NCBI GenBank assembly: GCA_030037495.1
Contig: JASHRG010000038.1
Coordinates: 1 to 39,523 of the forward strand
DNA: 39,523 nucleotides
From: Microcaldota archaeon
GTDB taxonomy: Archaea; Micrarchaeota; Micrarchaeia; Micrarchaeales; Micrarchaeaceae
Reading direction: 5' to 3'
Part shown: positions 1 through 39,523 of the stretch, one piece after another
Numbering within the stretch: the first letter of the stretch is position 1
Layout of the letters: each line of letters begins with the position of its first letter
Notes under the pieces: model-generated
Told to the model about the DNA's origin: nothing
The model's input: the letters and a program-made list of their open reading frames with translations, nothing else
Database searches by the model: none
Translations under genes and position numbers: made by a program

Positions 1-1
1 T

Positions 2-358
2 TACGAGGGAGTGGGAGTGCTCAAAGACGATCAAGACGCGCCACTTCAGAGCATAGTGCCGAAGGTTGTTAAGGGGGTGTTAAAAAGCGAAAGAAATATT
101 GGTATAATGTCCTGCGGCACAGGTATTGGAGTTCAAATAGGCGCCAACAGGTTCAGGGGCATAAGGGCTCAATTAGCCACAAATCCACAAATTGCACGGT
201 GGTCTAAAATATATGACAAAAGCAATGTTTTGTGTCTGGTAGGCTGGAACATAAAGAAGAGCAGAGTATACAAAATTCTTGATGCTTGGTTTGACGCAAG
301 TTACGATGGAAGTAAGAAAAGACTAATCATGTTTAAAGAGTTTGATAAATGGCACTGA
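2..358 (+). CDS. rpiB: Ribose-5-phosphate isomerase B (RpiB/LacAB family), 5'-truncated by window edge
   Basis: RpiB interconverts ribose 5-phosphate and ribulose 5-phosphate in the non-oxidative pentose phosphate pathway in the cytosol. The reading frame is open from base 2 to the TGA at 356-358, giving 118 visible residues; the family is usually about 145-155 long, so roughly 30 N-terminal residues lie outside the window. The diagnostic SCGTGIG segment is present, whose Cys is the family's catalytic base, followed by the family-typical NRFRGIRA, NVLCLVGW and a C-terminal IL-DAWF helix. The GTG at 11 is an internal codon, not a real start. Sedoheptulose or allose isomerase activity cannot be excluded from sequence alone. 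Confidence 0.88.
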   Translation, partial: YEGVGVLKDDQDAPLQSIVPKVVKGVLKSERNIGIMSCGTGIGVQIGANRFRGIRAQLATNPQIARWSKIYDKSNVLCLVGWNIKKSRVYKILDAWFDASYDGSKKRLIMFKEFDKWH

Positions 359-392
359 TGAGAGCCTAGCTGAAATACCACTTCCCGGTGAT

Positions 393-462
393 AGCATTAT
401 GTTTATTATAATAATCAATAACTGATAATTTTGTTTATTATAAAGCATAATGTTTAAATACG
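393..462 (+). promoter_or_regulatory. Repeat-rich promoter of the AAA_14/DUF4143 ATPase gene
   Basis: A TATA box (TTTAAATA, 453-460) lies about 27 bp before the ATG at 484, so the transcript is probably leaderless. Just upstream are two direct copies of GTTTATTATAA (401-411 and 433-443, start to start 32 bp) and an inverted pair CATTATG (395-401) / CATAATG (446-452). Positions 403-414 form a 12-bp perfect palindrome (TTATTATAATAA). The arrangement beside the TATA box suggests an operator, but no binding protein can be named. Confidence 0.5.
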
Positions 463-483
463 TGTTCGTTCATATATTCAGCA

Positions 484-1761
484 ATGATAACTAAGCCTCT
501 TCTGCGCAGTGTGATAGAAGACCAGATTAAAGAGGCTAAGAGCCCTAGGCAAACTGTTCCAAGAACGGTCTTCCATGAGGTTCTTAGCTATAGTGGCTCT
601 TCTGCTTTTGTAGTAAAAGGTGTACGCCGTTGCGGTAAAAGTACGCTCTTAATGCAGCTAATGCGCACCAAATTCAATAGTGATTTCTTATACCTCAACT
701 TCGACGACGAACTACTTTCAGATATCACAACAGACGATTTACGATTAGTGATGGAAACCCTAATAGAGCTATTTGGGGACAAGAAAAGGGTATTCTTTGA
801 TGAAATCCAAAATGTAAAAGGGTGGGAGCTCTTTGTAAACCGATTGATGCGGCAAGGATACTCCGTATTCATCACTGGCTCGAACGCCGACCTACTCAGC
901 AAAGAGCTTGGCACCCATATGACAGGCAGGCATACCGACATTGAGCTATTTCCTTTCTCATTCTTGGAATTTTTGTCAGCTAAAAATCCAGGGCTGATGA
1001 AGAAAGGTCTTTATTCAACCAGCCAGACCGCTTTGCTATCTGGGCTTTTCAAGGAGTACCTTCTGAAAGGAGGCATGCCTGAATCCGTAGTTCTGTCAAA
1101 CGAGCGCATATTGACGGAGGTCGTGGACGACATAGTGAGGAAAGACATACTCACGAGATATAGCATAAGAAAGCCCAACGAACTGAAATCTGTTGTACGT
1201 TTCCTTATTGCAAATGCATCAAATATGATAACCTACCGCTCGGTTGCCGGGAACTTCGGGATAAAGAGCCCCGTAACTGTTGAGAAGTACATGTCATATG
1301 CAGCTGAGACATATTTATTATTTGAGGTCAGGAAATTCGAGAGAAAACTAAAGAGGGTAGATAAAAACCCCAGGAAGATATACTGTATAGACAGTGGGAT
1401 ATTAGTAAAAAACTCCCCTTCCGTACTTGAGCATAAAGGGGCGATACTAGAGAATGCAATCGCAGTCCATCTGAAAAGGCTAGGAAAAGAGTTTTATTAC
1501 TACAAGGATGAAAATGGCCACGAAGCTGACTTTGTAATCCCATCGGATAAGACTGTGATTCAGGCGTGCTATGAATTAAATGCGGGTAATAAGGATAGGG
1601 AAGCTGGCGGCCTCCTTAAGGCGGTAGAAGGAACAAAAGCGAATGAATATTTTATAATTACATTAGAACAGGAGCAAGAGCTGCAATATGATAGTAAGAA
1701 AGTAAAAGTAAGACCTGCTTGGAGGTGGCTCCTCGAGACAGAACTTGCGCTGATCACTTAA
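484..1761 (+). CDS. AAA_14/DUF4143 family ATPase
   Basis: A 425-residue P-loop ATPase of the archaeal AAA_14 plus DUF4143 architecture. Walker A is GVRRCGKST (residues about 46-54), Walker B is RVFFDEIQ (102-109), and a sensor-like TGSNA lies at 131-135, followed by the family-typical LSKELG-HMTGR and ELFPFSFLEFL segments. The C-terminal half carries the DUF4143 hallmarks GAILENAIAVHL and ENGHEADFVI; the latter resembles a PD-(D/E)xK nuclease core. The cellular role of this family is not settled; copies are often accessory and patchily distributed. It stands alone behind its own repeat-rich promoter and its base composition is AT-richer than the housekeeping genes further on, which fits acquisition by transfer. 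Family assignment is firm, function is not. Confidence 0.85.
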   Translation: MITKPLLRSVIEDQIKEAKSPRQTVPRTVFHEVLSYSGSSAFVVKGVRRCGKSTLLMQLMRTKFNSDFLYLNFDDELLSDITTDDLRLVMETLIELFGDKKRVFFDEIQNVKGWELFVNRLMRQGYSVFITGSNADLLSKELGTHMTGRHTDIELFPFSFLEFLSAKNPGLMKKGLYSTSQTALLSGLFKEYLLKGGMPESVVLSNERILTEVVDDIVRKDILTRYSIRKPNELKSVVRFLIANASNMITYRSVAGNFGIKSPVTVEKYMSYAAETYLLFEVRKFERKLKRVDKNPRKIYCIDSGILVKNSPSVLEHKGAILENAIAVHLKRLGKEFYYYKDENGHEADFVIPSDKTVIQACYELNAGNKDREAGGLLKAVEGTKANEYFIITLEQEQELQYDSKKVKVRPAWRWLLETELALIT

Positions 1762-1803
1762 CTAAAACGTGGTTTCCCGATGGGAGCAAATATGTGATAT
1801 CCT

Positions 1804-2226
1804 GTGAAGAAAAAACTTGGCGCATTACTGTGGGAAAACGAAGAGTTCGAAGTATCTACACCGATGAACCCCCACATAACCAGAAGTGTTGGAATCCATA
1901 TAGTCGTTATTCCAAAAAGGGGACTGTCGAGAGGGTTTGATAACCCAGAAGTTTGCGCTAGAGCATTCAAGCTCGCAGCAAAAATTGCAAAAATAATGAT
2001 AGATAAAGTAAAAATCGTAGGCTGGGCGAATCTCCAGTACAATGGAAACTGGGGAATGCGGGCAGGGAAGCCATTCTTCCATGTGCATATTTACGGAAGG
2101 AGTGAAACGAGCAAAGATTATGGAATGTCGTTGAAGGTACCTAGGCTTCCCGGGACTTTTAATAACAAACCTCTCCCAAAACAAGAAGCTAAGTTACTGG
2201 CCGATGCGTTCAAGAAGTATTTGTAA
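1804..2226 (+). CDS. HIT-like (histidine triad superfamily) protein, probable
   Basis: A 140-residue protein with the general HIT layout: an early strand (LLWENEEFEV), a strand ending in VVIPKRG (about 34-40), a long Ala/Lys/Ile helix (50-68), an N-rich strand (ANLQYNGNWG) and FHVHIYGR (92-99). HIT proteins are nucleotide hydrolases or transferases using a His-x-His-x-His triad. Here the first two histidines (93, 95) are present but the third position is Tyr, so the activity may differ or be absent. An in-frame TGA at 1795-1797 forces a start after it. GTG at 1804 is supported by GTGAT at 1794-1798. It lies 42 bp behind the ATPase gene. The superfamily call rests on pattern only. Confidence 0.5.
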   Translation: MKKKLGALLWENEEFEVSTPMNPHITRSVGIHIVVIPKRGLSRGFDNPEVCARAFKLAAKIAKIMIDKVKIVGWANLQYNGNWGMRAGKPFFHVHIYGRSETSKDYGMSLKVPRLPGTFNNKPLPKQEAKLLADAFKKYL

Positions 2227-2279
2227 GTGTGTACTAGAAAAGGATAAATATCTAAAGGGTTTATTCACTTTGCGAGTAT

Positions 2280-2879
2280 ATGCTAACGATGAGCAGGGAA
2301 GCCGACGCGAATGCACAGCCCGCAGCAGAAAAGAGAACGCATCGCATTGCTGCTATACTGAGGAATTTTGGAATGGATATTGCACCTATTTTTCATAGAA
2401 GTGAAAACAACTTTGAAAGAACACACCGTATAGGTGGGCTGCCCGGCCTTTTGAGGCTCCATCATGATACCAGAGGAAACATAAGCAAAGTCGGGACTGT
2501 TATAGGCAGCGCACTTTTACTAGGTGGAATCTATGCAACCTACTGGGCGGTCGTCGATTTTACTCGTTTATCAACAATAAGTTGCCCCTCTTGTATGAGC
2601 TCCTATGCGCAGAGCGACCTGATGGGCCAGGCTTGGGGGGCAGTAGTCGATGCAGTTCTTGCATTTTTTGTGGCGGGATCTGTTCTCTATTTTAGCCTGA
2701 GAGATAAAACCTTTTCTGTAGGGGTTGGCGGAGGAACCAGAAGAGCGGGCTATGACACTTATGATAGGACTGATATGGCCATTTATCAGCGACGCATGGG
2801 TGAATGGACGACGGCTGTGCAGCGATATGGACCAAAAGGAGCTGGGCATATGCCGAAGAGACCAGACAGGAGGCACTAG
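2280..2879 (+). CDS. Small membrane protein with two predicted TM helices and a CPSC motif
   Basis: I do not recognise the family. The 199-residue product has a basic N-terminal domain (about 1-70), a hydrophobic segment at about 72-95, a short loop holding Cys102-Pro-Ser-Cys105, a second hydrophobic segment at about 117-140, and a hydrophilic Arg/Gly-rich tail. This predicts two TM helices with both long tails on the same, probably cytoplasmic, side and the Cys pair outside. A TATA-like TAAATA at 2245-2250 lies about 30 bp before the ATG at 2280, consistent with a very short leader. An in-frame ATG at 2289 is a possible alternative start. It could be lineage-specific. Confidence 0.6.
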   Translation: MLTMSREADANAQPAAEKRTHRIAAILRNFGMDIAPIFHRSENNFERTHRIGGLPGLLRLHHDTRGNISKVGTVIGSALLLGGIYATYWAVVDFTRLSTISCPSCMSSYAQSDLMGQAWGAVVDAVLAFFVAGSVLYFSLRDKTFSVGVGGGTRRAGYDTYDRTDMAIYQRRMGEWTTAVQRYGPKGAGHMPKRPDRRH

Positions 2880-2991
2880 CCCACAAATTCCTGACACAAA
2901 TTAACCCTTTATACTTTTTGCAAGCCAATCGCTTTAAATTCCTTGAAGCACAATAATCTCGCAGCGGTATCTGGGCTTGACTGGTGATTCT

Positions 2992-4410
2992 TTGGATAAT
3001 TCTACGAAAGTACTGGCAGTGCTGGTGATCGCAGGGATCATGGCGTCTGCAGACTCAAACGTTGTTCTTCTTGCGTTCCCTGACCTGACGCAGACCCTGC
3101 ACACCGATGTTTCTGCTTCAATCTGGACAATATTAGTATACATGCTGGTAACTACTGTGCTCACCACCCAGCTGGGCAGGGTTGGCGACATATACGGAAG
3201 GGCGAAGATGTTCAACGTCGGCTTTGTGATTTTCACTGTAGCGTCGGCATTGTGCGGTGCCGCCCCTACTATAGAGTTTCTCATAGGCTTCAGGGTAATA
3301 CAAGGAATAGGCTCTGCACTGCTACTTGCAAACTCAGGAGCAATAGTTGCAGATATATTCCCAAGGGAGAAGCTTGGCAGGGCATATGGGTATATCGCGG
3401 CTGGATGGGGAGCTGGCGCCCTCCTTGGCATAGTGCTTGGAGGGGTCCTTACAACGCTTCTTGGGTGGCGCTACATATTCTACATTAACGTGCCAATAGG
3501 AATAGTTGCTGCAGTGCTGGGCTTTAAGTACGTGAAAGACAATGTGACTGTCAAGAGGCGCCTTGACATCTTTGGCATGCTATTTCTTGGGGTTGCGCTT
3601 ACTCTTATATCATATGATGCGATTAGCGTGGCGTCTGTGGGCTTTTCTTACACGGACGCTGCGCTGATAGCGCTTGGCGTCATTATGATTATTGCTCTGC
3701 TGCTGATGGAGCGCAGGTCTGCAGATCCTATGATTGACCTGTCAGTGTTCAAGAACAGGGTCCTTGGCGGCTCGCTCCTTGCTGCGATGTTCACCTCAAT
3801 GGGCTACTTCTCGATATACTTCATGATTACACTGTATTTGCAGGGCATAGTAGGCCTTACTCCGTTGAACGCTGCGCTGCTACTGACACCCGGCGCGGTA
3901 ATAGGGTTCCTGCTATCGCCAAGGATGGGCAGGCTTTCGGACAGGTTCGGTTCCGGCCTTGTGGCTACGTTCGGAGTAATAGCGTTTGCGCTCACCATAC
4001 TGGTGTACATGACGCTTGGGCTTTCTACCCCGTTCTCGTACTGGGCCATACTCCTTGCTTCGACCATCTCAGGATTTGGCGTTGCGATGTTCTATCCGGC
4101 AAACAACGCGGCTGTTATGTCAAACGCACCGGCAAACTCTTACGGCAGCATGAACGGCCTCCTCAGAACACTGCAGAATACCGGAGGATTAATGAGCTAC
4201 GTTGTCAGCATTTATATCGCATCGACAGCTGTTCCAAGGGCGATAGCGTTCCAGGTATTTGTCGGGACCACCCAGCTGCTCGGAGGCCTTACCGCTGCTT
4301 TTGTTTCTGGGCTGCGCACAGGGTTCGCGGCGTGCCTTGTATTGATGCTTATTGCTGCGGTACTTTCGCTGCTGCGTGGCAGGGTCAAGAAACAGCAGGC
4401 GTATTCATGA
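2992..4410 (+). CDS. MFS transporter, DHA2 (EmrB/QacA-like) drug exporter family
   Basis: A 14-TM major facilitator with the DHA2 pattern: a motif D1-like stretch around ASADSNVVLLAFPDL, motif A GRVGDIYGRAKMF between TM2 and TM3, motif B-like GFRVIQGIGSALL, motif C-like GWGAGALLGIVLGG in TM5, then GWRYIFYINVPIG. Such proteins export hydrophobic compounds by proton antiport. No canonical ATG is near the N-terminus. I prefer TTG at 2992, with GGTGAT at 2983-2988 in front, the spacing used elsewhere in the window; TTG at 2977 would add five residues. The TATA candidate is TTTAAATT at 2933-2940. Its TGA overlaps the ATG of the exonuclease III gene (ATGA), so the two are probably translated together. 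Substrate is not predictable. Confidence 0.88.
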   Translation: MDNSTKVLAVLVIAGIMASADSNVVLLAFPDLTQTLHTDVSASIWTILVYMLVTTVLTTQLGRVGDIYGRAKMFNVGFVIFTVASALCGAAPTIEFLIGFRVIQGIGSALLLANSGAIVADIFPREKLGRAYGYIAAGWGAGALLGIVLGGVLTTLLGWRYIFYINVPIGIVAAVLGFKYVKDNVTVKRRLDIFGMLFLGVALTLISYDAISVASVGFSYTDAALIALGVIMIIALLLMERRSADPMIDLSVFKNRVLGGSLLAAMFTSMGYFSIYFMITLYLQGIVGLTPLNAALLLTPGAVIGFLLSPRMGRLSDRFGSGLVATFGVIAFALTILVYMTLGLSTPFSYWAILLASTISGFGVAMFYPANNAAVMSNAPANSYGSMNGLLRTLQNTGGLMSYVVSIYIASTAVPRAIAFQVFVGTTQLLGGLTAAFVSGLRTGFAACLVLMLIAAVLSLLRGRVKKQQAYS

Positions 4411-5156
4411 AGATAATATCCTGGAATGTGAATGGGATAAACTCTGCTGCAGAGAAGGGCGCGATCAGGGCGCTGCAGAAAGAGGAAGCCGATGTTTATT
4501 GCTTCCAGGAAGTAAAGGCAGCAAAGGACAGGATGCCGCAGGTGCTTGATGGCTACAGGCAGTTCCACGGCTATGCCCAAAGGAGGGGCTATAGCGGGGT
4601 TTCGGTTTTCTCAAGGACAAGTCCAATTTCCGTAGTGAACGGAATAGGCATAGACAAGTTTGATTCCGAAGGAAGGGTGCTTGCGCTTGAGTATCAGGAC
4701 TTCTTCCTTGTAAATGCATACTTCCCAAATTCTACCAGGGAGCTTACAAGGCTGGAATTTAAGCTTGAATTCGATGAGTGCTTCATGAAGTTCTGCAAGT
4801 CGCTTGAGAAGAAGAAACCAATAGTGGTTACTGGCGATTTCAACGTTGCGCATACCGAGAAGGACATAGCAAGGCCAAAAGAAAACGAGGGCAACGCGGG
4901 GTTCACAAAACCTGAGAGAGACTGGTTTGCCGATTTTCTTGATAGCGGCTTCATAGACACGTTCAGGGAGTTCAACGAAGACGGGGGCCACTACACCTGG
5001 TGGTCATACATGTTCAATTCAAGGAGCAAGGACATAGGCTGGCGCATCGACTACTTCATAGTAAGCAGGAGCCTGAAGAGCAGGCTGGTCTCGAGCAGGA
5101 TACTGAAGAGCGTAATGGGCTCGGACCACTGCCCCATAGTGCTTGAGCTTTCCTGA
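4407..5156 (+). CDS. xth: Exodeoxyribonuclease III / AP endonuclease (Xth family)
   Basis: An AP endonuclease acting in base excision repair: it cuts the DNA backbone at abasic sites and removes 3' blocking groups. The 249-residue product has the family motifs in order: KIISWNVNGIN at the N-terminus, CFQEVK (metal-binding Glu), VVTGDFNVAHTEKDIARPKEN, WRIDYFIVS and the C-terminal GSDHCPIVLEL with the catalytic His. ATG 4407 gives the correct N-terminus; an upstream in-frame ATG at 4332 would only add residues read from inside the transporter gene. The ATGA overlap with the MFS gene indicates a two-gene operon, although no functional link to transport is obvious. Confidence 0.95.
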   Translation: MKIISWNVNGINSAAEKGAIRALQKEEADVYCFQEVKAAKDRMPQVLDGYRQFHGYAQRRGYSGVSVFSRTSPISVVNGIGIDKFDSEGRVLALEYQDFFLVNAYFPNSTRELTRLEFKLEFDECFMKFCKSLEKKKPIVVTGDFNVAHTEKDIARPKENEGNAGFTKPERDWFADFLDSGFIDTFREFNEDGGHYTWWSYMFNSRSKDIGWRIDYFIVSRSLKSRLVSSRILKSVMGSDHCPIVLELS

Positions 5157-5164
5157 GCCGCTGG

Positions 5165-5172
5165 TTTAAATA
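5165..5172 (+). promoter_or_regulatory. TATA box for the 5.2-kb membrane protein gene
   Basis: TTTAAATA lies about 35 bp before ATG 5203. The predicted transcript start near 5195 leaves a leader of only a few bases, which contains GTGA directly before AAC-ATG. Confidence 0.55.
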
Positions 5173-5202
5173 CTTTCACTAATTAGTGTAATCGGTGTGA
5201 AC

Positions 5203-6054
5203 ATGGGCATATTTGACGTCATGGGGAAGAGTTTTGACATACTGAAGGGAAACCCTGTAGTCATAGTACCGTACTTGATATATGCGGCAGTCGTGGCGTT
5301 CCTGGCTGTTGGCCTGATCACCGCGCTCATACCGGCTTCTGAGCTCTCATCACTGCACTCCAATGGAGGCATTGGGGCCGGGGGCGCAGCTGGCATGGTA
5401 GCAGGGGCTTTTGCCATGGAAGTTGTGAGGGCGATAACGGTAATAGCACCGGCGCTTGCAGTAATTGTGATAATCGCATGCTTTATGGCGATTCTCCTGC
5501 TTGGCATGTACATGAGCATGGCTAGCCAGGGGTTAAAGACCGGCAAAGTGTCATTGCAAACTGCATGGAACACTGCACTGCGCAGGTACCCCTCCTTGTT
5601 TGGCGCAGCACTGCTTTTGGTTGTCATTTACATTGCAGTCGTTGGGGCGCTTATTGGCCTGATTGTGCTTGCCGGAGGAATCCTGGTATTGAAGTTCATA
5701 ATAGGAGCAGTACTTGTGGTTTACTTTGTTGTTGCTGGGATTTTATTTTATCAGATAGGGGTTGCGGTGGTGATAGAGAACAGGGGCGCAGTTGACGCAG
5801 TGAAAAGGAGCATTGCAATAGGGAGGGCGAACTTCGTCACTCTGTTCCTGTTGATCCTTGCTGTGGTTATAGTTGCGGGAATCATCTCGGCCGTGCTTGA
5901 GGTGTTAACGCTTGCCCTTGCTACGCTGCCAATAGGGGGAGTAGTACTCGCAACTCTGCTGAGCTTTGTTATTGCGGCAGCGCTGAATGCATGGACAGGC
6001 ATGATTCCTGCTGTGTTCTACTACACCTACATTGCAAGGGGAAAAAGCCATTGA
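5203..6054 (+). CDS. Multi-pass membrane protein (DUF7847/GDPD-membrane-domain-like)
   Basis: A very hydrophobic protein of 283 residues with about six TM segments. The sequence begins with an amphipathic GIFDVMGKSFDILKGNP segment, and has AVDAVKRSIAIGRANF before the last helices. This layout (short amphipathic start, repeated helical pairs, an A-x-K-RSI loop) resembles archaeal integral membrane proteins grouped with the membrane domain of glycerophosphodiester phosphodiesterases; their function is unknown. ATG 5203 is chosen because GTGA precedes it at the usual spacing; GTG 5197 would add two residues. It is convergent with the DUF4382-like gene, eight bases apart. Confidence 0.65.
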   Translation: MGIFDVMGKSFDILKGNPVVIVPYLIYAAVVAFLAVGLITALIPASELSSLHSNGGIGAGGAAGMVAGAFAMEVVRAITVIAPALAVIVIIACFMAILLLGMYMSMASQGLKTGKVSLQTAWNTALRRYPSLFGAALLLVVIYIAVVGALIGLIVLAGGILVLKFIIGAVLVVYFVVAGILFYQIGVAVVIENRGAVDAVKRSIAIGRANFVTLFLLILAVVIVAGIISAVLEVLTLALATLPIGGVVLATLLSFVIAAALNAWTGMIPAVFYYTYIARGKSH

Positions 6055-6062
6055 GATGAAGG

Positions 6063-7622
6063 CTACTGCTGGCCTGGTCCAAAACCTCCTATACCAGACC
6101 TGGCATGGCTGTTGTCACTGATTACAGTCTGTATACCTTGATTGGGGAAACCCTGGTCAGGCGTTGGCACTGGCGCGCCGAGACCGCACTTGAAGCTTGG
6201 CCATGCCTGGCCGCTCTCTTCCCTGGGCGTGCAGCTGTAATTGCCGCTGCTGTTTACCAGAGTACCTGGGCAGAACTGGCACGGAACCATAGGCATCTGC
6301 GGAGGCGTTGCGTTGCTTATGCTGAAATTGCCGATAACTGTTGAGTTGGTGCCATAGCATCTGCAGCCAACCGTCTGGAACGGGCACATGCATGTGTGCC
6401 ACAGCCTCAATGGAAACGACGTGTTTATTGACATGTTCACGTTGGACCAGCAGTTGCTGCTGTTGCATATTAGCGTGCCGTTTGTAGGTGGCAGACCTGC
6501 CTGGCCGCCAAGTGGCCCCACAGATATCACCCTCACAGAAGTGCTATTGTTGCTTTCGCCAGTTATGTTTAGGGCTGTGCTTGAGTTCACGTTCACTATT
6601 ATGATTATCTTGTCCGGCGTGCGTATTACTACTGTGGAATTGGCTGGACTGGCCGACACTATGGCAACTCCCCCGCTTGAGGTTATGTTTACCTGTGATG
6701 CCACAGGGACCTGGCTGCCTGGCTCCATCACGCCATTTGCATCCATACCCTCGCTTTCAAGCTGGTAGAGCTTTCCAGGAGACTTTATTGATAGTATGCC
6801 CTTTGAGGTCATGCTGAGGTTTGCGCCATTTTCAGACCTGAGAACTATCACTGGCAGCATCACCACCTCGCCGTTCTGTGTTATGTGAAGAGACTTGTCA
6901 AGGTTGACGTCTATGTTCACCCATGAGGATGTGCCATTGCTCGTGACATTGAACTTGCCTATGAGGGTCAGCGTATGTGTTGGGAGTATCACAGGTTCTG
7001 TCTGATTGTTTATAACTGTGGTAACGTTCTGTACCTGTATTGTTATCTCGTCGTACTCTCCTGCTGACAGGTTTGCCGTGCCTATCAGCTGAGAGATGTT
7101 ATCAAGGGAAACTAGGTTGAATGTTTCTGGAGTGCTAAGAACAGTGTACCATTTGCCTGTTTCAAGGTTCCTGACCTGCATGCTGTCTATCGTTATATTA
7201 ACAGAGCTTACAGCCGCGACTGTTGGCGAATCAGAAATGCTGAACAGCGCAGAGCCTGCTGGAACTGCGGTGACTGCAGCGCTGGTCAAACCAAGTTTGC
7301 CACCAAACAGGAAGAGGAACCCTGCTATTACGCCTATTATTACTATAAATGGGACTGCCTTGACGATTGGGTTCTTTACCGGAACCTTCATCTCCATTTC
7401 TGCTGGCTTCTTATTAAATGATGGATTAAGCTCGTAGTATTTCCATTTCAATATGTAGGGGTTGTTCACCTGCCTTATCGCATTTATTGACAAAAGCTCC
7501 TTTATGTGCTGGTTTACGGTTGATGGCGCTAGCCCGAGCGCCAAAGATATCTGTGTAAGTGTCATCCTCTTCTCGCTAAGCATTTTCAATATCTTGTTTT
7601 TTGTATCCCAGGTCTTCGTCAT
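6063..7622 (-). CDS. Membrane-anchored winged-helix regulator with extracellular DUF4382-like and Cys-rich domains
   Basis: A 519-residue one-component sensor candidate. The N-terminus is an ArsR/MarR-like winged helix (KILKMLSEKRMTLTQISLAL, recognition helix around APSTVNQHIKELL). One hydrophobic segment (VPFIVIIGVIAGFLFLFGG) follows, placing the rest outside. The external part starts with a DUF4382-like beta domain (ALFSISDSPTVAAVSSVNIT, AGEYDEITIQV), is rich in N-x-S/T sites and ends with about ten Cys, many paired as CxC or CxxC. Regulators of this type would pass an outside signal to DNA. ATG 7622 follows GGAGGT and leaves a short leader behind the TATA at about 7660-7672; ATG 7646 would add eight residues. 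Ligand and targets are unknown. Confidence 0.75.
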   Translation of the reverse strand: MTKTWDTKNKILKMLSEKRMTLTQISLALGLAPSTVNQHIKELLSINAIRQVNNPYILKWKYYELNPSFNKKPAEMEMKVPVKNPIVKAVPFIVIIGVIAGFLFLFGGKLGLTSAAVTAVPAGSALFSISDSPTVAAVSSVNITIDSMQVRNLETGKWYTVLSTPETFNLVSLDNISQLIGTANLSAGEYDEITIQVQNVTTVINNQTEPVILPTHTLTLIGKFNVTSNGTSSWVNIDVNLDKSLHITQNGEVVMLPVIVLRSENGANLSMTSKGILSIKSPGKLYQLESEGMDANGVMEPGSQVPVASQVNITSSGGVAIVSASPANSTVVIRTPDKIIIIVNVNSSTALNITGESNNSTSVRVISVGPLGGQAGLPPTNGTLICNSSNCWSNVNMSINTSFPLRLWHTCMCPFQTVGCRCYGTNSTVIGNFSISNATPPQMPMVPCQFCPGTLVNSSGNYSCTPREESGQAWPSFKCGLGAPVPTPDQGFPNQGIQTVISDNSHARSGIGGFGPGQQ

Positions 7623-7658
7623 ACCTCCACCATTGAACAATACCATTCTGTTATTGCT

Positions 7659-7672
7659 TTTTATATACCCTT
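7659..7672 (-). promoter_or_regulatory. TATA box for the membrane-anchored regulator gene
   Basis: On the minus strand GGGTATATAAAAAGC lies between the end of argF and the regulator gene. Counting 25-27 bp downstream puts the transcript start near 7640, between the two candidate ATGs, which favours the inner one at 7622. Confidence 0.5.
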
Positions 7673-7709
7673 TGTGATATTTCGGTTTTGCTTCGGTGTG
7701 ATTTAGGCA

Positions 7710-8609
7710 TCATTGACGCTCTGACAGATATAGAAGCAGAGCTTTGAGGAGGAGCATCTTGTTCTTTGCCTGAGCCCAGACTATGCTCGACTGTCCATCT
7801 ATAACGTCTGTGGTGATCTCCTCGCCTCGGTGTGCAGGAAGGCAGTGCATGACCAGCGCGTCAGGTTTTGCGAGCGAAACAAGTTTTGAATTCACCTGGT
7901 ATTGGGCAAAGAGCTGCTTCCTTTTTGCAGCGTCGGCCTCCTGGCCCATGCTCACGAATGTATCGGTATATACTATATCGGCTTCATCGAGGCCTTCTTC
8001 AACCGAATCAGTAACAACAACCTTAGAGTACTCCATCGCCTTGTTGAGCAATCTTGCATTAGGTTGCACCGCTTTTGGGCCTACCAGCGCGAATTCCGCG
8101 CCTAGTTTTGCTGCTGTGAGCATGAGCGACATTGCAACGTTGTCTGCGATGTCGCCAACGAAAGCAATCTTTAGCCCCTTTATCCTATTCTTGTACTTCC
8201 TTATTGTGTACATATCAGAGAGCGCCTGGGTAGGGTGCTCGGAGTCTGTCAGTGCGTTTATCACAGGCACGGAAGAATCCTGTGCCATCTCAAGCAGGTC
8301 GCTGTGCTTGTACAACCTTGCTGCTATGAAGTCAGAATAGCTGCTGAACATCTTTATCATATCGGAGAGAGATTCGCCTCTTGAGCGCTGTGTTGTGTTC
8401 GGGTCTATATAAACTGCATTCCCGCCAAGCTGCGATATCGCAACCTCGAAAGCCAATCTTGTGCGTGTCGATGGCTTTTCGAAGTACAGAACCAGTATGG
8501 AATGTGGCTTGAGCGCAAGCTCCTCCTTCTCGTCCTCTATCTCTTCCGCTATCTTGAATATTTGTTCAAAACCCTCTCTTGATAGATCATCAGAGCTCAG
8601 GAAGTGCAT
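7710..8609 (-). CDS. argF: Ornithine carbamoyltransferase
   Basis: The enzyme joins carbamoyl phosphate and ornithine to give citrulline, or runs in reverse in arginine fermentation. Of 299 residues, key motifs are FEKPSTRTR (43-51, carbamoyl-phosphate binding), HPTQALSDMYT (125-135), DIADNVAMSL (153-162), SMGQE (220-224, ornithine binding) and MHCLPAHRGEEIT (254-266, catalytic Cys). The SMG motif distinguishes it from aspartate carbamoyltransferase. The usual Trp just before SMG is Phe here (TDTFVSMGQE). ATG 8609 is preferred because earlier in-frame starts run back into the upstream gene, which ends at 8614. No other arginine gene is in the window, so biosynthesis versus catabolism cannot be decided. 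Confidence 0.93.
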   Translation of the reverse strand: MHFLSSDDLSREGFEQIFKIAEEIEDEKEELALKPHSILVLYFEKPSTRTRLAFEVAISQLGGNAVYIDPNTTQRSRGESLSDMIKMFSSYSDFIAARLYKHSDLLEMAQDSSVPVINALTDSEHPTQALSDMYTIRKYKNRIKGLKIAFVGDIADNVAMSLMLTAAKLGAEFALVGPKAVQPNARLLNKAMEYSKVVVTDSVEEGLDEADIVYTDTFVSMGQEADAAKRKQLFAQYQVNSKLVSLAKPDALVMHCLPAHRGEEITTDVIDGQSSIVWAQAKNKMLLLKALLLYLSERQ

Positions 8610-8613
8610 CAGA

Positions 8614-9075
8614 TCAACCGAATATGGAGCCGAAGCCGGCGTTTGCCCTGGATTCTTCGTCCTCCTTAAGCGCAATGAGCTTCTTCTCTATGTCATGAGG
8701 AGCCCTCTTTACTGTCTTGAACTCTTTCTTAAAGCGCTCCTCTGCAAGATTCAGGAACTCGTCGGTTGCTCTTATTAACAAATAGCTCTTGTTGCCCTCT
8801 ATGCCAAATGATTTCCCCTCCCTGAGGTCGCAGTCCTGCCTTGCGAAGATCACATTTGCCATCTTGTCCTCTGAAAGCTTTTTTGACGCAGCCCTTGCCG
8901 CCTCCTCCTTCTGCTTTATCTGGGTTCTCTGTTCCTCGCTCATCGCCGCAAGTGCTTTTTCGTCAATTTCAGGTATCTTTGGTATGAGATTAGGGTCTAG
9001 ATACGGGTCATAGTTCAGGAGCTTCTTGAGCGCCTGGACCTCAGCTACATCGCATTCGTAGACGCGCGCTGCCAC
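8614..9075 (-). CDS. Conserved-looking hypothetical protein between S8e and argF
   Basis: I do not recognise this 153-residue protein. It has an N-terminal YECDVAEVQALKKLL segment, a Pro-rich NYDPYLDPNLIPKIPEIDE linker, a charged helix (about 40-72, KQKEEAARAASKKLSEDK) that may be a coiled coil, a mixed strand region (MANVIFARQDCDLREGKSFG) and a final Lys/Glu helix. No TM segment or metal-binding Cys cluster is present. It starts with GTG only five bases after the stop of the S8e gene and ends four bases before argF, so it belongs to a tight S8e-unknown-argF transcript. Placement behind a ribosomal gene suggests a translation-related role, but this is inference only. Confidence 0.65.
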   Translation of the reverse strand: MAARVYECDVAEVQALKKLLNYDPYLDPNLIPKIPEIDEKALAAMSEEQRTQIKQKEEAARAASKKLSEDKMANVIFARQDCDLREGKSFGIEGNKSYLLIRATDEFLNLAEERFKKEFKTVKRAPHDIEKKLIALKEDEESRANAGFGSIFG

Positions 9076-9080
9076 GAGCT

Positions 9081-9491
9081 TCAGCCCTCAACAAGCTTGG
9101 CGTTGACGCTGCCCTCCCTTCCGGGCCTGTTTGTTACTACAGCCTTTCCAAGCTCTGTTGTTATTATCGTTCCTTTCGTTATTATGTTCTGCCTGGCGAA
9201 GTTCCTGTTGTCCCTTGATTCTGTGACGTTCATTATCCTTATCTTCTTGTAACCCTGTTTTGTAAGCATGTTTGCGAACGCGGCCGCCTTGAGCGTTGTC
9301 GTCTCCCTGCCGCCAGTCCTCCTAACCCTCTTTGTTACGTTTGATTCTTTCTTTGTGTCTGCAAGCTTCGTGGCTGAGAAATAGTTCCCTATCTCGCTCT
9401 TCCTCTTGTCTCTGAACTTTATCTTCTTCTTTCCGTTGCCGAACTTCTTCGTGTTCGAAGTTCCATGTATTTGTATTCCGAACTGGCTCAT
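9081..9491 (-). CDS. rps8e: Small-subunit ribosomal protein S8e
   Basis: A component of the archaeal/eukaryotic 30S/40S ribosomal subunit. The 136-residue basic protein shows the S8e pattern: a GKKKIKFRDKRKSEIG stretch near the N-terminus, the RRTGGRETTTLKAA segment, then NVTESRDNRNFARQNIITKGTII with the conserved NPANRNYARRNIITKGA-like pattern, and a C-terminal VTNRPGREGSVNAKLVE in agreement with archaeal homologues. Upstream on the minus strand are a TATA-like GTATACTAAC (about 9516-9525) and a small hairpin, CTAAG/CTTAG (9499-9503 and 9510-9514), right before the ATG. It heads the transcript that continues into the 153-residue unknown and argF. Confidence 0.93.
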   Translation of the reverse strand: MSQFGIQIHGTSNTKKFGNGKKKIKFRDKRKSEIGNYFSATKLADTKKESNVTKRVRRTGGRETTTLKAAAFANMLTKQGYKKIRIMNVTESRDNRNFARQNIITKGTIITTELGKAVVTNRPGREGSVNAKLVEG

Positions 9492-9551
9492 TAAACCACT
9501 AAGAAAAGACTTAGGTTAGTATACTGTTTTCAAGTAATATAAAAGTTTCTA

Positions 9552-9839
9552 TTACACGTTCCTTGGCAGGCTTGTAACCAGCGCGCTGATCGCAGCGTCT
9601 AGCGCAGCTGGATCGTGCTTAAGCGCAATCTCCTCTCTCATTATAGCCGCGAGCTGCGCCCTCTCCGCCATCTCCTCCCTTGGAATCTGGACTCCGTCCC
9701 TTACTCCAGTTCTTGCCTGCTCTTCGAACCTGGCTATCTGCCTTGCTACGTCTTCCGGGCTTCTCTCATGCACGAACCTGCGTGCCTGGCCCCGAAAATC
9801 AATCTTGGCTGGCTTTGGCTCTGTCGTCATTGGCGCCAT
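9552..9839 (-). CDS. Small charged helical protein, unknown
   Basis: I do not recognise this protein of about 95 residues. It is hydrophilic and mostly alpha-helical, with a FRGQARRFVHERSPEDVARQ segment, an Arg/Glu-rich middle and a C-terminal AALDAAISALVTSLP helix. ATG 9839 (or the next in-frame ATG at 9830) is preferred over the longer start at 9863, because the TATA-like TATAAATATAAAA on the minus strand overlaps that earlier region, so transcription would begin later. It is a single gene between ThpR and S8e with its own promoter. It could be a lineage-specific regulator or a ribosome-associated factor; no motif decides this. Confidence 0.5.
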   Translation of the reverse strand: MAPMTTEPKPAKIDFRGQARRFVHERSPEDVARQIARFEEQARTGVRDGVQIPREEMAERAQLAAIMREEIALKHDPAALDAAISALVTSLPRNV

Positions 9840-9876
9840 AAAATCTGTTTTATATTTATACACTAGCTATTTAGAC

Positions 9877-10440
9877 CTATCCCTGAACAGCACCGAAGGG
9901 CTTTGAGTATATCTCTTTGTATATGGGCCCAGTGCTTGTTAGTATACTCTGCTTCAGGGTAATAGATACTGGCGCAAAAGCGCACGAAATCTTTGCCTCG
10001 TTTACGAAGCCCTCTATTCTTTCTATAGTATGCTTGTCGAAGCGCCTCGTCCTTGCAACCGTTATGTGTGGCGTGAACTCCCTCTCTTCTATGTCAAGAC
10101 CAGCGTCCAGCACTGATGGCTCCATCGCCTCAAACATTTTTGATAATGCTCCTTTGTCGTCCACTTTCGCAAAGACTACCCCCGGGTGCTTGCTATTAAA
10201 GACCTCGAAGCCGGTTACAATTGCCTCAAAGCTTTCCTGTTCAATGCTCTCCAACGCCCTTATGATCTCCTTTACCTGATCATCGTTCATTCGGGCGAAG
10301 AAGAAGAGCGTCATGTGGAGATGCTCCCTTGCGACTACTCTTATTTCAGGCGAATTTAGGCTGTTTGCAACCCTGAACAGCTCACTCTTCACCCTGTCAG
10401 GCAGCTCTATTGAGACAAACGCCCTGATGTTCTCCTCCAC
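9877..10440 (-). CDS. thpR: RNA 2',3'-cyclic phosphodiesterase (ThpR / LigT family)
   Basis: A 2H-superfamily enzyme that opens 2',3'-cyclic phosphate ends of RNA. The 187-residue protein begins with IRAFVSIELP, the classic ThpR start, and has the two H-x-T/S catalytic motifs: H42-M-T44-L after a VVAREHL segment, and H125-I-T127-V in EFTPHITVAR. Length is normal for the family. The start codon is GTG at 10440 (GTGGAGGAG...). Upstream on the minus strand is an AT-rich region shared with the divergent glycosyltransferase gene. The role in archaea is generally linked to tRNA or RNA end processing, with the exact substrate unknown. Confidence 0.92.
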   Translation of the reverse strand: MEENIRAFVSIELPDRVKSELFRVANSLNSPEIRVVAREHLHMTLFFFARMNDDQVKEIIRALESIEQESFEAIVTGFEVFNSKHPGVVFAKVDDKGALSKMFEAMEPSVLDAGLDIEEREFTPHITVARTRRFDKHTIERIEGFVNEAKISCAFAPVSITLKQSILTSTGPIYKEIYSKPFGAVQG

Positions 10441-10504
10441 ACAATCATTAAATTATTATATCTAGCTTTAATATCTACTTGCCTAATTAGCCTGAAGTGC
10501 TTTT

Positions 10505-11164
10505 ATGGATTATAGCGATACAACAGTGGTCGTGCCGGTGAAGGACGAGCCAGCTACAGAGAAAGTTGTGAAGTCGGTGCTGCGTGCGCTCCCCGGCTGC
10601 AGGGCACTTGTCATATACAAGGGATCCCCGTACATCAAGATGAGGCACGTGGGTGTGGCGGTGGTCCAGCAAAGGAGCACTGGCAAGGGCAGGGCACTTG
10701 TCGAGGCGGCGGGGCGCGTACATACTCCCATAACGTGCTTTATTGACGGTGACGGAACCTATGAGGCACGGGACCTGAGGAAGCTTGTTGCCCTTGTGAG
10801 GAGCGGGGCTGACATGGCCATAGGCAATAGGATGGGCAGGGTAACGGAAAAAACCATGCCTGGCTATGTGCAGCTTGGCAACAGAGTACTTACATTAACT
10901 GGGAACCTGATGTTCGGGCTCAAGCTAAAGGATTCGCAGACCGGGCTCCGCGCAATAAGGACGGCTGTATTCAAGAAGCTGGGCCTCAGGGAAGTCAATT
11001 TCGGGGTTGAGTCCGAGATGAACATAAAGTGCAAGAAGCTCAACTGCAAGATTGTCGAGATACCTACCAGTTATTACGTAAGGGTAGGCACATCCAACAT
11101 GTTCAAACCGTTTGGGGGAGTTAGGCTCTTCCTTATGCACTTCAAGCTGCTTCTTATGCGGTGA
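10505..11164 (+). CDS. Family 2 glycosyltransferase (DPM1/DPG synthase-like), copy 1
   Basis: A 219-residue GT-A glycosyltransferase. It starts with TTVVVPVKDEPATEKVV, carries the metal-binding FIDGDGTYEARDL (D81-x-D83 in DGDG), then IGNRMG and the DSQTGLRAI segment, the pattern of dolichol-phosphate sugar synthases, which load a sugar from an NDP donor onto a polyprenyl phosphate at the membrane. There is no TM anchor beyond a weakly hydrophobic C-terminus. A paralogue with the same motif order is at 16967-17638, and a flippase and GT-C-like protein lie between them, suggesting a role in surface glycan or N-glycan assembly. Donor and acceptor cannot be deduced. Confidence 0.87.
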   Translation: MDYSDTTVVVPVKDEPATEKVVKSVLRALPGCRALVIYKGSPYIKMRHVGVAVVQQRSTGKGRALVEAAGRVHTPITCFIDGDGTYEARDLRKLVALVRSGADMAIGNRMGRVTEKTMPGYVQLGNRVLTLTGNLMFGLKLKDSQTGLRAIRTAVFKKLGLREVNFGVESEMNIKCKKLNCKIVEIPTSYYVRVGTSNMFKPFGGVRLFLMHFKLLLMR

Positions 11165-11192
11165 ATTACTTTATTACCTCCATTAAATGGAA

Positions 11193-11201
11193 TGGTTTAT
11201 A
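11193..11201 (+). promoter_or_regulatory. TATA box of pyrG
   Basis: TTTATAAAT sits about 28 bp before ATG 11225, predicting a leaderless or nearly leaderless mRNA. The element GGTTTATAAATTATCTTAA closely resembles the one upstream of psmA near 23886-23900. Confidence 0.65.
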
Positions 11202-11224
11202 AATTATCTTAACAGAATAACATA

Positions 11225-12892
11225 ATGCAGACGAAATACATCGTTGTGCTCGGCTCTCTCCTTTCCGGAATCGGAAAGGGGATAGTGGCTTCTTCTATAG
11301 CAAAACTGCTCTCGCTTTACAACTACAAGGTAATGCCGCTGAAGTTTGACGGATACCTGAACTACGACTGCGGCACAATGAATCCGTTCAGGCACGGCGA
11401 GGTCTTTGTTCTCGATGACGGCGGAGAGGTGGACATGGACTTCGGCACATACGAGAGATTCCTTGGGAGGAGCATCAGCTCTGATTTCTCGCTTACCGGG
11501 GGCAAGGTCTTCAGCGCAATAATAAACAAAGAAAGGAAGGGGGACTTCCTTGGCACTGATGTCCAGATAATACCGCACATCACTGACTATATAATAAACA
11601 GATTGGAAGAAGTTGCCGAGAAGGAGAAGCTTGACGTGATGATAATAGAGGTGGGCGGCACAGTTGGAGACATTGAAAACAGCTACTTTGTCGAAGCTGT
11701 CAGGCAGCTTGCGCTGAAGAGAAAGACGATATTCATTGATGTCACCTACGTCCCTGAGCTGGAGAAGGTTGGTGAGCAGAAGACAAAGCCCACGCAGATA
11801 GCGCTCAGGGGCCTTAGGCAGGAGGGGATACAGCCGAGCTTCATAGTATGCAGATCTGGGAGAACGCTCGACGAGAAGATAAAGAGGAAGCTTGCGCTGT
11901 TCTCGAACCTCCCGGTTGAGAGGATAATAGATGACCATGACATTGACAACATATATGAGACTCCATTGCGCTTGGTAGACCAGAATCTTGATAAGATGAT
12001 AGTGAATGAGCTTGGCCTTGAGCACTGGAGCATAAACCAGAAGGGACTTGATGAGTGGAAGGCGGGCTTCACTCTTGAGAAGCCGAGAGACGTCACCATT
12101 TCCGTTGTCGGCAAGTACGTTGACTTGAAGGATTCGTATGCGAGCGTGAAAGAGGCGCTGGTGCACGCTGCATGGCACAACAACGCCCAACTGAGAATAA
12201 ATTGGGTTGAATCTGAGGGCCTTGAATCCGGAAGCGGAACCGAGGCTCTTGCAAAAAGCGATGGCATCCTTGTCCCTGGCGGGTTTGGGGTGCGCGGCAC
12301 AGAGGGGATGATAAAGGCAATAGAGTATGCAAGGGTCAACAAGATTCCCTACTTGGGGCTGTGCTTTGGCATGCAGCTCATGGCTGTTGAATACGCAAGG
12401 AACGTATGCGGGCTCAAGGCCGCAAGCTCAGAGGAGTTCGGCGCAACCGAACACGTGATAATAAACATGATGGAGGAGCAGAAGAAGATATCTAACAAGG
12501 GAGCAACAATGAGGCTTGGCGCCTGGGAAGCAAAGATAAAGCCTGGCACAAGGGTCCACGCCGCGTATAGCTCCGACACCTTTTGGGAGAGGCACAGGCA
12601 CAGGTACGAGATAAATGGTGATTACAGGAAAACCCTTGAGGAGAAAGGGCTTGTTATAAGCGCAACAACGCCGGATAATGGCCTTGTGGAAACAATAGAG
12701 TGGAATAGTTCATTTGGAATAGGGACGCAGGCGCACCCTGAATTCAAATCCAGGCCCGGGAAGCCGGCTCCGCTTTTTTCAGCATTCATAAAAAGCGCGC
12801 TTCATGAAGAGACTGGCCCTAGCGAAGGAAGATACTCGTATAGCCAGTCAGCAAGCGCATCAGCTGGCCGAAAACCGGAAGGCCGCGCGTAA
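11225..12892 (+). CDS. pyrG: CTP synthase
   Basis: Makes CTP from UTP, ATP and glutamine-derived ammonia, the last step of pyrimidine nucleotide synthesis. The N-terminal synthetase domain begins KYIVVLGSLLSGIGKGI (P-loop-like), followed by LKFDGYLNYDCGTMNPFRHGEVFVLDDGGE. The C-terminal glutaminase domain has GLCFGMQLMA with nucleophile Cys380 and AHPEF with His504 and Glu506. The 555 residues slightly exceed the usual about 535, owing to a Ser/Ala/Gly-rich tail after FSAFIKSAL. That tail overlaps by 74 bp the convergent flippase gene. The start ATG is fixed by the leaderless promoter. Confidence 0.96.
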   Translation: MQTKYIVVLGSLLSGIGKGIVASSIAKLLSLYNYKVMPLKFDGYLNYDCGTMNPFRHGEVFVLDDGGEVDMDFGTYERFLGRSISSDFSLTGGKVFSAIINKERKGDFLGTDVQIIPHITDYIINRLEEVAEKEKLDVMIIEVGGTVGDIENSYFVEAVRQLALKRKTIFIDVTYVPELEKVGEQKTKPTQIALRGLRQEGIQPSFIVCRSGRTLDEKIKRKLALFSNLPVERIIDDHDIDNIYETPLRLVDQNLDKMIVNELGLEHWSINQKGLDEWKAGFTLEKPRDVTISVVGKYVDLKDSYASVKEALVHAAWHNNAQLRINWVESEGLESGSGTEALAKSDGILVPGGFGVRGTEGMIKAIEYARVNKIPYLGLCFGMQLMAVEYARNVCGLKAASSEEFGATEHVIINMMEEQKKISNKGATMRLGAWEAKIKPGTRVHAAYSSDTFWERHRHRYEINGDYRKTLEEKGLVISATTPDNGLVETIEWNSSFGIGTQAHPEFKSRPGKPAPLFSAFIKSALHEETGPSEGRYSYSQSASASAGRKPEGRA

Positions 12893-14414
12893 CCCTGTTT
12901 AGTATGCTGAGTCTTTCTCTGTCCACTCCTTTCAAGAGCGAGATTATTACAGGATAAACTACAAGGACAAGCGCAGCCGAAGCTATGAGCAATGGAATCG
13001 AGTTGCTCCCAAGCAGCAGCTGCAACGGCACTGTGAGAAGCGCACTGATCAGCGCGGATAGCAGCACCTTTCCAAGCGTTCCGTATTCCAGGCTTGCGTT
13101 GAAGGATATTTTAGCCCTGTTCAGGAACAGCACGTTTGAGAGAAGCGGCATGACTATGAACATCAGCAGCACCAGCCCCAGGCCTGCAAAGTTTGGCACT
13201 ACTAGCCAGACCAGCAGCAGTTGCACAGCCGCAACTATTAAGTTGTACTTGAGCACTTTGCCGACCTTTCCTGCACCTATAAGCAGGTTTGTTGTGTAGG
13301 TATTGACGACTATGAGGAGGGTGCCTATGGCCATTATTGCCATGTAGAGCGGCGCTGCGGAGTATGTGGCGCCGAATAATGTATACGAGAATGGCTGGGA
13401 CAGGAACACTATGTAGAATATTATAGGCGCTGCAAATAGCAGCGCAAAGTATATTGAGTAGTTATAATACTTGTTTATCTGCCTTGTTATCTTCTTGCTT
13501 GAGAGGGCCACAGAAAAGAAGGGGAGGATCGCCAGCCCTATAGAACCGAGTAGCACATCAAAGAGGCTTATCGCCTTGTAGGCCGCACCGAAGTTGCCGA
13601 GCACGAGTGCCGTTGAATAGAACCCAAGGATTATTATTGATATATTTGCGACCAGCGTTGAGCTAACCCCGTTCAGCGCTGATGATATACCTATGGGCAG
13701 CGAGAACGAGAGCAGCTTCTTCCATTCAGCTGTTGAGACCACTGTTTTCTCCTTTGACTGTGTTCTGGGATATGAAGCGCTTATGCTGTATGCGGCGCCG
13801 CCGAGATAGCTGACCAGCAACCCAATTATAGGTGCAATTGCCCCGAACTGCAGCAGCGCAAGCGCAAGGCTGATCGACGCTTGAAGCATCACCTGTATTG
13901 AGACCGCCTTGGCCAATGAGCCTCCCCTGCCCAGCGCTATAAGGGTGGAATATCCGCCCACCCAGACTACTGAAAGGATTATGGTAAATGAGACCAGTTG
14001 CAGGGCCAGCGTATCTGAAACAGCGTGGAACACGTTCTGCGCAACGAACCCGGACAGGGCAAAAGCCAGTATGGTGAACACACCGCTCTCTATTACCATT
14101 ATGACGAAGCCATTTGCAAGCAGCGATCTGATCTTCCCTGTGTTCTTCTTCTGCATGTATTGAGGTATCAGCTTTATGAACGCTGTTGACACCCCCATAT
14201 CCCCCAAAGCTCCGAAGAATCCGGCTGTTGCGAGCGCAAGCGTGTATATGCCGTATGAAGCGGGGCCGAGCAGCCTGACTATTAGTATGAACGCTAGGCC
14301 CATGACAAGGAATGTGAGCGCCTTGGTTATGAAAAGAGAGCTCGCTATGCTCGCGGTCCTCCTGCCAAGAACCATTGCGCTATTACTCCTGCTGCTTTCA
14401 TCTATAGATGCCAT
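12819..14414 (-). CDS. Polysaccharide/oligosaccharide flippase (Wzx/MATE-like, MOP superfamily)
   Basis: A 531-residue membrane protein with about 14 TM helices. It carries the typical Wzx-like opening: short cytosolic tail, FITKALTFLVMGLAFILIVRLLGPASYGIYTLA, then GDMGVSTAFIKLIPQY. Members flip lipid-linked saccharides across the membrane. It lies 13 bp downstream of the GT-C-like gene on the same strand and between two GT2 genes, supporting a role in moving lipid-linked sugars to the surface. Its 3' end runs 74 bp into the convergent pyrG gene. The substrate is unknown. Confidence 0.88.
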   Translation of the reverse strand: MASIDESSRSNSAMVLGRRTASIASSLFITKALTFLVMGLAFILIVRLLGPASYGIYTLALATAGFFGALGDMGVSTAFIKLIPQYMQKKNTGKIRSLLANGFVIMVIESGVFTILAFALSGFVAQNVFHAVSDTLALQLVSFTIILSVVWVGGYSTLIALGRGGSLAKAVSIQVMLQASISLALALLQFGAIAPIIGLLVSYLGGAAYSISASYPRTQSKEKTVVSTAEWKKLLSFSLPIGISSALNGVSSTLVANISIIILGFYSTALVLGNFGAAYKAISLFDVLLGSIGLAILPFFSVALSSKKITRQINKYYNYSIYFALLFAAPIIFYIVFLSQPFSYTLFGATYSAAPLYMAIMAIGTLLIVVNTYTTNLLIGAGKVGKVLKYNLIVAAVQLLLVWLVVPNFAGLGLVLLMFIVMPLLSNVLFLNRAKISFNASLEYGTLGKVLLSALISALLTVPLQLLLGSNSIPLLIASAALVLVVYPVIISLLKGVDRERLSILNRVTRGLPVFGQLMRLLTGYTSIFLR

Positions 14415-14427
14415 AGGATCTCCGCTC

Positions 14428-16860
14428 CTATACGGACTCTGCGTACTTCGAAAAGGTTATGTTGCTCAGGGCCACCGTTGACGTGGAGTTTGGTGCGCTT
14501 GATATGAACATTAGGGTGGTTCCCTGAGGGCCTGATGGGAACGCAAGCTGCACGCCGTAATCGGCGAGCCCTGCCGTTATGTTGACAGCTGTAAGTGGAG
14601 ATACGGTACCTGTATCGGAGAGCGCCGCGATCTCAAGCACGGTGTTGCTTCCGGTCAACGAAATCGCCCGGAACTGCATATTGGTGAACGCGTATTGAGG
14701 ACCACCTGCCGCTGCCTGCGTAAGGTTTGTTGAATTCACGTACGGCGCATACACCTCAACTGTCCCAGGGTAGGATGGCAGCCACATGCTGACTGAACTT
14801 CCGTTTATGTTTAGGCTGACCGGCTGCCAATTCGTCAGTATCGGATAGGCAACGTAGCTCCTGTATATCGAGTTGCTTATAGCCTTTGATGTCTGGAACG
14901 CAGTTGTGTAGTTGTCTTGGTATATAGGAACCCCGAACACGCTGTATAGATAGTTGCCAAGTTTCACAAACGCGGAATAGTTGTACGCAGCGTTGTCTAT
15001 CACGATGAACCCGGTGCCGTAGTTGTACAGCGTGAGCAGCGTTTGGTTGGTGTAGTTCTCATTAACTGGAGACTGGTACGCGAGCTCCCCGTACACCTGC
15101 AGGTTGTACGCCTGGACAGCCAATGGAAGATTATACAACGAGAGCTCGTCGCTATCGTTCGGCCTGGTGGTGTCTCCGCCCACCAGAGGCTTTGTGTCTG
15201 CGGTTTCATAGTATGTTGCCTGGCCAAGGTACAGTTCAGGCACGCTCGAGTACTGGTCGGTGATTATGGGAAGCTGCAATATCGAGAAGTTCTGCTGCAG
15301 CGCATCGATTAGGTAGAAGAAATGCGGTATTGATATGCTCGTGTAGTCCTGGCTCTGCAGGGCACTTGTAAGCGGGAACCCGTTGTTCTCTATTATGAAC
15401 AGCACAGAGAGTATCAGCACCAGGTACAGGCCATTGCCCAGCAGGCTCTTTGCGTTCATTTTCTTTGAGCGCTCCATCAATTCTGTTATCCCGAATGCGG
15501 CCAGCGCCGCCATTGCGACGCTGAATATGATATCAAACCTGTCAGGCTCCCTTATCACGTTGATGACCGGAATTGCATGGTAGAGCGCGTAGATCCCAGG
15601 TATTGGCGATACGTAGGTGTTAATCTGCAGGTATGGCCCAGTCGCCATCCAAGCAGACAAAAGCGCGATTATTATCCATAGCCTTACTTTCTTATAGTCA
15701 GTATAGATCGCGAATACAGCCAGCGCAAGCACGGTGTAGCCTATGTACGAGGTTGCCTCTGACGGGTCAGCGTGGTAGAGGGTATTGTAGAGCCCTGATT
15801 CAATCCCGTTGAAAACCCCGTTGTAGTAGCTGGGTATGAAGAACGAGAGCAGGTCCACGCTCCAGAGCTCATTGTGCTGCACGTCATTCAGGTAGTTTGC
15901 GTTGCTGATGCCCCCGCTCTGGGATATTGCGTTTAGCATTGGCAGAAAGCCGAAAGCGCCGACCACACATGCCACGGCTATCGCAGCTATGAGCGCCAGT
16001 ATGAGCCTCGGGTTGAACACTAGGTGCCTGGTTCCCTTATAGAGCAGGTATACCAACAGTATAAGCACATACAGCATGGCAAGCATAAGCCCCTGCTCTA
16101 TGTCTCCCATGAAGACTGTAAGCACAAATGTGACGCCCAGGCCAACCGCGTTTATGTACTTGTTCTCGTATTCACGCACAACCCTGAGGAAGAAGTAGAT
16201 TGACAATGGAATCCACTCGATGTTTGTCCAGTCTATGTGGTCCAGCGCAAGCGGTATGTGCGATGCGCTGAACGCGAACACAAGGCCTGCAAAGAAAGCC
16301 GCGTACGGGTTCTTGGTAAGGTACTCCGCAAGTATGAACATGGTGAGTCCTGACAGGACAAATCCAAGCAAAAAGAGCACATTGTATGCAAACGGAACGC
16401 TTATTGCCGTGAATGGGCCCACAAGAAGCGACCCTATCGGAGACATTGTTTGGTAAGCAAGGTTGCTTCCTACAGGCCAGAAGAGCAGGTTGGTTGACCA
16501 TATTGTGGTGTGAGCGGTGAAGGTTGCGTAGTTGACCCACCACACGTCCCACAGGTTTAGGTATACGTCACCTCCGTAGCCCGGCGCTGTGGATGCCATA
16601 TTCGCGAATATTGGAGCGAACATCGCAATCGCAAGGGCAGCATAGATTATCACTGAGAATATGTACTTCTTCTGGAAGACGTTCTCCGTGAATGATACGA
16701 CTATGCTCCTTTTGGCGGTGTGGCCGTGCTGGTGTTCAGCGTGCTCTGCGTGTGCCGCATGATGCTCGGCGTGCTCAGTCTTGGGCTGCTGCTCCGCTGG
16801 CTTGCTTGCGTCCTTGAGCACTATGAAGCCCTTCCTCTCCTCCTTGTCATCATCGCTCAT
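14428..16860 (-). CDS. Large multi-pass membrane protein, probable GT-C-fold glycosyltransferase
   Basis: An 810-residue protein: an acidic/His-rich cytosolic tail (eight His between 30 and 47), about 12 TM helices to residue ~500, then a roughly 300-residue extracellular domain rich in N-x-S/T. The first external loop has GGDVYLNLWDVWWVN (Asp98 and Asp105), the position where GT-C enzymes carry catalytic acids, and PVGSNLAYQT follows. The middle part has NVIREPDRFDIIFS, seen in YfhO-like and related membrane glycosyltransferases. It likely transfers a sugar from a lipid carrier to surface acceptors. It forms an operon with the flippase. The GT-C call is by layout, not by a decisive motif. 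Confidence 0.65.
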   Translation of the reverse strand: MSDDDKEERKGFIVLKDASKPAEQQPKTEHAEHHAAHAEHAEHQHGHTAKRSIVVSFTENVFQKKYIFSVIIYAALAIAMFAPIFANMASTAPGYGGDVYLNLWDVWWVNYATFTAHTTIWSTNLLFWPVGSNLAYQTMSPIGSLLVGPFTAISVPFAYNVLFLLGFVLSGLTMFILAEYLTKNPYAAFFAGLVFAFSASHIPLALDHIDWTNIEWIPLSIYFFLRVVREYENKYINAVGLGVTFVLTVFMGDIEQGLMLAMLYVLILLVYLLYKGTRHLVFNPRLILALIAAIAVACVVGAFGFLPMLNAISQSGGISNANYLNDVQHNELWSVDLLSFFIPSYYNGVFNGIESGLYNTLYHADPSEATSYIGYTVLALAVFAIYTDYKKVRLWIIIALLSAWMATGPYLQINTYVSPIPGIYALYHAIPVINVIREPDRFDIIFSVAMAALAAFGITELMERSKKMNAKSLLGNGLYLVLILSVLFIIENNGFPLTSALQSQDYTSISIPHFFYLIDALQQNFSILQLPIITDQYSSVPELYLGQATYYETADTKPLVGGDTTRPNDSDELSLYNLPLAVQAYNLQVYGELAYQSPVNENYTNQTLLTLYNYGTGFIVIDNAAYNYSAFVKLGNYLYSVFGVPIYQDNYTTAFQTSKAISNSIYRSYVAYPILTNWQPVSLNINGSSVSMWLPSYPGTVEVYAPYVNSTNLTQAAAGGPQYAFTNMQFRAISLTGSNTVLEIAALSDTGTVSPLTAVNITAGLADYGVQLAFPSGPQGTTLMFISSAPNSTSTVALSNITFSKYAESV

Positions 16861-16928
16861 GTTATTGACCGTTTTTTATGCCGGAAACTAAAGGAATCAA
16901 TAGACTCTTACTCTTTATCTACAAAAGC

Positions 16929-16938
16929 TTATATAAGT
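16929..16938 (+). promoter_or_regulatory. TATA box of the second GT2 gene
   Basis: CTTATATAAG (16928-16937 region) lies about 30-35 bp before ATG 16967, placing the transcript start just before the gene. Confidence 0.55.
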
Positions 16939-16966
16939 TGTTAGTTCTATTGTTGTGGTTTTTGGG

Positions 16967-17638
16967 ATGAAGTGGGAGCTCAGCATAGTCCTACCAACAA
17001 AGAACGAGGAGGCCGCCTTTGGGGTAATAAAGGAGCTGAAGAAAATGTTCGGAAACAGCGCAGAAATAATAGCCATAGACCTGAGCAGCGATGCATACTA
17101 CAAGAGGCTTAAGAAAACCGGGATAGTTGTTGTGCGGCAGAAGAGCCGCGGAGTGGAAAACGGCCTGATAGAGGGCTTTGCCCATGCGCACGCAGACATA
17201 ATAGCCACGATCGATGCTGATGGAACTCACGAGCTTTCTGGGATAAAGAAAGGGCTCAGGCTTGTGAAGGACGGGAGCGCAGACCTTGTGCTGGGAAACA
17301 GAATGGCGGACCCTGAGCCAGGATCAATGAGCTTCTACCTCTGGTTCGGGAACAGCGCCCTTTCAGTAATATACGACATTTTTTACTTGCAGGCAGTGCA
17401 CGATGTGCTTACAGGACTGCAGGTGATGAAGAGGGAGTGCTACGAGAAGGTGAAAAATGCAAGGAAGTACAAAACGCAGATACTCTACTTCCAGATAGAG
17501 GTTGCAAAACTCGGCTACAAGATAAAGGAGGTGCCAATAAAGTACTACATCAGGAGGCTGGGCGAGTCAAGGCTCACCAATTCGAAGCTGATCTACGGCT
17601 TCAAGACAGCTGCGCAGATAATAACGAGGAGGTTCTGA
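16967..17638 (+). CDS. Family 2 glycosyltransferase (DPM1/DPG synthase-like), copy 2
   Basis: A GT-A glycosyltransferase of 223 residues, paralogous to the one at 10505. Motif order is the same: ELSIVLPTKNEEAAFGV, then IATIDADGTHEL with the metal-binding D-A-D triad (about 83-85), LVLGNRM and VHDVLTGLQVM, and a C-terminal YYIRRLGESRLTNSKLIYG. It likely charges a polyprenyl phosphate with a sugar. ATG 16967 is chosen; GTG 16955 would add four residues that fall where transcription probably begins. It diverges from the GT-C-like gene across 106 bp that hold both promoters and nothing else I can identify. Confidence 0.87.
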   Translation: MKWELSIVLPTKNEEAAFGVIKELKKMFGNSAEIIAIDLSSDAYYKRLKKTGIVVVRQKSRGVENGLIEGFAHAHADIIATIDADGTHELSGIKKGLRLVKDGSADLVLGNRMADPEPGSMSFYLWFGNSALSVIYDIFYLQAVHDVLTGLQVMKRECYEKVKNARKYKTQILYFQIEVAKLGYKIKEVPIKYYIRRLGESRLTNSKLIYGFKTAAQIITRRF

Positions 17639-17674
17639 CATCAAATTAATATACCTTGAAACAAGAGTAGTCTT

Positions 17675-18322
17675 ATGCAGGAACTCAGGCTCATAGTTGA
17701 CCAGAGGGAGAGGAACACTGAGCTCCTTGAGAGCCTTGAGCAGATGGGCTTTGCCATCGACCTTAGGACTATACCTGTTGGAGATTACGTCGTATCTGAC
17801 AGGATATGTGTTGAAAGAAAGACTGTTTCTGACTTCGAGGGCTCTATAATCAATGGCAGGCTTTTTGACCAGCTTGGAAGGCTCAGGGAGGCTTATGAGT
17901 TTCCCATACTGGTGCTTGAGGGCGACAGGGAAACCTTTAGATTAAAACACAGTGTTATAAACGGGGCGATAGTTGCCATCTATGTTGACTTTGGCATGCC
18001 TGTCATGTTTTCGCAGGGACCTGAGAATACTGCTGAGATAATAACTGCAATAGCGAGAAGGGAACAGGACGGCAAGAAGAGGCTTCCCTCATTGAAGGGC
18101 GGCGCGCGTGCGCATTCCAATGAGCAGTTCCAGGAGCTTATAGTAGGCAACCTTCCTGGAATAGGCCCAAAGCTTGCAAAATCCCTGCTCAAGCATTTCG
18201 GAAGCGTAAAGGCGATAGCAGACGCTGATCCGGGAGAGCTGATTGACGTAGAAAAAATAGGCAAGAAGAAGGCCGCGCTCATACACAAGACCCTTAACCA
18301 CAGGTACTCTTCAATGGATTAG
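17675..18322 (+). CDS. XPF/ERCC4-type structure-specific endonuclease (short form, nuclease plus HhH2)
   Basis: Cuts branched DNA such as 3' flaps and stalled-fork structures. Of 215 residues, the N-terminal ERCC4 nuclease domain holds LIVDQRE (Asp9), VGDYVV (35-40) and VERKTVSDF (46-54, the ERK-x3-D catalytic core). The C-terminal tandem helix-hairpin-helix domain follows after residue ~150 (LPGIGPKLAKSLLKHFGSV and ELIDVEKIGKKKAALI). There is no helicase domain, so this is the short form seen in crenarchaea and some DPANN, not the Hef fusion of euryarchaea. A weak TATA (TTAATATACC, ~17645) precedes it. It ends convergent with cgi121, overlapping by four bases. Confidence 0.92.
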   Translation: MQELRLIVDQRERNTELLESLEQMGFAIDLRTIPVGDYVVSDRICVERKTVSDFEGSIINGRLFDQLGRLREAYEFPILVLEGDRETFRLKHSVINGAIVAIYVDFGMPVMFSQGPENTAEIITAIARREQDGKKRLPSLKGGARAHSNEQFQELIVGNLPGIGPKLAKSLLKHFGSVKAIADADPGELIDVEKIGKKKAALIHKTLNHRYSSMD

Positions 18323-18801
18323 CCTTCCAACCTTGAGACTGCTATTTTCTGTAGCATGAACTCGTCAAGCCTTTTTTCCTGGGTTATCCCAAAACTTTTT
18401 GCTACCCTTATCTGACTGCTTCTGCTTGGGGCAAACGCCCTTTCATTGCCCAGCAGCCTCTTTACTCTGTTGTAAATGGCCTTGGAGCTTGAGAACATGA
18501 TGAAATCGCTGTTGGTCTTTGCCCCCATCAGTTCTATTGCCACATTTATCTGGGTTGTCATAGCGGCAAAAAGCAGCATTTCGACCCCGATGCTCTTTGA
18601 TATGTTTGTCTTTGACCTGAATGCCTCAGCCGCGTTTGCGTAGGCGCCAACAAGGTGCATGCTGTTGATCACCCTGCTTGGGTCAAACACCTGGGCAAGC
18701 TCCCTTTTCCCGCTCATTGCGCCTATTTCCTTTAGGAGTTCGCCAATCTTAAGGCTTGAAGAGCATCTCCTTACAATGGAGTTTTTTAAATAGTCTTCCA
18801 T
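18319..18801 (-). CDS. cgi121: KEOPS complex subunit Cgi121
   Basis: A 160-residue protein that matches the CGI-121 pattern: an N-terminal mixed region, then INSMHLVGAYANAAEAFRSK and the signature segment ISKSIGVEMLLFAAMTTQINVAIELMGAK, where most homologues have an E-LL-ASG-RQI-AI-G pattern, and a C-terminal region ending in LDEFMLQKIAVSRLEG. In KEOPS, Cgi121 binds tRNA and Bud32 during t6A37 modification. The SGKRQI core is altered to AMTTQI. A TTTTTATC TATA-like box (about 18823-18830, minus strand) points to a leaderless mRNA and is overlapped by a perfect 17-bp palindrome. No other KEOPS gene is in the window. Confidence 0.68.
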   Translation of the reverse strand: MEDYLKNSIVRRCSSSLKIGELLKEIGAMSGKRELAQVFDPSRVINSMHLVGAYANAAEAFRSKTNISKSIGVEMLLFAAMTTQINVAIELMGAKTNSDFIMFSSSKAIYNRVKRLLGNERAFAPSRSSQIRVAKSFGITQEKRLDEFMLQKIAVSRLEG

Positions 18802-18827
18802 GCAGGAATATTGGCTAAAAAGGGATA

Positions 18828-18844
18828 AAAACTAGCCTAGTTTT
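18828..18844. promoter_or_regulatory. Perfect palindrome in the cgi121-gyrB divergent promoter region
   Basis: Eight-base arms AAAACTAG and CTAGTTTT flank a single C. It overlaps the TATA region expected for cgi121. The rest of the 119-bp gap holds a TTTAAAG box (about 18874-18880) for gyrB. It could be an operator or chance AT-rich symmetry. Confidence 0.4.
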
Positions 18845-18920
18845 GTGGCATTCTTTGGGCAAACCGAAAGTGCTTTAAAGGACAAAAACAGATGATTATA
18901 CGTAGTAGAGTTAGGGCGAC

Positions 18921-20861
18921 TTGTCGTCGGAAAATGAGCTTGGTTTTAGCATGGCTGATAGCGAGTATAGCGCAAAGGACATCATGGTGCTTTCCGGCCC
19001 GCAGGGGGTCAGAAAAAGGCCTGCAATGTACATAGGCTCGACAGGCAGCCCTGGCTTCATACACCTGCTTTATGAGGTGCTTGACAACGCAATAGATGAG
19101 GCCATAGCAGGCTATGCAAAGAATGTAGTTGTGAGGCTCACCAGAGAGGAAGGGATAGACGTAGCAGAGGTAAGTGATGATGGAAGGGGCATACCAATAG
19201 ACGTTATACCGAAGGTAGGTAAGCCCGCGCTTGAAGTGCTTTTCACATCGCTGCACTCAGGAGCCAAGTTCGAGAACAAAGCTTACAAGGTTTCTGGAGG
19301 GCTACACGGGGTTGGGCTTACCGTTGTCAATTCCCTTTCGGAATATGTGGAGGTAAAAGTGAAGAAAGATGGCAAGCTCTACATGCAAAGGTTCAGCAGG
19401 GGCACCGTTGTTTCCCAATTGGAGGTGATGGGCAGCGTTGGCGCAAACGAAACCGGCACGATCGTAAAGTTCAAGCCTGACAAGGAGATATTTTCTGCGA
19501 AGAGCTTTGACACAACTGAATTGATAGAAAGGCTTCGCGATCTAGCCTATCTGAATCCCGGGATAAGCATAAAATATATTGACGAAAGGGAGGAAACACC
19601 AAAGACGGCTGAGTACCATTCGAAGAACGGCCTTGTTGACTTCCTCGCCCATCTCAGAGGCTCAAAGTCCGAGCTGACAAAGCCAATCTACATAACAAAA
19701 GAGTCAGGGGCAATGAAGCTGGAGATAATAATGCAGTACATCAACACGTACAATGAAGAGCTGCTCTCTTTCGTGAACAAGATAAAGACAGCCGAGGGAG
19801 GGACGCACGTTACGGGGTTCCACTCTGCGCTCACACGCGCAATCGCGAATTATAACCAAAAGGGCAACGGGAAGAAGAGGGGCATATCGCTTGAGGGGGA
19901 GGATACGAGAGAGGGGCTGGTGGCAATAGTCTCGATACTGATGCAGAACCCGGAATTCGAGGGGCAGACGAAAGAGAAGCTTGGCAACACCAACATAAAG
20001 GCATTTGTTGAGAACACGTTCTACGCTGAGCTGTCAAGGTACCTGGAAGAGAATCCTGGCGAAGCTGGGAAGATACTTGAAAAAGTTTACACTGCTGCGG
20101 AGGCGCGTGAATCCGCAAGAAAGGCAAGGGAGCTTGCGAGGAAGAAGGGCTTGTTTGAGGGAGCTGTGCTCCCTGGAAAGCTTGCAGACTGCACAGAATC
20201 GGACCCGGAGAAGTGCGAGATATTCATTGTAGAGGGGGAGAGTGCGGCTGGATCAAGCAAGCAGGCTCGTGACAGGTTCTACCAGGCAATACTTCCGCTC
20301 AGGGGCAAGATACTGAACATAGAGAAGGCAACCGAAGAAAAGATATTCGGGAATGCTACCCTGCACACCATGGTGACCGCATTTGGAACAGGGATCAGGG
20401 AGAGCTTCTCTGCTGAAGCTGTGCGTTACAAGAAGATAATACTGCTTACAGATGCGGACGTTGACGGAAGCCACATCAGGACACTGCTTCTGACGTTCTT
20501 CTACAGGTTCATGAGGCCGCTGATAGACAAGGGCTACATCTACATAGGGCAGCCACCGCTTTACAAGATAGCAAAGGGAAGGGAGGTGAAGTATGCTTAT
20601 TCCGACAGCGAGCTTAATGAAATAATGAAGGGCTATGACGGGAAGGCAACCGTACAGAGGTACAAGGGTCTTGGAGAAATGAACCCGGAACAGCTCTGGG
20701 AAACGACAATGGACCCGAAGAGAAGGGTGCTGAAAAGAATAACCGTAGGAGACGCTGAGTTGGCAAACACCATGTTTACAATTCTTATGGGCCTTGACGT
20801 GGAGCAGAGAAGGCATTTCCTAGAAGAGCACGCCAGTGAGGTAAAATTCCTAGACATATGA
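18921..20861 (+). CDS. gyrB: DNA gyrase subunit B
   Basis: ATPase subunit of type IIA topoisomerase, which with GyrA adds negative supercoils. The GHKL domain has EVLDNAIDEA, DDGRGIP and GGLHGVG; the TOPRIM domain has VEGESAAGSSKQARDR, PLRGKILNIEKA and LTDADVDGSHIRTL; the C-terminal motif is RYKGLGEMNPEQLWETTMDP. Length (646) is normal for archaeal GyrB without the E. coli insertion. The usual EGDSAGG is EGESAA here. The TTG at 18921 is the longest plausible start; ATG 18951 would remove ten residues and keeps the whole domain. GyrA follows at once with only four bases between. Archaeal gyrase is generally viewed as acquired from bacteria. Confidence 0.95.
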   Translation: MSSENELGFSMADSEYSAKDIMVLSGPQGVRKRPAMYIGSTGSPGFIHLLYEVLDNAIDEAIAGYAKNVVVRLTREEGIDVAEVSDDGRGIPIDVIPKVGKPALEVLFTSLHSGAKFENKAYKVSGGLHGVGLTVVNSLSEYVEVKVKKDGKLYMQRFSRGTVVSQLEVMGSVGANETGTIVKFKPDKEIFSAKSFDTTELIERLRDLAYLNPGISIKYIDEREETPKTAEYHSKNGLVDFLAHLRGSKSELTKPIYITKESGAMKLEIIMQYINTYNEELLSFVNKIKTAEGGTHVTGFHSALTRAIANYNQKGNGKKRGISLEGEDTREGLVAIVSILMQNPEFEGQTKEKLGNTNIKAFVENTFYAELSRYLEENPGEAGKILEKVYTAAEARESARKARELARKKGLFEGAVLPGKLADCTESDPEKCEIFIVEGESAAGSSKQARDRFYQAILPLRGKILNIEKATEEKIFGNATLHTMVTAFGTGIRESFSAEAVRYKKIILLTDADVDGSHIRTLLLTFFYRFMRPLIDKGYIYIGQPPLYKIAKGREVKYAYSDSELNEIMKGYDGKATVQRYKGLGEMNPEQLWETTMDPKRRVLKRITVGDAELANTMFTILMGLDVEQRRHFLEEHASEVKFLDI

Positions 20862-20865
20862 TAAC

Positions 20866-23271
20866 ATGGCCGAGCAACAAACCGATACACTTATAGAGAA
20901 GGAGATGCAGACCAGCTACCTTGATTATGCGATGAGCGTAATAATAGGCAGGGCGCTCCCCGAAGCAAGGGACGGGCTCAAGCCAGCGCAGAGAAGGATC
21001 CTCTATGCTATGTATAAGCTAAGCAACTTCCATGACCAGCCTACGAAGAAGAGCGCAAGAATCATAGGTGATACCATCGGGAAGTATCACCCGCACGGGG
21101 ACCTTGCCGCTTATGAGACCCTTGTGAGGATGGCGCAGGACTTCTCGATGAACCACACGCTTGTGCAGGGACAGGGAAACATGGGAAGCATAGGAGGAGA
21201 CCCACCAGCTGCGCAGCGTTACACTGAAGTGAGGCTGAACAAGCTTGCTGAGGAAATGCTCCAGGACCTAGACAAGAAGTCTGTTCCTTTTGTGCCTAAT
21301 TTCGATAACACTGAAGAAGAGCCCACCATATTGCCGGCAAAGGTTCCAAACCTTTTGATAAACGGCGCGGCTGGGATAGCAGTTGGCGTTGCAACAAGCA
21401 TAATGCAGCATAACCTGAGAGAGGTGTGCGACGCGATTGTAGCTTACATAGACAACCCTGGCATAACAATACAGGATTTGCTTGGCCTTGTTCAGGGGCC
21501 AGACTTCCCTACCGGAGGAACAATCTTCTTCAATAGCTCGCTTCTGGCTTCGTACATGACCGGAAGGGGCGCATGCACCATAAGGGGGAAAACAGACATG
21601 GAGGAGCAGAAGAACAAGAACGCCATCGTGATAAAGGAGATACCCTATACAGTAAACGAGTCATCGCTCATAGAGAAAATTGCTGAGCTCGCCAAGAACA
21701 AGGTTGTGCAGGGGATAAGCGACCTGAGAGACGAAGGAGGGAAGGAGGGTGTAAGAATTGTGATAGAACTCAGGAAGGACGCGAATCCAGAGGTTGTGCT
21801 GAACGCGCTCTACAAGCACACGCAGCTCCAGATCACATTACCGGTAATGAACATTGCTGTGCTGAGGAACAGCCTCGTCACGCTAAACCTCAAGCAGTTC
21901 ATCAAGGTTTTTGTCGACCACAGGATAGAGGTCATAAAGAACAGGACAAAGTATGACCTTGACATAGCCTCTGACAGATTGCATATAGTTGAGGGGCTCC
22001 TCATAGCCATCGGAAGCATCAACGAGATAGTCAACATGATAAAGAAGAGCTCTGATGCAAAAGAGGCGAGGGCAAACCTGATGGGCAAGTACTCGCTTTC
22101 TGACAAGCAGGCGGGGGCAATACTTGATATGAAACTTAGCAAGCTCACAAGCCTCGAGAGCGCCTCCATGGAGACCGAGAAGAAAGAGCTTGTGGGCAAC
22201 ATAAAGAATTACAATGAGATACTCTCAAACGAGAGCAGGGTCTTCGGGATAATAAAGGAGGAGACAAAGGAAATACGCGAAAAGTACGGAAGGGAGAGAA
22301 GAACAGCGATCGAGCGCAATGTTGAGATAGAGGAGATACAGAGCGAGGATACTGTCGCAGATGTTGAAACCACGGTGATACTGACGAAGAACGGCTACAT
22401 GAAGAGGATGCCAAGCAACGTATACAGAACACAGGGGCGCGGCGGCAAGGGCATAATAGCAATAGAGCTACGCGAAGGCGACTTTGTCAAGCAGATTGCA
22501 TCATGCATGTCAAAGGATTACCTGCTGATGCTGACCAGCAAGGGAAGGGCGTACTGGCTGAAGGCGTGGCAGGTTCCAGAGGCAAGCAGGTACAGCATAG
22601 GCAAGGCGGCTGTTAACCTGGTTAAGCTCAGCGAAGGGGAGACCGTTGAGAAGCTTGTGAACACGAGGGTCTTTGCGGAGAGCTATCTCACATTCATAAC
22701 AAAGCAGGGAACTATAAAGAGGGTCAGGGCCGAGAAGTTTTCAAGGCCGAGGGCAAACGGGATAATAGCGGTTCCGCTGAAGCAGGGAGACGCTCTGGCC
22801 GATGCGTGCATTTCAGACGGAAAGTCAAACATATTCATTGCCACGAAGAAGGGCAAGGCGCTGCGCTTCAATGAAAGCGACGTGAGGACCATGGGCAGGA
22901 ACGCCCACGGAGTCAGGGGCATAAGACTGAGCGGAGATGACGCTGTTGTAAACCTGCTCCAGGCAAAGGAGACGGACTTCATAGCTACAATAACGCAAAA
23001 CGGCTTTGGGAAGGTGACAGAGCTCAAGGAATACAGGCTGCAGAGAAGGGGCGGAAAGGGGGTGATAAACCTGAGGGTCAAGGACAAGACGGGATTTGTC
23101 GTGAAGTCCATCAAAGCGGAAGCCACATCCGAGATACTGCTGATAAATTCGAAAGGACTGTCAATACAGTTCCCTGTATCGGCAATTAGGGTAACTGGAA
23201 GGAGCGCATCTGGTGTCAGGCTCATGAAGGTGGACAGGGATGCTAGCGTGGTGGACGCACAGCTTGTGTGA
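20866..23271 (+). CDS. gyrA: DNA gyrase subunit A
   Basis: Breakage-reunion subunit of gyrase. Of 801 residues, the N-terminal core has YLDYAMSVIIGRALPEARDGLKP, KYHPHGDLAAYETLVRMAQDF and GDPPAAQRYTEVRL with catalytic Tyr119. The C-terminal beta-pinwheel has a perfect GyrA box, QRRGGKG (726-732), plus a degenerate copy in TQGRGGKGI, so it is gyrase and not topoisomerase IV. In the quinolone-binding segment, Ser83 and Asp87 of E. coli correspond to Leu80 and Glu84. The start ATG follows GATAAC and the gyrB TGA, and the two genes are co-transcribed. Confidence 0.96.
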   Translation: MAEQQTDTLIEKEMQTSYLDYAMSVIIGRALPEARDGLKPAQRRILYAMYKLSNFHDQPTKKSARIIGDTIGKYHPHGDLAAYETLVRMAQDFSMNHTLVQGQGNMGSIGGDPPAAQRYTEVRLNKLAEEMLQDLDKKSVPFVPNFDNTEEEPTILPAKVPNLLINGAAGIAVGVATSIMQHNLREVCDAIVAYIDNPGITIQDLLGLVQGPDFPTGGTIFFNSSLLASYMTGRGACTIRGKTDMEEQKNKNAIVIKEIPYTVNESSLIEKIAELAKNKVVQGISDLRDEGGKEGVRIVIELRKDANPEVVLNALYKHTQLQITLPVMNIAVLRNSLVTLNLKQFIKVFVDHRIEVIKNRTKYDLDIASDRLHIVEGLLIAIGSINEIVNMIKKSSDAKEARANLMGKYSLSDKQAGAILDMKLSKLTSLESASMETEKKELVGNIKNYNEILSNESRVFGIIKEETKEIREKYGRERRTAIERNVEIEEIQSEDTVADVETTVILTKNGYMKRMPSNVYRTQGRGGKGIIAIELREGDFVKQIASCMSKDYLLMLTSKGRAYWLKAWQVPEASRYSIGKAAVNLVKLSEGETVEKLVNTRVFAESYLTFITKQGTIKRVRAEKFSRPRANGIIAVPLKQGDALADACISDGKSNIFIATKKGKALRFNESDVRTMGRNAHGVRGIRLSGDDAVVNLLQAKETDFIATITQNGFGKVTELKEYRLQRRGGKGVINLRVKDKTGFVVKSIKAEATSEILLINSKGLSIQFPVSAIRVTGRSASGVRLMKVDRDASVVDAQLV

Positions 23272-23353
23272 CCCATGATGTAATTAAGGAAATGCAAAGT
23301 TATGCTATATTATTAAGAATTGCCATTGTCTCTTATATGGGTAGGGTGATACA

Positions 23354-23860
23354 ACGATTTCAGTGCTTGTCATAGGCAAGGGCAGTTATGAAAGCAACAT
23401 GGACCTCTGCTTGGCAGCGCGCGCTTTCGGTGCCCAGTCCGTCACCTTTGCAACTGGAAAGAGCCCAAGGTTTGCGAGACAGTTTGCAAGGCTGAACAGG
23501 AAGTGGGGCGGGGATTTCGCCGTTGACTTCACTGATGACTGGAAGGGATTCATAGCAGGAAAGAAAAACTACAAGAGCATATACCTGACAAGGTACGGGA
23601 CGCCGATAAACAAGCTGAAATATTCGTTGAAGACCTACAAGAACATACTGCTCATAGTGACGCTCACCGAAGCGTACAAGAACCTGTACAAGATGAGCGA
23701 CTTCAACGTGAGCATAACAACCCAGCCCCACTGTTCCACGGCAGCAATAGCCATATTCCTTCACCTGTTCTATGAGGGAAGAGAATTGGCTATGCACTTC
23801 GAGAACGCGCAGTACAAGGTGATCCCGGAAGACCACAGGGTGCACGTAGAGAAGGCCTAG
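23354..23860 (+). CDS. trm56: tRNA (cytidine-56) 2'-O-methyltransferase aTrm56 (SPOUT family), probable ACG start
   Basis: Methylates the ribose of C56 in the T-loop of archaeal tRNAs. The sequence follows the family: VLVIGKGSYESNMDLCLAARAFGA at the N-terminus, the methyl-donor-binding knot region LLIVTLTEAYKNLYKMSDFNVSI, and TTQPHCSTAAIAIFLHLFYEGRELAMHF, with the family signature QPHSE-AALAIFLDRL-EG. No ATG, GTG or TTG stands where the N-terminal strand should begin; GTG 23363 starts inside it. The bases GGTGATACAACG (23345-23356) copy the GTGATACA-ATG pattern of other genes here, with ACG instead of ATG, so ACG 23354 is my preferred start. With that start the protein is 168 residues. Confidence 0.8.
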   Translation, partial: TISVLVIGKGSYESNMDLCLAARAFGAQSVTFATGKSPRFARQFARLNRKWGGDFAVDFTDDWKGFIAGKKNYKSIYLTRYGTPINKLKYSLKTYKNILLIVTLTEAYKNLYKMSDFNVSITTQPHCSTAAIAIFLHLFYEGRELAMHFENAQYKVIPEDHRVHVEKA

Positions 23861-23885
23861 AACCAGGCAAAGTCATAGGCAAAAG

Positions 23886-23898
23886 GGTTATAAATCTT
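23886..23898 (+). promoter_or_regulatory. Strong TATA box upstream of psmA
   Basis: GGTTATAAATCTT closely matches the pyrG promoter. Its predicted transcript start near 23915 lies about 105 bp before psmA, leaving a long leader, unlike the other genes here. A weaker box (CTATATG, ~23970-23976) lies closer to psmA. Confidence 0.6.
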
Positions 23899-23914
23899 AA
23901 TAACAGAATACTTC

Positions 23915-23989
23915 CGTATAGAGATAGAAAAACCGATACAATCGTTAAGTGCTCAATTCTATCTGGTACCTATATGTGTACCAAGCTGG
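23915..23989 (+). ncRNA. Candidate structured leader or small RNA ahead of psmA
   Basis: Perfect 8-base inverted repeat AGATAGAA (23922-23929) / TTCTATCT (23957-23964) encloses a smaller stem CGAT-ACA-ATCG (23934-23944). A second hairpin, GGTAC (23965-23969) / GTACC (23978-23982), starts immediately after the first, so the stems could stack. No T-loop motif, C/D box pair or open reading frame of note is seen. It may be a separate RNA or a 5' UTR that controls the proteasome operon. Confidence 0.4.
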
Positions 23990-24020
23990 CATGATAATAT
24001 TAGTCGTAATGGTGGAATAA

Positions 24021-24716
24021 ATGTATCCAAACATACAAGCGTATGATAGGGGAGTCATGTTCAGCCCTGATGGGCGGCTGTTCCAGGTGGATTACGCCAG
24101 GGAAGCCGTGAGAAAGGGAGCAACATCAATAGGGCTGGTTGCTGATGAGGCTGTGGTGCTAATAGCGCACAAGAACGTGCTTGAACCACTTGCAATACCA
24201 CACACAGTGCAGAAGATACTTAAGATAGACGCGAAGATAGGCGCCACATACTCGGGCCTTGTCTCGGACGGGCTGCACCTTGTTGCGATGATGAGACAGA
24301 AGACGCAGTCGCACAGGATGGTCTATGATGAGACCGAATCCGTAGAGACGGCCGCGAGGGAGATCGCTGAGGAGATGCAGGTTGCGACCCAGTACGGCGG
24401 GATCAGGCCCTATGCAGTATCGCTTCTTGTAGGAGGCTACGACAAGGAGCCAAAGCTTTATGAGATAGATGCTGGCGCATCGTTCCTTGGCTACAAGGCA
24501 GATGCGATAGGGTCAGGAAAACAGGTAGCGCAGGACATACTTACAAAGGAGTACAAGGATGGCATGGGCATTGATGACTCTGTCAAACTTGGGCTCAGTG
24601 TTATGAAGAAGGCTTCGGAACAAAAGCTTACGCAAGACAATCTTGACATGGCCTTTATAACAAAGAAGGACGGCTTCAGGCTTCTTGCTTCCGATGAGAT
24701 CAACAAGTACCTCTGA
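24021..24716 (+). CDS. psmA: Proteasome subunit alpha
   Basis: Structural alpha-ring subunit of the archaeal 20S proteasome, which gates entry of unfolded proteins and docks the ATPase partner. The alpha-type signature YDRGVMFSPDGRLFQVDYAREAV occupies the N-terminus, with the gate residues just before it, and GGYDKEPKLYEIDAGASFLGYKADAIGSG in the second half. Length (231) is slightly short of typical archaeal homologues (about 240), mostly at the C-terminus. It is the first gene of the classical psmA-SBDS-rrp4-rrp41-rrp42-rpl37Ae-rpoP superoperon. The start follows GGTGGAATAA. Confidence 0.96.
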   Translation: MYPNIQAYDRGVMFSPDGRLFQVDYAREAVRKGATSIGLVADEAVVLIAHKNVLEPLAIPHTVQKILKIDAKIGATYSGLVSDGLHLVAMMRQKTQSHRMVYDETESVETAAREIAEEMQVATQYGGIRPYAVSLLVGGYDKEPKLYEIDAGASFLGYKADAIGSGKQVAQDILTKEYKDGMGIDDSVKLGLSVMKKASEQKLTQDNLDMAFITKKDGFRLLASDEINKYL

Positions 24717-24743
24717 GTGCTTCTTCTTCTGCAAGGTAGTAAA

Positions 24744-25424
24744 ATGTCAAAGACGGTAATAGTAAAATACAAGCATTCGGGAGACGAATTCGAGATACTC
24801 GTTGACTCTGACAGGGCATACGAGTACATCACTGGAAGGATTAGCGACCCGCTTTCTGTGCTTGAGGCAGAAGACATCTTCAAGGACGCCAACAAGGGAG
24901 AGAGGGCAAGCGAGGAAAAGATAAAGAAGACATTTGGCACAACCGAGATATCGAAGGTAGCTGACATAATGCTAAAGAAGGGAGAGGTACCGATAACAAC
25001 GGAACAAAGGGCAAAGATGGCAGAGGAGAAAAGGAAGCAGGTCATTGAGGTAATATCAAAAAACTCGATTGACCCGAGGACAAACGCACCAAATCCTCCG
25101 CTAAGGATTGAAAATGCAATGAAGGAAGCAAGGGTCTCTGTTGACCCATTCAAGAGCGTGCCTGAACAGGTCGAGCTTGTTGTCGAGAAGCTGAGGCCAA
25201 TATTGCCACTAAAGTTCACAACCGTTAAGATTGAGGTTATAATACCAGCTGAATCGGCAAACAGGTGCTTCGGGGTACTCAAGCAGTATGGATTGAAGTC
25301 TGATGAGTGGCTTGGTGACGGAAGCCTGAAGGCGGTTCTGGAATTCCCTGCTGGGCTCCAGACAGAATTCTTCAACAAGATAAACAAGGCAACGCAGGGT
25401 AAGGTTTCTACTAGAATGCTGTGA
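24744..25424 (+). CDS. SBDS ribosome maturation factor
   Basis: Archaeal orthologue of the Shwachman-Bodian-Diamond protein, which in eukaryotes works with an EF-2-like GTPase to release the anti-association factor from the large subunit. The 226 residues show the three-domain arrangement: the N-terminal FYSH domain ([44 protein letters not shown]), the middle helical domain ([38 protein letters not shown]) and a ferredoxin-like C-terminal domain. ATG 24744 is used; an in-frame TTG directly behind psmA would add nine residues unlike the family. Its TGA is part of GTGATAACATG that starts rrp4. Confidence 0.95.
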
Positions 25425-25428
25425 TAAC

Positions 25429-26037
25429 ATGAAAGAAATAGTAATGCCCGGGGATCTGCTCTTTGACAAGCCGGTCAGGCAGGAGAACACATTTGTCGAG
25501 AATGGCAAGACCTACGCGACTGTCATGGGCTTGTTCGAGCGTGAGAAGGGCGCAGTGGTCTCGCTTGAAGGCGCATGGAGCCCAAGGATAGGCGACATAG
25601 TTGTTGGTATAGTGACGGGGTCTAAGAACTCTGTTTACGAGATCGAGCTTTCGTTCTTTGGCAGAGCCATACTCATAGGAAGCAAGTATGACAGGCAGAC
25701 CTACAAGATAGGCGATGTTGTTGAATCAGAGGTCAAGGACATAGAGAACAGGAAAACCTTAATACTTTGGAGGCCAAGGGTGCTTTATGGAGGCACAATC
25801 CTTGAAGTAAAGCCAACAAAGATTCCCAGGATCATAGGGAAGAACGACACAATGGTGCAGCAGATAAGCGCGCTTACGAAGACGACCATTGTGGTGGGCA
25901 ACAACGGCATAATATGGCTGAAGGGAGGCAACATAGGCCTTGCTACAACTGCCATAAGGACAATTGAAGACGAGGCGCACACCTCTGGATTGACGGAAAG
26001 GATAAAGCAGATGCTAGAAACTAACGCTACAAAGTGA
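25429..26037 (+). CDS. rrp4: Exosome complex RNA-binding subunit Rrp4
   Basis: Cap subunit of the archaeal exosome, feeding RNA to the Rrp41-Rrp42 hexamer. The 202-residue protein has the N-terminal domain (MPGDLLFDKP...), an S1 domain (SPRIGDIVVGIVTGSKNSVYEIEL) and a KH domain (IPRIIGKNDTMVQQISALTK, then GNNGIIWLKGG). It lacks the C-terminal zinc ribbon of Csl4. The start ATG follows GTGATAAC overlapping the SBDS stop, and its own stop lies in GTGATAAG before rrp41. Confidence 0.95.
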   Translation: MKEIVMPGDLLFDKPVRQENTFVENGKTYATVMGLFEREKGAVVSLEGAWSPRIGDIVVGIVTGSKNSVYEIELSFFGRAILIGSKYDRQTYKIGDVVESEVKDIENRKTLILWRPRVLYGGTILEVKPTKIPRIIGKNDTMVQQISALTKTTIVVGNNGIIWLKGGNIGLATTAIRTIEDEAHTSGLTERIKQMLETNATK

Positions 26038-26041
26038 TAAG

Positions 26042-26797
26042 ATGGCAAGCAAAGCAGACAGACCACAACTGATAATCGGCGGCAAAAGACTTGACGGGAG
26101 GATGCCGAATGAGCTAAGGCCGATAAGGATAGAGTCGTCTATCCTCAAGAACGCGGATGGATCCGCATACCTGGAGTGGGGCAACAACAGGGTCCTTGCT
26201 GCTGTATACGGACCAAAGGAGGCGCTTCCAAAGCACATGGCAGACCCTGCAAAGGCTATAATAAAGTGCAAATACGCTATGGCGCCTTTCTCGTCCATGG
26301 GGGAGCACGGGAGGAGCGGACCGAACAGGAGGGCGATAGAGATATCAAAGGTGACAAAGGAGGCCTTTGAGAACGTTGTGCTGTTGAATGATTTCCCAGG
26401 AAGCGAGATCGACATATTCATTGAAATACTTCAGAGCGACGGAGGCACAAGGGCAGCCGGGATAACTGCAGCTGCTGTGGCGCTGGCGAGCGCTGGAATC
26501 CACATGAGGGACCTGATTTATGCGGTCTCAGTCGGGAAAGTTGGAGAGGAGTTGATACTAGACCTGAACATGCTGGAAGACAACTACTCTGACTGCGATA
26601 TGCCAATGGCTATATCGCCAAGGAATGGCAACCTGGTGTTGCTCCAGATGGACGGAAACCTTACAAAGGAGCAGATGAGCCGCGCAATTGAGATGGCCAG
26701 TGAGGCCGGAAAAACAATAACGAGAATACAAAAGGAGGCCTTGCAGGATGTCTACAAAAAGGCTGGAGCAAGGTCCCAGAATGGAAACGGTGTTTGA
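26042..26797 (+). CDS. rrp41: Exosome catalytic subunit Rrp41
   Basis: RNase PH-fold subunit that degrades RNA phosphorolytically from the 3' end. Of 251 residues, the expected motifs are RLDGRMPNELRPIRI, GSAYLEWGNNRVLAAVYGP, the substrate-binding RSGPNRRAIEIS and the catalytic Asp region VGEELILDLNMLEDNYSDCDMPMA, where active Rrp41 proteins keep the D-x-N-x-x-E-D...D-D pattern. It forms the hexameric ring with Rrp42. The next gene begins directly after its TGA, suggesting tight coupling. Confidence 0.96.
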   Translation: MASKADRPQLIIGGKRLDGRMPNELRPIRIESSILKNADGSAYLEWGNNRVLAAVYGPKEALPKHMADPAKAIIKCKYAMAPFSSMGEHGRSGPNRRAIEISKVTKEAFENVVLLNDFPGSEIDIFIEILQSDGGTRAAGITAAAVALASAGIHMRDLIYAVSVGKVGEELILDLNMLEDNYSDCDMPMAISPRNGNLVLLQMDGNLTKEQMSRAIEMASEAGKTITRIQKEALQDVYKKAGARSQNGNGV

Positions 26798-27583
26798 ATG
26801 GAAGGATTTGATGTAGTAAAAAGCCAGTACATAAAGGAGATGATAGCAAAGGGAATGAGGGAGGACGGCCGCGGCATGTTCGACTTCAGAAAGATAGTAA
26901 TAACCCCTGGGGTGATAAAGCATGCAGAGGGATCTGCGCAGGTAGACCTAGGCGCAACAAGGGTACTCGCAGGCGTGAAGCTGCAGGTTGAGGAGCCCAT
27001 GAAAGACACCCCGAATGACGGCAACATGATGGTCTCTGCTGAACTGCTGCCGCTTGCACACGCAGAATTCGAGAGCGGACCTCCGAGCCCTGAGTCAATA
27101 GAGTTGGCGAGAGTTGTTGACAGAGGCATAAGAGCTGCGGAATGCGTTGACATGCCTGGCCTATTCATCGAGGAGGGCAAGGTGTGGAGCGTGTTCATTG
27201 ATCTGTATGTGCTAAACTACAACGGAAACCTATTTGATGCTAGCACAATAGCTGCGATGTCTGCGCTGGCAACAGCAAGAATGCCGAAGTTCGAGGATGG
27301 AAAGGCAATATACGAGGAAAGGACAAAGCCTCTCAGCCTCAAGAACCACATCGTATCAACGACATTCGGAAAGGTTGAGGGGGCGTTGCTCCTTGACACA
27401 AACATTCATGAAGAGAATGCAGCAACGGCAAGGCTCACCATTGCAAATGATGGAAAGCTGATAAGGGCTATGCAGAAGGGCCTTGGCGGAAGCCTCTCCC
27501 AGGCAGAAATAGAAAGCTTAGTAGATGTTTCCCTATCTAAATATGCTGAGGTCAAGAGCAGCATAGACAACCTGATGCAGTGA
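26798..27583 (+). CDS. rrp42: Exosome subunit Rrp42 (non-catalytic RNase PH fold)
   Basis: Partner of Rrp41 in the exosome ring. The 261-residue protein shows REDGRGMFDFRKIVI, EGSAQVDLGATRVLAGVKLQVEEP and SGPPSPESIELARVVDRGIRAAECVD. At the position of Rrp41's catalytic Asp region it has LLDTNIHEENAATARLTIAN, lacking the D-D-D set, as is normal for the inactive subunit. The start ATG directly abuts the rrp41 stop, with the SD-like stretch inside the rrp41 3' end; its stop lies in GTGATACA before rpl37Ae. Confidence 0.96.
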   Translation: MEGFDVVKSQYIKEMIAKGMREDGRGMFDFRKIVITPGVIKHAEGSAQVDLGATRVLAGVKLQVEEPMKDTPNDGNMMVSAELLPLAHAEFESGPPSPESIELARVVDRGIRAAECVDMPGLFIEEGKVWSVFIDLYVLNYNGNLFDASTIAAMSALATARMPKFEDGKAIYEERTKPLSLKNHIVSTTFGKVEGALLLDTNIHEENAATARLTIANDGKLIRAMQKGLGGSLSQAEIESLVDVSLSKYAEVKSSIDNLMQ

Positions 27584-27587
27584 TACA

Positions 27588-27827
27588 ATGGCAAACTACA
27601 GCACTAGGTATGGGGCCACTATAAGGAAGAGGGCTTCTGGGGTCAAGGCCAAGAAGCAGGCAAAATACAAGTGCGAGGCTTGCGGCAAGATGACGGTTAG
27701 AAGGGTTTCCACTGGGATATGGCGTTGCAGGCACTGCAACGCAACCTATGCTGGCGGTGCCTACACTATGACAACTCCTGAGGGAGAAGTGGCTAGACGC
27801 TTGATAAATGACATAACCAAGAGATGA
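27588..27827 (+). CDS. rpl37ae: Large-subunit ribosomal protein L37Ae
   Basis: A 79-residue zinc-ribbon protein of the archaeal/eukaryotic 50S/60S subunit. The four zinc ligands are Cys29, Cys32, Cys47 and Cys50 (CEAC and CRHC), followed by the typical ATYAGGAYTMTTPEGEVARR tail. The N-terminus (STRYGATIRKRA) matches the family. It sits in the conserved place after rrp42. Confidence 0.95.
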   Translation: MANYSTRYGATIRKRASGVKAKKQAKYKCEACGKMTVRRVSTGIWRCRHCNATYAGGAYTMTTPEGEVARRLINDITKR

Positions 27828-27831
27828 TTGA

Positions 27832-28191
27832 TTGGTAAAGATAAGTTTTGCCCCGATAAAGGAGATAGTTGTACACGAACACATAATGGTGATGCTGGAT
27901 GACCTGCTAAGGAGCAGAATCACACCTGCAGGGGCAGTGCCACTCTACTGGTGCAACGGCGTGCTTTTCACGTTCAGCTCGCTCCCATGGACAAGGGACG
28001 TGATAAAGGACTACCTTGAGGGTAAGATACACTGGATGGAGGTCCAGTACACAAGGATGGACAAGTACAAGCCCATAATGGAGCTCAAGGACGAGAACTT
28101 CGGCCCCAGGGCCCAGAGCATAAGGGTAATTGACACAAGCGCATCAAACCTGCACTTGGAGTTCACGAAGTGGCTGAAGAGCCAGATGTAA
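27832..28191 (+). CDS. Unknown protein inserted in the exosome superoperon
   Basis: I do not recognise this 119-residue protein. It has an early strand-helix region (ISFAPIKEIVVHEHIMVML), a middle with GAVPLYWCNGVLFTFSSLPW and a C-terminal alternating region (SIRVIDTSASNLHLEFTKWL). It is soluble, with no Cys cluster. It starts with TTG at 27832, four bases after the rpl37Ae stop. In many archaea the gene after rpl37Ae is rpoP, then a Brix/Imp4 protein, Pcc1 and prefoldin beta; here rpoP comes two genes later. It could be a diverged member of that set or a lineage-specific exosome or ribosome factor. I see no motif that decides. Confidence 0.7.
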   Translation: MVKISFAPIKEIVVHEHIMVMLDDLLRSRITPAGAVPLYWCNGVLFTFSSLPWTRDVIKDYLEGKIHWMEVQYTRMDKYKPIMELKDENFGPRAQSIRVIDTSASNLHLEFTKWLKSQM

Positions 28192-28194
28192 TCC

Positions 28195-28440
28195 ATGACT
28201 AAAATGAGAATACTTACCAGAGTTTCCATTGACACCGGAGTAGCAGGGCCGGCTGGCGGATACGCGATCTACTCGATATTGAGAACTGGTGACTTTTTGC
28301 CTGTGGCTGCTAAAGCACTAGTACTCGGACTTGCTGTGGCGTCTGCAGTTGGATTTGGCTTGACCATAGACCTGCTTCTTAAGGCTCTCTTCGAGTCATC
28401 TGCGGCGAACATGGACGCCAGCAAGCTGGTAAGGATCTAA
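28195..28440 (+). CDS. Small membrane protein in the exosome superoperon
   Basis: Unrecognised, 81 residues, with two hydrophobic segments (about 15-33 and 37-66, the latter including AAKALVLGLAVASAVGFGLTIDLLL) and a short polar C-terminus. It starts at ATG 28195, three bases after the preceding stop; ATG 28204 is a possible alternative. It ends 14 bases before rpoP, so it is part of the superoperon. A membrane protein at this place is unusual; it could anchor some component of RNA processing at the membrane, but this is speculation. Confidence 0.6.
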   Translation: MTKMRILTRVSIDTGVAGPAGGYAIYSILRTGDFLPVAAKALVLGLAVASAVGFGLTIDLLLKALFESSAANMDASKLVRI

Positions 28441-28454
28441 AAAATGGTGAAAAT

Positions 28455-28586
28455 ATGGCATACGTTTGCGCAAAATGCGGGAAAAAGATAAAACTGGTAG
28501 ACAACTTCATTAGATGTACCTACTGCGGGGCAAGGATACTGATAAAGGAGAGGCCAAACCTGGCCAGGGAGGTTACAACCGACTAA
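28455..28586 (+). CDS. rpoP: DNA-directed RNA polymerase subunit P (RpoP / Rpb12)
   Basis: A 43-residue zinc-ribbon subunit of archaeal RNA polymerase, found by reading the gap. The sequence begins MAYVCAKCGKKIKL, continues FIRCTYCGARILIKERP and ends REVTTD. Zinc ligands are Cys5, Cys8, Cys21 and Cys24, the family spacing, and the CxYCGxRIL-KxRP segment is diagnostic for Rpb12. A GGTGA at 28446-28450 lies four bases before the ATG, and the stop is TAA 28584-28586. It closes the exosome superoperon in its usual neighbourhood. It is short enough to be missed by gene callers. Confidence 0.92.
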   Translation: MAYVCAKCGKKIKLVDNFIRCTYCGARILIKERPNLAREVTTD

Positions 28587-28595
28587 TGGCACTTG

Positions 28596-28838
28596 TTACT
28601 TGTTTACTCCCACTATTATCGTCTCGGAGACGCTCTTTACCCTGTCGTATTTCACGCTGTTCTTGGCAAGCTGCCCTGGGCTGTTCTGCGCCCTCACAAG
28701 GTCCTCCATCTTTGTAAGGAGAAGGTTTGCTATCGCGCCCTTCTCGAAGTCAAGTATTATGTCTTCTACCATCCCCACCATCTGCCCTGTGTTCGTGATT
28801 ATCTGCTTTCCGTAAAGCTCTGATATCAGCATAGTCAT
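28596..28838 (-). CDS. PRC-barrel domain protein
   Basis: An 80-residue single-domain PRC-barrel protein. MLISELYGKQIITNTGQMVGMVEDIILDFEKGAIANLLL is the typical beta-barrel opening, with the conserved G-x-x-I G-x-V-D-I-D-G pattern. Small stand-alone archaeal PRC-barrel proteins include the CdpB cell-division proteins and putative RNA-metabolism factors, so the function is open. GGTGACC precedes the ATG at 28838; a second ATG follows two codons later. It is the last gene of the histone-zinc ribbon-PRC transcript. Confidence 0.85.
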   Translation of the reverse strand: MTMLISELYGKQIITNTGQMVGMVEDIILDFEKGAIANLLLTKMEDLVRAQNSPGQLAKNSVKYDRVKSVSETIIVGVNK

Positions 28839-28846
28839 TTGGTCAC

Positions 28847-29401
28847 CTATTTAATACGCATTATCCTTTTGGATGCAAATATTCTTATTATATACTCCTT
28901 TAGTTCATCAACAAAGCCGGTCTTGTTTGAGTCCATGTAGCTCCTTTCCTCCTGTGAAAACAGGGATTCGTTTGTTTTTAGTAGGTGCTCAAGGTAGGCA
29001 TCAGAGAGGTAGTAGCTCCTTGTCTTGCAGCCGCTGCACACGTATATTGGCATTACTGGCACGTTGGGATCGTCCTTTAGGTCAATCACGCGCTCTAGCA
29101 ACATTGCGCCGCAGCCTGGGCACTTCTTCTTGAGCTTAACCTCCGTGTATTCTGTCCTTGTCGCCTTGTCTATGTTGACCGAATCCAGGTGCTTCTTCAA
29201 CAAGCCCTCTATCATGCTCTGCTTGTTTCCCTGGTTGTAGAGAAGATTCTGGAACAGGACAGCTCCATCCTTGTCAAAGATCGTTTCAAAGACGCCTACG
29301 CCAAACGGCTCCCAGAGCGCTATCCTCTCTTTCCCATCCTTAGAGTACTCTAGCTTAACCCTGCCATCGTCGCTCCTTGACAGCCTGGCATAATCTGGCA
29401 T
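28847..29401 (-). CDS. Zinc-ribbon protein downstream of histone, unknown function
   Basis: I do not recognise this 184-residue protein. The N-terminal half is a mixed alpha/beta region with DGKERIALWEPFGVGVFETIF. A zinc ribbon follows with Cys94-x2-Cys97 (KKCPGCGAMLLERVID) and Cys122-x2-Cys125 (YVCSGCKTRSY). The C-terminus is helical and ends in the basic RIFASKRIMRIK. The ATG overlaps the histone gene end closely: GGTGACTGAATG contains the histone stop. It probably works in transcription or chromatin, but this rests on neighbourhood alone. Confidence 0.68.
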   Translation of the reverse strand: MPDYARLSRSDDGRVKLEYSKDGKERIALWEPFGVGVFETIFDKDGAVLFQNLLYNQGNKQSMIEGLLKKHLDSVNIDKATRTEYTEVKLKKKCPGCGAMLLERVIDLKDDPNVPVMPIYVCSGCKTRSYYLSDAYLEHLLKTNESLFSQEERSYMDSNKTGFVDELKEYIIRIFASKRIMRIK

Positions 29402-29611
29402 TCAGTCACCGAATTTCATCCTGTAGTAATCCACATCTTCTCCAAGCACAGTGCTCCTTCCCTTTGCCTTTGCCCTTTTTACAGCATACTTTGCTATCGT
29501 TTTTGCCCTTCTCTCTAGCAGCTTTGCTATCGCGCTTGCGGCAGAGTTGCTTATCATTACGTTTGATCTTGCCCTTACCATCTTCTTTATGGCGTTGTTT
29601 GGTATTCCCAT
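29402..29611 (-). CDS. Archaeal histone
   Basis: A 69-residue histone-fold protein that wraps DNA as dimers and higher oligomers. The start IPNNAIKKMVRAR corresponds to helix 1; the long central helix (about 21-47) contains SAASAIAKLLERRAKTIAKY; then KGRSTVLGEDVDYY with Arg52-x-Thr54 and Asp59 gives the R-T pair and R-D clamp. There is no tail beyond a few residues. A candidate C/D box sRNA lies directly upstream, ending only a few bases before the ATG. It is co-transcribed with the zinc-ribbon and PRC-barrel genes. Confidence 0.93.
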   Translation of the reverse strand: MGIPNNAIKKMVRARSNVMISNSAASAIAKLLERRAKTIAKYAVKRAKAKGRSTVLGEDVDYYRMKFGD

Positions 29612-29616
29612 CTATA

Positions 29617-29671
29617 TCAGCACTCAAGATCCTCGTCACAGCAAAAGCTCAGCGTAGTGCATTATCATCAT
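29617..29671 (-). ncRNA. Candidate C/D box guide sRNA upstream of the histone gene
   Basis: On the minus strand the boxes occur in canonical order: C box ATGATGA (29671-29665), 12-nt spacer, D' box CTGA (29652-29649), 9-nt spacer, C' box GTGACGA (29639-29633, one change from consensus), 12-nt spacer, D box CTGA (29620-29617). Both guide spacers have the standard archaeal length of 12. Predicted targets would contain CGTAGTGCATTA (D' guide) and CACTCAAGATCC (D guide). The flanking terminal stem is weak. It lies in the 109-bp gap between mscL and the histone gene. Confidence 0.5.
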
Positions 29672-29720
29672 TTATTGTATATCCATTACAAGCAATAAAA
29701 AGCTTGTGCGTTTTCCATGA

Positions 29721-30125
29721 TTAGCGGAGTTTTGAGGTGCAGTACATGCAGCGCTTGGCGCCTATGGGCACTGTTGAAAGGCATTCTGGGCATACCTTTG
29801 TTGTTGGAGTGGTCTGCTTTTTTGACTGCCTCATCTTCTGGAACCTTTCTACTGGCCTCACAATTAGGAAGAATACCACAAGCGCTATAACTATGAAGTT
29901 TATTATCGAGTTAACAAAGGCACCCACCTGGAACGTGCTGTTGTTCACAGTGTATGTTATGGAATTGAAGTTGACGTGGCCTGGTATCCCTATAAGCGGG
30001 GTTACGAGGTCGGTCACCAGCGCAGTTATCACTGAATTAAACGCGACTCCGAATACTACTGCGACGGCAAGCGCTATCACGTCGCCTTTTGATATGAAGT
30101 CTATGAATTCGCTAACAACAGACAT
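29721..30125 (-). CDS. mscL: Large-conductance mechanosensitive channel MscL with C-terminal zinc ribbon
   Basis: MscL opens under membrane tension to release solutes. Of 134 residues, EFIDFISKGDVIALAVAVVFGVAFNSVITALVTDLVTPLIG contains the N-terminal amphipathic part and TM1 (to ~46), then an external loop (47-67) with NNST glycosylation sites, TM2 (about 68-90) and the basic PVERFQKMRQ. Instead of ending in the usual short helical bundle, it continues into a zinc ribbon: Cys112-x2-Cys115 and Cys126-x2-Cys129. Such a cytosolic metal-binding end is known in some prokaryotic MscL-like and other membrane proteins but is unusual for typical MscL. It diverges from the thioredoxin gene. Confidence 0.9.
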   Translation of the reverse strand: MSVVSEFIDFISKGDVIALAVAVVFGVAFNSVITALVTDLVTPLIGIPGHVNFNSITYTVNNSTFQVGAFVNSIINFIVIALVVFFLIVRPVERFQKMRQSKKQTTPTTKVCPECLSTVPIGAKRCMYCTSKLR

Positions 30126-30150
30126 GGTGATTGAAAATGGAAGCGCACAT

Positions 30151-30162
30151 TTTTATACTTTA
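30151..30162 (+). promoter_or_regulatory. TATA box of the thioredoxin gene
   Basis: TTTTTATACTTT lies about 30-35 bp before ATG 30191. The short leader would contain GTGATACA immediately before the ATG, matching the start pattern of the L37Ae gene. Confidence 0.55.
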
Positions 30163-30190
30163 ATTCCAAAATGGTAATGTCAGTGATACA

Positions 30191-31999
30191 ATGGCAGTTA
30201 TAGAAGTGAAAGAGTCAAATTTTGAGGGAGAAGTGCTAAAGTCGAAGACACCTGTTGTAGTAGACATTTGGGCCACCTGGTGCGTAGCGCCAGACTCTAT
30301 TGTTCTCAAAAGTAAATATGAGTCCACTGCTGCTGATAAAATTTTAAAGAATGGAAACGTGCTTGCCTACGATGGCGGCAAGCTGAAAGAAGCAAAGGTC
30401 TTAGAAAGCAAGACTTCATCGAAAATGGGGCACTGCAAAAAGATAACCACAGTGGTGAATAGAAGCATTGAGGCTACAGATGACCATCTCTTTTACACTT
30501 CGGCTGGGTGGAAAAGAGCAGATAAATTGAACGCAGGGGATAAAGTTGCAGTATATCCTCTTTTTGACACTAGAAACCATGCAGAGCAAGAAACTAAAGG
30601 TAAAATAGTACTTAAAAATGCCGATATATCTAAATTTGGCGATGGTAAAATCAAGATTGAAGGTAGTTTGGCAGCTTTGAAAGAGCGCGGACTTCTTGGA
30701 TTAAAAACTGATAGCCGAAAGCTCAGTATAATCGCAAGGGTTGTGGGCCTACTTTTTTCAGATGGGTCATTATATAGACGGGCTTCGAACAATTATTGTT
30801 GTGCTGACTTTATCGTGGGTTCAAATGACGATGCTACAGAACTGATATCGGACCTAGCAGAATTAGGATTCCCTGCAGCTTACGCAAAAAAGCGAGATAA
30901 CCGGTTCAAGATTGGCGGCAGGGAGATACGGCTGAAATCTATTAGAGTAAGGCTCGTATCAACCCCGTTTTGGCTGTTGATGCGAGCGCTTGGCGTACCA
31001 AGCGGTAGAAAGACCGACTTGGATTATGAGATACCCTCTTGGCTGAGCAAGACCTCAAAGGCTATAAGGAAAGAATTTCTCTCTGGATATTTAGGAGGAG
31101 ATGGGGCTGTACTCTCCATTAGAGTAGTTGATAGGAAGGGACGCGGATCCTACAATAGTTCGGCTATAAATGACATAGAGTTTTACAAGAACGTGGATTT
31201 GGTCCAGTCTGGGCTACGTTTTGGCAATCAGCTTTCAAAAATGCTTGCTGAACATGGGGTTAAAATAAGGAAGGTATTTCGTGGCAATGATAGTTTCACC
31301 CGAAGCTATGGAGGGAGATCCACTAGCATACATGTATCTCTATCTAACTCTTTTGATTCCGTGTACGCCCTTGGTGCTATAGGTTATGCGTATTGCGCAC
31401 AGAAGCAACTGAGAAGCAGCTACGTTATGGAATTCCTGGCTAAGAAGTTAAACGAAAGGAAACTGTGGAAAGCCAAGTACCGGAGCGCGGTTAGCATGCT
31501 AAATCAAGGAACGGATAGGATGGAAATTGCGTCTATTTTGCAGGTAAGCCCTAGCACGGTTGAGGGTTGGAGAATGGGAAATAAGCCTACAATAAATTTC
31601 ACACATGACAGGTTTCCAACATGGCTCGAATCCGCAACCGCTGGGCTGCAAGATGGGCTTGTATGGGAGAGCGTTCAGAGTGTTAGCGAAACGCATTTAC
31701 CGGAAGTGCAGAGCTTAACCGTAGACAAGTACTCGAATTTCATCGCGAACGGGTTTTTGGTCCATAATTGTGGCCCGTGTCGCTTATTTAGCCCGATAAT
31801 CGACGAAGCATCGAAAGATTACGATGGTAAAGTGAAATTCGTAAAGATTGACGCTGATGAGAACCAGAGCATAGTCTCAAAGTACAATGTGATGAGCATT
31901 CCTACAACACTGCTTATCAAGGATGGAAAGGTAAGGGCAATGCAGGTGGGAGCAGTGCCGAAAGAGGCCCTGAAAAAGTGGATAGACAAGAACCTTTGA
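30191..31999 (+). CDS. trxA: Thioredoxin precursor interrupted at its active site by an intein
   Basis: Of 602 residues, the first 30 (ending VVVDIWATW) and last 76 (starting CGPCRLFSPI) form a standard 106-residue thioredoxin with active site W-CGPC, then VKIDADENQSIVSKYNVMSIPTTLLIKDGK with the conserved cis-Pro in SIPT. Everything between is an intein (30281-31768). Thioredoxin reduces disulfides of client proteins in the cytosol. Without protein splicing the active site cannot form, so redox activity depends on the intein. It diverges from mscL, and hisS follows on the same strand. Splicing is very likely given intact terminal residues. Confidence 0.95.
   Translation: MAVIEVKESNFEGEVLKSKTPVVVDIWATWCVAPDSIVLKSKYESTAADKILKNGNVLAYDGGKLKEAKVLESKTSSKMGHCKKITTVVNRSIEATDDHLFYTSAGWKRADKLNAGDKVAVYPLFDTRNHAEQETKGKIVLKNADISKFGDGKIKIEGSLAALKERGLLGLKTDSRKLSIIARVVGLLFSDGSLYRRASNNYCCADFIVGSNDDATELISDLAELGFPAAYAKKRDNRFKIGGREIRLKSIRVRLVSTPFWLLMRALGVPSGRKTDLDYEIPSWLSKTSKAIRKEFLSGYLGGDGAVLSIRVVDRKGRGSYNSSAINDIEFYKNVDLVQSGLRFGNQLSKMLAEHGVKIRKVFRGNDSFTRSYGGRSTSIHVSLSNSFDSVYALGAIGYAYCAQKQLRSSYVMEFLAKKLNERKLWKAKYRSAVSMLNQGTDRMEIASILQVSPSTVEGWRMGNKPTINFTHDRFPTWLESATAGLQDGLVWESVQSVSETHLPEVQSLTVDKYSNFIANGFLVHNCGPCRLFSPIIDEASKDYDGKVKFVKIDADENQSIVSKYNVMSIPTTLLIKDGKVRAMQVGAVPKEALKKWIDKNL
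30281..31768 (+). mobile_element. Intein with LAGLIDADG homing endonuclease and HTH, inserted in thioredoxin
   Basis: 496 residues (precursor 31-526). Splicing blocks: Cys31 with CVAPDSIVLKS (block A), T96-D-D-H99 (block B), SLTVDKYSNFIANGFLVHN (blocks F-G) ending His525-Asn526, then Cys527 as the +1 residue. The endonuclease part has two LAGLIDADG-type motifs, VVGLLFSDG (184-192, Asp191) and LSGYLGGDG (297-305, Asp304), both with the acidic metal ligand, so it may be active. A helix-turn-helix (about 437-466, MEIASILQVSPSTVEGWRMG) lies between the endonuclease and the C-terminal splicing block. Codons look more AT-rich than the flanking genes, consistent with lateral homing. Confidence 0.93.
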
Positions 32000-32005
32000 C
32001 TCATC

Positions 32006-32015
32006 TTTTTATAGG
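32006..32015 (+). promoter_or_regulatory. TATA box of hisS
   Basis: TTTTTATAGG, directly after the thioredoxin stop, lies about 35-40 bp before ATG 32048. The T-run may also serve as the terminator of the thioredoxin transcript. Confidence 0.45.
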
Positions 32016-32047
32016 TTCCACGCCTTAATACCTAAATAGCTGATTTG

Positions 32048-33328
32048 ATGGAGGACATACCATTCCCTAGGGGAGTAAGGGACCTGATGCCCAATGAGGC
32101 CCTGTTCAGGAACGAGGTCCTCAAGAGGATTGAGAAGACATTCCAGAGCTTCGGCTTCCTTACCATAGATACTCCAGTATTTGAATCGACTAAGGTGCTG
32201 AACGCAAAGGGAGTCATAGGCGAGGAAGCAAAGCTCATATATGAGATGAAGTACGAGGACATTGCGCTTAGGTATGACCACACGGTGTCGCTTGCGAGGT
32301 ACATGGCCATGCACCAGAGCCTGCCTATGCCTTTCAGGAGGTACAGCATTGGCAAGGTATGGAGAAGGGAGGAACCACAGAAACTGCGCTACAGGGAGTT
32401 CACGCAGGCAGATGTAGACATAGTCGGCGGAAGGCCATCGGCCACAGACGCTGAGACCATAGCGGTCGGCGCGATAGCGATCGCCTCTCTTGGAATAGAT
32501 TACTCGATAAAGATAAGCAGCAGGAAGTTCATGGACAAGATGCTAGAATCGTTTGGGATCCCTGCTGAACAGAGAGCCGGGGTTATGAGGGCGATTGACA
32601 AGCTTGACAAAGTGGGCCGCGATGGCGTCATCGAATCCCTGCAGAAGCTAGGCCTTTCAAGAGACATGATAGCGAAGATAGACTCGCTTATCGCCTTCGA
32701 GGGTACAAATGACGACAAGCTATCATACCTAGAGAAAACACTGAACCTTGGCCCTGAAGTCAAGGAGATGAGGGAGACGATTGAGCTGCTTGACATGTAC
32801 AAGCTGAAGCAGAGTGCGGTTAGCATAGACTTCTCCCTTGTAAGGGGAATAGACTACTATACAGGGATAGTGTTCGAGTACAAGGTTAGCGATCCGGGCA
32901 TCAAGAGCTCTGTTGGAAGCGGAGGCAGGTATGACAATCTGATAGGCACTTTCAGCGGAAGGCAGCTTCCTGCGGTTGGGTCATCCCTTGGGATTGACCG
33001 TCTTCTCGACGTGCTGAGCTTCTCCTCGTCGGCAAAGCACAGCTACGCGAACGTGTTCATTGCTACTATAGGTGACAAGAACTATGCCTATGCCCTGCAG
33101 TTGGCAAACAGGATAAGAGACCAGGGAGTTGCAGTTGATGTCAACATTGCCAGCAGGAACATATCCAATCAATTGGCTTATGCGAACTCGCTCAAGTTCA
33201 AATACGCTGTTATTGTTGGTGACAACGAGGAGAGGACCAAGAGCGTGAGGATACGAAACTTAATAGATGGAAGCGAGAATACTATGAGCATAGAGGAGAT
33301 GCTTGCAATACTGAAATTCGAGAAGTGA
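32048..33328 (+). CDS. hisS: Histidyl-tRNA synthetase
   Basis: Class II synthetase that charges tRNA-His. The 426 residues contain PRGVRDLMPNEALFRNEV (motif 1 region), RRYSIGKVWRREEPQKLRYREFTQADVDIVG (motif 2), LVRGIDYYTGIVFEYKV (His-A motif), SVGSGGRYDNLIG (His-B-like) and SLGIDRLLDVL (motif 3), then a C-terminal anticodon-binding domain (ANVFIATIGDKNYAYALQLA...). ATG 32048 directly follows a TTG that is not needed. Its TGA lies in GTGAAACC just before the next gene's ATG, indicating coupling. Confidence 0.96.
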   Translation: MEDIPFPRGVRDLMPNEALFRNEVLKRIEKTFQSFGFLTIDTPVFESTKVLNAKGVIGEEAKLIYEMKYEDIALRYDHTVSLARYMAMHQSLPMPFRRYSIGKVWRREEPQKLRYREFTQADVDIVGGRPSATDAETIAVGAIAIASLGIDYSIKISSRKFMDKMLESFGIPAEQRAGVMRAIDKLDKVGRDGVIESLQKLGLSRDMIAKIDSLIAFEGTNDDKLSYLEKTLNLGPEVKEMRETIELLDMYKLKQSAVSIDFSLVRGIDYYTGIVFEYKVSDPGIKSSVGSGGRYDNLIGTFSGRQLPAVGSSLGIDRLLDVLSFSSSAKHSYANVFIATIGDKNYAYALQLANRIRDQGVAVDVNIASRNISNQLAYANSLKFKYAVIVGDNEERTKSVRIRNLIDGSENTMSIEEMLAILKFEK

Positions 33329-33332
33329 AACC

Positions 33333-33842
33333 ATGGCGAAGACTGACGTTGAGAAGGTCACGGAGGAGGCGATTGCGAAGGGAGGCATGCTCGTAAGGTT
33401 TTACTTTGATATGCAGGACAAGAACAAGGAGAAGCTGCAGCCACTCATGATCAACCTTGTCAATGAGCAGCTGATGAAGGAGCAGGGCGTGGTTTATGTC
33501 TATGGGAGCATAGAGGAGCCGATAGAGAAGCACGGAGTCTTCACAACCAGCGGTGTCATAACAGTGCTTTTCAGGAGCTTTGCTCCTTTGGTAGGCATAG
33601 CATTCAAGTACGCACCAGCCGGTATAGAGATACTCAGGCCTGAAAAGGAGATGCGCTTCAAGCCAAACGAGCTGCAGTCGATACTAATGGACCTGTCACA
33701 GATATCTATGACGTACTCAAAGTACATACTTGAGAAGCTGCTTACCGGGGAAGACCTCGAGAAGGTGAAGCAGCAGATGGACAATAGGGCGGAGCTTGGG
33801 AAAAAATTCCTTGATCAGCGCAAGAAAGAAGACGAGAAGTGA
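33333..33842 (+). CDS. Conserved archaeal-looking protein of unknown function, downstream of hisS
   Basis: 169 residues. It is soluble, with an N-terminal helix, GGMLVRFYFDMQDKNKEKLQ, VNEQLMKEQGVVYVYGSIEEPIEKHGVFTTSGVITVLFRSF, then APAGIEILRPEKEMRF and a C-terminal helical tail with SKYILEKLLTGEDLEKVKQQMDNRAELGKK. I recall similar sequences in several archaeal groups without an assigned function, but I cannot name a family. It begins with ATG right after the hisS stop (GTGAAACCATG), so the two are probably made together. It is not a prefoldin: it has no paired long coiled-coil helices. Confidence 0.72.
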   Translation: MAKTDVEKVTEEAIAKGGMLVRFYFDMQDKNKEKLQPLMINLVNEQLMKEQGVVYVYGSIEEPIEKHGVFTTSGVITVLFRSFAPLVGIAFKYAPAGIEILRPEKEMRFKPNELQSILMDLSQISMTYSKYILEKLLTGEDLEKVKQQMDNRAELGKKFLDQRKKEDEK

Positions 33843-33861
33843 ACTCGTCTAGAAGAAGCGC

Positions 33862-34974
33862 TCAGGTGATGTTCACCAGTATCCCCTTTGTCTGGGATGG
33901 TATGCGCGCCATCTGGAAGTCCCCAACTGCTATGAAGTTCTGCGGCAGCTGCGTGTCCGCAACCACCTTTATCTGTATCGGCTTGTTTATCACAGTGACA
34001 AGGGGTATGCTTGCGTTCCTGAATGTTGACGAGGCGTTGGCTCCGAGCGATGTGTTGTAGGTATCGTAATGGGCGATTATTTCAGGCGTTCCATTGTAGA
34101 GTATCTCGACGTAAAGATTCTGGTTCTGCGGGCTGATTATCTTAAAGTTCAGGAATGGATAACTGGAAAAGAACGGGCTTGATGTTATATTCCCTGGGGA
34201 CACCTGCGTGCCGCACATGTACGTGGTCGCGATGTAGCTTCCTACATAGTTTGACCATTTGGAGCCTATGTAGCACCCTGCTGCTGTGTTTGCCGTGGTA
34301 TAGTTGTTGTTGCCTACGGAGTTTGCCGGCGTAACGTTCAGGTTGCCGTTCGCAAATGTTATGTTTAATGGGCTGGTTCCGAAGCCTTTACCTGTCACGT
34401 TCCACCCTGAGTATGTGCCGCTGGAGAAGTTGCCGTTGTAGACGAAGTTGTTGTACACCACGTGCGTTGGAGGGTTCAGCGTGGTATTCATTATTGCCAT
34501 TGCATATGTGCAGGTTGAGCTCTTGTTAAGCGTTCCGGGGCCGCTCATAAGCGTGACCTTGTACGTCTGTGCCGGTATGGTTATGTTTTTCCAGAAAGTA
34601 ACGCACTGGTATGTGGAGCTCTGGTTAAGGTATGTTATGTTGTCAGCACCCACCATGGTGATCTGCTCTGCTCCGGTATTGCCGCCGCCGACCCAGATGC
34701 CGAGAGGACCTCCCCGCCAGTTGCAGTCGCTAACCTCTGTTGCATTGTAGCTGCCGGTGAAGAGTGTGAAGGTGCCGCAGTTCTGTGTGTATATTATCGA
34801 GGTGGTTCCTGGAATTGTGGTTCCTGATGTGCTGGGCCCTGAGCCTGTTGAGGTCGTAGACGCAGCGCTTGTTGAGGATCCTCCAGGCAGCCTCAACCCC
34901 TCTGTAAAGTACCACAATAGCACAACTGCCACTATTAGGATTATGAATGCTACGATGCCTTTTACGGCTGCCAT
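33862..34974 (-). CDS. Membrane-anchored surface protein with Ser/Thr-rich stalk
   Basis: 370 residues. A single N-terminal hydrophobic segment (IVAFIILIVAVVLLWYF, about 7-23) anchors the protein, followed by a Ser/Thr/Gly/Pro-rich stalk (about 33-60) and a beta-rich extracellular part with many N-x-S/T sites and several Cys. The first Cys-flanked unit contains DCNWRGGPLGIWVGGG. I do not recognise the family. It looks like a cell-surface or S-layer-associated protein. It diverges from the L41e gene; a TATATATG box at about 35018-35025 fits a 20-base leader. It is convergent with the hisS-linked gene, 19 bp apart. Confidence 0.65.
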   Translation of the reverse strand: MAAVKGIVAFIILIVAVVLLWYFTEGLRLPGGSSTSAASTTSTGSGPSTSGTTIPGTTSIIYTQNCGTFTLFTGSYNATEVSDCNWRGGPLGIWVGGGNTGAEQITMVGADNITYLNQSSTYQCVTFWKNITIPAQTYKVTLMSGPGTLNKSSTCTYAMAIMNTTLNPPTHVVYNNFVYNGNFSSGTYSGWNVTGKGFGTSPLNITFANGNLNVTPANSVGNNNYTTANTAAGCYIGSKWSNYVGSYIATTYMCGTQVSPGNITSSPFFSSYPFLNFKIISPQNQNLYVEILYNGTPEIIAHYDTYNTSLGANASSTFRNASIPLVTVINKPIQIKVVADTQLPQNFIAVGDFQMARIPSQTKGILVNIT

Positions 34975-35036
34975 GCGAACACTTTGGTCTTGAAACTCAA
35001 TTACTTAGATTGCACTACATATATATTCTTAACTGG

Positions 35037-35043
35037 TTAAATA
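35037..35043 (+). promoter_or_regulatory. TATA-like box of the L41e gene
   Basis: TTAAATA lies about 43 bp before the proposed TTG start at 35080, predicting a transcript start near 35066 and a 14-base leader containing GGTGTGATA. Confidence 0.45.
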
Positions 35044-35079
35044 GTTATGCTCGTTTTGAGCTTTTCATAAGGTGTGATA

Positions 35080-35193
35080 TTGGGAAGTATACCCAGGAAG
35101 TGGAAGAAGAAGGGCAGGATGCGCTGGAAATGGAAGAAGAAGAGGCGCAAGAGATTGAGAAGGGCGCAGAAGAGAAGAGTCGGAGAGCTCTGA
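35080..35193 (+). CDS. rpl41e: Large-subunit ribosomal protein L41e
   Basis: A 37-residue, extremely basic peptide found by reading the gap between the surface protein and the pilin-like gene. It reads MGSIPRKWKKKGRMRWKWKK followed by a further Arg/Lys-rich tail ending VGEL, and KWKKKGRMRWKWKKKR is the L41e hallmark. L41e bridges the two ribosomal subunits. The in-frame TAA at 35068-35070 limits the start; TTG 35080 follows GTGATA as in other genes here, and ATA 35089 is not a likely start. The reading frame that overlaps it on the same strand encodes an acidic, unlikely peptide. Confidence 0.85.
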   Translation: MGSIPRKWKKKGRMRWKWKKKRRKRLRRAQKRRVGEL

Positions 35194-35215
35194 CCTGCCA
35201 TGTGCAGTAGGGTTC

Positions 35216-36520
35216 TCACGGAGGAGTGAGTGAAACAGGGGCAGTGGTGTACTTATAGGTAATTACTTGACCGCTGCCGCCAACTCCGCCAGCATAGCAG
35301 TTTTCACCAGTATAGGTGCTGCCCTGCCCGCCGCCAGAGCCTCCGTATGAGTTTGGATATGATGTGCTTGGGAATCCGTTGCCCCCAGAGGCGCCGCTCA
35401 GATAGTTGATCATTCCTGAGTTGTACCAGCCCTGTATAAGTGAAGAGGTAAGCGATGGTGGGGAAGGAGTTGTGCCGGAGCCCCCCCTGCTTACTACACA
35501 CGGGCCTGTGCCGCCTGATGCAAGTGTATTTGAGCCACCAAGGCCGCACTGTGTGCTTGTGCTGGCTGGCGTATACACGGCATTAGCGCCACCTGAAATA
35601 TTGAAGCTTGAGATGAAATAGCTGGACTGGAATACTGCAAGGACAGCGCCGGCGCCTCCCCCTCCGCCACCGCCCTCGCACGGGCTGTAGCCACTGCCTG
35701 GCATGCCTGTGCCGCCTGCAGTGGACACTAATCCATGCAGGCTTATTGTTGATGCTTGGAGGTAGAGCCCATACCCTCCAACTCCGTAGCCATTAAGGTC
35801 AAGCGGCACGTTGTTCGTGTATATGTTGCCTGATCCGTCTATGGAGTTGTATGCAATGAGGCTGTGCCCTTCAGTGGTAAGCGCGACTCCAGTGTTTATG
35901 TTTATGTCGTATGCGAGTATGTCGCACGTAAGCGTAGTGGATTGCGTGTATGTCACTATGTCCCCAGTGTTGCTCAAGCAGGTTGGATTGTACACCACAT
36001 AGGAAAGCGCCTGGTATAGATCCTCGCTGCTGCTTATCTCTGTTTGTACTGTTGCCACCTTTGATATGCTTGTGCCTGTTCCAGGCCCGTTGTTGAATTC
36101 GAACCAGAGGTTGCCCCTGAAAGGAACCCCTATTGCGGTTCCCTGCACAGGGCAGTCAAACAGGTACTGCACAGCTGCGTGGCCTGGATAGAGCAGGGTT
36201 GCGCTCCCAGCCGTTGTCAAAAACGTAGATGGAGTAGATGAATTAGTATTGCACGCTGTGCCTGTGATGTACATTGGCAGGGTGTTCTGCTGGCTCATCG
36301 CCGTCATTAGGGTGCCGCTTGAGTTGAGCGTAGGAGTAGAGCAAGAGAAACCAGCAGCAGGTACGCAGATGTTCCCAGTTGACGTTGCCCCTCCTATTAC
36401 TCCGTACTCGTAGAGCACCGAGATTACTATGACAAGGATGACAAACATCCAACTATAGGTGACCATGTACTCTATGGCTGTCTGCGCTGTTGCATGCCTC
36501 GCGGCTTTGCGCCTATGCAT
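35216..36520 (-). CDS. Pilin-like surface protein with class III-type signal and glycine-rich domain
   Basis: 434 residues. A short basic N-terminus (HRRKAARHATA) is followed by QTAIEYMVTYSWMFVILVIVISVLY, a class III (Q-x3-E) type signal in which the processing peptidase cuts before the Gln in related proteins, leaving a hydrophobic assembly helix. The rest is an extracellular Ser/Thr-rich beta region with several Cys, then a Gly-rich module (a run of seven Gly after CEGG near ~275, then GGSGGGQGSTYTGENCYAGGVGGSG). This resembles pilin-like proteins that carry a large adhesive domain. It begins six bases after secY's stop and is probably co-transcribed with it. Confidence 0.72.
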   Translation of the reverse strand: MHRRKAARHATAQTAIEYMVTYSWMFVILVIVISVLYEYGVIGGATSTGNICVPAAGFSCSTPTLNSSGTLMTAMSQQNTLPMYITGTACNTNSSTPSTFLTTAGSATLLYPGHAAVQYLFDCPVQGTAIGVPFRGNLWFEFNNGPGTGTSISKVATVQTEISSSEDLYQALSYVVYNPTCLSNTGDIVTYTQSTTLTCDILAYDININTGVALTTEGHSLIAYNSIDGSGNIYTNNVPLDLNGYGVGGYGLYLQASTISLHGLVSTAGGTGMPGSGYSPCEGGGGGGGAGAVLAVFQSSYFISSFNISGGANAVYTPASTSTQCGLGGSNTLASGGTGPCVVSRGGSGTTPSPPSLTSSLIQGWYNSGMINYLSGASGGNGFPSTSYPNSYGGSGGGQGSTYTGENCYAGGVGGSGQVITYKYTTAPVSLTPP

Positions 36521-36526
36521 CGTGGG

Positions 36527-37981
36527 TCACTTCACAATCTTGTTGAGTATAGGATATGTGTCAAATATCCTTTCCTGCTCTAATTGTTGGTAGAGCATGT
36601 AGATAATACCCACTGTTAGTAGTATGCCCATGCCAGAGCCTATAGCCCCTGTAAGGGTTGCAAGCGCTGCCAGCAGCCCAACGAATATGCTGCCAAGTAT
36701 GGTAACCGTTGGAATGTACTTGTTTAGCACGTTCTCTATTATCCTTGGGTCTCTTCTAAACCCTGGGATCTGCCACCCCATCTCCCCTATCTGCTCAGAC
36801 ATCGTCTTTGGATTCTGCCCCGTCATCTCTATCCAGAACCTTCCGAAGATCACGCACAAGATAACAAGCACAACCGTGTAGATTAGTATGTGGAGGGCTT
36901 CTGGCACAAGCACTATGCCTCCCCACGGAAGGTAGAGCTGCGATGTGGCTGTTGCGAAGTAGTTGAAGTACGCGCCGTAGCCTCCTATCCCGTATGGAGC
37001 TGGAAACGGGCTTGGGAACTGCGGTGATATCAGATAGACTATACCGCCCGTGAGCGAGGGGGTTGACCCGCCTGTAGACTGGTACAACGCTATGAACTTT
37101 GCAAGGTTGCCGAAGCTTCCGCCGACCCCGGCAAGGAATCTGAACCATACCGTAAGGCTTAGCTCAAGCGATGATGCAAGTATTACTGGGAGCACGCTCA
37201 CATACAGGAATGGAATCGGAAGCCTACCTCCTATGCCTCGCAATTGCTCAAATGCAAGAGGCAGCTCTATCTTTGTCTCATATGCATATATGCTTATCAG
37301 GAATATCACTATTGCGAATAGCAATGGGCCGAACACAAGCAGCGCATTGGGCAGAGCAGATGCACCCCCGTTCTGCAGCGCAGCTATAGCCCCCGGCACA
37401 AGAATCTGGAATGTTCCTGCGACTATGGAGTAGGAAACTCCAGCTGCAATGAATATGTTTATTCCTGAGGTTACCCCCCACTTTGTCATTATCTCGTCAA
37501 GGAATATTATCATTATTGCGCCCACTGCTAACTGGAGGACAACAAGCCAGTAAAGCTGCGGCGAAGATATCGGCACGAATCCTGTTGCTACGTAGACAAT
37601 AGACTCTATGATTGCTATGCCTATTGCCGCCAGTTTCTGTATGCTCTGGAACCTTGACCTCTGCACAGGGTCATTCATGTCAACAGTGAAAAGGCCTGAG
37701 CCTGACGCAAGCTGGAGCACTATGCTTGCAAGCACTATCGGCCCTATGCCAACCGTGATTAGGCTGCCGATCTTTCCAGCAAATACTATGCTAATGAGCT
37801 GCACAACCGGCTGTGATATTGCCTGCTGCGACACACCTATTGCAACAGTGCTGTAGAGCATGAAGTATACTACAAGCACTATCCCTGTCCAGAACATCTT
37901 TTCTCTTAGTGAAAGTGGGGACGCAGGGCCTTTTATTCCTGGTATGTAGGGCGCTATCTTGTCTATGAATTCAAGTGCCAT
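36527..37981 (-). CDS. secY: Preprotein translocase subunit SecY (Sec61 alpha)
   Basis: The channel-forming subunit for protein export and membrane insertion. The 484 residues give ten TM helices. The start matches archaeal SecY (LEFIDKIAPYIPGIKGPASPLSLREKMFWTGIVL), and the C-terminal loop region has FWIEMTGQNPKTMSEQIGEMGWQIPGFRRDPRIIENVLNKYIPTVTILG, typical of the ribosome-facing TM8-9 loop. ATG 37981 is the natural start. In many archaea secY sits at the end of the ribosomal spc operon; here it lies instead between a V4R protein and a pilin-like protein. Confidence 0.95.
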   Translation of the reverse strand: MALEFIDKIAPYIPGIKGPASPLSLREKMFWTGIVLVVYFMLYSTVAIGVSQQAISQPVVQLISIVFAGKIGSLITVGIGPIVLASIVLQLASGSGLFTVDMNDPVQRSRFQSIQKLAAIGIAIIESIVYVATGFVPISSPQLYWLVVLQLAVGAIMIIFLDEIMTKWGVTSGINIFIAAGVSYSIVAGTFQILVPGAIAALQNGGASALPNALLVFGPLLFAIVIFLISIYAYETKIELPLAFEQLRGIGGRLPIPFLYVSVLPVILASSLELSLTVWFRFLAGVGGSFGNLAKFIALYQSTGGSTPSLTGGIVYLISPQFPSPFPAPYGIGGYGAYFNYFATATSQLYLPWGGIVLVPEALHILIYTVVLVILCVIFGRFWIEMTGQNPKTMSEQIGEMGWQIPGFRRDPRIIENVLNKYIPTVTILGSIFVGLLAALATLTGAIGSGMGILLTVGIIYMLYQQLEQERIFDTYPILNKIVK

Positions 37982-38031
37982 GGTTAAGCCTATGTTTGTT
38001 GCTTTCTATTGATTATTAGCTTATTTAAGGA

Positions 38032-39117
38032 TTAGCCTGGTGTGCTTTTCCTCTCCTTTATGTCTATCACATATGAGCCGTTTGCGCTGTGCTCTACGGC
38101 AACAGCGCCATTCTGCATGGAGTTTGAGAGGAGCCCGTTTATGAATGCAAGCGACATCTCTATGAATTCCCTCCTTGAGTTCATCCTGTTGAAGTGTAGC
38201 CTTATGTGCATTGGCTTTGTTGCGAGTATTGCAGGGGTGCCGAAGTTGAGAAGCCTTATCGCATTCTGGAGCGCTGAGACCTTCGCCCTTCCGCCCATCG
38301 AGTCAAGCTTGTCGCCAACGCTCTTGCCTACATATGTGGCTATGTCTTTCACGTGCTCAATATATGCTGGGTCAAACAGCGATAGCGTCTCTAATAAGTA
38401 GTACTCGTTCTTGATGCACCTTTCATGCGCTCTTTTTGCATGGCTGGATTCTGCGACATGCTCAACTATGCGGCCAATGAGATCAGGTCCGTCAGGGTGG
38501 TGCTCCGGCTCGCCGCGATTTTCCGAAAACCTGCAGTATGCACCGCTGCCGTTCACGCATGATTTCTCCGTTATATTGACATACCTGTGATTGACAGAGC
38601 TCAGGAACCCTGATATTATACCTGCTTCGAATGCGTGGAGCGGTGCCCCTACCCTTGGGCCGTGCTTGTCATACACCCTGATCTCTATGTCATTCCCTGG
38701 AAGCGCTGTGAAGCTCACGGCCTTGTGGCCAGCATTCTGGAAGAATTCTACAAGGTCGACAACTGACTCCTCTGGGAGCATGTAGCCCCTGCCTGGGCTC
38801 TTTACCTTGTAGAGCGCCCTACCCAGCGAGATGCCATGCCTGTAGTTCACCTGCTTCATCCCCTCGCTCATGTTCGAGAGTACAGTACTGAGCATAAATG
38901 CCTCGTCAGGCACGCCTTCGCCCTTGGAATTACCCATTATGCTCCTGAGCACAGCCTCCTCATAGCCGACCGGCTCCTTATTCACAAAATCCATAGCACT
39001 AGCTTTGCCTGTGTCAGGACCTTTCTCCTGTGGCTTGCCTTTCTCTCTGGTCGTGGTTACGGTTTTCTGCAGGGTCCTTGCATGCTGCTTCCTATTCATG
39101 AGTCTCTTGGTCGCCAT
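38032..39117 (-). CDS. V4R (4-vinyl reductase-like) domain protein
   Basis: 361 residues. A basic, Lys/Thr-rich N-terminus (1-40) precedes a V4R-type sensor domain (about 85-200) with YRHGISLGRALY, then APLHAFEAGIISGFLSSV and ITEKSCVNGSGAYCRF, whose Cys187 and Cys195 stand where V4R proteins bind a metal. The second half (200-361) contains GKSVGDKLDSMGG and a degenerate second alpha/beta unit with MHIRLHFNRMNSRREFIEMSLAFINGLL. V4R domains bind small ligands in several regulators. No HTH can be seen, so its output is unknown. Upstream is the truncated Cys-motif membrane gene, 30 bases away on the same strand. Confidence 0.7.
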   Translation of the reverse strand: MATKRLMNRKQHARTLQKTVTTTREKGKPQEKGPDTGKASAMDFVNKEPVGYEEAVLRSIMGNSKGEGVPDEAFMLSTVLSNMSEGMKQVNYRHGISLGRALYKVKSPGRGYMLPEESVVDLVEFFQNAGHKAVSFTALPGNDIEIRVYDKHGPRVGAPLHAFEAGIISGFLSSVNHRYVNITEKSCVNGSGAYCRFSENRGEPEHHPDGPDLIGRIVEHVAESSHAKRAHERCIKNEYYLLETLSLFDPAYIEHVKDIATYVGKSVGDKLDSMGGRAKVSALQNAIRLLNFGTPAILATKPMHIRLHFNRMNSRREFIEMSLAFINGLLSNSMQNGAVAVEHSANGSYVIDIKERKSTPG

Positions 39118-39146
39118 CCAATAAACCCATCACACAGCCTTGGTCG

Positions 39147-39523
39147 CTACTTTTTCCTTATCTTGCATGATGGCCGCGATAGTTTATTCAAGTAGTATAA
39201 CACTACAAAGAGATTTATAGCTATCATTGCTGTGAGTATAGTTGTCTGGTTCATTGAAACGAAACTGTAGAGGGCAAAAGTCTGGGTTGCGCTGAGGCCG
39301 GTGGCGCTAAGGTCGAATATCAATGGCGCAGAGCATCCGCAGCCTCCTATCACGCCTCCAAGAAGCGTTGTTGCTGTGCCTAGTCCTGTTGACACCTCTT
39401 TTGCCTCATTGTTTCTTGTGTTCCTTATGGAATAAATCCCGATTGTGAGGGCGACGCTTGATGTTATTACAAGAAGGTAAAGAAGATAAATTGGAAACAC
39501 TACGAGCACAATTCCCCTGCCCT
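39147..39523 (-). CDS. Small membrane protein with a GGCGCSAP motif, 5' end beyond window
   Basis: The visible part has 125 residues, open to the right edge of the window; GTG 39509 is in frame but may be internal, since the hydrophobic sequence continues unchanged before it. Three TM segments are predicted (FPIYLLYLLVITSSVALTIG; ATTLLGGVIGGCGCSAPLIF; ILTAMIAINLFVVLYYL), with a basic tail. The middle segment has a Cys-Gly-Cys-Ser-Ala-Pro motif inside the membrane region, which is unusual and could bind a metal or heme. I cannot name a family. It lies 30 bp upstream of the V4R gene and may be in the same transcript. Confidence 0.6.
   Translation of the reverse strand, partial: GRGIVLVVFPIYLLYLLVITSSVALTIGIYSIRNTRNNEAKEVSTGLGTATTLLGGVIGGCGCSAPLIFDLSATGLSATQTFALYSFVSMNQTTILTAMIAINLFVVLYYLNKLSRPSCKIRKK

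Follow-up and report, generated by a model that had tools for sequence, protein, structure and literature searches.

The histone gene of this archaeon is preceded by a segment with the look of a C/D box sRNA, which raises the question of whether the segment is a methylation guide, what it would guide, and why it should be fixed to the leader of a histone gene. In the window (the whole 39,523-nt stretch of DNA that was analysed), the minus strand reads ATGATGA-TAATGCACTACG-CTGA-GCTTTTGCT-GTGACGA-GGATCTTGAGTG-CTGA-TATAG-ATG. Boxes C, D′, C′ and D thus appear in order with two 12-nt guides, and box D is separated by a 5-nt gap (TATAG) from the ATG of a histone ORF at position 29611. This arrangement had been proposed in a sequence-only reading, and its coordinates and the five-base spacing proved exact. 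The features are as follows.

29617..29671, minus strand: C/D box guide sRNA, box C through box D, assigned from boxes, spacing and order-wide conservation
29665..29671, minus strand: box C, ATGATGA, by sequence; RTGATGA in 113/114 genomes of the order
29653..29664, minus strand: D′ guide TAATGCACTACG, 12 nt; target uncertain, top candidate a 9-bp match to 16S rRNA
29649..29652, minus strand: box D′, CTGA, by sequence; CTGA or CCGA in 113/114 genomes of the order
29633..29639, minus strand: box C′, GTGACGA, by sequence; RTGANGA in most relatives
29621..29632, minus strand: D guide GGATCTTGAGTG, 12 nt, complementary to tRNA-Leu(CAA) in the anticodon arm, position 5 pairing with C34
29617..29620, minus strand: box D, CTGA, by sequence
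29402..29611, minus strand: archaeal histone gene, 69 aa, ATG 5 nt past box D (Pfam PF00808, 2e-8)

The segment has the make-up of archaeal C/D guide sRNAs, namely terminal boxes C and D, internal boxes C′ and D′ and two guides of ~12 nt. The window has a single instance of this four-box architecture, and 400 first-order Markov simulations of the window gave none. A covariance search, suggested as a check in the sequence-only reading, recovered the same segment: snoPyro_CD was the top Rfam match in the region (29614–29675, minus strand, E = 3.3e-4), but its 31.8 bits fell below the gathering cut-off of 45. Archaeal C/D sRNAs are thinly covered by Rfam, so passing this cut-off is not a defining biological feature. 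Pairing of the flanks into a terminal stem was not above that of shuffles. Fibrillarin is encoded in the same genome (G000:C12:16629–17264, E 4.5e-77). Decisive support for the sRNA came from its conservation. In a DNA search of 60 relatives, conservation peaked precisely over the sRNA (query 54–112, 84–92% identity within the genus) and not over its flanks, and in 40 of 40 relatives inspected by eye the boxes were intact and followed by a histone-like ORF. Judging by its sequence and this conservation, the segment 29671–29617 is indeed the gene of an archaeal C/D box guide sRNA.

Candidate targets were sought in the SSU rRNA, the 23S rRNA (which begins 11 bases into its contig and seems short at 2,301 bases), 40 ARAGORN tRNA predictions and tRNA-Leu(CAA). 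The last was missed by ARAGORN, but BLAST with an intron-free tRNA as query recovered it. The T loop of this tRNA has, in most genomes of the order, a short insertion that folds as a small hairpin (L127, L111–L140), probably an intron at an unusual position, and its presence in most copies explains why ARAGORN misses them. The D guide forms 10 contiguous Watson–Crick pairs with tRNA-Leu(CAA) (G000:C35:7548–7618, L127) from A31 to C40, with position 41 adding one G–U pair, and C34, the wobble base, lies opposite the guide nucleotide five positions away from box D, as in the N+5 rule. This pairing, with C34 at N+5, holds in the window's genome as well as for 29 of 30 relatives whose tRNA had been fetched and whose guide was available. 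Of 5000 shuffled guides compared with SSU, LSU and tRNAs, 60 achieved ten perfect pairs across N+5. When G–U pairs were allowed, 102 of 1000 shuffles equalled the D-guide score by itself; the target call therefore rests on the perfect run together with its conservation. Against the SSU and the apparently short 23S rRNA, the D guide had no target better than chance. We thus predict, from guide–target complementarity, that the sRNA directs 2′-O-methylation at C34 of tRNA-Leu(CAA).

Such a guide has precedents. Box C/D RNAs for the first anticodon position of tRNA-Leu(CAA) were already reported in Pyrococcus (PMC7994747), and snoRNAdb, as cited in PMC7668247, lists C34 of P. furiosus tRNA-Leu(CAA) as a predicted target. 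The Pyrococcus sRNA (PMC7994747; snoRNAdb via PMC7668247) and the one in the window have in common the RNA class, the box set, the target tRNA and the target nucleotide. Mass spectrometry of P. furiosus, however, left the predicted C34 methylation undetected among the tRNAs analysed (PMC7668247), which counts against methylation of C34 as the explanation.

The D′ guide behaved differently from the D guide. It is conserved in the genus and in one sister genus only and is variable beyond. Its best candidate was SSU position 1025 (roughly E. coli G1051, by our own numbering) with 9 Watson–Crick pairs, a match reached by 342 of 5000 shuffles with perfect pairing and by 248 of 1000 with G–U pairs allowed. 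Since the SSU motif is conserved family-wide, whereas the guide is kept in two genera only, the pair offers no covariation test. By sequence comparison the D′ guide thus appears to have no convincing target, which agrees with the pattern described in a review, where tRNA-targeting sRNAs typically carry one target-less guide (PMC7994747). The sequence-only reading had anticipated a target in rRNA or tRNA. The tRNA part stood, with a 10-bp perfect match to tRNA-Leu(CAA) that reaches the 9–10 nt asked for there; for rRNA there is the 9-bp match of the D′ guide, equalled by 7–25% of shuffles. In Thermoplasmata, the tRNA-Leu(CAA) guide sRNA (L141–L220, e.g. L158, L162, L165, L167) has another, strongly conserved D′ guide, GAACGAACCCTTT, before CTGA.

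To follow the element across the phylum, we scanned 301 genomes for the core running from C′ through the guide to D, RTGANRNNGATCTTGAGTRCTGA; the reversed control gave no match. The core was present in 161 of the 301 genomes. Exact copies were found in 144/164 genomes of the window's order (two families), where the D guide core is GATCTTGAGT, and in 17/137 Micrarchaeota genomes outside it. Histone ORFs were recognised by a profile made from the window's histone and its relatives. In all 114 order genomes examined, such an ORF lay immediately 3′ of box D on the same strand, which bore out the proposed placement in a histone leader as well as the expected conservation of the boxes, and this context is kept across 54 genera. 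Among the 109 order genomes with an assigned start, the histone start codon lay 4–5 nt past box D in 61 and 1–5 nt past it in 76, with a full range of 1–55 nt. Outside the order the association disappears: 13 Micrarchaeota of other orders that have the sRNA showed no adjoining histone, and in the scan of the genome collection none of the core-bearing loci of Thermococcus, Thermoplasmata, Heimdallarchaeota, Diapherotrites and others lay beside a histone gene. In the Thermococcus loci the guide core is identical (GATCTTGAGT) but the D′ guide differs.

The genomes of the order without an exact core were of several kinds. G168, G185 and G186 hold a diverged sRNA at the same place. Five others (G010, G050, G184, G199 and G202) had no histone match either, which is consistent with assembly gaps. 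In G185 and G186, which belong to one genus (L353, L351), the guide reads GATCTTTAGT, with G changed to T at the C34-pairing nucleotide (N+5), although the tRNA retains C34; all four boxes and the histone linkage are intact despite the altered guide. In G034 (L349, L138), the histone leader has no recognisable sRNA, and tRNA-Leu(CAA) has A37 instead of G37. A guide adapted to this tRNA would read GATTTTGAGT, and it is possible that the sRNA was lost or relocated together with the change in its target. The altered guide of G185 and G186 and the absence of the sRNA from G034 represent natural tests of the function of the element, and both count against the reading favoured below. A second, different histone gene is present in some order genomes, as at L358 (G174) and L361 (G185), and has no sRNA in front of it, so the linkage concerns one histone gene.

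Because the order genomes share ancestry, the 114 cases are not 114 independent events, and the linkage may have arisen in a single event and been kept thereafter. Selection is favoured by the fact that, over the same time, the genes upstream, the second guide and the distance to the start codon did not stay the same. The neighbourhood of the sRNA and the histone gene comprises three further features.

29694..29702, minus strand: TATA box CTTTTTATT, putative promoter of the sRNA–histone operon, by sequence and order-wide position
28847..29401, minus strand: operon gene for a protein of 184 aa that has CxxC pairs but matches no Pfam family; a homologue lies within 500 nt downstream on the same strand in 53/54 relatives with enough downstream sequence
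28596..28838, minus strand: operon gene for a PRC-barrel protein (Pfam PF05239), downstream in the genus relatives listed

The TATA-like CTTTTTATT is followed by about 22 nt and then box C. In 88 order genomes, the TATA centre lay 25.9 ± 2.35 nt upstream of box C, as opposed to 87 ± 12 nt from the histone start. When 102 order genomes were aligned on box C, the TATA box spanned –31 to –24, its positions –29 to –25 being 96–100% A/T, and position –33 was A-rich, as would suit a BRE. The TATA box is thus fixed to box C and not to the histone start, suggesting that transcription should begin at the 5′ end of the sRNA. It was seen only upstream of the sRNA, and a second promoter for the histone alone has no room: to give a leaderless histone transcript, its TATA box would have to sit within the C′/guide segment, which is not A/T-rich. 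The sRNA and the histone therefore probably arise from one promoter, as far as can be read from the DNA.

The sequence-only reading had considered mscL as a possible source of this transcript. That proposal failed, as none of the 53 relatives with sufficient sequence on that side had mscL upstream, the strand of the upstream gene was random among relatives (28 to 24), and the TATA box stands between at a fixed distance. On the downstream side the gene order is kept, the PRC-barrel gene coming after the CxxC gene in the genus relatives listed. Turnover of the upstream neighbours and conservation of the downstream genes indicate that the sRNA is the head of the histone operon and not the tail of an mscL transcript. 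We infer a conserved operon of sRNA, histone, Zn-ribbon and PRC-barrel genes with the sRNA at its head.

These observations led us to favour, with a probability of about 0.72, a reading in which the guide sRNA for C34 of tRNA-Leu(CAA) would form the first segment of the primary transcript of the histone operon and be excised as an sRNP. The TATA box ~26 nt upstream of box C would start transcription at or just before the 5′ end of the sRNA, and RNA polymerase would continue through the histone, CxxC protein and PRC-barrel genes. L7Ae, Nop5 and fibrillarin would assemble on the boxes and thereby protect the sRNA, while trimming or cleavage just beyond box D would free the sRNP. The remaining histone mRNA would be nearly leaderless, with a 5′ leader of a few nucleotides, and presumably translatable. 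The D guide would then direct fibrillarin to 2′-O-methylate C34. With one promoter, the supply of sRNA and the supply of histone would be tied. Maturation with the boxes alone is known for C/D sRNAs (PMC7994747), as is co-transcription with neighbours or hijacking of their promoters (PMC7994747, PMC5539422). In reporter tests, however, a 5′ overlap reduced expression of the downstream gene (PMC7994747), which counts against a single transcript serving both products. Such overlaps are also rare (7%) and variable according to Tripp et al. 2017, as relayed in PMC7994747, and given their rarity and their cost to the downstream gene, fixation throughout an order is unexpected.

The strongest competitor is promoter hijacking without functional coupling, to which we give only slightly less than an even chance: a real tRNA-Leu(CAA) guide would have come to lie behind a strong histone promoter and remained because relocation would cost its expression, with the histone gene tolerating it. 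The majority of archaeal C/D sRNAs lie next to ORFs or overlap them, and are served by the ORF promoters (PMC7994747, PMC5539422), and outside the order the same sRNA sits in other contexts. In the summary of Tripp et al. 2017 given in PMC7994747, the 5′-overlapping, promoter-hijacking C/D sRNAs likewise abut the 5′ end of an ORF, share its promoter and have the start codon just past box D. The contexts of C/D sRNAs have been reported to vary, though, whereas here a single context has persisted over 54 genera despite turnover of the D′ guide and of the genes upstream, and the TATA box is in register with the sRNA, not with the histone. Order-wide fixation, this register and a partner gene that is always the same set the locus apart from the overlaps as they are portrayed there. 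In sequence, selection on the coupling itself and selection only against loss of the promoter would look alike.

A second alternative, which we consider doubtful, is that the folded sRNA has an additional role in cis: as a k-turn leader bound by L7Ae, it would repress histone translation until the sRNP is cut off, so that histone output senses the supply of L7Ae or sRNP. L7Ae does repress translation through k-turns in 5′ leaders (PMC5539422), and the known k-turn leaders (PMC5539422, PMC6298567) likewise place a k-turn-forming C/D motif near the start codon, a proximity matched by the 76 genomes with a start 1–5 nt past box D. Retention of all boxes in G185 and G186, where the guide is altered at the catalytic position, also fits a role in cis. 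The known leaders, however, control L7Ae or Nop5/fibrillarin and do not amount to full guide sRNAs, whereas here a predicted full guide sRNA precedes a histone gene. Moreover, the distance from box D to the start codon varies up to 55 nt, and the target in trans already explains conservation of the guide. It likewise seems unlikely, although conceivable, that one transcript yields the wobble-methylation guide and the histone while the leader sRNP controls histone translation, thereby co-regulating the decoding of UUG leucine codons and the supply of chromatin protein. That the element is only a histone-leader motif and no methylation guide, as its constant place at the histone within the order might suggest, is highly improbable, since the guide core matches tRNA-Leu(CAA) and occurs with full C/D boxes at non-histone loci in other archaea.

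What is new under the favoured reading, in which the guide heads the histone operon, is the order-wide coupling of sRNA and histone; the guide and its target were already known. A literature search of open-licence papers returned no published C/D sRNA in a histone leader, and, as far as we could find, fixation of a tRNA-Leu(CAA) guide to a histone gene throughout an order is unreported. Archaeal C/D sRNA genes have been described as mobile and fast evolving, and 5′ overlaps as rare and harmful to the downstream gene. A guide and a histone gene that stay fused while their neighbours and the second guide change thus make a clear natural setting in which to ask whether mRNAs are regulated by the guide RNAs they carry. 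The arrangement would also account for expression of a tRNA guide in a reduced DPANN genome, and the combination of sRNA and histone provides a sequence handle for annotating guide RNAs in hundreds of Micrarchaeota genomes.

Elsewhere in the window, a thioredoxin gene on the plus strand (30191–31999) contains an intein inserted just ahead of the first Cys in its WCGPC active site, as recognised by the Pfam thioredoxin and intein splicing domains.
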